From the NCBI GenBank assembly GCA_015487695.1, contig WFPF01000096.1, positions 1-48,907 of the forward strand: DNA of 48,907 bases. The letters run 5' to 3'. The DNA comes from Chitinophagales bacterium. Lineage in GTDB: Bacteria; Bacteroidota; Bacteroidia; Chitinophagales; S012-47. Under the pieces are notes generated by a model. It was not told the DNA's origin. It did no database searches and saw only the letters and a program-made list of their open reading frames with translations. Positions 1 to 48,907 of this stretch are shown piece by piece. The position numbers and the translations under genes were made by a program. How positions within the stretch are numbered: position 1 is the first letter of the stretch; every line of letters starts with the position of its first letter.

Positions 1-1
1 A

Positions 2-229
2 TCGGATGCTGACTTTCAGTGGATCACGGTGGAGGGTGGAAAGATAGCGCTCATCGAGTTTTTTGGCTCTCCCGATGCGGTGGCACCGGCCCATCACTAC
101 ATGGATGAATTTATGGCCCGGAACAATCTTAAACTGAGAGGCCCGGTGATTGAAGAATACCTGACGGATCCGGCAGTGGAAACGGACACCAGCCGCTGGC
201 AGACCAATATTATTTATCCGGTGGAATAA
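2..229 (+). CDS. GyrI-like effector-binding domain protein, C-terminal part only
   Basis: The reading frame is open from base 2, so the start lies outside the window; the GTG at 29 is inside the domain. About 75 residues remain. They resemble the last strands and helix of the GyrI/AraC effector-binding fold: a hydrophobic strand (KIALIEFFG), a helix ending HHYMDEFMARNN, the segment GPVIEEYLTDP, and a terminal strand NIIYPVE. Proteins with this domain bind small or amphipathic ligands and occur alone, fused to SRPBCC domains, or behind an AraC/MerR DNA-binding domain. Which of these applies cannot be told without the upstream part. Confidence 0.65.
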   Translation, partial: SDADFQWITVEGGKIALIEFFGSPDAVAPAHHYMDEFMARNNLKLRGPVIEEYLTDPAVETDTSRWQTNIIYPVE

Positions 230-242
230 TCCGCTGGCCCTG

Positions 243-276
243 CTGCCGGAGTGATATTTTATGAGTCAACCGGCAG
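243..276. repeat. Inverted repeat between convergent genes
   Basis: CTGCCGG (243-249) and CCGGCAG (270-276) form a perfect 7-bp stem around a 20-nt A/T-rich loop. It sits in the 63-nt gap between the converging stops of the GyrI-like gene and ybaB. It could act as a terminator in either direction, but the long loop and the lack of a T-run make this weak. Confidence 0.3.
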
Positions 277-292
277 ATAATCCATGCTGCGT

Positions 293-604
293 TCAGATCC
301 CCAGCCCGGGCGGAATCAGACCGCCTGCAGCTTTTTTGAGCTCTACTTCCTCTTTTTCACGTGCCCGGTCTAGCATTTCGTTGACGGCATCAAGGAGGAG
401 TGCTTCCAGCTCTTCTTTTTTCTCGCTGCGGAGCAAAGTCTCATCAATCGTAATTTTTTCCAGCTTGCGCAAGGCATTGCCCTGCACGCTTACAAGGCCC
501 CGGCCGCTTTCTGCCTCTATCCGCATATCTGCCAGCCGCGACTTTGTTTCTTCCACATTTTTTCTGAGCTCGTTGAGCTTGCCCATCATGTCAAACATTC
601 CCAT
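293..604 (-). CDS. YbaB/EbfC family nucleoid-associated protein
   Basis: The 103-residue product matches the size and pattern of YbaB/EbfC proteins, small dimeric DNA-binding proteins often encoded beside dnaX-recR. It has an N-terminal amphipathic helix beginning FDMMGKLNELRK, a central beta region (GLVSVQGNALRKLEKITID), and a C-terminal helix (LLLDAVNEMLDRAREKEEVE) leading to a Gly/Pro-rich tail. Two starts are possible: 604, or Met3 at 598. It lies 15 nt downstream of the subtilase gene and is the last gene of the minus-strand operon, with no dnaX or recR beside it. The family is certain from the pattern; its role here is taken from the family. Confidence 0.85.
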   Translation of the reverse strand: MGMFDMMGKLNELRKNVEETKSRLADMRIEAESGRGLVSVQGNALRKLEKITIDETLLRSEKKEELEALLLDAVNEMLDRAREKEEVELKKAAGGLIPPGLGI

Positions 605-619
605 ATCCCCGATATTTTT

Positions 620-3600
620 TTATTGATGAATGACGATCAGTTTATTGACGAAGCTATCCTCTCCCGAGCTGAGTTTTACCAGATAGATTCCGGCAGGGAG
701 CTTCGAAGTATCAATTTCATACTGATTTTCGCTGATGGCTTCTATGGGAGCATCCCAGAGTTTACGTCCATCGCTGCTTACAAGCTCAATACGCAGGTCT
801 GAGAGCTTCGGATTGACCAGCAGGAGCCGGGAATTCTTATCAGCGGGGTTTGGATAAAGAATCATCTGTGAATCTTCAAAGTACCATTCGAGGGGCGTAA
901 GGTTCAGACTCGTGTAGGAGACGCAGGCACTGTTGCCTGCAAAGAGCCATACACTCACCGGATCAGGGCCCGAAAGGGTGAAAACGGGCTCTTTCAGCCG
1001 ACTGCTGTCCAAGATTCCCAGCTTCCACTCATATGTCGTGGCATGCACGCTATGGTTTAGCAATTGGATGGCACCTTTCCCGATGGGCAGAATCTCAAAC
1101 AGGGCAACGGGTGTGTCAATGACGTTAATGTTTTTCGTTACGGTCAGCGAATCTTCTATGCGAACCACCTTGACCGTCACCTTTTTCTTTCCTTTGCTCA
1201 TATAGCGGACATTGGCAATGTAGGTGCCGGATACGGTCTGAGGTATGGCATCGGGCCCGAAATTCCATTCAATTCTTTTTACCCGGGTATTGATATCCAC
1301 TCTGAATTCATGCTCCCTGGACAGGCAGACGGAATCGTTGCTTACGATTTCAGCTTCAAGAGCCACATCGTCATATAACTTGAAATCATCTAGGGCAATA
1401 TCACTGGCAAAGCCGCCACCTGTAATCCCGATGATTTTGACAACCACGTTTTTTCCTTTCCATGGCGAGAGGTCCAGCACATGCTCATGCCAGAAATTGC
1501 CCTGATTGCCATAATACTTCTTCAGGCTTAGCCAGCCGCTTCCGTCATTTATCAATATTTCCAGGGTTCCGATATCCGCACCAAACATGTGATACCAGAA
1601 ACTCAGTTTTGGATTTTGCAGGCCGTTGAGATCGAAGCAGGGGAGGTAGAGGCTGGCCTGCTGGTAGGAGCACTCTCCGCTGGCTTCGAGGTAGAGGTAG
1701 CGGCCGATCCCGGTGCCGGGGTTGTGATCCATCGAAGGGCCCGTGCCCACGGTGCTCGTACCGGAAATGTCAATCCTCCAGTCGATATCATCTATCACTC
1801 CGTTGGGGGCATTTACAAGGCCTTTGTTCAGGTCACAGACCGTAAATCCGCAATTCGGTGCAATTCCACACGGAAAGTTACTCTCCAGATCGTCACGATA
1901 GGGTGCTGTAACGAGGGTGCTTCCCTGGCTTTGATACTGCACCTCAAGGGTGTCATCGCAGTTGTTCCTATCGGCAGGAAAAGAAATCCAGGCCTTCAGG
2001 GTATTGACTCCCGGAAGCGGCAGTGCTATTCTGCCCGGAAAAGTTATTGTCTTCGAACTGCCCGCGGGGATGATGACATTGCTCTTATACTCTACAATGC
2101 GCCCGTTGTATTCGTAGTAGAGCAGGGGGGACGACAAATCGCTGTTGCTGTAATTGTTCAGCTCCAGGATGACCGGCAGGCTGTCACCGTAAAGGCAGGA
2201 AGAAATCAATTCCCTGCCCGGAGAAAGTATTTGTCCGAGGGTCAGGTTGCTGTCAATATCACAAAGAAAAGTACCTTCTTCCTTCTTCACGGCAACGGCC
2301 CGGGGTCCTTCCATGCCATCTTTCATTGCTGAGACAGATACCCAGTTTTCCTTATAGGCACCCGGCCTTTCAATCAGAAATTGGTTGGAAGTGGAATTTC
2401 CCGCAACACTCATATAGAGTGAATCGAGGATGTACACGCGATATGAATCGACTCCGGCAATGGCATCCCATCGTAAAAAAAGATTCTCGCAGCAGGCCTT
2501 CTCGATCCGGATATTTGAAGGCGTGGGCAGGACAGCGAAGAACTCCGGGCTTTCATCCATATACGGGCCCGACTCCACTCTGACCTTAACCGGCCCGCTG
2601 ATTCCGGCCGGCAAAACCCAGTAATAGGCAAATGCAGTAGGGCTCGCGGCTGCTGAGATCAGATTCCAGTTTTGACCCGAGTCGGCCGAATAATAAAGTT
2701 TTACCGGGTCGTTGCTTTTGCTGAAATTTTCCCAGCTGATATAGGAAGCAAAGCTTTCCTCATCCACCGATTCGCCTCCGCGGGGATATATCAGTGTAAT
2801 GCCCCGATCGGGAAGGTAATAGCTGATATAAAACTCTTGCCGGTTCAGCGGAACCTCAAAACCTTTGACAATGAGCCGGTAATTGCCGGGTTGCGGCAGA
2901 TCAATGAATACCTGCTCCATATTGTTCAGATGGTCGATGCCATGCCGGGCTGCTTTGTTTAAACTGTCGCTGTTGGCTGCTGTGCTTAGCACATAGGGCA
3001 GAACGGTATCGCCTGCCGGTGTGATCACTATGAGATCAAGATCATTGATGAGGGCTTTGCTCACACCGGCATTGGCAGCAAGGTCGTGCCAATAGAGCAT
3101 AAAACGCGCTTCGGCTTTTCCTGCAGCTACATTGATCTGGAATTCCCGGCTTTCGCCTTGCCCGACTGAATCGCTGAAATAAGCATCATCCAGTATAAGG
3201 CGGGCAGCCGCATAGTTGTTGATCAGGCCCCATCCGTAAATGAAATCGGGGCCCTTTTTACCGAGGTCCCGGGCACTGTTTAATACGTGGCATTTGATCA
3301 GTGCCGATGGCGGGTTGGCCCCGTTGTGGCTGCTTTTATACGCTTCATAAAGCAGGGCCAGTGATCCCGAAACGGCAGGGCATGACATGGAAGTACCGGT
3401 CTTTAATTCATATGAATCCGGATTAACGGTGGAATAGACATTGGTTCCTTTGGCCGAGATATCGGGCTTGATGCGTCCATCGCTGGAAGGCCCCCGGCTG
3501 CTGCTGTTGTTGATGAATCCCAGGTCATTGACATTGGCTACCGTAATAACATTCTTTGCCACCTTGTGCCCACCGGTGATATTTCCCCACTGAGTACCGG

Positions 3601-4696
3601 CTCCATAGCCGCAGTTTGAGTTGTTGCTGTTGCCGGCCGAGAAGACATGCATAAGGTCGGGAAACAAATTGATCGAGCGGTCCTGGGCCTTGGCGGTGGC
3701 CGTGTAGCCGTCATTGCAGCCATTGCTGTAGGAAGTCGAGCTGATCACAATTCCGTAGCGATCATGGTGTTTCAGAATGCTGTCGTTCATCGGCTCGTAA
3801 TTGTATACAACCAGCTCCACACCCGGAGCCATTCCGCGCCCTTTGGGATCTATATTTCCCGCACCCATGATGGTTCCGCCTGTATGATCCCCGTGGTTTC
3901 CGAAATTATTATTTGGGAATTGCTTTACGATCCGGTTCTTGTAATCGGCATGAGGGCCGATTATTCCATCATCCTGCAACTGTACCCGAATGCCTTTTCC
4001 GGTAAAGGAAAGACCGGAATGGCTGAGCCCGTTCAACAGCGAGGCTTGTCCGGATATGGCAGCCGTATAGTTTTCCGGTGTGCCGGGTTCCCCGATGCCT
4101 TCTATGTACTGCACCCATGGGAGGGCTGCCAGCTCTTCCAGTTCTTCCGGGGGTACTTGTATTTCAAACAATTGCCCGAGCTCCGAATGGCGGATGATTT
4201 CCCAGCCCTTTCTTTCCAGCTCCCTTTGGGCTTCCTCTATTCTGCAGTCTTTAAAATACGAAGCATAGACGGATATTCTCTTGCCGGATATCATGTAATC
4301 GGGAAGAGGACGCGCCATGAGACGGGGTTCGATTTTCAGCCCGGCCGACAAGGGAATGAGTGCCCGGATCTGCCCCGTGAGCATTTCTTCCCGGGCTGTG
4401 CCGGCATTTTTGCGGTAGCGAACATAATAGGCATGCCCTCCGATATATCCGAGTATTTCGAAACCCGACTCCTTCAGTGCCTTGCGTTCCTGCGGGCCGG
4501 GTATCTTATAAAATTGCATAATGAATACGCTATTCTCGCTTTTTGAAGCATTTTCGCGGAGCTGCTTTGCAATGCTTTCTTCCTCCCCGGCTTCGGGTGT
4601 TGTCTGAAGAGTTTTCAGCGGAATAAGGTAGTTGCTTTCCTGTGCAAAAAGGCTGAGTGTCAGGAAAAGGATGGGGATGAGTAGCGTTTTCTTCAT
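620..4696 (-). CDS. Secreted S8 (subtilisin-like) serine peptidase with T9SS sorting domain
   Basis: The start at 4696 (MKKTLLIPILFLTLSLFAQ) was chosen because it begins directly with a signal peptide; a longer reading frame back to 4741 would run into the upstream gene. The product is 1358 residues. Subtilase catalytic residues are visible: Asp in LQDDGIIG (about 242), His in HGDHTGG (about 271), oxyanion Asn in SAGNSN (about 356) and Ser in GTSMSCP (about 436). The roughly 220 residues before the catalytic domain look like a propeptide. After the protease come beta-sandwich-like segments, fibronectin-type and PKD-like stretches, and a final 80 residues with YPNPADKNSR and PAGIYLVKL, typical of a type A T9SS sorting signal. 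It is therefore expected to cross the outer membrane and be released or anchored on the surface. The stop of the preceding gene is 8 nt upstream. Confidence 0.93.
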   Translation of the reverse strand: MKKTLLIPILFLTLSLFAQESNYLIPLKTLQTTPEAGEEESIAKQLRENASKSENSVFIMQFYKIPGPQERKALKESGFEILGYIGGHAYYVRYRKNAGTAREEMLTGQIRALIPLSAGLKIEPRLMARPLPDYMISGKRISVYASYFKDCRIEEAQRELERKGWEIIRHSELGQLFEIQVPPEELEELAALPWVQYIEGIGEPGTPENYTAAISGQASLLNGLSHSGLSFTGKGIRVQLQDDGIIGPHADYKNRIVKQFPNNNFGNHGDHTGGTIMGAGNIDPKGRGMAPGVELVVYNYEPMNDSILKHHDRYGIVISSTSYSNGCNDGYTATAKAQDRSINLFPDLMHVFSAGNSNNSNCGYGAGTQWGNITGGHKVAKNVITVANVNDLGFINNSSSRGPSSDGRIKPDISAKGTNVYSTVNPDSYELKTGTSMSCPAVSGSLALLYEAYKSSHNGANPPSALIKCHVLNSARDLGKKGPDFIYGWGLINNYAAARLILDDAYFSDSVGQGESREFQINVAAGKAEARFMLYWHDLAANAGVSKALINDLDLIVITPAGDTVLPYVLSTAANSDSLNKAARHGIDHLNNMEQVFIDLPQPGNYRLIVKGFEVPLNRQEFYISYYLPDRGITLIYPRGGESVDEESFASYISWENFSKSNDPVKLYYSADSGQNWNLISAAASPTAFAYYWVLPAGISGPVKVRVESGPYMDESPEFFAVLPTPSNIRIEKACCENLFLRWDAIAGVDSYRVYILDSLYMSVAGNSTSNQFLIERPGAYKENWVSVSAMKDGMEGPRAVAVKKEEGTFLCDIDSNLTLGQILSPGRELISSCLYGDSLPVILELNNYSNSDLSSPLLYYEYNGRIVEYKSNVIIPAGSSKTITFPGRIALPLPGVNTLKAWISFPADRNNCDDTLEVQYQSQGSTLVTAPYRDDLESNFPCGIAPNCGFTVCDLNKGLVNAPNGVIDDIDWRIDISGTSTVGTGPSMDHNPGTGIGRYLYLEASGECSYQQASLYLPCFDLNGLQNPKLSFWYHMFGADIGTLEILINDGSGWLSLKKYYGNQGNFWHEHVLDLSPWKGKNVVVKIIGITGGGFASDIALDDFKLYDDVALEAEIVSNDSVCLSREHEFRVDINTRVKRIEWNFGPDAIPQTVSGTYIANVRYMSKGKKKVTVKVVRIEDSLTVTKNINVIDTPVALFEILPIGKGAIQLLNHSVHATTYEWKLGILDSSRLKEPVFTLSGPDPVSVWLFAGNSACVSYTSLNLTPLEWYFEDSQMILYPNPADKNSRLLLVNPKLSDLRIELVSSDGRKLWDAPIEAISENQYEIDTSKLPAGIYLVKLSSGEDSFVNKLIVIHQ

Positions 4697-4704
4697 TTGG
4701 GTGT

Positions 4705-6348
4705 TTATTGGCCGGGCTTTTTGATGATTTGATCCAACCACGGATCGGGTGAAGCAAATGTAAATCGAAGTCTGGCCAGGCAGGTAGATTCATATCGGAC
4801 TCCCGGATAAGTCTCTTTGATCGTCATTCGATATTTCCCTGCCGGCATCATCACTTCGTACGAACTGGTCACCAGATCGGAGAGCACAATTAACTTGCGA
4901 TAGGGACCGTCTGTTTGTTCGATTTGTAGCATTTTCACGCGGCCGAATTTCCGATAAATATCATTGTTGCTTCTAATCCCAGTGTAAAATTTTATCTCTT
5001 TGACACTTTGCCGGGTTTCAAATTCAAGGTATTCGCCCACACCTCCGGCAGCGCACCAGGCGGTCGTTGTGCTAAAGGTATTTGCCCTGGCTTGCCCGTC
5101 TGTCTCAATGCTGTCGCTCGATTCATCAAAGGCCCAAACGGGATGATAGCCCTGGTCCAGCCTTAGGTAAGGCTCTCCCGAATCATCGCAGTCGGCCGTG
5201 TACTTGCCGTCAAGCAATACCCGGGTATGATGCACTTTCTTCAGTGCCCGGCCCGTGAATCCGAGGGTGCCGTCCAGCCCGTTGAGATAAGGTGGGACGT
5301 TGGTATAAATACTCACTTCTTCCTCCGATTGCAGGCAGTCTCCGTTGAGTCGTATCTCGTTTTGATACCATGAGGAAGCGGAGATTTTGTCGATGGCTTG
5401 CGGGATATACACCGGAACGGCCCTTGCATCGCCCTCGTAGCAGGCACATCCGATATCTTTGACATCGTAAAAAGCAATTCGTTCGTTGCGTTGGGGTTTG
5501 TGATTTTCGATAATCACCAGATTGATGTCATGATCCATCATAGCCTGTTTGTAATCCATATAATAGGGCAGAGCCACGCTGCCATCATTGGCCGAGGAGG
5601 CCAGATAAAGACGCTTGACTTTGTCGCCCCAGCCCGCGATGCCGGTGGTGGAAACGGGTACATACAGCTTCGTGCTCTCTTTGCCGGTGAGAAATGCCGG
5701 GCTCAGAAATTCCCATTCCAGTTCGCTGCGCGAGTCGGCAGGAAAGACAAGCTGCAATTTCTGCTTCACTTCCATCTGAAGAACTCCCGGGTCTTCGGGA
5801 CGGTCTTTGTTCCACCTGAACTCCAGTTCGCAGCGCTCGTAATGCAGTGCCCGGCCGTCCTGCACAATGGCATAGGCCATGTCGAGTTTGGGCAGGTCGC
5901 GCACGTTCATAAAGCGCCTGATAAAGACTTTTTTGGAAAAGAGAGCTTCCATTTCTTCCCTGATTTGCTGCTCATTGCCCTGCAAGCGGAAAAGACCGGG
6001 TACGGCCGCAGCCACATTGTCAAGGATCAGGGAGCGCTGCCTGCGGTCAAATTCATTAAAGTAAACGCGGTTTGGCACAGTAGCCTCTGCAAACACCTTT
6101 TTCTTGCTTTTATTTACAAATGAATAATGCACCGAAAAGCGGGCAAAAGCATCGTAGCGCCCATGATCGTTTTTGATATAGCGAAAGCCTTTAAAATGAA
6201 TAAGAATCCGCTCCAGCACAATATCGTTTTGGGCTTCTGCCGGGGCAAGCAATCCCGGAACGGCCGTTGCACCGATACGAAAGTCGCTCTGGGCATGGAC
6301 TTGGGCTGAAAAGAAAAAGGCTATGGCAAGGAGGAAGCTTCGGATCAT
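4705..6348 (-). CDS. Secreted protein with C-terminal discoidin-like / NADase-type glycan-binding-like domain
   Basis: The 547-residue product starts MIRSFLLAIAFFFSAQVHAQ, a clear signal peptide. That ATG overlaps the TGA of the TPR gene in an ATGA, which decides the start over an ATG 18 nt earlier. Residues 20-380 are unfamiliar and carry several Cys, suggesting a periplasmic or surface fold with disulfides. From about residue 400, a stretch with DSIETDGQ, AWCAAGGVGEYLEFET, VKEIKFYTGI and KFGRVKMLQIE resembles the jelly-roll module called NADase-type glycan-binding or discoidin-like, which usually binds carbohydrate. There is no T9SS tail. It is the operon neighbour of the T9SS subtilase, so it may act in the same envelope process. 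The domain call is by pattern only. Confidence 0.6.
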   Translation of the reverse strand: MIRSFLLAIAFFFSAQVHAQSDFRIGATAVPGLLAPAEAQNDIVLERILIHFKGFRYIKNDHGRYDAFARFSVHYSFVNKSKKKVFAEATVPNRVYFNEFDRRQRSLILDNVAAAVPGLFRLQGNEQQIREEMEALFSKKVFIRRFMNVRDLPKLDMAYAIVQDGRALHYERCELEFRWNKDRPEDPGVLQMEVKQKLQLVFPADSRSELEWEFLSPAFLTGKESTKLYVPVSTTGIAGWGDKVKRLYLASSANDGSVALPYYMDYKQAMMDHDINLVIIENHKPQRNERIAFYDVKDIGCACYEGDARAVPVYIPQAIDKISASSWYQNEIRLNGDCLQSEEEVSIYTNVPPYLNGLDGTLGFTGRALKKVHHTRVLLDGKYTADCDDSGEPYLRLDQGYHPVWAFDESSDSIETDGQARANTFSTTTAWCAAGGVGEYLEFETRQSVKEIKFYTGIRSNNDIYRKFGRVKMLQIEQTDGPYRKLIVLSDLVTSSYEVMMPAGKYRMTIKETYPGVRYESTCLARLRFTFASPDPWLDQIIKKPGQ

Positions 6349-7283
6349 GGTTTGGTGTTTGTGCATAATTCGTTATAGGTTTCCCGGAATTTCCAGTTGG
6401 GAAAATCCTCAAAATTCAGCCCGAGTGCACGGGCATTGCTCAGGTCGCTACATGCGCTGTCTGGTTTTCCTTCGGATTTGAATATCAACGCGCGAAAGGC
6501 ATAGGCAAGTGCATTGTCCGGGTTGAGTTTAATGCTTTCTTCAATGAGCTTCCTTCCTTCTCTGCTGTCACCACTCAGAAAACGAAGAAATCCGAGGTTG
6601 TTGCGTGCTTCTGCCAGCTCAGGATTCAGCTGCAGTGCTTTCTCAAGGTCTCCGGCTGCCAGGTCGTATTTCCCCAGGTTCATGGCAGCATAGCCGCGGT
6701 TGAGGAGGAGCACGGGATCGATGATACCTTGGTCGAGCATCTTGGTGGCTTCATAGACCGCTTTTTCGTATTGACCGGCATTGGCATATACTGCGATCAG
6801 CTGAATGCGTGATTCAAGCTGTGACGGGTCCAGTTCGATCGATTTTTTCAGCGCCCTGATCGACTTGCTGTAATCCTTTTGGTGGAAATAGAGCGTGCCA
6901 CGCAGAAAGTATGCCTGTGCACTGCGTGGGGCCAGCCGGAGGGCTTTGCCAATGTCTTTTTCGGCTTCATCGAAGCAGTCTCTGTCCAGATAAATGCCTG
7001 CACGAACTTCATAATAAACGTGCTCGCTGCTGTCAAGCCCTATGGCTTTGGTGGCATCCTGCAGCGCGAGACTGTCATGCCCCGATCGCAGTCTTACAAA
7101 TGCGCGGTTGTTCCAGGCCGCATGGTTCTCCGGATCATCCTTCAAAACAGCTGTAAAAAACGAATCGGCCGTCTCAAACCGCCCTGCCTGTGCCGCCTCG
7201 AGGCCTTGCGAAAAACGAGGGTCGTTTTTTGTGCAGGCAATGAAGAAGAGGGTGAGGGAGGCCAGGAAAAAAATCTTTTTCAT
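6345..7283 (-). CDS. TPR-repeat lipoprotein
   Basis: The N-terminus (MKKIFFLASLTLFFIACTKN) is a lipoprotein signal with the modified Cys at about residue 17. The remaining 295 residues are a run of tetratricopeptide repeats. Repeated W/Y-G/A-Y pairs are visible in AAWNNRAFVRLRSG, SAQAYFLRGTLYFHQKDY, LLLNRGYAAMNLGKYDLAA and AEARNNLGFLRFLSGDS, giving about six or seven units. TPR arrays are protein-binding scaffolds, and a lipidated one would sit at the inner or outer membrane facing the periplasm. Both ends overlap neighbours by 4 nt (ATGA), so translation is likely coupled with the SCP2-like gene upstream and the glycan-binding-like gene downstream. The partner protein is unknown. Confidence 0.88.
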   Translation of the reverse strand: MKKIFFLASLTLFFIACTKNDPRFSQGLEAAQAGRFETADSFFTAVLKDDPENHAAWNNRAFVRLRSGHDSLALQDATKAIGLDSSEHVYYEVRAGIYLDRDCFDEAEKDIGKALRLAPRSAQAYFLRGTLYFHQKDYSKSIRALKKSIELDPSQLESRIQLIAVYANAGQYEKAVYEATKMLDQGIIDPVLLLNRGYAAMNLGKYDLAAGDLEKALQLNPELAEARNNLGFLRFLSGDSREGRKLIEESIKLNPDNALAYAFRALIFKSEGKPDSACSDLSNARALGLNFEDFPNWKFRETYNELCTNTKP

Positions 7284-7609
7284 TGTAATTTTTCAAAACA
7301 TTGAATAAAACGGGCAAGAACGGCAATGTTGCTTACTTTGATTTTCCCCGTCATGACAGCCATGGTGGGGTTGTTTTTGCCGCTTTCCGTATCGACATAG
7401 GTTTTTGCCGAGGTTCTTACCTTGCAATCGGCCTCTCCGTGAAGGCCTTCCTCCACATGGATTTCACCGTCCTCGATTTCCACGGTAAATTCCCCACCGC
7501 CTGTACCGCTCAGAAGCAGGTGCACCCGGGCAGCAAAGTCTTCCGCCTTCTCGGGGTTAAAGCGTTGGGGCAAACTCAATACAATATCTCTTGCTTCCAT
7601 ATTTTTCAT
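7280..7609 (-). CDS. SCP2 sterol-binding domain protein
   Basis: A single small domain of 109 residues. The pattern of an amphipathic helix (DIVLSLPQRFNPEKAEDF), a strand pair (GEFTVEIEDGEIHVEEG), a strand with CKVRTSAKTYVD and a final helix after NPTMAVMTGKIKVSN is that of SCP2-like lipid-binding domains; the phrase GKIKVSN is near-diagnostic. Such proteins bind fatty acyl or other lipid ligands in a hydrophobic pocket. Start sites at 7609 and 7600 are both plausible; the frame stays open upstream to 7675, but that part reads as an arginine/isoleucine-rich leader and covers the predicted promoter. First gene of the operon, overlapping the TPR lipoprotein gene by 4 nt. The lipid and the reason for this pairing are unknown. 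Confidence 0.8.
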   Translation of the reverse strand: MKNMEARDIVLSLPQRFNPEKAEDFAARVHLLLSGTGGGEFTVEIEDGEIHVEEGLHGEADCKVRTSAKTYVDTESGKNNPTMAVMTGKIKVSNIAVLARFIQCFEKLQ

Positions 7610-7645
7610 CAAAAATAAGCCACAGGCAACAAGCCTGCGAATTAT

Positions 7646-7675
7646 CAAAATAATTATCTGACGCATTCCCGGCAA
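7646..7675 (-). promoter_or_regulatory. Putative Bacteroidota-type promoter of the SCP2-to-ybaB operon
   Basis: Read on the minus strand, TTG (7675-7673) is followed after 19 nt by TTATTTTG (7653-7646), one mismatch from the TAnnTTTG -7 box. A transcript starting about 7 nt further on would have a leader of about 30 nt before the ATG at 7609, which supports the shorter start for the SCP2-like gene. Confidence 0.42.
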
Positions 7676-7715
7676 GAAATATTGTCTCCCGTGCCCGCCA
7701 TTCGGGTGGGAACGA

Positions 7716-7723
7716 TAAATTTG
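7716..7723 (+). promoter_or_regulatory. Putative -7 box of ribBA
   Basis: TAAATTTG is a perfect match to the Bacteroidota -7 consensus TAnnTTTG, 36 nt before the ribBA ATG. No clear TTG or TTTG is found at the -33 position, so the call rests on the -7 match alone. No RFN/FMN riboswitch-like folding was recognised in the short leader. Confidence 0.4.
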
Positions 7724-7759
7724 TGCTCCTGTTTTAAGAAAATATAAACGAAGAATCCG

Positions 7760-9004
7760 ATGTCAGAAAGGGATAAAATCAGGCTGGACAGCATTGAGTC
7801 GGCCATTGCCGATATCAAGGCAGGGAAGCTCGTCATTGTGGTAGATGATGAGGATCGTGAGAATGAAGGGGATTTTATCACCGCAGCTCGCAATGTGACT
7901 CCCGAAATAATCAACTTTATGGCCACGCATGGCCGGGGCCTGATTTGCGCTCCGCTGGTCGAAGAGCGCTGCGAAGAGCTGAACCTCGACCTTATGGTAA
8001 GCGACAACACGGCTCTTCATGAAACGCCCTTTACCGTATCGGTTGACCTCATCGGTCATGGTTGCACCACGGGAATATCGGCCCACGACCGGGCCAAGAC
8101 CGTCCTGGCTCTGATTGACAAGAACACCAAAGGAAGCGATCTGGGCCGGCCCGGACATATTTTCCCGCTGAAAGCCCGCTCGGGAGGTGTACTGCGCAGA
8201 ACAGGGCATACCGAGGCAGCCATAGACCTCGCACGCATGGCCGGATTCGAAGCAGCCGGAGTACTGGTTGAAATAATGAACGAAGACGGCAGCATGGCCA
8301 AGGTGCCCGAGCTGCGAAAGATTGCCGACAAATTTGACCTGAAGCTTATCAGTATCAAAGATCTGGTGGCCTACCGGCTGCAGCACGAAACGCTCATCCG
8401 CAAAGAAGTGGAAGTGCGCATGCCGACCAAATACGGAGATTTTCAATTGATGGCCTATACCCAGTTGACCAACGGGCAAATGCACCTGGCGCTGGTAAAA
8501 GGAAAATGGGAAAAGGACGAACCCGTGATGGTGCGGGTGCATTCCAGTTGCCTTACGGGTGATGTGATGGGATCGATGCGCTGCGACTGCGGGGATCAGC
8601 TGCATGCAGCCATGCAGCAAATTGAAGAAGCCGGGAAAGGCGTGCTTCTCTATATGAACCAGGAAGGTCGGGGAATCGGCCTCTTAAACAAGCTGAAAGC
8701 CTATAAATTGCAGGAGGAAGGCCTCGATACGGTAGAAGCCAATCTGCATCTTGGTTTTAAGATGGATCAGCGCGACTACGGCATCGGTGCACAGATATTG
8801 CGCGATCTCGGTGCCTGCAAGATTAGATTATTAACTAACAACCCAAAGAAAAGAGTCGGCCTGAAAGGATACGGATTAGAAATAGTGGAAAATGTGCCCA
8901 TTGAGATAAAACCTAATAAGCACAACGAAAAATATCTGAAAACAAAAAGGGATAAAATGGGACATGATATTCTGAAGGATTTAAAGGATATCAGTATTCG
9001 ATAG
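7760..9004 (+). CDS. ribBA: RibBA: 3,4-dihydroxy-2-butanone-4-phosphate synthase / GTP cyclohydrolase II
   Basis: This bifunctional cytoplasmic enzyme feeds both branches of riboflavin synthesis. The N-terminal DHBP synthase half (about 1-205) has the acidic loop [11 protein letters not shown], the [10 protein letters not shown] segment, [10 protein letters not shown] and the RRTGHTEAA motif, all intact. The C-terminal GTP cyclohydrolase II half (about 206-400) has the zinc cysteines C264, C275 and C277 in [17 protein letters not shown], the catalytic NQEGRGIGL and the LTNNPKK motif. Length 414 is normal for RibBA, and both active sites look functional. Monocistronic: it is divergent from the SCP2-like operon and converges on the tamB-like gene with a 9-nt gap. 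Confidence 0.97.
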
Positions 9005-9013
9005 AGTATTATC

Positions 9014-12000
9014 TTATTTCTTTCCTTCTATTCCTTCTAATGCAGCCTTATCGGTGTCTTTGTCAGGATTTCCCTGGAAGAGCTCTTTGAAGGAGTTAAA
9101 CTCCTTTTTAAAATAAAGACCCACACCGCCTTTATTGCGGTAGGCATCGCTGAAGAGATCATATTCGCTGTCTCTGAATGCTCTGACGCGTATCCGGCCG
9201 TCTTCGGTAAGGCTGTACTCCACAGAGAAGTCGCCTGCGAGGTTATTGGCACTGGCAATTGAGGTGCTCGTATTGCCGAAATCGAAATTGCCTCCGACAT
9301 TGATGGACAGGCGCCCTATTCTTTTGCTTAATTCGAGCTCAAGTGCATTTCTGACAATGCCCGGCACTTCGCCATTGCTTCCAATCTCGTAATTGCGGTA
9401 CTGGAAGTCCACTTCGAAGTCGTATTTGGAGAGCCAGTCGTTGAAATAGAGGGACAACTGATTGCTAAGAAACTCGGTAACGGTTCCGACTCCGGAGCTT
9501 ACAAGGCTGCTGCTGCCCGAGCTGGCACTGAACTCGCTGGGCAGAAAACTGTTGAAGACAATCAAGCCGAAAACCTGCTTGTTCAGTTCATTCTCATCAT
9601 TTCTAATTTCCTGGAGACGGCTGCTTATAATATTTCCAAGTTCATTTTTTCTTTCCGCTTCAATGTCAAAAGATATCTCAGGCGCGTCAAGGGGCCCCTG
9701 CATGTGCAGCAATACGGTATAAATGCCGGGTTTCTTTACGGCCTGAAGTTCCGTAGAGCTCAGTTGGTCAAGCAGATCGCTCACCAGGTTGTAGGCAGAT
9801 ACTTTGCGCGAATATTTTGCGATCAGATTGAGATTGGCCCCGTACGGATCTCCGCTCCATGTGATGGTGCCGCCCGGTTCGAGTTCAAATTTCTTGTTGA
9901 TGATATCCTGAAGAGTGAACAGGTATTCTCCTTCCTCGATGCTTATGCCGCCATACATCTCAAAGTCAAACTCACTGTTAAACTTCAGTTTCAGGCTTCC
10001 TTCGCCTCTTCCTTTGATGATGTCTCCGGCCTTTTCATCGAAGATCAGCTGAATCTCGGCAGCAGGCGTGATATCCAGGTCCATCGTAAAATTGACAAGC
10101 CAGATGGGGATCGACTCGTCTGCTTTCTTTTCTTTGCTCTCTATTTCCCGGTGATTAACAAAACGAACAAACTGATATTGTGAGACTCCGGATTCGTATT
10201 GGATCGGGATTGATACCTGCGTTCCGGGATCGGATACGGCATTAATGTATATGTCAAGGAAATTGATGGGGCCGTTGATGAGTACAATGCCTTTCCCATA
10301 AGCCGTTCCGTAGAAATATTCATTATCGCTTTCCGTGGTTTCCATAAACTTGAAGTCGTGGTCGGTGTATACATAGAAATCACGGAATTCCAGCTCATTG
10401 AAATTCTTCATAAATATTTCGCCTCCGATCAGGGCACGGGAAGCCTCGCTGCCCGGAGCATCGCGAAATTGTGATTCCTTGAGATAAATGGATTGATTGG
10501 TAAACTCAATCGGCAGGGGGTCAAAATAATATCGCGACTTCAGATAGTCCAGTGTGGCTTCGGCATTGCTTACCAGCATGTTTCCCTGCATATCGGGTTT
10601 CAGAGCCGTACCACCGAGGTGAGCCCGCCCGTTGACCACGCCCTGCATTTCGGTCAGGATGCCGGTGAGGAAAGGTTCGAGAATACGGAAAGGCGCATTG
10701 TTTGCCGTCACATCGAGATCAAGCGCCTGCGATGAAACATTAATGCTGCCCGATGCGGAAGCGGTCCCTTCCTGAGCTGCCAGCTGCGCATCAAGGTGAA
10801 GAAGCATGTCGCCTGTGTTAAGCGTGGTTTTGAGCGAGAGTTCTCCCAGGTCTTCCGATTCAATCTGAAATGCATCAATCTTCAAATTGCTTTGCATGTG
10901 GGGCGCTGGCTCGAAGAGGTCGAAAACATTGATTTCTCCACGGATATTTCCGTCCAGGTGGTAGGGGAGTACATTGGCAATATCCATCCAGTAACCCAGT
11001 TCTACATTTTCCATGCGGGCGGTCAATCCCGAGACACTCTGCTCGCCATTGCTTTCGATGTTTCTGATCTCAATCTTTTCGTCCCCGCTTTTAAACTCCA
11101 GTTTTCGGGCATAGAGATTCCGGTCGTAATAAAAGAGGGAGTTTTCACTGTTTATTTCCCATTCTTTTCCTGCCATTTTCAGCGTAGAACTGACGATTTT
11201 CAGTTCCAGCGAGTCTCCCGAATTGCTTAATACGAGATTGGCAAGCAATTGATTGGCCAGCTCGTTTTCAAAGGCCTTCAGGTTTAGAAATGCCTTATCG
11301 CTGTTGACGTATCCGTGAATGACCTGGGCGGCACGTAGTTGTTTGTTGAATGCCAGTTCATCTGTTTGAGTATCGAAATAAAGCGTGTCGTCCGTGGAAT
11401 GTGCATAGAGGTCAAAATTCTTCAGCTGCAGATTTCGATATCGCAGCCGGGGGACATTGGCCGTGAGAATCAAACGCTTGTACAACGAGTTGAAGTTGCC
11501 TGAGATGTGTATCCCTTCGAGGCCTTTCACATCGGGGAGAAGCAGGTCGGTGAAGTTGTTGGTCTTCTTGACCAGGAGTTCAAACATGAAATCCTGTCCT
11601 TCCGCAGGCTGCTCTTCTATATCCAGCAGCGATGGATAGTAGTTGGAAAGGTAGGAGAGGAATGCAGGAGCAAGGGTGGAGATTTTAAAGTTTCCGTCTA
11701 TCCGGGCATCGGCAATCTTCGATTCGAGGATCATCCGTTTTCCAAGGCTGTAATTCTCAGAACGCAGCGAAATGGTACCGAGATTGAAAAAACTATTATG
11801 GGCATAAGCCTCGGTATTGCGCATCACAATTTCACCTACCAAATCATCAATGTCGATTCCCCGGATATCGGCCGTCACCCGGCTCCTGATCTTCCATTTC
11901 TCCGTACTGAGACCCAGTGGCTTCGTATTCAGGTTGCGGATATCGGCCGTAGCCGAAAAGCGGGGCGTTTCCGTTTTGAAATCCACGGTTCCGTTAAAGT

Positions 12001-13774
12001 CGAGGTCGGCATTCGGGTCTTTGATGGTGAGCTGCCCCGAAAGAAATCGTTTTTCCACTTCTCCCGCAAATATGATATCCCGATAGGCATATCCGAGGTA
12101 TTCAATGAGCTGTACTTTTCCGTCAATGTGTGCTTTCAGCTTGTCACGGTCAAAACTTTCTCCACTGACATGTCCGTTGAATGAAAGGCGTCCCATATTC
12201 GGATCATCCAGATAGTAGCCTGCGTCAAAGTCTTTGACAAGGAGGGTCCCGCTGTAACTTGGCTCACCCTGAGCGGGTATTTTCATGTTGATATCGCTCT
12301 CGAGGCGGCCAATGGCTGTGTTGAGTGTGCCGTAAGCTACAAAATCCGTGAGAAAGCCGGTGAAATTGCCCTTAAATGTGCTGACTCCGAGTTTTTTCGT
12401 GTTGGGCGGGAGCTCCGCAAAGCGAAGCAGTTGATTCAGCTCGTAATAATCAGACTGAAAATGGTGAATGCTCATATCCAGGAAGGTCTCCTCCGGATTG
12501 GGAAGCCCCATGATGGTGAAATCACCCTGAAAACGTGTGACCTTTCCGTAGCTCAAATCCAGATCGCGGCCGTGCAGATTGCTCAGTTGCCCGTAAATCC
12601 GTCCGTCAAGCTGAATGTCTTTTTTCGGGGCATTAACCGGGGCTGTAAAGTAGAGGATATCTTCCTGTGCGAGTTTCGATTCATGAAATTCCACATCAAA
12701 TGCGAGTTCCTGAAAGAAATCTTCCGTACTCGTCTGCCCGGGCAGACCGATTGAGATGTCTTCTTTCAACAGGGAATTAGGAGTCTGAATCCACGCATCC
12801 CTGAACACGATTTTCTTTTTTCCGGCTTCGATCATCCCCGAAAGGCTGTCAATTCTGAATCCCGACTGCTCCTGAAGGGCAATGTTTTCAATTTCACAGG
12901 AAAGTGAATCGTTGAGAAATTCAATGTCGTTGATGCGGATGTCAATACCCGATATATTCAGGTCGGCCGGATTGATTCCGGAAGGCATAGCCGGAGCACC
13001 GGGGGTTTTGGAAAGCAGCTGCCCGTCATGTACCGAAAAGGAATTGAGTTTAATATCCCAGGGAATCTCGATGGGCCAGGTACTTGTCATGCTGTCATTG
13101 ACGGAGTTTTTCGCTATGTATTTCCGCTCAATACGGGGCCTCTCCACGTCCAGCGACTGTATTTCCAGTGATTTACTTTCTAAATCAATGCGACTCAGTT
13201 CAAGATGCAGGAAATCATCACGGTAGGCGAGCGATGCTCCCGTGACCTGATCATTCATGCGAAAGGAGGCATGCCGTATGCCGATGCTTTTTATTTTAAG
13301 CTTCGCCTTTGATTTATTATTTTTTTCTGCAAGCGACCCTTCCTTTTCGCTTCCACCGAAGTATTTTAAAAGAAAAGCATAGTTCTCAAGTGAATCGCTG
13401 TTTCTTTTAAGGCGGACGGATGGCCGGTCAATAATAATTTCACCGAAATGAAAATTGTTAGATAAAATGGGGAGCAATTCGTAATCGACAAGGAGTTGAT
13501 CCGAAGAAAGGAGAGTGTCATTTTCCTGGTCGTAGAGTGTCAGTTCACTCAGGCGGGCCGAATGGAAATTGAAAGCTACTTCCGAAACCGTAATCCGTGT
13601 ATTTAAGTCTTTTGAAACAGATGCAATTATTTTCTGTCCGATGTAGTTTTGTATCGAAGGTATTTGCAAAAGCAGAAAGGCTATGACAAAGAGGCCGGCT
13701 ACGGACGCAGTCATCCATTTGACCGTTCGGGCAAAAGCCCTGTAAACCCTATTTGCCTGAAACAGTATTTTCAT
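9014..13774 (-). CDS. TamB-like translocation/assembly module protein (large AsmA/DUF490-type)
   Basis: The 1586-residue protein has one N-terminal signal-anchor (about residues 17-40, TASVAGLFVIAFLLLQIP) followed by a very long beta-rich region of repeating amphipathic strands. Phrases such as NYIGQKIIASVSKDLNTRITV and the C-terminal block LVVFNSFLP... through LELELSKRIGRLSINVG are those of TamB/DUF490 proteins. TamB-like proteins span the periplasm as a hydrophobic groove and are linked to outer-membrane protein assembly or phospholipid transport. The Bacteroidota versions are long, as here. It is divergently transcribed from tsaD with 57 nt between them, an arrangement common in this phylum. 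No omp85/tamA gene lies in the window. Confidence 0.92.
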   Translation of the reverse strand: MKILFQANRVYRAFARTVKWMTASVAGLFVIAFLLLQIPSIQNYIGQKIIASVSKDLNTRITVSEVAFNFHSARLSELTLYDQENDTLLSSDQLLVDYELLPILSNNFHFGEIIIDRPSVRLKRNSDSLENYAFLLKYFGGSEKEGSLAEKNNKSKAKLKIKSIGIRHASFRMNDQVTGASLAYRDDFLHLELSRIDLESKSLEIQSLDVERPRIERKYIAKNSVNDSMTSTWPIEIPWDIKLNSFSVHDGQLLSKTPGAPAMPSGINPADLNISGIDIRINDIEFLNDSLSCEIENIALQEQSGFRIDSLSGMIEAGKKKIVFRDAWIQTPNSLLKEDISIGLPGQTSTEDFFQELAFDVEFHESKLAQEDILYFTAPVNAPKKDIQLDGRIYGQLSNLHGRDLDLSYGKVTRFQGDFTIMGLPNPEETFLDMSIHHFQSDYYELNQLLRFAELPPNTKKLGVSTFKGNFTGFLTDFVAYGTLNTAIGRLESDINMKIPAQGEPSYSGTLLVKDFDAGYYLDDPNMGRLSFNGHVSGESFDRDKLKAHIDGKVQLIEYLGYAYRDIIFAGEVEKRFLSGQLTIKDPNADLDFNGTVDFKTETPRFSATADIRNLNTKPLGLSTEKWKIRSRVTADIRGIDIDDLVGEIVMRNTEAYAHNSFFNLGTISLRSENYSLGKRMILESKIADARIDGNFKISTLAPAFLSYLSNYYPSLLDIEEQPAEGQDFMFELLVKKTNNFTDLLLPDVKGLEGIHISGNFNSLYKRLILTANVPRLRYRNLQLKNFDLYAHSTDDTLYFDTQTDELAFNKQLRAAQVIHGYVNSDKAFLNLKAFENELANQLLANLVLSNSGDSLELKIVSSTLKMAGKEWEINSENSLFYYDRNLYARKLEFKSGDEKIEIRNIESNGEQSVSGLTARMENVELGYWMDIANVLPYHLDGNIRGEINVFDLFEPAPHMQSNLKIDAFQIESEDLGELSLKTTLNTGDMLLHLDAQLAAQEGTASASGSINVSSQALDLDVTANNAPFRILEPFLTGILTEMQGVVNGRAHLGGTALKPDMQGNMLVSNAEATLDYLKSRYYFDPLPIEFTNQSIYLKESQFRDAPGSEASRALIGGEIFMKNFNELEFRDFYVYTDHDFKFMETTESDNEYFYGTAYGKGIVLINGPINFLDIYINAVSDPGTQVSIPIQYESGVSQYQFVRFVNHREIESKEKKADESIPIWLVNFTMDLDITPAAEIQLIFDEKAGDIIKGRGEGSLKLKFNSEFDFEMYGGISIEEGEYLFTLQDIINKKFELEPGGTITWSGDPYGANLNLIAKYSRKVSAYNLVSDLLDQLSSTELQAVKKPGIYTVLLHMQGPLDAPEISFDIEAERKNELGNIISSRLQEIRNDENELNKQVFGLIVFNSFLPSEFSASSGSSSLVSSGVGTVTEFLSNQLSLYFNDWLSKYDFEVDFQYRNYEIGSNGEVPGIVRNALELELSKRIGRLSINVGGNFDFGNTSTSIASANNLAGDFSVEYSLTEDGRIRVRAFRDSEYDLFSDAYRNKGGVGLYFKKEFNSFKELFQGNPDKDTDKAALEGIEGKK

Positions 13775-13831
13775 ATTAAATCAGCCCTGCCTAAAGGGTG
13801 TTAAAGATACGTCATTGAAACGATTAAGTAA

Positions 13832-14836
13832 ATGAAAACTTGCATATTAGCTATCGAATCGTCCTGCGATGATACCTCGGCTGCCGTAATTGCAGACGGG
13901 GTCTTGCGTTCCAATGTGACGGCAAGACAGAAAATTCATGAGAAATACGGGGGAGTGATCCCCGAAGCAGCTTCCCGGAAACATCAGCTGAATATCGTAC
14001 CGGTCGTCTCCGAAGCCTTGGAATCAGCGGGTTTGACAATGAATGAGCTCCATGCCGTAGCCGTCACCATCGGTCCCGGGCTGATCGGTTCGTTGATGGT
14101 GGGGGTGAGTTATGCCAAGGGCCTGTCTCTGGCATTGGACATTCCACTCATAGCTGTGCATCATATGCAGGCACACGTTTTGGCACATTTTATCGAAGAA
14201 CCACGCCCCCGCTTCCCGTTTCTCTGTCTGACGGTTTCAGGCGGGCACACACAAATCGTGCTTGTGAGAGAAGATTTGTCAATGGAAGTATTGGGGCAAA
14301 CCCTCGATGATGCAGCCGGTGAGGCATACGACAAAACCGCCAAACTGCTGGGCCTGCCCTATCCCGGAGGGCCGCTTATTGATGAATTGGCGGCAAAAGG
14401 CGATGGCAGCCGCTTTCAGTTTCCGCGGGCTTCGGTTCCCGGGCTTAACTACAGCTTTAGCGGTGTCAAAACCGCTGTAATGTATTTTTTGCGTGAACGG
14501 CTCAAAGACGATCCGGATTTTATTGAGAAAAACATTCACGACCTGGCGGCTTCGATTCAGGAGGCGATCAACGATGCCCTGCTGCAAAAACTGAAACGGG
14601 CCGTAAAAGAGAGTGGCATACGGGAGGTGGCCCTGGCAGGGGGTGTCTCGGCCAACAGCGGATTGCGAAGCAAAGCCGCTCGCTGGGCAGAAAAGGAAGG
14701 CCTGAATCTCTACATCCCCAAAATTGAGTACAGCACGGACAATGGCGCCATGATAGCCATGGCAGCCCATTTCAAGTACCAGAAAGGTGATTTTGCCCCG
14801 CTCGACATTACGCCAGAGGCCCGCCTATCGATCTGA
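13832..14836 (+). CDS. tsaD: tRNA N6-adenosine threonylcarbamoyltransferase TsaD
   Basis: TsaD transfers threonylcarbamoyl from TC-AMP to A37 of tRNAs reading ANN codons, acting with TsaB, TsaE and TsaC. The 334-residue product is the normal size. It has the ASKHA phosphate loop ILAIESSCDDTSAAV at the N-terminus, the metal-binding H111-x3-H115 (HHMQAH), the SGGHT motif, and the C-terminal AGGVSANSGLR and YSTDNGAMIA that close the ATP/metal site. All key residues are present. It stands alone, facing away from the tamB-like gene; tsaB and tsaE are not in this window. Confidence 0.97.
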   Translation: MKTCILAIESSCDDTSAAVIADGVLRSNVTARQKIHEKYGGVIPEAASRKHQLNIVPVVSEALESAGLTMNELHAVAVTIGPGLIGSLMVGVSYAKGLSLALDIPLIAVHHMQAHVLAHFIEEPRPRFPFLCLTVSGGHTQIVLVREDLSMEVLGQTLDDAAGEAYDKTAKLLGLPYPGGPLIDELAAKGDGSRFQFPRASVPGLNYSFSGVKTAVMYFLRERLKDDPDFIEKNIHDLAASIQEAINDALLQKLKRAVKESGIREVALAGGVSANSGLRSKAARWAEKEGLNLYIPKIEYSTDNGAMIAMAAHFKYQKGDFAPLDITPEARLSI

Positions 14837-14929
14837 GGATAATTCTGCTCTTTCTGCAATCGGACCGTCAGACTTAATAAGAGATCGGAAAGAAGAGGAT
14901 TAGAAGAAGTGAAATAATGAATACTTACT

Positions 14930-14955
14930 GAGTACCTCCCGGAGTACTCCTTTTG
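14930..14955 (+). terminator. Possible terminator hairpin downstream of tsaD
   Basis: GAGTAC (14930-14935) pairs perfectly with GTACTC (14944-14949) across an 8-nt loop, followed by CCTTTTG. The stem is short and the T-run brief, and it lies about 95 nt past the tsaD stop, so this is only a candidate. Confidence 0.3.
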
Positions 14956-15072
14956 CTTCCCCATGGGGATCTCTGAATCGCTTCATTTCTGAATGTGGCA
15001 ATATCCTTTAAATTCTTTCGTAATAACTTGTGCTTGAATTAATTTACATTGCATCTGTAAGAGAATACGGTC

Positions 15073-16065
15073 ATGAAAAATAATATAATAATTCCGGCAT
15101 GTATCCTTTTCATTTTCCTGGCTGTGGCCTGCCAAAAAAGAGATCTGAGCAACAAGCCGGAAACTCTTCGCTATTACAGGCTTTTTGAAGGAGAATCCCC
15201 TTTTTATAATAAAATACCTGCACAGGCCGATGTAGATCCTGCCTCGGACCAAATGGTCAGAAGTCTGGTGGACCAGGCCAATGAAGCCTTTGTCGTGGCC
15301 GTGAAAAAATGGACGGTTCCGGTGTATTATGCCGATGCTTCCACACCCCGGAGAGAAGTGAAATTGACCGCTTCGTGGGCCCCGAAGAAAGCGATGCTTG
15401 ATGTGCCTGTCCCTGATTATGCCGAGGCCGACCCGTCAGATGACGGAAGCATGGTTGTGATCGATCAGGCAGGTGGCTGTATTTATGATTTTTGGCGAAT
15501 GCGCTACCGAAATGGCCGCTGGAAAGCCGCCTGGGGCAATGCCTTACCGCTGGACAGCGATGGCATATTTCCGCAGGGTTTCTCTGCACGGGGATCGGGT
15601 TTTGAACTGCTGCAGGGACTCATATGGCCCCATGAACTGAAGCAGGGACATATTGACCATGCCCTGATTTTTAGCTATGATCATACGCGTGCCGGTGGCC
15701 CAGTAGCTCCGGCAACGGAGAGTGACGGCACTTCAAATGAAGACTGGGCCATTCCGGAAGGGGCGCTTGTGCAATTGGACCCGGAGCTCAACCTTGACTC
15801 CCTGGGCCTCAGCGGCTATGAACGCATCATCGCCAAAGCACTGCAGGAATACGGAATGTATTGTGCGGATGACGGGGGTGGATTGCAGTTGTATGCCGTT
15901 AATCCCATTTGTGTAAAAAACAATCCTTATGAAAGCATCTGGGGCGATCAGACTTTGGTTTTTTTAGATAAAATACCGGCAGATCGGTTCAGAATACTAA
16001 AGCTGGGAAAGCAGAGTGAGAAAGCACTTGAACTTGTTTCAAATGCGTGTAATGAATTTCGTTGA
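15073..16065 (+). CDS. Lipoprotein of unknown function (conserved YDFW / PEGALVQLDPELN family)
   Basis: The 330-residue product begins with a hydrophobic signal ending FLAVAC, so Cys20 is probably lipidated. The mature part is a single globular domain with motifs that look strongly constrained: IYDFWRMRYRNGRWKAAWGN, SARGSGFELLQGLIWP, HIDHALIFSYDHTRAGGPV, PEGALVQLDPELNLD, IIAKALQEYGMYCADDGGG. From memory these resemble a secreted family common in actinobacteria, but I cannot name a domain or a function. The Asp, His and Tyr-rich motifs could form a carbohydrate site. It stands alone, with 236 nt upstream and 307 nt downstream that hold no gene. It is not obviously part of the electron-transfer cluster that follows. 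Confidence 0.6.
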   Translation: MKNNIIIPACILFIFLAVACQKRDLSNKPETLRYYRLFEGESPFYNKIPAQADVDPASDQMVRSLVDQANEAFVVAVKKWTVPVYYADASTPRREVKLTASWAPKKAMLDVPVPDYAEADPSDDGSMVVIDQAGGCIYDFWRMRYRNGRWKAAWGNALPLDSDGIFPQGFSARGSGFELLQGLIWPHELKQGHIDHALIFSYDHTRAGGPVAPATESDGTSNEDWAIPEGALVQLDPELNLDSLGLSGYERIIAKALQEYGMYCADDGGGLQLYAVNPICVKNNPYESIWGDQTLVFLDKIPADRFRILKLGKQSEKALELVSNACNEFR

Positions 16066-16249
16066 TCTGATATATTTAAGGTCTGTGCCACCGCTTTGTG
16101 AAAAGTGTATTATCACAATATGAAGTTTCTACTTCTTAAGTATTACTAAGTTTACAGACGTATGACACTGCTTGCAGAATATTTGGCAGGTACATAAAAA
16201 ATAGCTGTAAAAAGTTGAAAAGTAATATGATATCATCGGAAGAAGCGAT

Positions 16250-16268
16250 CGGAAGACATTGCCTTCCG
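16250..16268. repeat. Hairpin-forming inverted repeat
   Basis: CGGAAG (16250-16255) and CTTCCG (16263-16268) form a 6-bp perfect stem with a 7-nt loop, just ahead of the 14-bp palindrome. A further CGGAAG copy stands shortly upstream at about 16237. It may belong to the regulatory region, or terminate transcription from the lipoprotein gene; there is no T-run after it. Confidence 0.3.
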
Positions 16269-16270
16269 GC

Positions 16271-16284
16271 AAACATATATGTTT
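16271..16284. promoter_or_regulatory. Perfect 14-bp palindrome, candidate operator
   Basis: AAACATATATGTTT is its own reverse complement. It lies 88 nt before the first cytochrome gene and 60 nt before the weak -7 box, a suitable place for a dimeric activator. It does not match the FNR/CRP half-sites TTGAT/ATCAA or TGTGA/TCACA. AT-rich DNA produces such palindromes by chance, so this is a candidate only. Confidence 0.3.
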
Positions 16285-16372
16285 TATGTTACTCTTATTG
16301 AATAAAAAGATTCAAGCATTAAGTAATAGTAAAGAAATATTTGTATCTTTCTATCCCAAAATGTAAATTCTT

Positions 16373-16780
16373 ATGAAATTAAAGCTATTCACCCTTGTGG
16401 CAGGGGTTTCTCTTGCCATAAGCGTCCTCGGATTTAGTTATTCAAAGCAAAACAATGAGTGGGTGGCTCCACCTTCAGCTGATGAGTTGAAGAATCCTTT
16501 CAAAGGAGACGAGGAAGCCACTGCTAAAGGAAAGAAACTCTACCTTAAACTTTGTGCCGTTTGTCATGGTAATAAGGGCAAAGGTGACGGAGTTGCAGGA
16601 GCTGCATTGAATCCGCAACCGGCCAATTTTACAAAAGAGAAAGTAAAGTCGCAGTCTGATGGAGCACTATACTGGAAAATTACGGAGGGTCGTCCGCCAA
16701 TGGCCTCATATAAAGAGACCCTAACGGATGAACAGCGTTGGCAGCTTGTCAACTATATACGTGAGCTGGAGAAAAAATAA
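16373..16780 (+). CDS. Exported class I c-type cytochrome
   Basis: The 135-residue product has an N-terminal signal/anchor (LKLFTLVAGVSLAISVLGFS) and one heme site, C61-A-V-C64-H65. Met110 in GRPPMASY is the expected sixth heme ligand, followed by the usual C-terminal helix LTDEQRWQLVNYIRELEKK. It is a small periplasmic electron carrier of the cytochrome c6/c551 or caa3-donor type. It is the first gene of the six-gene run, followed after 25 nt by a porin-like gene. It could carry electrons between the outer-membrane and copper-oxidase components and the membrane respiratory chain; that role is inference. Confidence 0.92.
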   Translation: MKLKLFTLVAGVSLAISVLGFSYSKQNNEWVAPPSADELKNPFKGDEEATAKGKKLYLKLCAVCHGNKGKGDGVAGAALNPQPANFTKEKVKSQSDGALYWKITEGRPPMASYKETLTDEQRWQLVNYIRELEKK

Positions 16781-16805
16781 ACATTCACCAATTAACTTTT
16801 AAATC

Positions 16806-17963
16806 ATGAAGATAATTACAACTGGAGGGCTCTTGCTTGCATTGTTTTTAGGGCAGGAGCTTTTTGGCCAGGCCTTTAAACCCAGCAAAACACAGTTTAT
16901 GATTCGTGGCTACGGGCACTCGGGGCTCAATTATGAACAGATTGATGATAACGATGCCGACTTATCATTTGTTGGGGCCACCTTCGCACCCATATTTCTT
17001 TTCAAGCATTCGGATCGCTTATTGTTTGAGGCAGAGCTTGAATTTGAATTGGAGGATGGGGAAGTCAAAGTTGGGTTTGAATATGCCGACTTCAATTATG
17101 TCCTAAATAAATACATTACGGTAAGGGCCGGTAAATTTTTGCTTCCGTTTGGCACTTTTGTTGAGCGTCTTCACCCGGCCTGGATCAACCGTCTTTCTAC
17201 CTTGCCTCTGGGATTTGGTCATGACGGGATTGCTCCCGGATCAGGAATCGGGGTTGAACTGCGCGGGGCTGCACCGGTCGGGAGTGGGAAAATCAATTAC
17301 TCCTTATATATGGTAAATGGACCGGTATTGGTGACTTCTGCCATGGACCCGGAAGAAGCCGGAATGCTTCGCTTTGAAAACTTTGAAGATAACAATGGCA
17401 ATAAGGCAGTAGGGGGTCGTCTGGGAATCTTACCCTTATCAAACTCATCGGTTGAGCTTGGGGTTTCATTTTACAACGGAATTGCAGGAGATGCCGGAGG
17501 GGAATATGAAAATGTGGCTGCCAGGCTCTACGCTTTTGACTTTTCTTATGTAAAGCAAATCAGTGCTATAAAAGGAATTTTGGATATAAAGGCCCAATAC
17601 ACGAAGTCCAATGTGGCCAATGCAAACTATTATGAACTGAGCCCCGGAGATACAATTCCTACATCATATACATTTACAAATAGCAGCAATGCCTATTTTG
17701 GGCAGCTAAGCTATCGTCCGTCCATGGCAAGCGGGTTTATTAAAAACATTGAGGTGGTTGGCCGATACTCTTCCCTCTCAACTCCTGAGGGGGCTGAATG
17801 GGAGCAAGAAGCCAGCCAGGTTGCATTCGGAGTGAATTACTGGCTGAGCTGGCGTTCCGTATTGAAGTTTAGCTATCAGGTAACGGAAAGTGTAGGAGGC
17901 CATGGTAATGCAGGCTCCAGTAGAAGAACGGGAATGTATGCCCATTGGGCATTGGGATTTTAA
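16806..17963 (+). CDS. Porin-like outer-membrane beta-barrel protein
   Basis: The 385-residue product has a signal peptide (MKIITTGGLLLALFLGQ...FGQ) followed by alternating beta strands of barrel type, ending in an aromatic residue (YAHWALGF). The block VRAGKFLLPFGTFVERLHPAWINRL is typical of phosphate-selective porin O/P-like barrels (the AGxxxxPFG signature). It has no heme site. It sits between two cytochrome c genes, with the next gene's ATG 15 nt after the stop. In porin-cytochrome systems a barrel of this kind surrounds a cytochrome and lets electrons cross the outer membrane. Here the cytochromes are small, so the analogy is suggestive only. It could equally be a channel for the substrate of the copper oxidase. 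Confidence 0.75.
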   Translation: MKIITTGGLLLALFLGQELFGQAFKPSKTQFMIRGYGHSGLNYEQIDDNDADLSFVGATFAPIFLFKHSDRLLFEAELEFELEDGEVKVGFEYADFNYVLNKYITVRAGKFLLPFGTFVERLHPAWINRLSTLPLGFGHDGIAPGSGIGVELRGAAPVGSGKINYSLYMVNGPVLVTSAMDPEEAGMLRFENFEDNNGNKAVGGRLGILPLSNSSVELGVSFYNGIAGDAGGEYENVAARLYAFDFSYVKQISAIKGILDIKAQYTKSNVANANYYELSPGDTIPTSYTFTNSSNAYFGQLSYRPSMASGFIKNIEVVGRYSSLSTPEGAEWEQEASQVAFGVNYWLSWRSVLKFSYQVTESVGGHGNAGSSRRTGMYAHWALGF

Positions 17964-17977
17964 AAAAAAATACTATT

Positions 17978-18247
17978 ATGAGTAAAGTAAGAATAATAAG
18001 CACCTTAACAGCCGTATTCCTATTTCTTGTTACATTGTACAGTTGTGAAGCTCAAAAAGCTGCAGCATCGCAAAAGACCGGAGCTCAACTCTGGGGTGAA
18101 AATTGCATCAGGTGTCACAATATCCCTTCCCCGGGAGATTATAATGATGTAGACTGGGAAACTATCGGGCTCCACATGAGAATTAGAGCAAATCTTACGG
18201 AAGATGAAATTGATAAGATTGTAGAGTTTATGAAAACTGTCAATTAG
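17978..18247 (+). CDS. Small cytochrome c lipoprotein
   Basis: The start at 17978 (MSKVRIIST) was preferred; an upstream in-frame ATG at 17945 lies inside the porin gene. The 89-residue product has a lipoprotein signal (TAVFLFLVTLYSC; lipidated Cys23) and one heme motif, C43-I-R-C46-H47. Met67 in GLHMRIRANLT is the likely distal ligand, and the final helix is LTEDEIDKIVEFMKTVN. At about 66 mature residues it is close to the minimum for a monoheme class I cytochrome. Lipidation would fix it to the inner or outer membrane facing the periplasm, next to the barrel protein encoded just upstream. Confidence 0.88.
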   Translation: MSKVRIISTLTAVFLFLVTLYSCEAQKAAASQKTGAQLWGENCIRCHNIPSPGDYNDVDWETIGLHMRIRANLTEDEIDKIVEFMKTVN

Positions 18248-18347
18248 CTTTCTCGGGTAAGCTGGTTTCTTTGTCATCTCAGGGGGGATTTGGATTAGGG
18301 ACTGATTGCAAGGTCGCGGAAAAAGTTTAACGAATAAAACAACCAGG

Positions 18348-19556
18348 ATGGAAAGAAAGGAATTTTTGAGATACAGTGCAATGGGAATAGCCGGATTGAC
18401 CATGTTCCCGGCCAATCTCTTTTCAAAAGAAAGCATTCAGAGCAACGGGAGACTTTTCCCGGAAAGCTTAGCATATACAATAGCCGGGGAATGGAAAGAA
18501 TTTGAGATTAGTGTGGGTATTGCAATTCAGGAACTGGCTCCTGCAATGGAGATTCACACGCTTGCCTTTAACGGAAAGGTCCCCGGGCCGGAGATTAGAG
18601 TGAAGTCAGGTGATAAGGTGAGGGTCATCTTTAAGAATGAGACTGAGTTGAACCATACCATACACTGGCATGGCATATACGTGCCCTGGCGCATGGATGG
18701 TGTCCCTTATGTTACGCAGATGCCGGTTATGCCCGGAAAAGAATTCATATATGAATTTATTGCCGAGCCGTATGGAACGCACTTCTACCATTGTCACTGG
18801 GGTACTTTGTTACACATGCAATCCGGAATGTTTGGCAGTGTAGTAATAGAGGATGACGATGATCCGATAAAGAAACAGTTTCCTTATGACAGGGAGTATA
18901 CCCTGATATACTCGGCCCATGATGTAAACTTCATACGTGAAGAACTTAACGGAATGATTGAGCGTATGAAAGAGCGCTCGTATCTGATGAAGAAGGGAAG
19001 GTTTGATCCCGAACGCTTCAATCTTTTTAATACGAAAGAAGAATTGCTGGCAGCCATCGAAAAGGGTTATCAGCCACCTTACCTTGTCAATCGCAGATCC
19101 AGTGCAGAACTGCCTGTGCCCAACTGGTTTACGGTCAATGGAAAGTCATACCCCTCAACACCAAATCTCTACATCAAAAGTGGTGAGAATATACGGGTTC
19201 GTCTGATCAATGCCGGAACAGAAAATCATCACCTTCATCTTCATGGTCATGACTTCTGGATGGTTTGTGATGATGGTGTGCCATTGCCTCAACCCTGGAA
19301 AAGAAATACCGTCTCTCTGAGCCCGGGAAAAACATATGACATTATTATTGAAGGCAATAATCGAGGTATTTGGACCTTCCATGATCATGATACGAGGCGA
19401 GTCACAAATAACGGACTTTACCCTGGCGGAAATTTACTTGCTCTGATCTACGAAGACTTGCCCGTGGAAGAGAGAATGGTATCGTCAACGGGTAGAATGA
19501 AAATGGGTAATGGGCAGTCCATGAATCTTCTGCCAAAAGTTGCTCTTGATGAATAA
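18348..19556 (+). CDS. Exported two-domain-type multicopper oxidase
   Basis: The start at 18348 gives MERKEFLRYSAMGIAGLTMF, an Arg-Lys variant of a Tat-type leader, which suits a folded copper protein. In the 402-residue product, the first cupredoxin domain carries HWHG (106-109) and H148-C149-H150...H156...M161, that is, type 2/3 His plus a complete type 1 set. The second domain carries HHLHLHGH (294-301) and H345-D346-H347, where three-domain laccases have HCH. The type 1 copper is therefore predicted in domain 1 only, the layout of type C two-domain oxidases. An unusual insert of about 80 residues (about 175-255) separates the domains. Possible substrates are metals (Fe, Mn, Cu), phenols or a partner cytochrome. 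Nitrite reductase is less likely because the trinuclear His set is kept. Confidence 0.88.
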   Translation: MERKEFLRYSAMGIAGLTMFPANLFSKESIQSNGRLFPESLAYTIAGEWKEFEISVGIAIQELAPAMEIHTLAFNGKVPGPEIRVKSGDKVRVIFKNETELNHTIHWHGIYVPWRMDGVPYVTQMPVMPGKEFIYEFIAEPYGTHFYHCHWGTLLHMQSGMFGSVVIEDDDDPIKKQFPYDREYTLIYSAHDVNFIREELNGMIERMKERSYLMKKGRFDPERFNLFNTKEELLAAIEKGYQPPYLVNRRSSAELPVPNWFTVNGKSYPSTPNLYIKSGENIRVRLINAGTENHHLHLHGHDFWMVCDDGVPLPQPWKRNTVSLSPGKTYDIIIEGNNRGIWTFHDHDTRRVTNNGLYPGGNLLALIYEDLPVEERMVSSTGRMKMGNGQSMNLLPKVALDE

Positions 19557-19568
19557 ATAAGTTAAATT

Positions 19569-20726
19569 ATGAAAAGATATTTAACGCTATTGGTAGCGGT
19601 ATTTTCGACTATTCTTTCTGTATCGCAGGTACTTCCGGAGATTGAACTGGGGGTAAAAGGAGTAGTTTCGGCTAACATTGGGGTCAACAATAACGGGGTG
19701 AGTTCGGCTGTGAGTGATTTCTCGGATAGTCAGATTCTTTTAGGATTCCGTCAGAAGCTATATAATAAGTGGCGAGGACAAATGGTCTTTGGAATGCAGT
19801 TCCCGGATGCCGACTCTGACTTGGGGCAGGTTTTCTATAATCACGTATTTATACAGGTGGAAGATCAAAAGAATATTATAAAGATTGGTAGGTCAACGAC
19901 CCGAACTATTCTGAATGAATTTCCTACATTGCGGGATGATGATGCAATGAACTTTAACTATTCGCTGAATCCCTTTTCCAAGGGAAGCAATACACAGGAT
20001 AATCAATATGGCAATGTCATTGAATATACGCACATATTTGCCCAACGCTACTGGCTTTCTTTTCATGGCGAAAACTTTAGCGACCTGTCAAAACCGGAGA
20101 ATTTTGAGCTAAACTCTTTTGGTTTTTCGCTTTTATATGTTGTACCGGAAAGTCAGCTATGGAACCGGGAAATATTGCAGCGACTCGGTTTTAGTTATAA
20201 TAGTTATGCAACGAATGAAGCCGGCTACGAGGGCTTTGACCGCTACCTGAAGAATATACTTGGAACAATTACTCTTAACGTGTTGCCGGACCCTGTACAC
20301 CTCATAGATTTTAAGGTGCAGGGGGTCTATAACATCGGATTTGCCCGGCTTGACAGTATCAAAAGCTATTCGGACTATGTTCGAACTCCCTCAATGGCAA
20401 CTTTTGCAACTCTGCGCTACTTGTATCGAAAACTCGAAAGACCTTTGCTCCAGGTTTCGGTCGGGTTTGGTTTGAAGAGTTTTGAACTGCTGCCAAAAAG
20501 TAAACAGGGAATTTTTATATCCAATGTCTTTTACCGTGTAGGTGAAAACTTTGATATTGGATTTCAGTACCGCTATTTACAGAATAACGGTGAGGTAGCT
20601 GATCTGTTTAGCAGTTCTGCTCACCGCTTCCAATTCGCTTTTGTTTACTCCATTAATCAGATATTCAATAAACACTTTGATGACAGAAACTCCATCCTTA
20701 ATCTGGAACATAACTATATAAATTAG
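19569..20726 (+). CDS. Outer-membrane beta-barrel protein (porin-like, unassigned)
   Basis: The 385-residue product has a signal peptide (MKRYLTLLVAVFSTILSVSQ) and a mature part built of alternating amphipathic strands with frequent Tyr and Phe, such as GFRQKLYNKWRGQMVFGMQF and FDIGFQYRYLQNNGEVADL, consistent with a barrel of about 16 strands. Segments like HVFIQVEDQKNIIKIGRSTT resemble the porin pattern in which a barrel-facing strand precedes a constriction loop. It does not visibly share the AGKFLLPFG block of the first barrel, so the two are not close duplicates. It starts 12 nt after the copper-oxidase stop, so co-transcription is very likely. Function unknown; an outer-membrane conduit or channel for the same pathway is the natural guess. 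Confidence 0.65.
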   Translation: MKRYLTLLVAVFSTILSVSQVLPEIELGVKGVVSANIGVNNNGVSSAVSDFSDSQILLGFRQKLYNKWRGQMVFGMQFPDADSDLGQVFYNHVFIQVEDQKNIIKIGRSTTRTILNEFPTLRDDDAMNFNYSLNPFSKGSNTQDNQYGNVIEYTHIFAQRYWLSFHGENFSDLSKPENFELNSFGFSLLYVVPESQLWNREILQRLGFSYNSYATNEAGYEGFDRYLKNILGTITLNVLPDPVHLIDFKVQGVYNIGFARLDSIKSYSDYVRTPSMATFATLRYLYRKLERPLLQVSVGFGLKSFELLPKSKQGIFISNVFYRVGENFDIGFQYRYLQNNGEVADLFSSSAHRFQFAFVYSINQIFNKHFDDRNSILNLEHNYIN

Positions 20727-20800
20727 CCGGTATTGATTGTTTGAAATTTATTGGATATGAACGACTTGTATTTATTCAATTCTTATTCTTAAAATAGTCG

Positions 20801-22135
20801 ATGAAACAATTGCGAAACATTAATTATTGCGATGATGCTAGTTGTGGTATCGGTGGTTCTGTCTGTCTGCCGAATAGTGATTATCCCAGAGTTCTCGTAA
20901 TTGGTGGTGGCTTTGCCGGGTTGGCACTGATAAAGGGCCTCAGAAAGCATAAGGTGCAGGTTGTACTTGTGGATCGCAATAACTTTCACCAGTTTCAGCC
21001 TTTACTCTATCAGGTGGCAACCAGTGGGCTGGAGCCTGACAGTATTGTGTTTCCATTCAGAAAACAGATTGCCGAATATGGCAATGTGGTTTATAGAATG
21101 GGTAGCGTCCTAAGTATAGTGCCGGAAGAGAACAAGGTGATTCTTGATAAGGGTGAGATTCATTATGATTACCTCGTTCTGGCTACGGGTACCTCTACCA
21201 ACTTCTTCGGTCTGGAAAATATTGAAAAAAGAAGTCTGGGATTAAAGGATATTCGTGATGCCCTGAACATACGCCATAAGATGCTCCAGAATCTTGAGAA
21301 AGCGGCCATTACCTGTAACATGGAGGAAAAGGATGCCCTCACGAACTTCGTTATTGTAGGAGGTGGTCCGGCAGGTGTGGAGATGGCCGGTGCCCTCGCT
21401 GAATTTTGTCACTACATCCTGCCGAAGGATTACCCGGAGTATCCCACTGAGATAATGAAGATTTACCTGATTGAAGCCTCCGGCAGACTTCTTTCGGCCA
21501 TGTCCGAGAAGGCATCGGCCAAAACACTTCGTTATCTCCGGGGACTGAATGTTTCGGTTCTTCTGAATGAAGTTGTGGTAGACTATAACGGGGAAGTGGT
21601 AAAGACAAAGAGTGGCAAAGTTATTAATGCCCGAAATCTGATCTGGACAGCCGGGGTGAAAGGACAGTTGCCAGAAGGTATTGGCAGCGAGTTTCTCGTC
21701 AGAGGAAACAGGATACGGGTAGATGAAAACCTGAAGGTTGTTGGGCTGGATAATGTCTTTGCTTTGGGCGATATTGCTGCCATGATTACAGAAAGGACAC
21801 CGGGCGGGCACCCCCAGGTCGCTCAACCCGCTATTCAGCAGGGGAAATATCTGGCAAGGGCTATCCCGAGTATTATAAATAACCGCCCCAATAAACCTTT
21901 TGTTTATAAAGACAAGGGCTCTCTTGCCACTGTTGGGAAAAGAAAAGCTGTAGCCGATCTTGGTAAACTGAAGTTTGCCGGTTTTGGCGCTTGGTTGCTT
22001 TGGTCTTTGGTACACATTATGTCTATCAGCGGATTTCGAAATAAATTGCTTGTTGGTATCAATTGGGCACTAAGTTATTTTAGCTATGAAAAAAGCAACC
22101 GGATTATCATACGTAGTTATAAAGATGAGAAGTAG
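20801..22135 (+). CDS. Type II NADH dehydrogenase-like FAD/NAD(P)-dependent oxidoreductase
   Basis: The 444-residue product has the NDH-2 layout: FAD-binding VLVIGGGFAGL at about 32, the DRNNFHQFQPLLYQVATSGL block, NAD-binding VIVGGGPAGVEMAGALAEF in the middle, and NVFALGDIAAM near residue 320. A C-terminal amphipathic/hydrophobic part (LWSLVHIMSISGFRNKLLV) probably attaches it to the inner face of the cytoplasmic membrane. NDH-2 oxidises NADH and reduces quinone without pumping protons. Oddly, about 28 residues with three cysteines (C10, C15, C22) precede the FAD motif. Last gene of the cluster, 74 nt after the barrel gene. Depending on redox direction it could feed quinone, or act as another flavin reductase such as a sulfide:quinone-type enzyme. 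Confidence 0.87.
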   Translation: MKQLRNINYCDDASCGIGGSVCLPNSDYPRVLVIGGGFAGLALIKGLRKHKVQVVLVDRNNFHQFQPLLYQVATSGLEPDSIVFPFRKQIAEYGNVVYRMGSVLSIVPEENKVILDKGEIHYDYLVLATGTSTNFFGLENIEKRSLGLKDIRDALNIRHKMLQNLEKAAITCNMEEKDALTNFVIVGGGPAGVEMAGALAEFCHYILPKDYPEYPTEIMKIYLIEASGRLLSAMSEKASAKTLRYLRGLNVSVLLNEVVVDYNGEVVKTKSGKVINARNLIWTAGVKGQLPEGIGSEFLVRGNRIRVDENLKVVGLDNVFALGDIAAMITERTPGGHPQVAQPAIQQGKYLARAIPSIINNRPNKPFVYKDKGSLATVGKRKAVADLGKLKFAGFGAWLLWSLVHIMSISGFRNKLLVGINWALSYFSYEKSNRIIIRSYKDEK

Positions 22136-22267
22136 ATATTACCGGCACTTAATTTTAGGTTTGAAGGACGGCTTTCCGGTCTTTATCTAATTTCTTTATG
22201 AATTGCTTGATTGAAAAGAATGTACGTCCCTTTAAACGATAAGAGCATTCGCTGATCTGAATAAGAA

Positions 22268-23479
22268 ATGATTGTGAAGAATTTATTGCTTTTTTTATGT
22301 GTCTTTGGCCTTATCACTGTTTGTGCCCAATCTCCCGATTATATTTTTCGCTCCGGATTTGAAGGCGGCAGCATGCTCTATCAATATCAGCTAAACGGGC
22401 AGCCCAATCCCGATTATGCCGATATCGAAGGGGAAGACAATGGCTATGACTGGGTGCGTGATCTGGACGAATACCCGGGGCTGGGAACTTTCCGCATTTT
22501 TTACGAACATGGCGATACATCAAGGAGCAAAGCCGAAATTGTAGCCGGCCCTGTCGATCCCTCCAATCATGTACTGAGCTTTGACCTGAAAGCGCCCCAC
22601 ATTGCTTACACGAAAAATAACGGGGACACCCTTTACAAGGGACGAATTCAGGCAGCCATTAACGGCAGTCCCGACTTAAAGGCTTTCTATTTCCGTGTTC
22701 GGCTTTACATTCATCCCGATATAGGAATGCTGCGGCAGAGTAATAAAAAGATTACCTGGTTTACCATACAGGAGTACTGGAACAATGAATCGAACAAAGA
22801 TTTCCCCTTTCGTGTGACTTTGAATATTCGCAAAGACAGCGGGGTGGGCTCCCGGCTCTTCTTCGGGGCCCATGGTCAGATAAAAAACGCCAATAAAGAA
22901 TGGGAATCGGTCTGGGAACTGCTTGACCGTTCGATGGAAGTGCCTCTGGGCGAGTGGTTCACGCTTGAAACGCATTTTCTCGAAGGCGATGCGGACCAAG
23001 GGCGTTTCAAGGTTATTCTCATAGATGAGGACTTGAATGAGCACATCATTGCAGATGTGCATGACTATACGCGTCATCCGGATGACAGCCTGCCTGATGG
23101 TGTGACAAGTTTCAATCCGATGAAACTTTATACTTCGGGCGAGCTGATCAACGGACTGCGACAGGCCGGAGGAAAATTGATCCTTTACTGGGATGACTTT
23201 GAAATATGGACAGACTCCTTGCAAATCAACGGCTTGAGAAGTGAAACCGGTAATAATGGACTTTTCGATTTTTATCCCAATCCTGCCCATAGTGAAATTC
23301 AGGTCTTGACCGGAGAAAAGGAGTATCGTGTCGAAGTCGTTGATGCACGCGGCATTCCGCTTCGTTCCCTGGCAGCTCCTTCAAGCGTGCTTGACATCCG
23401 CGGCCTTCCGCCAGCTTGGTATTTGATTCGTTTCAGATCGGGTCAACGGGAATTTTCGAGGCCGGTGATCATAAACTGA
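22268..23479 (+). CDS. Secreted jelly-roll (polysaccharide-lyase-like) protein with T9SS sorting domain
   Basis: The signal peptide is IVKNLLLFLCVFGLITVCAQ. Residues about 25-325 read as a concanavalin-type beta-sandwich, with KAFYFRVRLYIHPDIGML, KITWFTIQEYWNN, LGEWFTLETHFLEGD and GGKLILYWDDFEIWTD. The same pattern occurs in heparin-lyase-like and other alginate/glucuronan-type lyases that bind polysaccharide on a beta-sheet face. The final 75 residues (FDFYPNPAHSEIQVL to PPAWYLIRFRSG) are a T9SS type A sorting domain, so the protein is exported across the outer membrane. Catalytic residues were not identified, so it could be a lyase, a glycosidase or a binding protein. It is 132 nt past the NDH-2-like gene, and its composition resembles the rest of the genome more than that cluster. 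Confidence 0.72.
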   Translation: MIVKNLLLFLCVFGLITVCAQSPDYIFRSGFEGGSMLYQYQLNGQPNPDYADIEGEDNGYDWVRDLDEYPGLGTFRIFYEHGDTSRSKAEIVAGPVDPSNHVLSFDLKAPHIAYTKNNGDTLYKGRIQAAINGSPDLKAFYFRVRLYIHPDIGMLRQSNKKITWFTIQEYWNNESNKDFPFRVTLNIRKDSGVGSRLFFGAHGQIKNANKEWESVWELLDRSMEVPLGEWFTLETHFLEGDADQGRFKVILIDEDLNEHIIADVHDYTRHPDDSLPDGVTSFNPMKLYTSGELINGLRQAGGKLILYWDDFEIWTDSLQINGLRSETGNNGLFDFYPNPAHSEIQVLTGEKEYRVEVVDARGIPLRSLAAPSSVLDIRGLPPAWYLIRFRSGQREFSRPVIIN

Positions 23480-23575
23480 CGGAGAAAAAGCTTTTCAGCA
23501 CTTGAGATTTGCACACTATTTCTTAATATAAAAGGGACATACCCATTTGTTTAAGAAGTAAAAAGTTTTTTTTCA

Positions 23576-24094
23576 ATGAAAGAGGAGTATCTCAAAAGTG
23601 TGATTAAAAGATTTGATTATTATCGAAGCGCAGGCCTTCGGAGTATGGAGCAATTGAGGGATGAAGATTTATTCTGGCAATTTAATGATGACAGCAACAG
23701 CATTGCCGTGATGGTCAATCATCTGCACGGAAATATGCTTTCGCGTTGGACCGGTTTTCTGGAGGAAGACGGGGAGAAGGAATGGCGTGACCGTGATGCG
23801 GAATTTGAAAGCCGGATAAAAACCCGCGAAGAACTGATGGAAAAATGGAATGAAGGATGGGACCTGGTGATCGATACCCTGAAAGCGTTGTCACCGGATG
23901 ACCTGGCCCGAAAAGTCCGCATCCGGAATGAGCCTCATTCCGTCATTGATGCGATCAACCGGCAGTTGGCACACTATGCCTATCATATCGGACAGATCGT
24001 GTATGTGGCCAAGATGCGCAAAGGAAAGGAATGGAAAACACTTACGATTGCCAAAGGAAAATCGAAAGAGTTTAACCGATCTATGATGAAATAG
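23576..24094 (+). CDS. DinB-superfamily protein, DUF1572/YfiT-like
   Basis: The 172-residue product is a four-helix bundle of the DinB/YfiT type. The three metal-binding His positions are visible: one in VNHLHGNMLSRW (about residue 50) and two in QLAHYAYHIGQIV (about 137 and 141). The opening SVIKRFDYYRSAGLRSMEQL is characteristic of the DUF1572 subgroup. Members are metal-dependent, and some are thiol-dependent transferases, but the reaction of this subgroup is generally unknown. Single gene, converging with the RIC gene 20 nt beyond its stop. Confidence 0.82.
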   Translation: MKEEYLKSVIKRFDYYRSAGLRSMEQLRDEDLFWQFNDDSNSIAVMVNHLHGNMLSRWTGFLEEDGEKEWRDRDAEFESRIKTREELMEKWNEGWDLVIDTLKALSPDDLARKVRIRNEPHSVIDAINRQLAHYAYHIGQIVYVAKMRKGKEWKTLTIAKGKSKEFNRSMMK

Positions 24095-24114
24095 ATAACT
24101 CCGTTTCAAAGTGA

Positions 24115-24828
24115 TCAGGCAGCCATTTCCCTGAGTTTCTCAAAGAGAATATTGTTTTCAAGGTGGATGTGCTGAAAGAGGTCATCCTCAAACTCTTCCA
24201 GTTTAAAATAGAGCGCCTTATAGGTATTGCAGGCATGGCCGGGCGGGGTAAACTGGTGAGAGAGATCGCGAATCTCTTTGATAATGTCTCCTACACGTTC
24301 ATGCTCTGCCTCCATCACCGGTACGGGCCCGTGAAGAATCAAATGCAGCGTTTCGGCATCTACTTCGCGCTGCTCGCTGAGTTTCTTGATCATCGGAAAA
24401 AGAATCTCCTCTTCCTTGCGCATATGCATTTCGAGGTCGGTTGCCATTTCTTCTACCCGTTGCTGTATTTGGATGAGTTCCGGATCGGCATGGCCGTGTA
24501 CTTTGGCCACTTTGGCCGAAAATTGCTTCAGTATGGGCAGGTTCTCGCGCACATAGTTATGATGTACTTCCAGAATGTAATCTACCAGAAGGTGCACGGG
24601 CCAGGACTTAAACCGGACGGGCCGGCCACCTGATCGGGATTTTTCCGACTCCAGGTCGCGAATCAGAGCCTCCATGTCTATCCCTTTTTTCATGCAGGCC
24701 TCTTCGATGCTGCGGCCGCCACCACAACAAAAGTCCAGTCCGTACTTCTTAAAGATGCCGGCTTTTGAAATATCTTCCGTTACAATTTCGGCTATCGTAC
24801 GATGCGCGTAGAGTTCTTTCTTGTCCAT
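24115..24828 (-). CDS. ric: Iron-sulfur cluster repair di-iron protein (RIC/ScdA/YtfE family)
   Basis: The start at 24828 (MDKKELYAHRT) places the family motif near the N-terminus. The N-terminal DUF542 domain carries the paired cysteines C34-C35 in LDFCCGGGRS. The following hemerythrin-like domain supplies His and Glu ligands for two irons in DYILEVHHNYVRENL, KVHGHADPE, MHMRKEEEILFP, AEHERVGDII and HIHLENNILFEKL. RIC proteins repair iron-sulfur clusters damaged by nitric oxide or peroxide and are usually induced by those agents. The full set is present over 237 residues, so it is probably active. It stands alone, but between two respiratory loci. Confidence 0.95.
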   Translation of the reverse strand: MDKKELYAHRTIAEIVTEDISKAGIFKKYGLDFCCGGGRSIEEACMKKGIDMEALIRDLESEKSRSGGRPVRFKSWPVHLLVDYILEVHHNYVRENLPILKQFSAKVAKVHGHADPELIQIQQRVEEMATDLEMHMRKEEEILFPMIKKLSEQREVDAETLHLILHGPVPVMEAEHERVGDIIKEIRDLSHQFTPPGHACNTYKALYFKLEEFEDDLFQHIHLENNILFEKLREMAA

Positions 24829-24936
24829 GTTGCAAAAATAAGGCGGCAATGAGGCCAATGTCCATGACTTTCCTCATCGTTATGAAGAAAAATGCGTTTC
24901 AGCGATTGAAGCAATTTTATGTCAGGCCCGGAAATT

Positions 24937-25932
24937 CTAAACGATTCCGGGAAAGAGAATTCCCTCACGGATGAAGAGCCAGATCATATACAGGAAAAAG
25001 AGAATCAACAGGAAAAGGGATTCTTTCTTTTTGAGTTCTTTGTTTTTCCCAATGAGCAACATGGCAAAAAGCAGTGCCAGAATGCCAATAAAATAGAGAA
25101 TATCGAGATTGAAGCTGCTGCTATAGACAATGGGACGGATAGCGGCACTGCTTCCAAGGACGAGGAGGATATTGAAAATATTGCTTCCCACGATATTGCC
25201 TATGGCAAGGTCGGCTTTGCGCTTCAGGGCGGCCACTACCGATGTGGCCAGCTCGGGCAGCGAAGTGCCGGCTGATATGATGGTTATGCTGATCAGCTTG
25301 CGGCTTACTCCCCAGCTTTCGGCCAGAACCACGGCATTGTCAACCACCAGCTTACCTCCCCAAACAACCGCGACCATGCCTCCAAGAATATAAAGTAAGG
25401 TCTTCAGCCCTGAAAAAGGCGGCACCTCTACCGTTTCGGCCAGTTTGATCAGGATTTGCCGGTCCTTTTTCATAAAATAAAAAATGTAATAGAGGTAGGC
25501 TGCAAAGAGCAGCAGCAGAATGATGGCATCGAGCGTGCCCAGCGTGCCGCTGCCTGTTCCGAGCCAGCCCATGCCCATAGCGAGCAGCAAAACGGTAATG
25601 AAGACGGAGAAAGGGATCTCGTAACGGAAAGTGCGCAGGTGAACAGTCATCGGGGCAAAGAGACCTGCCACCCCCAGGATGGCAGCCGTATTGAAAATAT
25701 TGCTCCCGATCACATTGCCCAAAACGAGATCGTTCTCATGTTTTACGGCTGCAATGATATTGACAATGAGCTCCGGAAAAGAGGTTCCGAAGGAAACCAG
25801 GGTGAGTCCGATAACAATTTCGCTGATATGATATTTGCGTGCGGTGGCGGCCGCTCCTTCTACAAGGTAATCGGCTCCTTTGACAAGAAGAATAAAACCC
25901 AGAATGAGAAGAAGAATATGAATGATCAGCAT
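24937..25932 (-). CDS. Calcium/sodium antiporter (CaCA family, YrbG-type)
   Basis: The 331-residue inner-membrane protein has about ten hydrophobic helices in two halves. Each half carries the alpha-repeat of Ca2+/cation antiporters: VSFGTSFPELIVN plus GNVIGSNIFNTAAILG in the first, and ISAGTSLPELATS plus GNIVGSNIFNILLVLG in the second. The Glu in each PEL is the cation ligand. It exchanges cytoplasmic Ca2+ (or another cation) for Na+ or H+. The opening HILLLILGFILLVKGADYLVEG is typical of the YrbG group. Monocistronic as far as can be seen, 58 nt downstream of the double-CxxC gene on the same strand. Confidence 0.94.
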   Translation of the reverse strand: MLIIHILLLILGFILLVKGADYLVEGAAATARKYHISEIVIGLTLVSFGTSFPELIVNIIAAVKHENDLVLGNVIGSNIFNTAAILGVAGLFAPMTVHLRTFRYEIPFSVFITVLLLAMGMGWLGTGSGTLGTLDAIILLLLFAAYLYYIFYFMKKDRQILIKLAETVEVPPFSGLKTLLYILGGMVAVVWGGKLVVDNAVVLAESWGVSRKLISITIISAGTSLPELATSVVAALKRKADLAIGNIVGSNIFNILLVLGSSAAIRPIVYSSSFNLDILYFIGILALLFAMLLIGKNKELKKKESLFLLILFFLYMIWLFIREGILFPGIV

Positions 25933-25990
25933 AATGGTGGGCCAAAATTAGCAATAGCTGTACAAAGGGGCTTCAAGAAATGAAGGGCGG

Positions 25991-26596
25991 TCATACAAAC
26001 ATGGGCCTTCGCGGGCCGATAAGCTCTTCGATGCCCGGAGGGCCTGAAAAATGTTCCTGGGTAAAGCCATCGAGAAAATCGCGGGTTTTTTGGGAAAGCA
26101 GTTCATTAAGGCCTTCCTGTGCTTCGAAGGAAACCGTCAGGGGCAAGAGACCCAGAACGAGCTTGGGCCCTTTGCCCTGGGCAATGATCGTGTATTCATC
26201 CAGTTCATCGAGGTTTTTTCCTGTGACTGCACAGCGCCCCGTCAAGTCCCGGAAGTCGGGTTCTTTCTCATGTGAAAGCATGACCATGCGCGTGATTTGA
26301 TCCGAAGCATGAATTTCTTCTTCCATGTATTTTTCCATCATCTTTTTCGACTCCTCGGAAAGCTCGTTGTGCATGCGCCTGTTGCAGTCGCTGCAGATTG
26401 CAAATTCAAAGACGACCTCGTCCAAGCGGTGTTCGGGGAATCTTCTGAAAGACTTTTGAATGAGATAATCGCTGTCGCTTTCGATCAGATCCTTTCCGCA
26501 AATCTTGCAGAAACTTATGGGTTCGTTCGTTTCGCTGTCGAAAAGCAAAGGCGGTATATCCATAAATCCCGGTGGCAGGTAAAATTCATCTTCCAT
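25991..26596 (-). CDS. Cytoplasmic protein with two CxxC motifs (possible zinc ribbon), unknown function
   Basis: The 201-residue product has no signal peptide. Two CxxC pairs, C30-K-I-C33 and C68-S-D-C71 about 35 residues apart, look like a four-Cys zinc knuckle. The rest is acidic and helical, with a third sulfur-bearing site in GRCAVTGKNLDELDEYTII. The end is Pro/Gly rich. I recognise no family beyond a conserved Bacteroidota protein. Its ATG is only 3 nt past the stop of the TonB-dependent receptor gene, so the two are almost certainly co-transcribed. That is an odd pairing for a cytoplasmic zinc protein. Confidence 0.6.
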   Translation of the reverse strand: MEDEFYLPPGFMDIPPLLFDSETNEPISFCKICGKDLIESDSDYLIQKSFRRFPEHRLDEVVFEFAICSDCNRRMHNELSEESKKMMEKYMEEEIHASDQITRMVMLSHEKEPDFRDLTGRCAVTGKNLDELDEYTIIAQGKGPKLVLGLLPLTVSFEAQEGLNELLSQKTRDFLDGFTQEHFSGPPGIEELIGPRRPMFV

Positions 26597-26599
26597 TGT

Positions 26600-28990
26600 T
26601 CAAAAGTCTATGCGATAATAAAATATAGGCAGGAAGCCCAGTTGATATTCTTCCCTTATCGGCTCGGACCCGCCTACGTATCTAAGTTTGAAAATATTTT
26701 TTGTGTTAAAAACATTCACTAAATCAAGACCGAATTCGTGTGTGACAGATTTGGCATTCAGTTTATAATTGATCTTCAGGTCAGCACGAAAATAGGGTTT
26801 AGTTTGCAGCGTATTGCGAAGGGTGTCGATAAATACGGCTTCGCCTGCCTTTTCCGATGCCAGGGTATCGATCGGGGTGTAGCGTTTGCCCCCGGCAAAG
26901 GTGATTTTGCCACCGATCCCGAAGGTGGAGTTGGTCTTGCTGCCCCATGTAAATTCCCGCGTGCCGAGGAGATTGAGCACATAGTTGCTGTTAAAGACGG
27001 TATTGTACCAGTTGCCGTCACTGCCCCGGTATTTTGAGTCGAAGAGGGAAGAAGTGAATAGGAAGAAATAGTGATTGCCAAAGAATTTCTCAAGAGTGAA
27101 TTCAACTCCGTAATTCCTTCCGATGCCTGCATTCAAGAGGCTGTCAGGAAAAAAACGATTCAGGTCATCACCTTCATTCAGAACACTGTATGACGAAGGC
27201 CGGACGCTCACCGGCACATTGTAGAGGCGCTGATAATAGCTTTCCACTTTCATTCTGAGTTTCCGCGTGAGGTAATTGTTGTATCCAATCACCAGGTGAT
27301 TGCTCCGAATAAAGTCGAGGTTTTTGTTGTAGAGGGCAATTTCCCCGTTCACTTCTTTTCCGTTGAAGTAGACATAGGTCGGGATCATCTGGCTGTGTTG
27401 CCCGAACCCAAATGAAAGCGACTGCTTCTTGTCGAGGGTCCAATTGAGCCCGAGGCGCGGTTCCAGCGATTTGCTCCGGCTGACGTTAAAGTATTGTCCG
27501 TGCAATCCGGCATAAAACTTCAGATTCTCATAGATACGGTATTGCCATTCGATATAGGGTTGCACGAGAAGCCCGGTGCCCCGGTAGTTGATACGGGTTT
27601 CGAAGCGGGCCTGCTCGGGACGGTAAATGCTGTCGACAAAGTCGAAATGATAGACATCGCTGAAAACACCGTAGCGCAGCGTATGCCGAACATTGACTTT
27701 TCGGTTGAGCACCAGCGAAAGCCCTTCCTTGCGTTCGTTGAGATGATATCCCTGCGAGAGCCGCAGGCTGTCGAGCACATAGACCTGGTCAACGACATGC
27801 CGGAAAATGTTGAATATTTTATTGCGCGAATACTGGATGGTAGTGCTTAGCGTGGCCTTCAGGTATGTGTTCTCGTTGAGGGTATGCGTAAACTTCACCC
27901 CGGCCACTCCGGTGCTGCTGTAAAAATGTTCATCGGCATCTTCGTTGCCATACACTTCGCTCTTTGAAGGGTCGGTATCATCGCTTTTGATGATATCGAT
28001 GCCTGAGATTCCTCCGATGCCAAAGACGGCCAGGTTGCTTTTCTTGCCGAGTGAAAAATTCAGCTTCATACTGAGGTCCTGATAGCGTGGCACGGCATCG
28101 GTGCCGATATTGACTCCGAAATTGTTGAAAAGGGCAAGGGTGGAATAGCGGTAAGATATGAGATAGGAGTGAGGAGCCTTCCGCGAGAAGGGTCCCTCGC
28201 TTTGAAATTCCATGCCCAGAAATCCGACCTGGGTCTGAAACTCGCGTTTCTCGTTGTTCCCGTTTCGCAGGCGTAGGTCGAAGACCCCTGCCACGGCATT
28301 TCCATATTCGGCCGGCCAGGCCCCGGTGTAGAAGTCGGAATTGGAAAGCACCTGATTGTTGAGCAGTGTGACGGGTCCTCCGGTATTACCCGCCACCGAG
28401 AAGTGATTGGGGTTGGGAATATTCACACCTTCCATCCGCCAGAGCAGTCCGATGGGCGAATTGCCCCGCACGATGATATCGTTGGAATTGTCGTTGTTGC
28501 CCACGACTCCTGCAAAATTGGAAGCCATACGGGCCGGATCGCCCCGGCTGCCCGCATATCGTTCCGACTCGTCTACCGAAAAAGCCCTGGCACTGACCGA
28601 GGCCATCTCATTCAGGGTTTCACCTTTTCGCCTGCCGGCTGTGATGACCACTTCCTCCATGCGGGTGATGCTTTCTTCCAAAAGAATATCCACAACGCTT
28701 TGTTTGCCCGTGTTCACTATTATGTCGGGAATCACTACGGGGTTGTATCCGATGTAGGAGGCTACAATGAAATAGCGCCCGACCGGCACCTCCTCAATAC
28801 GGTAAAGGCCGTTGGCATCGGTTGTGGTGCCGGCAATCAGTTGTGAATCGCGGTAGACCGCCACACTGGCTCCGGGCAGGGGTGTGCGCGAATCAGATTC
28901 CAGCACAACGCCACGGATCGTCTGACTCAATTCCTGTGCGTATGAGGTGCCGGCAAGTATCAGGCAGAGATAAAGAAAAAAGATTCTCAT
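26600..28990 (-). CDS. TonB-dependent outer-membrane receptor with N-terminal carboxypeptidase-regulatory-like domain
   Basis: The start at 28990 (MRIFFLYLCLILAGTSYAQE) gives a clean signal peptide; the longer frame to 29050 covers a -7 box. Residues about 22-110 form a CarboxypepD_reg-like beta-sandwich (RGVVLESDSRTPLPGASVAVY, DANGLYRIEEVPVGRYFI). The plug follows with ITRMEEVVITAGRR, NDIIVRGNSPIGLLWRMEGV and YGNAVAGVFDLRLRNG, and then a barrel of about 500 residues ending in YYRIDF. Such receptors import siderophores, vitamins, metals or oligosaccharides using TonB-ExbBD. No SusD partner is present, so this is not a SusCD pair, and the ligand is unknown. At 796 residues it is short-to-normal for the family. 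Confidence 0.93.
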   Translation of the reverse strand: MRIFFLYLCLILAGTSYAQELSQTIRGVVLESDSRTPLPGASVAVYRDSQLIAGTTTDANGLYRIEEVPVGRYFIVASYIGYNPVVIPDIIVNTGKQSVVDILLEESITRMEEVVITAGRRKGETLNEMASVSARAFSVDESERYAGSRGDPARMASNFAGVVGNNDNSNDIIVRGNSPIGLLWRMEGVNIPNPNHFSVAGNTGGPVTLLNNQVLSNSDFYTGAWPAEYGNAVAGVFDLRLRNGNNEKREFQTQVGFLGMEFQSEGPFSRKAPHSYLISYRYSTLALFNNFGVNIGTDAVPRYQDLSMKLNFSLGKKSNLAVFGIGGISGIDIIKSDDTDPSKSEVYGNEDADEHFYSSTGVAGVKFTHTLNENTYLKATLSTTIQYSRNKIFNIFRHVVDQVYVLDSLRLSQGYHLNERKEGLSLVLNRKVNVRHTLRYGVFSDVYHFDFVDSIYRPEQARFETRINYRGTGLLVQPYIEWQYRIYENLKFYAGLHGQYFNVSRSKSLEPRLGLNWTLDKKQSLSFGFGQHSQMIPTYVYFNGKEVNGEIALYNKNLDFIRSNHLVIGYNNYLTRKLRMKVESYYQRLYNVPVSVRPSSYSVLNEGDDLNRFFPDSLLNAGIGRNYGVEFTLEKFFGNHYFFLFTSSLFDSKYRGSDGNWYNTVFNSNYVLNLLGTREFTWGSKTNSTFGIGGKITFAGGKRYTPIDTLASEKAGEAVFIDTLRNTLQTKPYFRADLKINYKLNAKSVTHEFGLDLVNVFNTKNIFKLRYVGGSEPIREEYQLGFLPIFYYRIDF

Positions 28991-29078
28991 GCTGTTTTTT
29001 TTACTGCTAAAATCCGGTGCAGGATAGGGAAGAAAGATGCAAAATTGCAAATTATAGCAGATTCCTTCTGTGTATAAT

Positions 29079-29086
29079 CAAATTTA
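29079..29086 (-). promoter_or_regulatory. Putative -7 box of the TonB receptor gene
   Basis: Minus-strand TAAATTTG matches TAnnTTTG perfectly, about 90 nt before the ATG at 28990. No TTG is seen at the -33 position. The surroundings are AT-rich, so a chance match is possible. Confidence 0.28.
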
Positions 29087-29193
29087 TTTGTGAATTGTTA
29101 ATTGCTGTTAAAATCACTATTTTTAAAGTGACTTAAGTCATTGATAAGAATGTGATATCGTCTTCTTTTTATGGCTTTATAAAAAAATACTAT

Positions 29194-29328
29194 ATGGACG
29201 CACAAGAAAATCGCAAGCCCGAAGAGTCTTTTTTTCCCAAAGGAGCCATCTTCTTTTTTATGATGCTCATTGGATTTATATCCTTCCTTTGGTTTCTTTT
29301 TTACATGATCCTCATGTATCGCAACTAA
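29194..29328 (+). CDS. Cytochrome c oxidase subunit IIa-like small membrane protein
   Basis: A 44-residue gene immediately upstream of oxidase subunits II and I. The product is MDAQENRKPEESFFPKGAIF followed by a single hydrophobic helix (FFMMLIGFISFLWFLFYMIL) and a short basic end (MYRN). The size, one membrane span and position ahead of subunit II match subunit IIa of ba3-type oxidases, which supplies the helix missing from the one-span subunit II. The next gene starts 34 nt after its stop. There is no competing gene on either strand. Because it is so short, automatic gene callers would easily miss it. The family call rests on size and context, since the sequence itself is weakly conserved. 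Confidence 0.78.
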   Translation: MDAQENRKPEESFFPKGAIFFFMMLIGFISFLWFLFYMILMYRN

Positions 29329-29362
29329 TACACAAATTCTAAACTCAAAAAAATCTGTAATC

Positions 29363-29800
29363 ATGGATAGAGCTGAAAAATTTATCATCTCTTTTTCGAT
29401 TGTTGTGCTGGTGCTTTTTGTAACAGGCATCATTATCGTAGCCAAAGGTGCGGGCATAGATATTGCCGAATGTGTACCCTCGGATAAAACCTTTACCGAA
29501 GGAAGGCTCGGACAGCTTGATGAGCACACCTATCAGGCCTATTATGTGGCAAAAATGTGGGCCTTCGAACCCCGTGAGATTGAAATACCGCTGGAAAGCG
29601 AGCTGGATATTTTCCTCACATCAAAGGATGTCGTTCACGGTTTTCATATCAACGAAAAGGCGGTCAATCTGATGGCCGTACCGGGAACGATCAATAAGTA
29701 CCGTGTGAAGTTTTCGAAAAAAGGCACTTACGAAATCGTCTGCCACGAGTTTTGCGGCACGGGACATCAAAATATGGTAGGAAAAATCATTGTCAAATAA
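29363..29800 (+). CDS. Cytochrome c oxidase subunit II, ba3-type (CuA-binding)
   Basis: The 145-residue product has a single N-terminal membrane helix (about 7-28) and a cupredoxin domain facing the periplasm. The dinuclear CuA ligands are complete: H92 in VVHGFH, and C127, E129, C131, H135 and M138 in CHEFCGTGHQNM. One span instead of two, and the short length, are typical of ba3/type B oxidases. It takes electrons from cytochrome c and passes them to subunit I. It lies 17 nt before the subunit I gene in the same operon. Confidence 0.95.
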   Translation: MDRAEKFIISFSIVVLVLFVTGIIIVAKGAGIDIAECVPSDKTFTEGRLGQLDEHTYQAYYVAKMWAFEPREIEIPLESELDIFLTSKDVVHGFHINEKAVNLMAVPGTINKYRVKFSKKGTYEIVCHEFCGTGHQNMVGKIIVK

Positions 29801-29817
29801 TTTAATTCTCGATAACT

Positions 29818-31491
29818 ATGGAGTTTTCTAAAAGTTTAAAAAGAGTATTGTTACTGGAGTTGCTCATTCCCATGCTGCTTTTGGTGCTGGGCGTTTATTT
29901 AGGGCTGATACAGGTTTTGTCACGGGCCGGTGTCATTCGTGGCGATTCCATCTGGTCATTGAAATATTTTGAAGGACTGACCCTGCACGGAGTGGTCAAT
30001 GCCATAGTCGTAACGACCTTCTTTGCCGTAGCCTTTGGCAATGCCGTGATGGTCTATTATCTGAAGAACAAAATCAACATGACCTGGGTATGGGTTTCCT
30101 TTTGGGTGATGATGATCGGCACATTGCTGGCTGCCTGGGCCATCATGTCGGGAAATGCGACTGTCTTGTATACATTCTATGCTCCGCTGAAGGCACATCC
30201 GCTCTTTTACATCGGTGTGGCGCTGTTGGTCGTGGGCAGCTGGATTGCTTTTTTCAATTGGATACCCATGTATCTGCGATTTCGCAAAGAGCATCCCGAG
30301 AAGAAAACTCCGATTGCCGTAGTCGGAACCCTTGCCAACTTTGTCATCTGGTTCATTGCCACGGTTCCGGTAGCTTATGAGGTTTTGGTCATTCTTCTGC
30401 CATGGTCGCTGGGCTATGTGAGCGAGATCAATGTCATGCTCACCAGGGTTCTCTTCTGGTTTTTTGGCCATCCGCTGGTCTATTTCTGGCTCTTGCCGGC
30501 CTACATCATGTATTATGCATTCCTTCCCAAACTGGTAGGCTCGAAGATCTATTCCGACTTTGCCGCCCGTCTGGTTTTCTTCCTCTTTCTCATCTTTTCC
30601 ATTCCGGTAGGGCTGCATCACCAATTTGCCGAACCATCCATCAATCCGAACCTGAAGCTGCTGCATGCCGTATTTACCTTTGGTGTGGCACTGCCCAGTT
30701 TGATTACCGCCTTTTCCATTGCGGCCAGCCTCGAAATGGGTGCGCATCTGCGTGGCCACAAGGGCCTCATGTCCTGGGTTTATCGCCAGCCTTTCTTTGA
30801 CAAGAACAATTACCTCTTTGCTTATCTCATTGTAGGGCTTCTGATCTTTATCGTTGGGGGAGCGACAGGGATACTCAATGCCTCGTACAGCATGAACAAC
30901 CTCGTTCATAATACCGGCTTCCTTCCGGGCCACTTCCACCTGACGGTGGCCGGGCCTGTGATACTTGCCATTTTCGGAATGACCGTCTATATGTACAGCA
31001 ATCTCACCGGCAAAGAGGTGAAGCTGAAATCACTCAACGTGGCAGTACCCTATATCTGGGCACTCGGGCTTACTTTCTTTTCGAGCGGGCTCATGGTAGG
31101 CGGACTGCTGGGTGAGCCGCGAAGAACGAATCTGGGCATTTCCTACACCAACCCCGATTCGCCTCTCTTTCACAGCGACTGGCAGATCACAACGGCCATC
31201 ACGGCCATAGGTGGTACGATCATGTTTATCGCAGCTCTCAGTTATTTTACGGTGCTGATTGCTACCATGGCTTCCAAATCCAAAGGCTCGGTGGCATTTA
31301 GCTTCCCGACATCCGAAGCTTATCATGACGAGAAAAATATCAGCCTTGTGAAAAACTTTGCACCATGGATTCTGGTAGCGGTGGTGATCATTCTGATCGC
31401 TTATGTACCTACCATCAAGGAAGCATTGGAAAATACGGCCGGTGGCGCACTGCCTTACCTGCCCACAAATCCGGTACCTATAACACCTTAA
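29818..31491 (+). CDS. Cytochrome c oxidase subunit I, ba3-type (type B heme-copper oxidase)
   Basis: The 557-residue inner-membrane protein reduces O2 to water and pumps protons. Ligands are visible: H57 (LTLHGVV) and H374 for the low-spin heme, H372 (LPGHFHLT) for the high-spin heme, and H218 with H267-H268 for CuB. Y222 in GHPLVYFW would form the His-Tyr crosslink. It lacks the D-channel motifs of type A oxidases, and with the short subunit II and IIa genes upstream it fits the type B (ba3) group, which favours low oxygen and high affinity. It is followed 1 nt after its stop by the Sco gene, so copper delivery is encoded in the same operon. Confidence 0.96.
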   Translation: MEFSKSLKRVLLLELLIPMLLLVLGVYLGLIQVLSRAGVIRGDSIWSLKYFEGLTLHGVVNAIVVTTFFAVAFGNAVMVYYLKNKINMTWVWVSFWVMMIGTLLAAWAIMSGNATVLYTFYAPLKAHPLFYIGVALLVVGSWIAFFNWIPMYLRFRKEHPEKKTPIAVVGTLANFVIWFIATVPVAYEVLVILLPWSLGYVSEINVMLTRVLFWFFGHPLVYFWLLPAYIMYYAFLPKLVGSKIYSDFAARLVFFLFLIFSIPVGLHHQFAEPSINPNLKLLHAVFTFGVALPSLITAFSIAASLEMGAHLRGHKGLMSWVYRQPFFDKNNYLFAYLIVGLLIFIVGGATGILNASYSMNNLVHNTGFLPGHFHLTVAGPVILAIFGMTVYMYSNLTGKEVKLKSLNVAVPYIWALGLTFFSSGLMVGGLLGEPRRTNLGISYTNPDSPLFHSDWQITTAITAIGGTIMFIAALSYFTVLIATMASKSKGSVAFSFPTSEAYHDEKNISLVKNFAPWILVAVVIILIAYVPTIKEALENTAGGALPYLPTNPVPITP

Positions 31492-31492
31492 A

Positions 31493-32152
31493 ATGATGAA
31501 CAAAGAGCAACGGAATCAGCTTCTTTTTGTGCTTATCATAATTGCGGTTCCTTTTGCGATCTATTACATGCTGGCTCAATCCAATTTCGGAACCCGGCTT
31601 AAAGTTTTTGGACCGGATACGGTAAATGAAAAAGGGGAAACGGTGGCTCATACCGTAGCCCCTTTCTCATTTGTTAATCAGCTGGGCGATACGATCACCC
31701 AGGAAGACGTAAAGGACAAAATATACATTGCCAATTTTTTCTTTGCATCCTGTCCTACCGTATGTCCTAAAATGCTGACCCAGGTGATGCGTGTGCAGGA
31801 GGAGTTTAAAGACAACGATCATTTCCTCATTTTGTCGCATACGGTGGATCCCCGGCATGACTCCGTGTCTGTGTTAAGGCGTTACAGCCATATCTACAAT
31901 GCAGATTCGAGCAAGTGGTATTTTCTCACCGGGGAGAGGAAGAAACTCTATCTGGCGGCCCGCAACAGCTATCTCACCGACAACTTGGAAGGTGATGGCG
32001 GACCCACGGATTTCATTCACAGCCAGTATATTCTTCTGGTTGACCCCGAGCGGCATATCCGGGGTTTTTATGAGGGTACCGATCCGGACGATATCGACCG
32101 CCTCATAGAGGAGACCCATGAGCTGATGAAAGAGTTTGGCTACGAGGAATAG
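31493..32152 (+). CDS. SCO1/SenC-family copper chaperone for the oxidase
   Basis: The 219-residue product has one N-terminal membrane anchor (about 9-28) and a periplasmic thioredoxin-like fold. The copper site is complete: C87-P-T-V-C91-P and H176 in DFIHSQYILLVDPE. Sco proteins deliver Cu to, or reduce, the CuA site of subunit II. Two adjacent ATGs (31493, 31496) are possible starts. It directly follows the subunit I stop and is the last gene of the oxidase operon; the next gene is 63 nt away and unrelated. Confidence 0.94.
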   Translation: MMNKEQRNQLLFVLIIIAVPFAIYYMLAQSNFGTRLKVFGPDTVNEKGETVAHTVAPFSFVNQLGDTITQEDVKDKIYIANFFFASCPTVCPKMLTQVMRVQEEFKDNDHFLILSHTVDPRHDSVSVLRRYSHIYNADSSKWYFLTGERKKLYLAARNSYLTDNLEGDGGPTDFIHSQYILLVDPERHIRGFYEGTDPDDIDRLIEETHELMKEFGYEE

Positions 32153-32215
32153 CCGGGTTTTCTGTTCTGCCGGGAAGCTATAACTTCGCCTCTTCAGCAT
32201 TCAAAAGCAATATAC

Positions 32216-33202
32216 ATGATGGAATACAGAAGAATGGGAAAATCAGGTCTGAAACTGAGCGCACTTTCGCTCGGTTCATGGCTCACATTTGGAAAGCAGA
32301 TCAGCGACAATACCGCAAAAGAACTGATGGCTATCGCCTATGATCATGGTGTCAATTTCTTCGACAATGCAGAGATATATGCCAAAGGTGAGTCGGAGCG
32401 GGTGATGGGAAGGATTCTCAAAGAGCTCTCATGGCCGCGCGATTCTTATTGTGTTTCGAGCAAGGCCTTCTTTGGAAAGGGGGGAGAGCTGCCGACCCAG
32501 AAAGGATTGCACAGAAAGCATCTGAGGGAGGCTTGTGACGAAGCCCTGCAGCGCTTGCAGGCAGACTATCTTGACCTCTACTTCTGCCATCGACCCGACA
32601 AAGAAACGCCCGTGGAGGAAACCGTCTGGACCATGAACCAGCTCATACAGTCAGGCAAGGTGCTTTACTGGGGCACCAGTCAGTGGAGCGCTCAGGAAAT
32701 CATGGAAGCGCACCTGGTCGCCCGACAGCATCACCTGATCGGGCCTGTGGTCGAGCAGCCACAGTATAATATGTTTTACCGCGATCGAATGGAGAAAGAA
32801 TACCTGCGGCTTTTTGAAACGGTCGGACTGGGTACGACCATATGGTCACCGCTGGCCAGTGGTGTATTAAGCGGAAAATACAACGAAGGAATGCCAGCGG
32901 GAACGCGCCTTGGTATGGAAGGGCTTGACTGGCTGAAGGAAGCCGCTTTGACCGAAGAGCGGATAGAAAAAACCCGGAAACTCTCATCCATTGCCTCCCG
33001 GCTCGAGATCAGCATGTCCCGCCTGGCGATTGCCTGGTGTCTGAAAAATCCAAATGTAAGCACGGTTATTCTGGGGGCATCAAAGACAGCGCATCTTCTT
33101 GAAAACCTGAAAGCCCTGAATGATCAGGAAAAGTTGAACGGAGATGTGATGGCAGAGATTGATTCCATCCTGGACAACCGGCCCGTGCTTCCCAACTTCT
33201 GA
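32216..33202 (+). CDS. Aldo/keto reductase, potassium-channel beta-subunit (KCNAB)-like group
   Basis: The 328-residue TIM barrel uses NADPH to reduce aldehydes or ketones. The catalytic tetrad is present: D50 and Y55 in FFDNAEIYAKGES, K83 in VSSKAFFG, and H125 in LYFCHRP. The opening MEYRRMGKSGLKLSALSLG and the segment YWGTSQWSAQEIMEA are those of the group related to voltage-gated K+ channel beta subunits. The coenzyme-binding end (VILGASKTAHLLENLKAL) is intact. The start may be at 32216 or at the second ATG 3 nt later. Single gene, converging on mnmD; the substrate is not predictable. Confidence 0.92.
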   Translation: MMEYRRMGKSGLKLSALSLGSWLTFGKQISDNTAKELMAIAYDHGVNFFDNAEIYAKGESERVMGRILKELSWPRDSYCVSSKAFFGKGGELPTQKGLHRKHLREACDEALQRLQADYLDLYFCHRPDKETPVEETVWTMNQLIQSGKVLYWGTSQWSAQEIMEAHLVARQHHLIGPVVEQPQYNMFYRDRMEKEYLRLFETVGLGTTIWSPLASGVLSGKYNEGMPAGTRLGMEGLDWLKEAALTEERIEKTRKLSSIASRLEISMSRLAIAWCLKNPNVSTVILGASKTAHLLENLKALNDQEKLNGDVMAEIDSILDNRPVLPNF

Positions 33203-33225
33203 TTGCCGCTGTTTCAGACAATTGA

Positions 33226-33921
33226 CTATTCATCTTCTTTAATGGCGCGCAGCATCTCTCTTTTTCCCGGAGGGCCCGGAATTTTTTCGACCCGGAGGCC
33301 GGCCGCTTCCATATTCCTTCGGACCTCTCCCTTCGATGTATAAGTGACCAGAATGGCTCCCGGCATCATGTGCGCGGCTACTTTTTCAAAGAGTTCTTTG
33401 CTCCACATCTCAGGCTGCGTCTTAGGTGAAAAGGCATCATAATAGACCAGATTAAATTGCCGGTCAAGAGGATGGCTCGTCCAATCGGCACTTACCTTCT
33501 CAAGGTAAAAGTCGGAGGCAATGCGAACTTCGCGGTTCCACTCGGCCCGCATGATGGTATCGTAAAAAGCTCGTTCCACCTCGGAATTGCCAAATTCAGG
33601 GTAATTTAACTGATAGAATATATCTTTCTTAATCGGGTGAATATCAATAGCGTATGCGTGGAACTTAAAGTTCTTTGGTATGAGCTCATTGCCCGAAAGC
33701 CAGATGTTCAATCCGGTGCCGAAACCTACTTCCAGGAGCCGGATGTGATCAAATTTTTCCATGGCTGCATGCAATCCTTTCTCAATAAAAACATGCATGC
33801 TCTCGGTATAGGCTCCGTGTATTGAGTGGTAATGCTCATCTATATCGGGCACATAAAGGGTTTCGCTCCCATCCCGGGTTTCTACAATTTTCATGTTCTC
33901 AAATGTCTTAGAGGATGTCAT
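33226..33921 (-). CDS. mnmD: MnmD-type tRNA 5-methylaminomethyl-2-thiouridine methyltransferase
   Basis: The 231-residue SAM-dependent methyltransferase matches the standalone MnmD (MnmC1) domain. It has ETRDGSETLYVPDIDEHYHS near the N-terminus, the SAM-binding RLLEVGFGTGLN, and YYDAFSPKTQPEMW and LVTYTSKGEVRR at the end. It methylates the wobble uridine of tRNAs for Glu, Gln and Lys. The oxidase half (MnmC2) is absent, as in many non-proteobacterial species. A second start at 33894 (MKIVETRDG) fits the usual family N-terminus at least as well. Downstream it converges on the aldo/keto reductase gene; upstream is a 231-nt gap in which I see no gene. Confidence 0.92.
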   Translation of the reverse strand: MTSSKTFENMKIVETRDGSETLYVPDIDEHYHSIHGAYTESMHVFIEKGLHAAMEKFDHIRLLEVGFGTGLNIWLSGNELIPKNFKFHAYAIDIHPIKKDIFYQLNYPEFGNSEVERAFYDTIMRAEWNREVRIASDFYLEKVSADWTSHPLDRQFNLVYYDAFSPKTQPEMWSKELFEKVAAHMMPGAILVTYTSKGEVRRNMEAAGLRVEKIPGPPGKREMLRAIKEDE

Positions 33922-34152
33922 TTCTCTTGTAAACGATAATTATATGGTAAAGTTATTGGATGCAAGGCATTTTAAAGTAAACGGCTCCGATAATTTTGAT
34001 CCATTGGCAGCAGGTCTGCTTGCAACAGAGAGGGAGAAGAGATAAAGAAAAACGGAATGGATCATCAGGAAGCAATGGCCTGACGGAGATAAAGTCTGGG
34101 GAAACACAGAGCGGATATACCGGCTTCCCCGGTGTGCATAAAATGAATTGGA

Positions 34153-34893
34153 TCAACTGTAAAGCCGGGAGCGGATAATTTTCCATTTGTGCAATCGGTG
34201 CACAAGGGAAGTGCGGAGAACACCCAGTCCGTATTTGACCGAACGGCTGAAATTGATAGAAGAAGCTTCTTCAAAATATTTGGTCGGGCAGGTGATTTCG
34301 GCAATGGGGAAATCGGCCATAATGATTTGCGAAAGCATCTGATTATCGAAGACGAAGTCATCGGAATTGTCCTGATAACGAATGCTCTCGAGCACCTCTT
34401 TGCTAAATGCACGGTATCCGGTATGATATTCGGACAGTTTTTGCCCGGTCATCAGGTTTTCGAAAAAAGTAAGGAGGCGGTTGGCGATGTATTTATAGAG
34501 CGGCATTCCTCCTTTGAGCGCTCCGTTTCCGAGAATTCGTGAAGCCAGGACCACGGGATAGAGATTGCCGGCTATGAGGTCTGACATGGCAGGGATCAAC
34601 CGGGGGGTGTACTGATAGTCAGGGTGCAACATAATCACAATATCGGCTCCCAGTTCCAGCGCTTTGTTGTAGCAACTCTTTTGGTTGCCGCCATATCCGG
34701 TGTTCTTTTCATGGCGGATAATATGTTTGATTCCCAATTGGCCCGCCAGTTCCGTGGTGTTGTCGCTGCTGGCATCATCAACCAATACCACATCGTCCAC
34801 AATGTCGAAGGGGATTTCCCGATAGGTCTTCTCAAGGGTTTTGGCTGCGTTGTAGGCAGGCAGTACCACCACTATTTTTTTATTCTTTACCAT
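34153..34893 (-). CDS. Family 2 glycosyltransferase (dolichyl-phosphate-mannose-synthase-like)
   Basis: The start at 34893 gives MVKNKKIVVVLPAYNAAKTL, the normal N-terminus of the family; the frame stays open to 35154 but that part crosses the promoter and the ROK gene on the other strand. The 246-residue GT-A enzyme has VVLPAYN, the DDASSDNT loop, the metal-binding region MLHPDYQYTP (DxD-like), and HTGYRAFSKEVLE typical of DPM/GtrB-type transferases. It has no C-terminal membrane helices, so it probably associates with the membrane peripherally. It transfers a sugar from a nucleotide to a polyprenyl phosphate or similar lipid. It is not embedded in a polysaccharide cluster. Confidence 0.9.
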   Translation of the reverse strand: MVKNKKIVVVLPAYNAAKTLEKTYREIPFDIVDDVVLVDDASSDNTTELAGQLGIKHIIRHEKNTGYGGNQKSCYNKALELGADIVIMLHPDYQYTPRLIPAMSDLIAGNLYPVVLASRILGNGALKGGMPLYKYIANRLLTFFENLMTGQKLSEYHTGYRAFSKEVLESIRYQDNSDDFVFDNQMLSQIIMADFPIAEITCPTKYFEEASSINFSRSVKYGLGVLRTSLVHRLHKWKIIRSRLYS

Positions 34894-34907
34894 AGTTAAT
34901 CGCTGGG

Positions 34908-34937
34908 CAAAAATAACTATTCCACGCAATAGCCCAA
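34908..34937 (-). promoter_or_regulatory. Putative Bacteroidota-type promoter of the GT2 gene
   Basis: On the minus strand, TTG (34937-34935) is separated by exactly 19 nt from TATTTTTG (34915-34908), a full TAnnTTTG match. Transcription would begin close to the ATG at 34893, giving a very short leader and confirming that the shorter start is right. Best-formed promoter in the window. Confidence 0.5.
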
Positions 34938-34962
34938 GCCTCTTTTCCTTGCTTAAATCTCT

Positions 34963-34970
34963 TAGATTTG
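34963..34970 (+). promoter_or_regulatory. Putative -7 box of the ROK gene
   Basis: TAGATTTG matches TAnnTTTG perfectly and ends 12 nt before the ATG at 34983. This close spacing suggests either a nearly leaderless transcript or use of the second ATG at 34998. No -33 TTG at the expected distance. Confidence 0.35.
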
Positions 34971-34982
34971 CCTCTTTGACAA

Positions 34983-35951
34983 ATGACACAGCTTGAGATG
35001 AAAGAACTGGTATTGGGTATCGACATTGGAGGAACAAATACGGATTTCGGACTGGTGGATTCGGATGGAAAAATAATGGCACGCGGCCACCTCGATACGA
35101 GACAATACCCGGCAGCCGGGAGCTTTGTGGCGGCACTGACTGAAGCTGTGGCAAAGCTGCTGCAGAAAGACAAATCCTTTCAACTGCGCGGAGTAGGGGC
35201 CGGTGTTCCGAACGCCAATCCTTTCACAGGCATTGTGGAAGATCCTCCCAACCTGCCATGGGAGGGGAGGGTAGCCCTCAGGGAAATGTTGGCCGAGCAG
35301 TTGAAAGTACCTGCAGAAATCAGCAATGATGCGAATGCGGCAGCCATGGGCGAATTGCTTTATGGAGCCGGAGGAAGCCAAAACTTTGTGGTCATTACGC
35401 TGGGTACCGGCATCGGGGCAGGCATTGTGGCCGATGGCGTGCTTTTGCAGGGCCGTGACGGGCTGGCCGGAGAAATAGGGCACATGATCGCCATTCCCGA
35501 TGGCCGCCTCTGCAATTGCGGAAGAAAGGGATGCTTTGAACGATATGCCTCGGCTACGGGACTCAAGGAAACCATGCACGAGCTGCTCTCACGACCCGGA
35601 GCCCGGTCCCTGCTTTCGGGAAGCGATCCGCGAAACCTCTCATCAAAGCGCATCTTCGAGGCAGCCGAATCAGGCGATCCCCTGGCCAACGAGGCCTTTG
35701 ACTACACCGCCCGCATCATTGGCAAAGTTCTGGCCGATGTCGCAGCCATTCTCAGTCCCGAGAAGTTTTTTTTTCTGGGCGGACTGGCCAATGCCGGTGA
35801 GCGCTTGCTGAAGCCTGCCAAAAGCTACTTTGAGAACGCCCTGCTCTTCATCCACCAGAATAAGATTGCTTTTGAAATTTCCTCTCTCAAAGACCGTGAG
35901 GCAGCCATCCTTGGCTCGGCCGCACTCCTCTGGCACAAGCTAAGGAATTAG
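34983..35951 (+). CDS. ROK-family sugar kinase (glucokinase-like)
   Basis: The 322-residue product has the ASKHA phosphate motif LGIDIGGTNTDFGL, the catalytic Asp116 in SNDANAAAMGE, the adenosine-side GTGIGAGIV, and the ROK zinc site H167 with C177, C179 and C184 (CNCGRKGC). It has no N-terminal helix-turn-helix, so it is a kinase, not a NagC/XylR-type repressor. It phosphorylates glucose or another hexose in the cytoplasm. The start is 34983 or 34998 (MKELVLGIDIGG). It is divergent from the GT2 gene with an 89-nt gap and convergent with pntB. Confidence 0.92.
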   Translation: MTQLEMKELVLGIDIGGTNTDFGLVDSDGKIMARGHLDTRQYPAAGSFVAALTEAVAKLLQKDKSFQLRGVGAGVPNANPFTGIVEDPPNLPWEGRVALREMLAEQLKVPAEISNDANAAAMGELLYGAGGSQNFVVITLGTGIGAGIVADGVLLQGRDGLAGEIGHMIAIPDGRLCNCGRKGCFERYASATGLKETMHELLSRPGARSLLSGSDPRNLSSKRIFEAAESGDPLANEAFDYTARIIGKVLADVAAILSPEKFFFLGGLANAGERLLKPAKSYFENALLFIHQNKIAFEISSLKDREAAILGSAALLWHKLRN

Positions 35952-35989
35952 TAAAAGCAAGGATTGCAAACAATTGCCCGTAATAAAAA

Positions 35990-37402
35990 TCAGAGTGCTT
36001 TCAGTTCTTCGATCAATTTCTGAATGCTGTCGCGCGCATCTCCGAAAAGCATGCTGGTTTTCGGCATGAAGAAAAGAGGATTTTCGATGCCCGCATATCC
36101 CGGCCGCATAGACCTTTTCAGGATAATACAATTTTTGGCTTTATATGCCTGAATGATTGGCATACCGTAGATCGGAGAGGCCGGATCATTCTCCGCTGCC
36201 GGGTTGACCACATCGTTGGCCCCGATGACCAGCACGACATCCGTGTTGGGCATCTGCGGATTGATGTCATCCATCTCCACCAGCTTGTCGTAAGGCACAT
36301 CGGCTTCGGCCAGAAGCACGTTCATGTGTCCCGGCATGCGTCCGGCCACCGGGTGAATGGCATACTTCACATCCACGCCTTTGCCTTCCAGAATCTTTTC
36401 AAATTCGTGTACGGCATGCTGTGCCTGTGCCACGGCAAGTCCATAACCCGGTACAATGACTACTTTGTTGGCATACGCGCAAAGAATGGCCACATCGGTG
36501 GGAGTAACCTCACGCACGCTAAGATCGCCCTGGCCCGCAGCTGCCGGCCCGCCTTTGGAGCTGAATGCTCCGATCAGCACATTGGTGAGCGAACGGTTCA
36601 TGGCTTTGCACATAAGCACCGTCAGGATGGTACCGGCAGAACCTACCAGAATACCGCCTGTGAGCATGACATAGTTTCCGTAGAGAAAGCCCCCAAATGC
36701 GGCTGCCATACCCGTGAAAGAGTTGAGCAGTGAGATTACCACCGGCATATCGGCCCCTCCGATGGGAAGCACAAACAATATTCCGTAAATAAGAGCAAGG
36801 CCGAAGATGAGGTAAATCCAGACAGGATCTGCCAGATTGTTGATCATCATATAAGCTCCGATGGCAATGATGATGGCCAGAATGCTGAGGTTAACAATGT
36901 GCTGCATGGGAAAAACAAAATCCTTGATCTTACCCTCCAGCTTGCCGTAGGCGATGATGGAGCCGGCAAAAGAAACCGATCCGATCAGCAAGCCGAGCAG
37001 CATCACCAGCACCTCACCGTTCATCATGGTTACTTCTCCTCCGGAGGTATAGTGGGCAAATTCATTCAGGGAAATCAGTGCCGCACAGGCACCACCCATT
37101 CCGTTGAAAAAGGAAACCATCTGTGGCATGGCCGTCATTTTCACCTTCCTGGCCATCACATAGCCGATGATCGAGCCGACTACGATCCCTCCGCCTATCC
37201 AGCCGAGATTGGATATTCCTTCTCCGTTTTGCTTGTGAAAGAGAATGGTGGTCAATATGGCCAGGGTCATACCTATGGCGGCTATAAAATTTCCTTTTCG
37301 GGCCGTCTTTGGCTGGCTGAGCATTTTCAGTCCCAGGATAAAAGTGACCGCAGCAATCAGATAGCTGATCTCCAGAATATTACTTTGTATCATTTCACTC
37401 AT
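35990..37402 (-). CDS. pntB: NAD(P) transhydrogenase subunit beta
   Basis: The 470-residue protein has about eight or nine membrane helices in its first 290 residues and a cytoplasmic NADP(H)-binding domain III. Domain III shows VPGYGLAVAQAQHAVHEF, IHPVAGRMPGHMNVLLAEA, IGANDVVNPAAE and LKRSMRPGYAGIENPLF, all highly conserved. The enzyme moves hydride between NADH and NADP+ using the proton gradient, mainly to make NADPH. It is the third gene of the pnt operon, 27 nt after pntAB, with all three genes on the minus strand. Confidence 0.97.
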   Translation of the reverse strand: MSEMIQSNILEISYLIAAVTFILGLKMLSQPKTARKGNFIAAIGMTLAILTTILFHKQNGEGISNLGWIGGGIVVGSIIGYVMARKVKMTAMPQMVSFFNGMGGACAALISLNEFAHYTSGGEVTMMNGEVLVMLLGLLIGSVSFAGSIIAYGKLEGKIKDFVFPMQHIVNLSILAIIIAIGAYMMINNLADPVWIYLIFGLALIYGILFVLPIGGADMPVVISLLNSFTGMAAAFGGFLYGNYVMLTGGILVGSAGTILTVLMCKAMNRSLTNVLIGAFSSKGGPAAAGQGDLSVREVTPTDVAILCAYANKVVIVPGYGLAVAQAQHAVHEFEKILEGKGVDVKYAIHPVAGRMPGHMNVLLAEADVPYDKLVEMDDINPQMPNTDVVLVIGANDVVNPAAENDPASPIYGMPIIQAYKAKNCIILKRSMRPGYAGIENPLFFMPKTSMLFGDARDSIQKLIEELKAL

Positions 37403-37429
37403 GATCTGTTCTTCATTCTCGGTTAAAGA

Positions 37430-37747
37430 TTATTTATTGTCTTTCTTCTTGCGAAACATGCCAAGCATGCGATCCGTCACTACAAAACCACCCACCACAT
37501 TGAGCGTGCCCAGAATGACGGCAATGAAGCCAATACCGAGGGCAAGGTAATTGCCCGGATCGGCATGGCCCATTACGATGATGGCTCCGATGACCACCAC
37601 TCCGTGGATGGCATTGGCTCCCGACATGAGCGGGGTGTGGAGGACAGCCGGCACATGGCTGATTACTTCTATTCCGAGAAAGATGGACAGGATCAGGAAA
37701 TAGAGCATGTCCATATTCTCACCTAAAAAACTCAGTATTGCTTCCAT
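37430..37747 (-). CDS. pntAB: NAD(P) transhydrogenase subunit alpha, part 2 (membrane domain)
   Basis: This 105-residue membrane protein of three or four helices corresponds to the C-terminal domain II part of PntA in enterobacteria, encoded separately here. Family segments are visible: FLGIEVISHVPAVLHTPLMSGANAIHG and LNVVGGFVVTDRMLGMF. Its stop is 27 nt before pntB and its start 30 nt after pntAA, so the three genes make one transhydrogenase. The three-gene split is normal in many bacteria and is not a frameshift. Confidence 0.96.
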   Translation of the reverse strand: MEAILSFLGENMDMLYFLILSIFLGIEVISHVPAVLHTPLMSGANAIHGVVVIGAIIVMGHADPGNYLALGIGFIAVILGTLNVVGGFVVTDRMLGMFRKKKDNK

Positions 37748-37777
37748 TTGCTCTTGTTTGTACTTTTTTGCGGAGGA

Positions 37778-38908
37778 TTATTTTTCTGTTGCGCTTGCAA
37801 AGAGGGCGTTGACCCGTTCATTGACGATCTGTCCATCGCGGGTGAGGCAGGTACCTGCCACGATGTCGTCATCAAAATTCAGATTGAGTTCCCCGTCTTT
37901 ATTGATGAGTTTAAAGAAATTGATAAGATTTTTGCCGTACATGCTGCTGGCGTCCCGTGGCATTTCCGAGGGCAGATTGGTGGGCCCCAGAATGGTGACT
38001 CCGTTATGTACGACCGTCTGGTCGGGTTTCGAGAATTCGCAGTTTCCTCCCGAGGCTGCCGCAAGGTCGATGATTACCGATCCCTTTCGCATGCCTTCCA
38101 CCGTGGCAGCAGGTACCAGCATCGGGGCTTTCTTGCCCGGAATCTGGGCCGTAGTGATTATGACATCGCTTCGGACGGCATGGTCATGCACCATCTGGCG
38201 CTGCTTTTTGATGAATTCTTCGCTTTGTTCTACGGCATATCCTCCGGCAGAGTCATCTTCGCGCGCACCTTCCACCTCAATAAATTTGGCTCCCAGGCTC
38301 TCTACTTCTTCTTTCACGGCCGATCGCACGTCAAAGGCTTCGACCACCGCACCCAGTCTGCGTGCCGTGGCAATGGCCTGCAATCCGGCCACACCTGCTC
38401 CCAGTATGAGCACTTTGGCCGGTTTGACGCTGCCAGCCGCTGTCATGAACATGGGGAAAAAGCTCGGCAGGCTGTCGGCCGCACGCAGCGAAGCTTTATA
38501 GCCCGCAATGGTAGCCATACTCGAGAGCACGTCCATGGCCTGTGCACGTGTAGTGCGCGGCACCAGTTCCATGCTGAAAGTTATCACTCCCTGTTCGGCC
38601 AGCTTTTGTGCCTTGCCGGGCTCAAGAAGCGGATTGTACATGCCGATGAGCACCTGTCCGGCACGAAGGCCGGCAATCTCTTCATCCGGCAATCCGTTTA
38701 CCGAAAAAATGACATCGGCCGTCTTCAGGATTTCCTCGCGGTCAACAATCCGGGCACCGGCTGCCTCATATTCGCTATCCGCTGCATAGGACCTGTCTCC
38801 GGCCCCCTTTTCCACCAGGCAGCTTCCCGCTTTCAGTTTGGCAATATCCGCTGGCACGATGGCCACGCGGTTTTCTTTTTCCTGCTCTTTAATTATTCCT
38901 GCTATCAT
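37778..38908 (-). CDS. pntAA: NAD(P) transhydrogenase subunit alpha, part 1 (NAD-binding)
   Basis: The 376-residue soluble domain I begins with KEQEKENRVAIVPADIAKLK and carries a Rossmann motif, LILGAGVAGLQAIATARRLGA, which holds NAD(H). The stretch RSDVIITTAQIPGKKAPML and the GGNCEFSKPDQTV region are family hallmarks. Length is as expected for the split form lacking the membrane part. First gene of the pntAA-pntAB-pntB operon. The gap upstream to 39097 is 188 nt; I saw only a weak -7-like TATTTTCG there. Confidence 0.96.
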   Translation of the reverse strand: MIAGIIKEQEKENRVAIVPADIAKLKAGSCLVEKGAGDRSYAADSEYEAAGARIVDREEILKTADVIFSVNGLPDEEIAGLRAGQVLIGMYNPLLEPGKAQKLAEQGVITFSMELVPRTTRAQAMDVLSSMATIAGYKASLRAADSLPSFFPMFMTAAGSVKPAKVLILGAGVAGLQAIATARRLGAVVEAFDVRSAVKEEVESLGAKFIEVEGAREDDSAGGYAVEQSEEFIKKQRQMVHDHAVRSDVIITTAQIPGKKAPMLVPAATVEGMRKGSVIIDLAAASGGNCEFSKPDQTVVHNGVTILGPTNLPSEMPRDASSMYGKNLINFFKLINKDGELNLNFDDDIVAGTCLTRDGQIVNERVNALFASATEK

Positions 38909-39096
38909 AATGCATTCGTATCAATGGACCCGCAAGTTTATCGAAAATAGCGGCTTTCTACAAATGACTTATCTCATACTTTCGTTAATACTTTCCGGAA
39001 TGAGCGAGGCGCTGACGCCCGGCTCCCAATATGGCCGGGGAAGCTTCGCTTTCCCTCCGATTTTGATGTATTTTTACAGCCTAAAATTTTAAGCGG

Positions 39097-39606
39097 ATGA
39101 AGCAATTCATATTCTTTCTTTTTTTAGCCTTCGGCATGCTGGCTCAGGCACAGGATGACTGCCAGTTTGATGTCAACAAAAAGGATGATTTCACGGGTGA
39201 ACGCAGCAGCATCACCCGGGCCTCACGTTTGGCGGTGCAGGTAGATGGCAATGCCTATTTTCAGGCTGTTTACGAAGAGGGCGATTATTTTCTGAGGGTA
39301 AAACTCTCGCTTAATAAGCCATTTGTCATGCCGAAAGGAAATCAGGTGTGGATCATGCTCAATGATGATAATGTGTTGAAAATAAATGCCATGACCGAGG
39401 GGGACGGAAGCCGGGCTGTGGGCAAGACCAACTCATATGAGGCCACATTTGACCTCGACCTCAGTGACGATCAGTGGCAGATCCTAAAATCGAATTCCGT
39501 CAAGAGGATGCGTTTTATCTTCACGGAGGGCTTTTATGACCTGAAAGTGAAGCCCGAAAAGGCCGGCTTGCTGCAACATTTGATGACTTGTGTAGAAAAC
39601 GCCTGA
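39097..39606 (+). CDS. Small secreted protein of unknown function
   Basis: The 169-residue product has a clear signal peptide (KQFIFFLFLAFGMLAQAQ, cut near residue 19). The mature part has two cysteines (in DDCQFD and MTCVENA near the end), which could form one disulfide, and alternates strands such as YFLRVKLSLNK and QVWIMLNDDNVLKINA, suggesting a small beta-sandwich. I recognise no family. It starts a three-gene run: the MtfA-like gene begins 1 nt after its stop, so the genes are co-transcribed. Confidence 0.62.
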   Translation: MKQFIFFLFLAFGMLAQAQDDCQFDVNKKDDFTGERSSITRASRLAVQVDGNAYFQAVYEEGDYFLRVKLSLNKPFVMPKGNQVWIMLNDDNVLKINAMTEGDGSRAVGKTNSYEATFDLDLSDDQWQILKSNSVKRMRFIFTEGFYDLKVKPEKAGLLQHLMTCVENA

Positions 39607-39607
39607 T

Positions 39608-40291
39608 ATGATTCACAGTGTATTGAGCGAGTATGAAGTGCCCTTTTACGGGGCCCTCGGTGACGAGGGAAAAGAGCGTTTTCAGTACCGCGTAAGAGAC
39701 TATCTGAAGGGCCGCCAGATCAAAGGACCAAAAGCACAGGAAGTGGAAGACGAAGTGAAAATCCTGATCGCTGCGGCAGCCGTCACGCTCACATTCGCTG
39801 TGCATAAGTTTTGGTATCCCTATTTTAACCTCATCCTGCTGCGTGAAGGCGATTACGGGGAGCTGATCCGCAAGCGCTATCAGAGAAATCAAGTCAGAAT
39901 GCAGGGCGCCATTGTGATAGCCAAAGAACTGCTCACGGAGGCTTCGCGCCATCCGGAGAAAGTGCTCCATCCCGGCTTTCACGAATTTGCCCATGCCATA
40001 TATCACGAGAATGCCATCGAAGGAGAAGGGTATATGGAGATCACAGAGGAAGCGTGCCGTGAAAAAATGAATGCCCATGCCGGGGAATTGAAAGGCTTTG
40101 ATCTTCTGCCTGCAGAACTCCTTGAAAAGAGTGGCATTTACCCCCAGCAGTTCTTTGCCTCTGCCATGCTGTGGCATTTTTCGCGCCCCGATGAATTTAA
40201 AAGCGCTGCACCGGAACTTTCAGCCTGGTTAAACGGTGTTATAACTATACAAAAACAATCCAACCATGAAAAGGCTACTGGTCCCCACTGA
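39608..40291 (+). CDS. MtfA-like zinc-dependent peptidase, divergent active site
   Basis: The 227-residue product has the MtfA layout: IAAAAVTLTFAVHKFWYP as the core helix, and a gluzincin-like H125-E126-F-A-H129 motif in HPGFHEFAH. In E. coli MtfA the third zinc ligand is a Glu in the later EcFAVlSE-type helix. The matching segment here reads QQFFASAMLWHF, so Gln181 would replace it. MtfA processes or titrates the Mlc repressor in enterobacteria; no Mlc-like gene is near here, although a ROK kinase lies 4 kb away. The 3' end overlaps the USP gene by 26 nt. Activity is uncertain because of the altered ligand, while the fold assignment is fairly safe. Confidence 0.75.
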   Translation: MIHSVLSEYEVPFYGALGDEGKERFQYRVRDYLKGRQIKGPKAQEVEDEVKILIAAAAVTLTFAVHKFWYPYFNLILLREGDYGELIRKRYQRNQVRMQGAIVIAKELLTEASRHPEKVLHPGFHEFAHAIYHENAIEGEGYMEITEEACREKMNAHAGELKGFDLLPAELLEKSGIYPQQFFASAMLWHFSRPDEFKSAAPELSAWLNGVITIQKQSNHEKATGPH

Positions 40292-41111
40292 TTTCTCTTC
40301 AGCTTCTGACCGCGCGGTTGATTTCGCCATCATGCTTGCCGATAAACTGAATACTGAAATTCTCTTTCTGCATGCCTACGATTTCCCCAATGCCGACCCC
40401 TTCGATCCGGCCTATCTTTATGGCGGCAGTGTGGCCGGACCTGTTGATCTTGACGCAGATCAGCGAAAATTGATAGAGGCTCAGCTTAAGAAATATTGTG
40501 ATTATGTAGCCCGCAAAAGCGAGAATCGTGTTTTCTGTGATTATCTCTCGGCTGCCGGAGTACATATCGATGAACTCATTGCCACCCTCGAAAGTCTGGA
40601 CGACTCGATGGTGATCATGGGTACCCGCGGTCACAATCCCGGGGATGATATATTGATCGGCAGCAATGCAGCCCGCATGGTCGAAAAGTCACCGGTTCCC
40701 GTCATTGTCGTTCCACGCGGAGCCGGGGTCTCCCCGTTAAAGGAAGTCGTCTATGCCTCCTCATTGATGGAAGGCGACATCAGGCCATTGACGATTCTGA
40801 CGGAAATTCTGAAAGCTTTTGACTCGAATCTGCATATCATTCATATCGAAAAGGTAATAGACCGCGAAGATGTGGATGTCCTTGAGGCCTATCAGGAAAT
40901 TATTCAGGATCATATCCATTTTCCGAAGATCACCTTTGCGCTGGTAAGTGGCGATGATGTGATCGACCGGATCAACGAATATGCCCGCGAAGTGGACGCA
41001 AGCATGGTGGCCATGCTCAGCGAACGAAGGGGAGGATTATTTCACAAGAGCCTGAGCAAGGAGATGGTTTTTCATACCCGGGTGCCGCTGATGGTCTTTC
41101 ATCACGGATGA
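40266..41111 (+). CDS. Tandem universal stress protein
   Basis: The 281-residue product contains two UspA domains. The first starts MKRLLVPTDFSSASDRAVDFA and ends with the nucleotide-binding loop GTRGHNPGDDILIGSNA followed by VEKSPVPVIVVP. The second starts near residue 155 (EVVYASSLMEGD) and ends LSERRGGLFHKSLSKEMVF, where the ATP-loop glycines are largely lost. Such tandem proteins are usual in Bacteroidota and respond to starvation or stress. Its ATG lies inside the end of the MtfA-like gene (26-nt overlap), so translation is coupled. It overlaps the 3' end of the convergent HD gene by 10 nt. Confidence 0.92.
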   Translation: MKRLLVPTDFSSASDRAVDFAIMLADKLNTEILFLHAYDFPNADPFDPAYLYGGSVAGPVDLDADQRKLIEAQLKKYCDYVARKSENRVFCDYLSAAGVHIDELIATLESLDDSMVIMGTRGHNPGDDILIGSNAARMVEKSPVPVIVVPRGAGVSPLKEVVYASSLMEGDIRPLTILTEILKAFDSNLHIIHIEKVIDREDVDVLEAYQEIIQDHIHFPKITFALVSGDDVIDRINEYAREVDASMVAMLSERRGGLFHKSLSKEMVFHTRVPLMVFHHG

Positions 41112-41761
41112 TCGCCCGCTTCCCATTCCCGGTAAAAACGTTCCAGAAAAAGCTCCATGAAGCGGTGTCTTTCTTCGGCTATGCGTTGTGCGCTGCGCGT
41201 ATGCATGCGCTCTTTTAGCAGAAGCAACTTTTCGTAGAAATGATTGATCGTGGGATTTTCCGACTTCCTGTAGCTTTCAAAATCGTGGTGCAGGACAGGC
41301 GGAATATCAGGATCGTAGAGGGCTCGATTTCGCGAGCCTCCATAGGCAAATGTGCGGGCAATACCGATGGCTCCGATGGCATCAAGGCGGTCGGCATCCT
41401 GAACGATCTGTGCCTCCAGACTGCTCGCGGCATCAGGGACACGGGCCCCTTTGTATGACACCTCTCCGATAATGCCGGCTACCCGTTCGATCAATTCTTC
41501 TTCTGCGCCCTGTTCCCTGAGAAATGCGGCAGCCACGGCCGGGCCCTTCTTCAGGTCGCCATCGTGAAACTTGTGATCGGCAATGTCATGCAGCAGAGCC
41601 GCCAACTCGATGCAAAACAGGTCTCCGCCTTCCGTTTCCGATAAATGTACGGCCATCTTCCAAACCCTGTAGATGTGCCACCAGTCGTGCCCGCTGCCAT
41701 CTCCTGCGAGTGTGTCTTTTACAAATTCGATGGTCCGGGCTTTGAGTTCTTCTCTTTTCAT
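41102..41761 (-). CDS. HD-domain phosphohydrolase
   Basis: The 219-residue product has the metal-binding motif of HD hydrolases: H29 in GHDWWHIYRVW, the paired H58-D59 in LLHDIADHKF, and an Asp in IVQDADRLDAIGAIG. The pattern (GHDWWHIxRV, ADRLDAIGAIGIARTF) is that of the YedJ/YpgQ-like subgroup, predicted to cleave phosphate from nucleotides. Substrate unknown. Its ATG overlaps the stop of the upstream membrane-protein gene by 4 nt (ATGA), so both are in one operon with the DUF885-like gene. Confidence 0.9.
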   Translation of the reverse strand: MKREELKARTIEFVKDTLAGDGSGHDWWHIYRVWKMAVHLSETEGGDLFCIELAALLHDIADHKFHDGDLKKGPAVAAAFLREQGAEEELIERVAGIIGEVSYKGARVPDAASSLEAQIVQDADRLDAIGAIGIARTFAYGGSRNRALYDPDIPPVLHHDFESYRKSENPTINHFYEKLLLLKERMHTRSAQRIAEERHRFMELFLERFYREWEAGDHP

Positions 41762-42201
41762 GCACGCAACTCCGTTTTGTCGGGCTTCGCACTGATGAGA
41801 AAGGCAAGATGGAATATCGCAAAAATCAAATAGACGGCATTGTTAAGTATCATGCTTGTTACAATCCCCAGCAATGCGGGGCCTTCGCTGAGCGACCACT
41901 GAATAATCTTATAACTTCGATAGGCATAGAAGCGCTGGCGATTGTCCGTTTCGGCCTTGCGTTTCTCCGGGCCGTATAGCTTCTTTTTGACCATGGGTAC
42001 TACAATAAGCGGAATGAGTGCGACACAAAGATTCATGATCAAAAAGGGAACACTGTCCACCGGATAGGCAAAGAAAAGACCTTCCGGATACATAAGCAAA
42101 ACACTAACCATAAAGATGAGAATACCTGCAATCAATGAGTAATGAATGATCTGCAGGGGCAGCCACTCTTCCTTTATTCCTTCCAGGGGATCTTTCGCCA
42201 T
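41758..42201 (-). CDS. Four-helix integral membrane protein of unknown function
   Basis: The 147-residue product has two hydrophobic hairpins: about 20-42 and 52-72, then, after a charged loop with KKKLYGPEKRKAETDNRQRF, two more helices at about 103-123 and 125-140. There is no signal peptide and no recognised motif. It lies between the DUF885-like gene (14-nt gap) and the HD gene (4-nt overlap). It is probably a cytoplasmic-membrane protein; function unknown. Confidence 0.68.
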   Translation of the reverse strand: MAKDPLEGIKEEWLPLQIIHYSLIAGILIFMVSVLLMYPEGLFFAYPVDSVPFLIMNLCVALIPLIVVPMVKKKLYGPEKRKAETDNRQRFYAYRSYKIIQWSLSEGPALLGIVTSMILNNAVYLIFAIFHLAFLISAKPDKTELRA

Positions 42202-42215
42202 AGTGTTTCTTTTTC

Positions 42216-43526
42216 TTAAGGTGTAAAATGCCGGTCAAGGCGATCGAAGACCATGGCCGGTGGCAGGGAGCCGAATCCGAGCAGAACCGAATAAAATTCG
42301 GGGGCTTTGATCTTCCGGTCCCAGTAAATTTTTGATGCCATCAGTTTGGAATCTATCTCGAAACCGGTCCATGCCGGAACGCTGTAATAGCCCGGTTTTT
42401 TTCTGATTTTCCGGATGATCTCTTCCCCGTTCCTGTTCCAGGGAATGGCATCCTGCCAGTATTTCAGACCCTCTTCGGGCGACCAGGCCTCGAGATACAT
42501 TCCGTAGTCGATGCGGGTGATCACGGCTATTTCTTTTTGAAACATCAGGGCCTCGGCCTTCGAGTAGGGATCATTGTAAAGCTGCAGCCGCGACCCCAGC
42601 CGTGTGGCATAAATTGACCAGCCCTCTCTGAATGCGTGATCGCTGCAGAGGTCTTTCCACTCTGACGGCATGGCTTCTATATGGTTGATAACATGCTGTC
42701 CGGCAAGCTGATAAACCAAAATATAGTCGAGTGCCGAGCGCGGAAATCCCCGGGCCGGCATCGGCAGGTGCAGCACATTGCCCACGAGGCGGCCCATCTT
42801 TCCGTCTCCGTCTGTCTCAATGCGAACATCGGGCAGGTCGAGGCCCAGCAGGGAGCGGAGATTTTGCAATATCAACCCGCTGCGCTCGCTCGCTTCTCTC
42901 AGCAGTTCTTCCCGGCTCCGGATCAGGTTGCGTCCGTCATCGCCCCGGAGGTAGGCATAGAAGCCGGCTGCATCTCCTTTGTAGCCCGTTTCTTCAATGA
43001 TTTGATTAAGCCGCTGATCGCGCATGGCAGCAATGCTTTCTCCGTAAACTTTCAGCTTTTGCGGGTTCATGCTGCCGTCACCGTAGTAATATTTCATGTA
43101 GAGGGCATACCATTCCTCGCTGACTGGCGGCTCAGCTGCAGGCTCTTCACTCCCGTTTTCTGCATCGTAGCTGCCGTTCTCGTTGACATCCGCCTCATCG
43201 AGTTGCAGGTTGATGAATCCGAGGGCCAGCTCCGAACTCAGCTTCATAAGGTCGTAATGCACCTTTTGTTTTTCGTCCAACCGGTATCTTTTTATGGCAT
43301 CCAGCCGTTCGGCAAAATCATTGAATGCTTTGCTGATGGCAAGCATTTGCTCTTTGCTGAGCATTTGCGCCTGTGTAGCTTCAAAGTCGGGCAGGATGCG
43401 CGGTGCATGCATCTCTTTGTAGCTATTGAGGTATTCCGGCAACAACTGTTCAAAGGCCAGGGAGTCGCTGTTTTTTTGCGCGAAAAGCAGCGTGGGAAAA
43501 AGAAGAAGGAAGATTAGGCTTCGCAT
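42216..43526 (-). CDS. DUF885-like secreted protein, apparent pseudo-enzyme
   Basis: The 436-residue product has a signal peptide (RSLIFLLLFPTLLFAQ). The scaffold of DUF885 metallo-hydrolases is recognisable in FREGWSIYATRLGSRLQLY (about 299), HLPMPARGFPRSALDYILVY and ITRIDYGMYLEAWSPEEGL. However, the active-site motif, normally HExxPGHH, reads YQLAGQHV (272-279), so the first His and catalytic Glu are replaced by Tyr and Gln. The later DxGxH reads D-Y-G-M-Y (340-344). With these losses it probably cannot bind zinc normally. An acidic insert of about 25 residues (about 110-135, rich in Asn, Glu, Gly) is also present. First gene of a three-gene operon. Confidence 0.75.
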   Translation of the reverse strand: MRSLIFLLLFPTLLFAQKNSDSLAFEQLLPEYLNSYKEMHAPRILPDFEATQAQMLSKEQMLAISKAFNDFAERLDAIKRYRLDEKQKVHYDLMKLSSELALGFINLQLDEADVNENGSYDAENGSEEPAAEPPVSEEWYALYMKYYYGDGSMNPQKLKVYGESIAAMRDQRLNQIIEETGYKGDAAGFYAYLRGDDGRNLIRSREELLREASERSGLILQNLRSLLGLDLPDVRIETDGDGKMGRLVGNVLHLPMPARGFPRSALDYILVYQLAGQHVINHIEAMPSEWKDLCSDHAFREGWSIYATRLGSRLQLYNDPYSKAEALMFQKEIAVITRIDYGMYLEAWSPEEGLKYWQDAIPWNRNGEEIIRKIRKKPGYYSVPAWTGFEIDSKLMASKIYWDRKIKAPEFYSVLLGFGSLPPAMVFDRLDRHFTP

Positions 43527-43578
43527 CGCTTAAAATTTTGCGTAAAGTTAGGGTTTCGTGCTTCAAATTTTAACGAAT

Positions 43579-44157
43579 TTAAACGAGGCTTTCCTGAAGG
43601 AAATTGCCGTTGCCCGCCTCGTGGCTTTCCAGTATTCTGAGCAACTCCTCCGGCTCTGTGGCCACCTTTATTTCATCGCGCATAAAGGATTTGAGCAGGC
43701 CCTGCGAGACCATGTGGTCGAGCTGCCTGAAGAGGTAGTCGTAATAGGAGTCGGTATTCAGCACGGCAATGGGCTTTTTATGAAGATTCAGCTGCGCCCA
43801 GGTGGCTATTTCGAATAATTCTTCGAGCGTGCCGACTCCACCGGGAAGGGCGGCAAAAGCATCGCTAAGTTCAAACATCTTCAGTTTTCTCTCGTGCATC
43901 GATTCGGTGATAATCAGCTCGCTGAGGCCGTGATGCGCGATCTCCACATCGACCAGAAAACGGGGTATCACCCCGATGACCCGGCCTCCGTTTTTCAATA
44001 CCTCATCGGCAATGATTTGCATGATTCCCCGGCTGGCACCCCCGTAGACAAGGGTGATATCTTTGGAAATAAGCAGGCGCCCCAGTTGCTGGGCAGCCTC
44101 CCTGATGCGGGGGTTGTTTCCTTCGGAGCTGGCACAAAATACGGCTAATCGCTTCAT
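43579..44157 (-). CDS. LOG-family Rossmann protein (cytokinin riboside 5'-monophosphate phosphoribohydrolase-like)
   Basis: The 192-residue product shows the full LOG pattern: AVFCASSEGN at the start, LVYGGASRGIMQIIADEVL, and the catalytic pair ESMHERKLKMFELSDAF and ALPGGVGTLEELFEIATWAQL. LOG proteins cleave ribose-5-phosphate from nucleoside monophosphates; in plants and some bacteria this releases active cytokinins, but in most bacteria the substrate is AMP or another nucleotide. Single gene, divergent from the first MFS gene. Confidence 0.93.
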   Translation of the reverse strand: MKRLAVFCASSEGNNPRIREAAQQLGRLLISKDITLVYGGASRGIMQIIADEVLKNGGRVIGVIPRFLVDVEIAHHGLSELIITESMHERKLKMFELSDAFAALPGGVGTLEELFEIATWAQLNLHKKPIAVLNTDSYYDYLFRQLDHMVSQGLLKSFMRDEIKVATEPEELLRILESHEAGNGNFLQESLV

Positions 44158-44266
44158 TGTTTTTCTGATTTATCAAATCAAGAGAAATACAAAAATCGCC
44201 TGCACCGGGAAAATAACGATGGCCTGCCCTGTGGATAGATCCCCTCCAAATGCGTAGTCAGATATT

Positions 44267-44274
44267 TATCTTTG
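44267..44274 (+). promoter_or_regulatory. Putative -7 box of the Tet-like MFS gene
   Basis: TATCTTTG matches TAnnTTTG perfectly and ends 20 nt before the ATG at 44295. A longer in-frame start at 44250 would place this box within the coding region, so the box supports the shorter start. No -33 TTG is found. Confidence 0.4.
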
Positions 44275-44294
44275 CCCTTCTTTCGTCTGATATC

Positions 44295-45470
44295 ATGAGG
44301 AAATCACCGCTTTTTGTCCTTTTTATTACGATTTTCATCGACCTGGTCGGTTTTGGACTCGTCATACCCATTCTGCCCCTCTTTGCGCAGGATTTGGGTG
44401 CCAGCGAGGCATTGATTGGTCTGATAGCGGGCAGTTTTTCCCTTATGCAATTCTTTTTTGCTCCGGTGTGGGGCGGCCTCAGCGATCGTTTCGGCCGGAA
44501 ACCGATTATCATAAGCAGTGTCTTTATCAATGCTTTTGCCTACCTGCTTTTCTCACACAGCACGAGCATCCTCCTGCTCTTCGCATCGCGGGTGCTCTCG
44601 GGCATCGGATCTGCCAATATTTCGGCAGCGCAGGCCTATATCTCGGATGTGACGCCCCCTGAAAAACGGGCCAAATCCTTCGGCATCATCGGGGCAGCCT
44701 TTGGTCTGGGATTCATCTTCGGCCCACCGATAGGCGGATTTCTGAAAATGCAATATGGCGTGGGAATGGTAGGATATGTGGCAGCCGGACTTTGCGCGTT
44801 CAATATTCTGGTGGCCACCTTCCTGCTCCCCGAATCGCTGAAAGTGAAAAACAGAAAGGCAAAAATCTTTCTTTCGCCTTTCGGAAACTTCAAACGCATA
44901 CAGGGCATGCCGGAAGTGCGCAAACTCATCTTTATCAACCTCGTGTTCATTGCGGCTTTCAGCATGATGCACGTGACCTCTACTTTGCTGTGGGAATCGA
45001 AATATCACCGGACCGCTGCAGAGATCGGATACCTTTTTATGTATATCGGTGTGCTTTCGGCCGTCTTCCAGGGAACCCTCATCGGCTTTTTCCAGCGCAG
45101 GCTCGGTGAGCAGAAGATGCTGGTGCTCGGCTGCCTTTCGATGGCCATTGGCCTGGCGTCCCTTCCCTTTGTGCCGCCCGCGTATTTTATGCCGCTCGAA
45201 TACCTCTCCCTGCTGATGATGGTGATGGGCAATTCTCTGCTCATGCCGACAACTACGTCTCTTATTTCAAAGATGGTCTCACCCGGAGAACAGGGTAAAA
45301 TATTGGGCATCAATCAGTCTTTCGCTTCCCTGGGGCGCTTCATCGGACCGATGGTCGGTGGAGCCCTTTATGGAATCGTCTATCACATGCCTTTCTGGGT
45401 CGGTGGATTGCTGATGCTTCTGGTCATGTCGCTGGCCGTTCGTTTTGTCCGCGCTCATGTCCGCACCTGA
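44295..45470 (+). CDS. MFS transporter, TCR/Tet-like drug efflux group
   Basis: The start at 44295 (MRKSPLFVLFITIFIDLVGF) gives the usual first helix. The 391-residue membrane protein has 12 predicted helices, motif A GGLSDRFGRKPII between helices 2 and 3, the LSGIGSANISAAQAYISD region, and GIIGAAFGLGFIFGPPIGG of the antiporter motif C type. These are shared with TetA-like and other drug:H+ antiporters. No tetR-like regulator is adjacent, and the substrate is unknown. It does not show that the organism is drug resistant. Confidence 0.9.
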   Translation: MRKSPLFVLFITIFIDLVGFGLVIPILPLFAQDLGASEALIGLIAGSFSLMQFFFAPVWGGLSDRFGRKPIIISSVFINAFAYLLFSHSTSILLLFASRVLSGIGSANISAAQAYISDVTPPEKRAKSFGIIGAAFGLGFIFGPPIGGFLKMQYGVGMVGYVAAGLCAFNILVATFLLPESLKVKNRKAKIFLSPFGNFKRIQGMPEVRKLIFINLVFIAAFSMMHVTSTLLWESKYHRTAAEIGYLFMYIGVLSAVFQGTLIGFFQRRLGEQKMLVLGCLSMAIGLASLPFVPPAYFMPLEYLSLLMMVMGNSLLMPTTTSLISKMVSPGEQGKILGINQSFASLGRFIGPMVGGALYGIVYHMPFWVGGLLMLLVMSLAVRFVRAHVRT

Positions 45471-45580
45471 TTTTTATCAACCTGCCCGGCATCAGCGGTC
45501 ATAGCGACCATCCCTTCTTATTCGACTGAGCGGGAGTCTCCGGCCTGTCTGGTCAGCGGGAATTTCATTTTCTTTGTCAC

Positions 45581-46882
45581 ATGATGCAGAAGGTAGACAA
45601 GAAGGTGATCAATGGCTGGGCGATGTACGATTGGGCCAACTCGGTCTACTCCCTCGTCATCACATCGGCCATTTTTCCGGTCTATTATCAGAAAATCACT
45701 TCGGCCCCCGATGGCAGTCAGCAGGTCATTTCCTTTTTTGGCTGGCATGTGGATAACGTATCGCTGCAGTCCTATGCGCTTTCCGTGGCCTTTCTCATTG
45801 CGGCACTGATCTCTCCCTTGCTTTCGGGCATTGCCGACTATAGCGGCAAGAAGAAGCTCTTTATGAAGATCTTCAGCTATCTCGGGGCTTTCTCCTGCAT
45901 TGCCCTGGGCTTTTTTTATGACATGGATACGCTCGAAACCGGGGTGATTGCTTTTATTCTGGCCGGAGTCGGATACACCGGCAGCATTGTGTTTTACAAT
46001 GCCTATCTGCCCGAGATCGCGCCCCCCGAGATGCAGGACAAGGTCAGTGCCAAGGGCTTTGCCTATGGATATGTGGGCAGTGTCATTCTCCTGCTCATCA
46101 ATTTGCTGATGGTGATGTTTCCCGAGAAGTTTTTTTTGAAAGATTCCGGAGAAGCCGCCCGTGCTTCTTTCGTGATGACCGGCCTCTGGTGGATGGGATT
46201 TGCCCGCATCACATTTGCCCGCCTGCCCGATAATGTCTACAAAAAGAAAGCCCGCGGAAATTATTTGATGAACGGCTACCGCGAGGTGGCCAAGGTCTTT
46301 AAGCAACTGCTCACCCTGCGCTCGCTGGCCCTCTTTCTTTTGGCTTTTTTTACATTGAGCATGGGCCTGCAGACGGTCATGTACATGGCCCCGACCTTTG
46401 CCGAAAAAGAGGTGGACATGCCCACCGACATGTTGATTCTCCTCGTTCTTATCCTTCAGTTGCTGGCCATTGGCGGGGCCTATTTCTTCTCCTGGCTTTC
46501 TTCAAAAATCGGCAATCTCAGGGCACTGATGACGGCTGTGTTTATCTGGTCGATGGTCGTGCTGGCCGTATATTTTACGGTACAAATCACTACGTTTCTT
46601 ATCGTGGCGAGTGTGGTGGGTTTTATAATGGGCGGCAGCCAGTCGCTGGCACGCTCCACTTATTCGAAGATGCTCCCCGTCACCACCGACCACGCTTCTT
46701 TTTTCAGCTTTTATGACATCACCGAGAAAGTGGCCATTGTGCTCGGAACCTTCGCTTTTGGATATATCAACGAGGTGATGGGCGGCATGAGAAGTTCGAT
46801 TCTCTTTCTCCTGACCTTCTTTGTGCTGTCCCTCTTCATTTTTTATCTGCTCTATCGCTATCGCAAAAGAATAAACACATAG
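45581..46882 (+). CDS. UMF1/Atg22-type MFS transporter
   Basis: The 433-residue membrane protein has about 11-12 helices and the UMF1 group hallmark near its start, GWAMYDWANSVYSLVITSAIF. It also has LSGIADYSGKKKLFM as the motif A-like loop, FYNAYLPEIA, and GGSQSLARSTYSKMLPV. In yeast the related Atg22 exports amino acids from the vacuole; the bacterial substrates are unknown. Two adjacent ATGs (45581 and 45584) are possible. It follows the Tet-like MFS gene by 110 nt on the same strand and converges with the next gene with only 6 nt between stops. Confidence 0.92.
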   Translation: MMQKVDKKVINGWAMYDWANSVYSLVITSAIFPVYYQKITSAPDGSQQVISFFGWHVDNVSLQSYALSVAFLIAALISPLLSGIADYSGKKKLFMKIFSYLGAFSCIALGFFYDMDTLETGVIAFILAGVGYTGSIVFYNAYLPEIAPPEMQDKVSAKGFAYGYVGSVILLLINLLMVMFPEKFFLKDSGEAARASFVMTGLWWMGFARITFARLPDNVYKKKARGNYLMNGYREVAKVFKQLLTLRSLALFLLAFFTLSMGLQTVMYMAPTFAEKEVDMPTDMLILLVLILQLLAIGGAYFFSWLSSKIGNLRALMTAVFIWSMVVLAVYFTVQITTFLIVASVVGFIMGGSQSLARSTYSKMLPVTTDHASFFSFYDITEKVAIVLGTFAFGYINEVMGGMRSSILFLLTFFVLSLFIFYLLYRYRKRINT

Positions 46883-46888
46883 GGGGCG

Positions 46889-47326
46889 CTATGCTTCCTC
46901 GGAGGGGGTTGTCTCCAGTGAATCGAGCGGCTCGTACCAGTGGTCCATGAATTTGAAGTATCCCTTTTGGCGCAGGAGATATTCTTCATAGCGAATCTCC
47001 CGGTCGAGCTGGTTGAGACCCTTGAATTTTTTCCCTTCGAAAAGAAAAGAACCGTCAAGCGCGTCCACTTTCTTCATACCGATCATGTCGGCATGGCAAC
47101 CGGGGCGGTCCATCGGATTTTCGGCTTCCACGGCTATTCGAATGCGGTTCGGACCGGCAGAAACGATGATCACAGCGCTTTTTGACGGAGTGTCTCCTTT
47201 CTGAAAGCTTAAATAATGTTTATTGACGGCCTTCCACTGATTGTTTGGCCCTGCCGATTGGGTTTGTGCATGTAAGCTGAAGCTGAGTGTAAGGCTTGCA
47301 AACAGGACGATAAGGGTGTTTTTCAT
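46889..47326 (-). CDS. Small secreted protein of unknown function
   Basis: The 145-residue product has a signal peptide (KNTLIVLFASLTLSFSLHAQ, cut near 21). The mature part is charged and has a single Cys (in DRPGCHADMIGMKK). Strands SAVIIVSAGPNRIRIAVEA and AEENPM-type turns suggest a small mixed fold. I recognise no family. Single gene, on the opposite strand to the UMF1 transporter. Upstream there is a 201-nt gap without a gene. Confidence 0.55.
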   Translation of the reverse strand: MKNTLIVLFASLTLSFSLHAQTQSAGPNNQWKAVNKHYLSFQKGDTPSKSAVIIVSAGPNRIRIAVEAENPMDRPGCHADMIGMKKVDALDGSFLFEGKKFKGLNQLDREIRYEEYLLRQKGYFKFMDHWYEPLDSLETTPSEEA

Positions 47327-47527
47327 GGCTTTGGTCTTTGAATTTAAAACTATCGCTAAGGCGCGTTTGAAGAATGTATTTTTTGTTATATATCCGAAAC
47401 ATATGTTAACTCATTTCGGAAACTTCAACGCTAAGACGATGGGCACTCAGGGAAGTTACAGTTCGCTCTGATATTAATATTTCTTCACATTTCAGGCCGG
47501 AAGGAAAGGGCCTTGGATGGCATGCAA

Positions 47528-48118
47528 TCACCGGGGCGGACCCGCAAAACGAATCTCGAGGCCAAAGCTCCATCCCGAGAAATCGGCATTGCTCAGATTC
47601 TGCAACTCTGTACCGAAAGCCAGGCTGTAGCCCATCCTGAAAACGGGAATCAGCGTAGGTGTGGCATGAAATTCCAGCTCGATGGCGGGTTGAAGCAATA
47701 CCTGCCCCGACTGCTCAATCGTTCTTTCCTGCTCATCCCTTATGCTCACATTGCCCCAAAGGACTTGCAAAGGGACATTCAGGCGGAAAGACTTGTATAA
47801 TGGCAGCGCATAGGCGATAAAGGCACCTCCGTAGCCCGCATCTGTTTTCAGGAGGGCCTGCTCGTTTCCCGCCAGGTCATTGCCGCGGAAACTTTCGAGA
47901 CGGAAAGAGCCCAGGCCGGTTCCGCCCATGCTAAGGTGTTCGTTGAGAATTGCGGCTCCTTTTCCCCCAAAGTAGAGTCCGTATCCACCGTGAAAGGGCT
48001 GCAGATAGATGACCGGAGCTCCATAACCGCGCAGGCCGTCCCGGCCCTTGTCATTGCTTTGTGCGCTGGCTGCGAAAGGCAGGAAGAGCGAAAAAAGCAA
48101 GAGGGTAATTGTTTTCAT
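47528..48118 (-). CDS. Small secreted, probable outer-membrane beta-barrel protein
   Basis: The start at 48118 (MKTITLLLFSLFLPFAASAQ) gives a signal peptide directly. The 196-residue product is rich in Gly and aromatics and reads as alternating strands, for example PFHGGYGLYFGGKGAAIL, GAFIAYALPLYKSFRLNV and FSGWSFGLEIRFAGPPR, like a small eight-stranded barrel. No family was recognised and no partner gene is adjacent. The RFAGPPR end lacks the usual terminal aromatic residue, so the barrel call is tentative. Confidence 0.55.
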   Translation of the reverse strand: MKTITLLLFSLFLPFAASAQSNDKGRDGLRGYGAPVIYLQPFHGGYGLYFGGKGAAILNEHLSMGGTGLGSFRLESFRGNDLAGNEQALLKTDAGYGGAFIAYALPLYKSFRLNVPLQVLWGNVSIRDEQERTIEQSGQVLLQPAIELEFHATPTLIPVFRMGYSLAFGTELQNLSNADFSGWSFGLEIRFAGPPR

Positions 48119-48238
48119 GGTTGCAAGCTTTTTATAAGCAATTGGCAAATACGCCATTTTTTAAGTGTTGAGATATTCATTATCAACCGGATGATTAACA
48201 AATAACCGGAATCTATTGTTCGTTTTGCAGACAGGATT

Positions 48239-48262
48239 TCAGGCCTCATTTTTACGGCCTGA
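48239..48262. repeat. Hairpin in the intergenic region
   Basis: TCAGGCC (48239-48245) and GGCCTGA (48256-48262) are perfect 7-bp arms around a 10-nt T-rich loop, between the barrel gene (minus) and the GlsB-like gene (plus), which diverge. It may be a protein-binding site or RNA hairpin; there is no evidence for either. Confidence 0.35.
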
Positions 48263-48321
48263 GAACTCGGTGTGTGGAAGACGGTCCGGATGCAAATACT
48301 CTTTTTTTTATCTTCGACTGG

Positions 48322-48341
48322 CCCGCCAGCTCATTGGCGGG
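48322..48341 (+). promoter_or_regulatory. GC-rich hairpin in the leader of the GlsB-like gene
   Basis: CCCGCCA (48322-48328) pairs perfectly with TGGCGGG (48335-48341), with a 6-nt loop GCTCAT. The stem ends 19 nt before the ATG at 48361. A strong stem here could block or pace translation initiation, but no test is possible from sequence alone. Confidence 0.35.
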
Positions 48342-48360
48342 GTGAAAAACGGAAAAGACA

Positions 48361-48606
48361 ATGAGTTGGTTTTGGATGATCTTAATAGGTGCACTGGCCG
48401 GCTGGCTGGCCGGAGTGCTGACCCGCGGACACGGTTTCGGCTTCCTCGTAAATGCCCTCATCGGAGTGATCGGCAGTGTGCTCGGCCGCTGGACTTTCGA
48501 CAAGCTGGATATTCATATCTCCGGTTCCCTGGGTGCTCTGGCTGCCGCCACCGTGGGGGCCATCCTCCTGATCGGGATTGCCAATCTCTTTACACGAAGG
48601 GATTAG
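48361..48606 (+). CDS. GlsB/YeaQ/YmgE-family stress response membrane protein
   Basis: The 81-residue protein is almost entirely hydrophobic, with three helices, and has the family's glycine-rich pattern: ILIGALAGWLAGVLTRGHGFG, ALIGVIGSVLGRWTFD and GALAAATVGAILLIGIANLF. Members are small inner-membrane proteins induced by stress and often linked to general stress regulons; their biochemical role is unknown. Single gene, with a strong hairpin in the leader, facing away from the barrel gene. Confidence 0.9.
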   Translation: MSWFWMILIGALAGWLAGVLTRGHGFGFLVNALIGVIGSVLGRWTFDKLDIHISGSLGALAAATVGAILLIGIANLFTRRD

Positions 48607-48624
48607 CCGGGGTGATTGGTGATT

Positions 48625-48766
48625 TGTCATCCTGAGTAATGCAATCCCTCGGGGATTGCATGTATCGAAGCATTAGACAAATCATAAGAAGCGTAGAAGT
48701 TCAAGCACCCTTTCGAAGATCCCGATCGAGTGGAATGAGTATCGGGACGACAAGCTCGGAGTGACA
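48625..48766. repeat. Palindromic intergenic repeat element (MITE/REP-like)
   Basis: The ends TGTCATCCTGAG (48625-48636) and CTCGGAGTGACA (48755-48766) are inverted copies differing at two positions. Inside are a perfect 10-bp stem with 3-nt loop (ATGCAATCCC at 48639-48648, GGGATTGCAT at 48652-48661) and 7-bp arms TCCCGAT (48720-48726) / ATCGGGA (48741-48747). No coding frame is credible. The TCATCCTGAG...GGAGTGACA style resembles intergenic repeats I know from Bacteroidota genomes. Only one copy lies in the window, so repetition cannot be shown here. Confidence 0.55.
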
Positions 48767-48775
48767 GCACCGGTT

Positions 48776-48861
48776 CGGCTGTTTAAAAAGGCCTTAAATG
48801 CATTTCGGCTCATGCTTCTTTTGATTTCAGCAGGAGTTGCCCGGCTGTTTAAAAACGGCCT
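48776..48861. repeat. Direct repeat pair downstream of the palindromic element
   Basis: CGGCTGTTTAAAAAGGCCT (48776-48794) recurs as CGGCTGTTTAAAAACGGCCT (48842-48861), one base longer. Each copy is itself partly self-complementary (GCTGTTT near AAACGGC in the second). Nothing else is recognisable between 48607 and the window end; no gene was found there. Confidence 0.5.
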
Positions 48862-48907
48862 AGCGTTTCGTAAGCGGGCACCTGCCGGATGAGTGCTGCG
48901 TTAAAAT

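Follow-up and report, generated by a model that had tools for sequence, protein, structure and literature searches.

A two-domain multicopper oxidase and its porin partner as a probable PcoAB-like copper-tolerance pair with non-homologous parts

A two-domain multicopper oxidase (MCO) and the outer-membrane porin encoded immediately after it (porB) most likely represent a novel version of PcoAB that belongs to neither the PcoA nor the PcoB family. Periplasmic Cu(I) would be oxidised by the MCO with the help of its dedicated porin, so that the two would confer copper tolerance as PcoAB does but with non-homologous proteins, a reading that can be given a probability of about 0.7. The pair was analysed in a Chitinophagales bacterium, within a window of 48,907 nucleotides (the whole stretch of DNA examined), which is contig C96 of a 2.77 Mb genome, G000. 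The cluster to which it belongs (Table 1) consists of three separable blocks, i.e. the MCO-porB core, a cytA-porA-cytB triad and an optional NDH-2 flank, and does not constitute a single conserved electron-transfer unit.

Table 1. Features of the cluster; positions are those of the window.
Feature	Position	Strand	Description
cytA	16373..16780	+	Exported one-heme cytochrome c, 135 aa; Pfam Cytochrom_C 1.1e-13; single CAVCH; opens the cytA-porA-cytB triad
porA	16806..17963	+	Porin of ~16 strands, OmpT/PorB/OprP-like fold, 385 aa; AlphaFold pLDDT 84.4
cytB	17978..18247	+	Lipoprotein one-heme cytochrome c, 89 aa, ATG start at 17978; lipobox LYSC; CIRCH; Pfam Cytochrom_C 3.4e-5
MCO	18348..19556	+	Two-domain multicopper oxidase; Pfam Cu-oxidase_3 and Cu-oxidase_2
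porB	19569..20726	+	Porin, 17 predicted strands, OmpF-class fold; AlphaFold pLDDT 87.7; constant MCO partner
porB C-terminal extension	20655..20723	+	Residues 363-385, NQIFNKHFDDRNSILNLEHNYIN; candidate periplasmic docking tail
NDH-2	20801..22135	+	NADH:quinone dehydrogenase; Pyr_redox_2 (PF07992) 1.5e-48, 166 bits; NDH2_C (PF22366) 7.8e-10, 39 bits

Pfam, sequence and AlphaFold data agree with the sequence-only reading on the content of the cluster: six same-strand genes, separated by 25, 14, 100, 12 and 74 nt, encode two cytochromes c with a single CxxCH motif each, two porins, a two-domain MCO and an NDH-2. When the same order was sought in other genomes, it was found in compact form in G003, a Chitinophagales MAG of the same genus (L010), and also in five Flavobacteriaceae (L060, L067, L072, L077 and L083), where it is kept but interrupted by further genes, most of them related to copper. 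This recurrence indicates that the six-gene order is not due to chance. The proposal that the six genes form one unit is nevertheless weak, as the triad and MCO-porB each occur alone. Between positions 16000 and 22400, sigma-70 sites are no commoner than in shuffles and terminator-like sites (11 versus 5.7 +/- 3.0) lie mostly within genes, so neither scan helps to define an operon.

On domain and type-1 (T1) ligand criteria, the MCO is assigned to the type C two-domain multicopper oxidases, whose defining pattern places the T1 ligands in domain 1 (PMC13151041). The T1 ligands Cys149, His156 and Met161 are found in domain 1 only, domain 2 having HDH instead of HCH, and the copper ligands (H103, H106, H108, H148, C149, H150, H156, M161, H297, H299, H345 and H347) are invariant in all 74 homologues compared. 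The closest solved structures are 2zwn, then 3g5w. The protein is not a member of the CopA/PcoA family, as its score against the model TIGR01480 (132 bits) is far under the cut-off of 479. It has a Tat-like signal, with RK-x-F in the window and RR in 63 of the 74 homologues. Its C-terminus comprises a variable Met-rich stretch followed by a conserved LPKVALDE, and methionine makes up 12% of the last 45 residues versus 4.7% overall, as expected of a copper-handling oxidase. A second multicopper oxidase of G000 (L152:3835-5616, on C25) carries a C-terminal tail like a type IX secretion sorting domain and is likely a secreted laccase.

MCO-porB is the conserved core of the cluster. A scan of one genome per species (~85,000 species) yielded 80 MCO loci that were kept, with a best-segment identity of 62-90%. 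A porB gene lies 3' of the MCO gene in every locus with room to show it (77/77), mostly directly, the exceptions being two loci with two small genes in between. Furthermore, the MCO and porB distance matrices are correlated (r 0.83), a value that none of 2000 permutations reached. The 80 loci span ~12 phylum labels, including Bacteroidota, Chlorobiota, Calditrichota, Zixiibacteriota, Marinimicrobia, KSB1, Nitrospirota and Krumholzibacteriota; the titles of many of the assemblies suggest hydrothermal vents, and marine bacteria are also among the carriers. The MCO is rare in the phylum of the window (3 of 395 sampled genomes, window included) and in its order (2 of 398). Its tree shows 22 changes of phylum label versus a minimum of 11, which fits lateral movement, although some bins may be mislabelled. 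The MCO proteins of L027 and L028, from bins labelled Bacteroidetes and KSB1 respectively, are identical, by transfer or by binning error. The viral contigs searched hold no relative of the MCO, and the plasmids searched only distant MCOs from Paenibacillus (31% identity). In a literature search of titles and abstracts, with subscription papers outside its scope, no description of a Bacteroidota, flavobacterial or vent version of the pair was found.

Neither porA nor porB has a match in Pfam, but their AlphaFold models are porin barrels of ~16-17 strands of the OmpF/OmpT/OprP sort, in agreement with Foldseek, whose best matches for porA are OmpT, PorB and OprP. Against solved chains, the sequence profile of porA gives a marginal match to Porin O and that of porB gives none, although PcoB (7pge) was among the chains searched. 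PcoB is also absent from the best 50 matches listed in the VIA structural comparison of porB, which is no evidence either way, and the lack of a PF05275 match places porB outside the CopB family. The alignment of porB with Omp35 (VIA Z 24.9) stops at residue 362. The 23 residues beyond it close with ILNLEHNYIN, this last 10-residue block being the most conserved of the protein, and residues 371-385 rank 4th in conservation among 371 stretches of 15 residues. The C-terminal end of known porins faces the periplasm. The tail of porB and the C-terminal end of the MCO may thus serve docking or copper transfer. Both families, two-domain MCOs and OmpF-class porins, form trimers, so that a symmetric assembly of the two is conceivable.

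In relatives, the surroundings of the pair point to copper. Strict copper markers (P1B-ATPase, CusA, HMA chaperone) are present in 22 of the 32 MCO loci of at least 18 kb versus 2 of 20 control stretches, a difference whose Fisher p-value of 3e-5 is only indicative, since the controls were 20 arbitrary 20-kb stretches, all from Bacteroidota, the loci are related and MCO loci served to construct the marker profiles. About one third of the long MCO-porB loci are devoid of any copper marker. In flavobacterial loci, the genes between and around those of the cluster encode an AraC-type regulator with an HMA-like N-terminus, an HMA chaperone, a Met-rich lipoprotein, and SHOCT, DUF5676, YHS and Usp proteins. 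Other MCO-porB loci include CusABC with a P-II protein, P1B-ATPases and DUF302 genes, and DUF3347 genes are likewise among the copper-context neighbours. In the window itself, no copper gene adjoins the cluster; the Cu-ATPases of the host are encoded on other contigs, one of which (C43) carries a Cu-ATPase gene with HMA-AraC and HMA genes.

That MCO-porB fulfils the function of PcoA-PcoB is argued most strongly by genomes in which CopA-CopB occupies its slot after the triad. In G646, G780 and G774, one or two small lipoprotein genes come after the triad, and next to them lie genes encoding a CopA of ~600 aa and a CopB (PF05275, E ~1e-76), a replacement seen in three genomes of one order that perhaps reflects one or two events. 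CopB was not found in G000, in G003 or in any of the 80 MCO-porB loci. A three-domain CopA-like MCO is encoded in a few of these loci (L046, L049 and L059), indicating that the two kinds of oxidases can coexist.

The triad is an independent module that is also found without the MCO. The porA profile found matches in 12 of the 385 genomes searched within the phylum. All nine loci inspected over their whole length (L102-L110) show the order cytA-porA-cytB, and most of them have no MCO in the vicinity; conversely, cytA is present in 10 of the 80 MCO loci. Among cultured flavobacteria, Flagellimonas pacifica and Maribacter sp. PR1 carry the triad as well as MCO-porB, and Leeuwenhoekiella marinoflava and Dokdonia pacifica MCO-porB only. 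The cytB homologues have GAQLWGENCxRCHxxPSP in common. In G737 (L111:4777-7654), a plastocyanin/azurin-like gene precedes porA-cytB in the place of cytA, which suggests that cytA is an exchangeable electron carrier. About 7 kb downstream of the cluster (29363-32152), ba3-type cytochrome oxidase-like subunits and a SCO protein are encoded, as judged from their sequences, and this oxidase might act as an electron sink for cytA.

The NDH-2 has both the Pyr_redox_2 fold and the C-terminal NDH2 domain expected of this family, and homologues occur in 18 of the 80 MCO loci. As a second NDH-2 gene is located elsewhere in G000, that of the cluster is not the sole NADH dehydrogenase of this genome; complex I was found neither in G000 nor in G003. 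The cluster NDH-2 is best read as an optional, Fe-S-free accessory dehydrogenase. It bears an N-terminal Cys-containing extension (20801-20870), as do most island NDH-2s (Cys-x6-Cys, ...ICLP), and this extension is a possible metal site. In flavobacterial MCO-porB islands, NDH-2 is followed by a GAPDH-like gene (13 loci) and by a DeoC/LacD-type aldolase gene (10 loci), as exemplified by L062:17751-18764 and L060:18317-19378; like the Fe-S-free NDH-2, their products could be copper-proof backups, here of glycolytic enzymes. On the minus strand, 2 kb downstream of the cluster (24115-24858), lies a gene for a RIC-type (YtfE/ScdA) iron-sulfur cluster repair protein (TIGR03652, 256 bits).

The working proposed for MCO-porB is drawn by analogy with PcoA-PcoB from Caulobacter, a two-gene system shown to provide copper oxidation and efflux: PcoA oxidises Cu(I), and the PcoB barrel takes part in copper efflux and has a disordered N-terminal region by which PcoA is stabilised (PMC12509749). 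A role of PcoB in copper uptake has also been put forward (PMC9210255). For MCO-porB, we infer the substrate Cu(I), the docking of the two proteins and the direction of copper movement, and the following model can be drawn. The exported MCO, trimeric in its solved relatives, would oxidise periplasmic Cu(I) to Cu(II) with O2 as the acceptor. PorB would offer a copper route across the outer membrane, by which Cu(II) would be carried or received, and would probably hold the MCO via its conserved C-terminal tail. The cytA-porA-cytB triad would act as a second, separable envelope module, with electron carriers beside a porin, working alongside copper oxidases of either kind. The comparative evidence predicts that an MCO mutant would have a copper-tolerance defect only.

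The sequence-only reading had considered extracytoplasmic electron transfer or metal oxidation. The corresponding scenario, in which the MCO and the cytochromes would oxidise Fe(II) or Mn(II), or export electrons, as an energy-conserving conduit through the porins, appears unlikely. Porin-MCO pairs were raised as possible Fe(II)-oxidising conduits by He et al., and PcoA-type oxidases can indeed oxidise Fe(II) too, but the same work assigns those pairs to PcoAB (PMC5566968). Many relatives have names suggestive of vents, which are rich in Fe(II) and Mn(II). Against such a conduit, both cytochromes have a single heme, the general-porin barrels stay at ~16-17 strands in the models when the criterion for porin-cytochrome conduits is at least 20, and MCO-porB mostly occurs without cytochromes or NDH-2 and with copper efflux genes as neighbours. 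Extracellular electron transfer is thus not supported. Metal oxidation in the envelope is, but in a narrow sense, in which a copper oxidase like PcoA would act together with its outer-membrane barrel.

A more ambitious version of copper oxidation would merge MCO-porB and the triad in one machine, with a trimeric MCO docked symmetrically on a trimeric porin. The cytochromes would also pass electrons from Cu(I) on to a terminal oxidase and copper detoxification would thereby feed respiration; this is very unlikely. Very unlikely too is an ordinary laccase that would oxidise phenolics, with porB importing or exporting an organic substrate: the best solved match, 2zwn, bears the name of two-domain type laccase, but the MCO is surrounded by copper islands and has a Met-rich tail, and aromatic degradation genes are not among its recurrent neighbours. 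Protection against nitrogen oxides, with the MCO and cytochromes c handling nitrite or NO as in Nitrosomonas, is likewise very improbable. It would agree with the second-closest solved relative, 3g5w, a protein of N. europaea, and with the RIC gene located downstream; however, the MCO scores 82.6 bits against the NirK model TIGR02376, far under the cut-off of 296, its recurrent neighbours include no nitrogen-oxide genes, and the reading was rejected because the cluster has no nirK. Finally, a chance stack of three unrelated modules with no shared role deserves equally little credit, as every block is found without the others but the same order recurs in the five Flavobacteriaceae and the sister genome, and the triad also lies 5' of CopA-CopB.

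If MCO-porB is indeed a copper-tolerance pair of the PcoAB kind, the oxidase-plus-barrel answer to periplasmic copper would have arisen at least twice from unrelated parts, and its second version would span ~12 phylum labels and many genomes with vent-suggesting names. The pair would also serve as a clear point of comparison in working out how copper is moved by PcoB-type barrels, a problem still to be solved, and the conserved tail of porB is a directly testable candidate docking site.

Several known systems share parts of this organisation. The porin-cytochrome conduits MtrAB, MtoAB and PCC3 also have a porin gene beside cytochrome genes; unlike them, the window encodes only one heme per cytochrome and no multiheme electron partner in the block. 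The ncgABC-nirK operon of Nitrosomonas contains, as the window does, a two-domain MCO with cytochromes c, but the cluster has no nirK and instead has outer-membrane porins, joined in relatives by copper genes. The type C oxidases 2zwn and 3g5w have the same two cupredoxin domains, T1 likewise lying in domain 1 and the trinuclear ligands being HxH and HDH; unlike them, the window MCO has a longer inter-domain stretch (~65 residues unaligned to 2zwn), a Met-rich variable C-terminus closing in LPKVALDE and a constant porin partner. Compared with PcoA-PcoB and CopA-CopB, the window MCO is two-domain, with T1 in domain 1, and falls outside the CopA family, whereas the barrel of PcoB has 12 strands and its disordered tail is N-terminal (PMC12509749) and porB has 17 predicted strands, no PF05275 domain and a conserved tail that is C-terminal. 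What MCO-porB shares with these systems is a Tat-type periplasmic MCO encoded directly before an outer-membrane barrel (with a gap of 12 nt in the window), copper-gene surroundings in relatives, if not in the window, and, in three genomes, the same place after cytA-porA-cytB.

Follow-up and report, generated by a model that had tools for sequence, protein, structure and literature searches.

Genes at the DUF885 locus

The window, by which we mean the whole stretch of 48,907 nucleotides that was analysed, belongs to a Chitinophagales genome of 2.77 Mb in 137 contigs and contains on its minus strand a gene for a short DUF885 protein (Table 1). The 436-aa protein matches the Pfam family DUF885 (PF05960) with 62.3 bits, above the gathering cut-off of 32.4. 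Its putative signal peptide, assigned by eye, ends in A-Q and has no lipobox cysteine; with such an N terminus the protein would be exported. The upstream neighbour matches PF03641, which we take to be the LOG family. In the 52-bp gap between the two genes, 47 of 52 bases are identical in G001, a genome of the same genus, compared with 129 of 196 four-fold sites of the motif-bearing DUF885 paralog of these genomes, which suggests that the gap behind the LOG gene may hold a control element of the DUF885 gene. A promoter scan of positions 41000-44400, which does not cover Bacteroidota promoters, returned no sigma-70-like site, and a scan of the LOG-DUF885 interval found no terminator-like site.

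The membrane-protein gene starts 14 bp downstream of the DUF885 gene and overlaps the HD-domain gene by 4 bp, and the gene order of the region is identical in G001. This spacing and the conserved order are consistent with an operon of the DUF885, membrane-protein and HD genes. The best NCBIfam match of the HD gene, PRK10119, lies under its cut-off. Relatives of the 147-aa membrane protein were found in 41 of 248 genomes, 39 of the 41 being outside the genus of the window, and in G003, another genome of the family, the HD gene is present without counterparts of the membrane protein and of the 436-aa protein as neighbours. An M90 metallopeptidase (PF06167) with an HEFAH motif is encoded close to the DUF885 gene at 39608-40291 (+), and a subtilase that carries a MAM domain and, at its C terminus, a Por_Secre_tail sorting domain is encoded at 620-4741 (-). 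Long antisense open reading frames run opposite the DUF885 gene in both species (42681-43517 (+), 278 aa, in the window; L033:7149-7979 (-), 276 aa, in the other), and we treated them as shadow ORFs because the sense frame has a dN/dS of 0.14.

Table 1. Positions of the genes and protein features discussed in the text
Feature	Position in window	Strand	Remarks
PF03641 protein (presumably LOG family), upstream neighbour	43579..44157	-	Pfam
Gap between LOG gene and DUF885 gene	43527..43578	-	52 bp; candidate control region
Short DUF885 protein, HExxPGH motif lost	42216..43526	-	436 aa, ATG start, single clean ORF
Putative signal peptide, residues 1-16 (MRSLIFLLLFPTLLFA, then Q17)	43479..43526	-	by eye
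G249-N250	42777..42782	-	residues at the shortened stretch; alignments
YQLAGQHV, residues 272-279	42690..42713	-	replaces HExxPGHH; alignments
FREGW, residues 299-303	42618..42632	-	probable third-ligand Glu301 kept
DYGMY, residues 340-344	42495..42509	-	replaces DxGx[H/N]; ortholog DYGIC
C-terminal block, residues 377-436	42219..42398	-	family Q, Y, G positions replaced
147-aa hydrophobic (membrane) protein	41758..42201	-	no Pfam family over cut-off
HD-domain phosphohydrolase	41102..41761	-	PF01966 over cut-off

Catalytic and scaffold residues of the 436-aa protein

The initial annotation had read YQLAGQHV where the family has HExxPGHH, and both MAFFT and hhalign bear this reading out, with the altered motif starting at residue 272. 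In the MAFFT alignment, and in the hhalign comparison with short relatives, YQ-LAGQH falls on HExxPGHH with a one-residue gap, such that H is replaced by Y, E by Q, P by A and the first H of HH by Q, with the G and the second H kept. In the hhalign comparison with ordinary DUF885 proteins the gap lies one step earlier and the H and E face V and Y, with LAGQH unchanged; as judged from these alignments, HExxPGHH is lost in either register. A better alignment with a true HE motif elsewhere in the protein had been named as the finding that would speak against the loss. We looked for one, and the full 436 aa contain no HE dipeptide, so the objection does not succeed. HExxPGH, which marks a DUF885 zinc hydrolase by its two histidine ligands and general-base glutamate, is thus missing from the protein.

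For comparison we used a 60-protein DUF885 alignment, assembled from 81 loci as ORFs at E <= 1e-5 with contained duplicates dropped; it is no random sample, because the loci were fetched mainly by likeness to the 436-aa protein. The 58 proteins other than the 436-aa protein and its G001 ortholog are invariant (58/58) at HExxPGH, where H, E, P, G and H are fixed, at the first two residues of EGW and at the D that opens DxGxH. Equally invariant are a glutamate seven positions beyond the one in EGW and, in a C-terminal Q-x3-Y-[KF]-x-G, the residues Q, Y and G. The G001 ortholog has identical losses (YQIAGQHV and DYGIC), and both proteins retain the glutamate of EGW, the G within the altered motif and the D that opens DxGxH. 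Also missing from the two are the glutamate seven positions beyond that of EGW and the three C-terminal residues Q, Y and G, so that on this alignment the loss of residues exceeds that described earlier. Of the columns in which at least 16 of 17 motif-bearing proteins agree, 39 in all, the 436-aa protein keeps 20. These are G276, H278, E301, G302, W303 and Y306, which lie at or close to the motifs, then D340 and E351, and further columns occupied by L, Y, G, W, F and P. In a weaker DUF885 set of 22 listed ORFs, the motif P reads A in 10 proteins that retain HE and GH. The set also held six ORFs without an HExxxGH- or HEGPTxH-type motif: L098 from G147, the partial frames L096_0, L097 and L099, L103, whose match is confined to the last ~30 profile positions, and L106, which groups with the HEGPTxH proteins in the alignment.

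Passages of PMC12572635 assign DUF885 to the Peptidase_MA clan and predict, for one DUF885 protein, a zinc site that combines one Glu with both His of an HExxH-type motif. We infer that this Glu corresponds to the EGW glutamate, which makes E301, present in both the 436-aa protein and the G001 ortholog, the likely third metal ligand; a conserved His297 stands four residues ahead of it. The earlier statement that the scaffold around the motif is kept agrees with our alignments, in which FREGW begins at residue 299 and the D of DxG is retained. DYGMY was likewise correctly read for DxGxH, at residue 340, but it is not diagnostic, since 3 of 58 DUF885 proteins have Q for the H, and 7 of 11 short relatives with the motif have N; it is therefore not a strict ligand, and its loss alone is no proof of a lost ligand. 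The proposal that metal ligands had disappeared from two separate sites did not hold for this reason: the loss concerns one site, HExxPGH, with the EGW glutamate remaining, and we rejected a second metal site at DxGxH. The Q directly after the motif is present in 58/58, yet 7 of the 11 motif-bearing short members carry E or H there, and its loss is accordingly not diagnostic either.

The solved DUF885 structures 3o0y, 3iuk and 3u24 have EGW in common with the 436-aa protein, along with the aspartate of DxG and the C-terminal glycine and proline. Unlike it, they show HExxPGH[HY] and the C-terminal Q, Y and G, and their chains are ~125-175 aa longer. The protein by itself gave a profile match of 8.6e-5 to 3o0y; a profile of the protein and its short relatives, in which five of the seven rows are neither the protein nor its ortholog, matched 3o0y at 4e-46. 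AlphaFold models from 3-row and 2-row alignments reached a mean pLDDT of 37.7 and 33.9, and because of these low values the case for a retained fold relies on sequence profiles.

Short DUF885 relatives and their gene neighbours

DUF885 proteins are common in the order (at least 175 of 298 genomes). Full-profile matches to short members (~430-470 aa) were obtained in at least 14 of 396 genomes, with 333-701 bits, using a profile built from the 436-aa protein, its ortholog and five short relatives; the scores of seven of the 14 are inflated because those seven are in the profile, and members may be missed, as few first-look candidates per genome, mostly four, were scored. The 436-aa protein itself scored 554 bits over the full length (about 430 positions), and the other matches listed were partial, at most 251 bits, and came from ordinary DUF885 proteins. 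Among the matches listed from 395 genomes across the phylum, its own was the only full one. When the protein and its ortholog were compared by hhalign with the five short relatives alone, E was 6.6e-22 over 393 columns; the corresponding comparison with ordinary DUF885 proteins gave 3.6e-15 over 282 columns. Full-length identity to motif-bearing short relatives is 20-22%, and local matches in other genomes have 23-33% identity.

With the short subfamily, as defined in this analysis, the 436-aa protein has in common its length and the full-length profile match. In a 20-row tree, 14 short rows, its own among them, are separated from six ordinary ones by a branch with support 100/99. In a 60-row tree with only three other short rows, it and the G001 ortholog lie among ordinary proteins at an unstarred fork (91/73). 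Its branch is very long in both, at 3.4 and 5.7 changes per column, respectively. The protein resembles a rare short DUF885 subfamily, and the two trees place it differently. Its grouping with L006, L007, L034 and L153 was not rejected (p-AU 0.117).

HExxPGHH and EGW are kept in 11 of the 14 short members; the motif is lost in the 436-aa protein, the G001 ortholog and the G147 member (L098/L172:6000-7292, +). In the last, which belongs to another family of the order, the motif reads YKLLPGAYY, and as in the 436-aa protein the preceding stretch is shortened; a PGYY...FFFNF-type stretch precedes the HExxPGHH helix in motif-bearing relatives, and in the 436-aa protein it is shortened at G249-N250. 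Unlike the 436-aa protein, the G147 member has also lost EGW (NAW) but has kept PG. The best tree puts it on another branch, which would amount to two losses, and a single loss was not rejected (p-AU 0.254); the motif-less short members may accordingly go back to one or two loss events.

An ortholog search of the genome contigs returned G001 alone. Two further genomes of the family, 89% and 82% complete, yielded neither the 436-aa protein nor the membrane protein, and no ortholog was found in viral contigs. Queries with ordinary DUF885 proteins located DUF885 at three places in viral contigs. A plasmid collection gave four matches of ~24% identity, all from Pseudoalteromonas, none of which spans 80% of the query.

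The motif-bearing short members mostly lie beside AraC-family regulators and alpha/beta hydrolases. Of the 11, 10 have an AraC-family regulator beside them or one gene off (none was seen for G345), and 9 have an alpha/beta hydrolase nearby, G083 and G074 being the two for which none was seen; the scan covered selected nearby ORFs, and these counts stand without a background rate. At L173, L176, L177, L178, L180, L181, L182 and L183 the short DUF885 gene sits beside the hydrolase, with an AraC regulator too in all except L181, and at L174 and L175 AraC alone adjoins it. In G369, a single ORF (L179:5116-7245, -) joins a motif-bearing short DUF885 protein to a BD-FAE-type alpha/beta hydrolase, a fusion that matches the two-gene arrangement of the relatives. 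The neighbourhood together with this natural fusion provides a lead on the role of the active enzymes.

The gene in the window differs from these members in its surroundings, with neither AraC nor an alpha/beta hydrolase among its nine scanned neighbours; G001 was judged by synteny. The G147 gene lies near SUF genes, a DUF1905/OmdA gene and a GH53, and again neither was seen among its four scanned neighbours. In this small set, which may reflect only one or two events, a missing motif thus coincides with a missing neighbourhood.

Selection on the gene and possible roles of its product

Purifying selection and shared substitutions in close relatives had been proposed as checks on a pseudo-enzyme, and the one ortholog that we found agrees with both. 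The gene and its G001 ortholog encode proteins of 80.0% amino acid identity, with a pS of 0.492, a pN of 0.104, a dN/dS of 0.140 and no inner stops in either. The motif-bearing DUF885 paralog of the same two genomes has 79.2% identity and a dN/dS of 0.159. For ten neighbouring genes the values lie between 0.030 and 0.249: LOG 0.093, HD 0.068, the membrane protein 0.210, a universal stress protein 0.095, the M90 peptidase 0.148, a 169-aa protein 0.083, a PntA-like protein 0.030, two MFS proteins 0.045 and 0.067, and a 145-aa protein 0.249. The DUF885 gene is thus as constrained as its motif-bearing paralog and less constrained than most of its neighbours, as judged from one ortholog pair. Among the nine blocks compared, residues 377-436 are the most conserved, with 95% identity between the two species and a pN of 0.022. 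Loss of catalytic residues under purifying selection, by which a pseudoenzyme is recognised, is what we found here, and the earlier suggestion of a pseudo-enzyme kept by selection is upheld by the lost invariant residues, the dN/dS of 0.14 and the identical gene order in two species.

We consider it probable, with appreciable room for doubt, that the 436-aa protein is a constrained non-catalytic protein, a pseudo-metallohydrolase. Since most catalytic residues have been lost and the gene has been kept by selection, its job is probably one of binding or regulation. In the mechanism that we propose, the exported protein would keep the DUF885 scaffold, on which the ancestral zinc chemistry would no longer be possible, and would work as a binding protein in the cell envelope, where the altered pocket and the nearly invariant C-terminal 60 residues might bind a ligand or a partner. 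The most plausible partner would be the neighbouring 147-aa membrane protein. This partnership is a guess and much less certain than the non-catalytic role, because 39 of the 41 genomes with relatives of the membrane protein lie outside the genus. The protein might be likened to MamO, in which a protease fold has been retained for non-catalytic work.

The main rival to a non-catalytic envelope binding protein holds that the site has been rebuilt, with H278, H297 and E301 forming a moved metal or catalytic site of different metal-binding or hydrolytic activity. All three residues are conserved in both species, H278 faces the second H of HExxPGHH, a His at 297 is absent from the other relatives shown in the alignments (G001 excepted), and passages of PMC10211241 describe migrated catalytic residues in other pseudoenzymes. 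We nevertheless regard a rebuilt site as unlikely, because the general-base Glu, the C-terminal Q, Y, K and G and the H at position 412 are gone and no reliable model brings the three residues together. Bolder still, and improbable in our judgement, is the proposal that the zinc site was erased and that a new site, made of the same three residues, gives, together with a rewritten C-terminal wall, a new activity in the envelope. Alternatively, the protein could be a regulatory subunit that pairs with and modulates the 593-aa motif-bearing DUF885 paralog of its own genome (G000:C23), which is present in both species that have the pseudoenzyme; two-gene operons of prokaryotic M16 peptidases mirror such an arrangement of active and inactive subunits, according to passages of PMC11266112. 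The paralog, however, lies on a separate contig and belongs to a different DUF885 branch, and most DUF885 proteins manage without such a partner, given how common they are and how rare the short ones, which makes a regulatory subunit an unlikely alternative.

Slow decay of a gene without a remaining role would fit the many missing active-site residues and the difference between DYGMY and DYGIC in the two species. We rejected it as very improbable, since the dN/dS is like that of the motif-bearing paralog and inner stops are absent at a pS of 0.49. There is a similarly slim chance of a misalignment, in which case the protein could belong to another family or be an ordinary DUF885 enzyme whose HE motif lies at a different place; the low identities, full-length and local, and the differing position of the hhalign gap in the two comparisons would allow for it. 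That explanation was rejected too, as the HE dipeptide is absent, the profile match over 393 columns is strong, the Pfam score exceeds its cut-off, and the alignments match EGW, the DxG aspartate and the C-terminal glycine and proline.

Pseudopeptidases are already well known, including bacterial MamO and the M16 two-gene operons. MamO resembles the 436-aa protein in its degenerate protease active site and retained scaffold; it differs in belonging to a serine protease family and in that metal binding and the activation of MamE-dependent proteolysis have been shown experimentally (PMC4794232). The inactive metallopeptidase homologues of PMC11266112 have HExxH replaced, as here, and come from families M1, M12, M13, M14, M16, M24 and M41; the main text of that source names no DUF family. 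A limited literature search for DUF885/PF05960, covering titles and abstracts and thus weak evidence of absence, found no functional study, pseudoenzyme or biochemistry, and no activity, metal or binding data for any DUF885 protein. Within the limits of that search, what is new is a pseudoenzyme in DUF885, a family without known function, and a short subfamily that is apparently undescribed. A dismantled yet selected DUF885 protein and its motif-bearing short relatives form a matched pair from which one could learn what the family binds and which of its residues matter.

Two further observations concern the wider family. L101, L102, L107 and L109 (from G207, G290, G032 and G172, respectively) are frames of 546-576 aa that form a distant DUF885-like group, in which HEGPTxH is present and HExxPGH is absent. 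In the single-contig genome G252, matches to the N-terminal and C-terminal parts of DUF885 fall in two adjoining frames (L105/L096, G252:C1:1719736-1721234), possibly a split gene.
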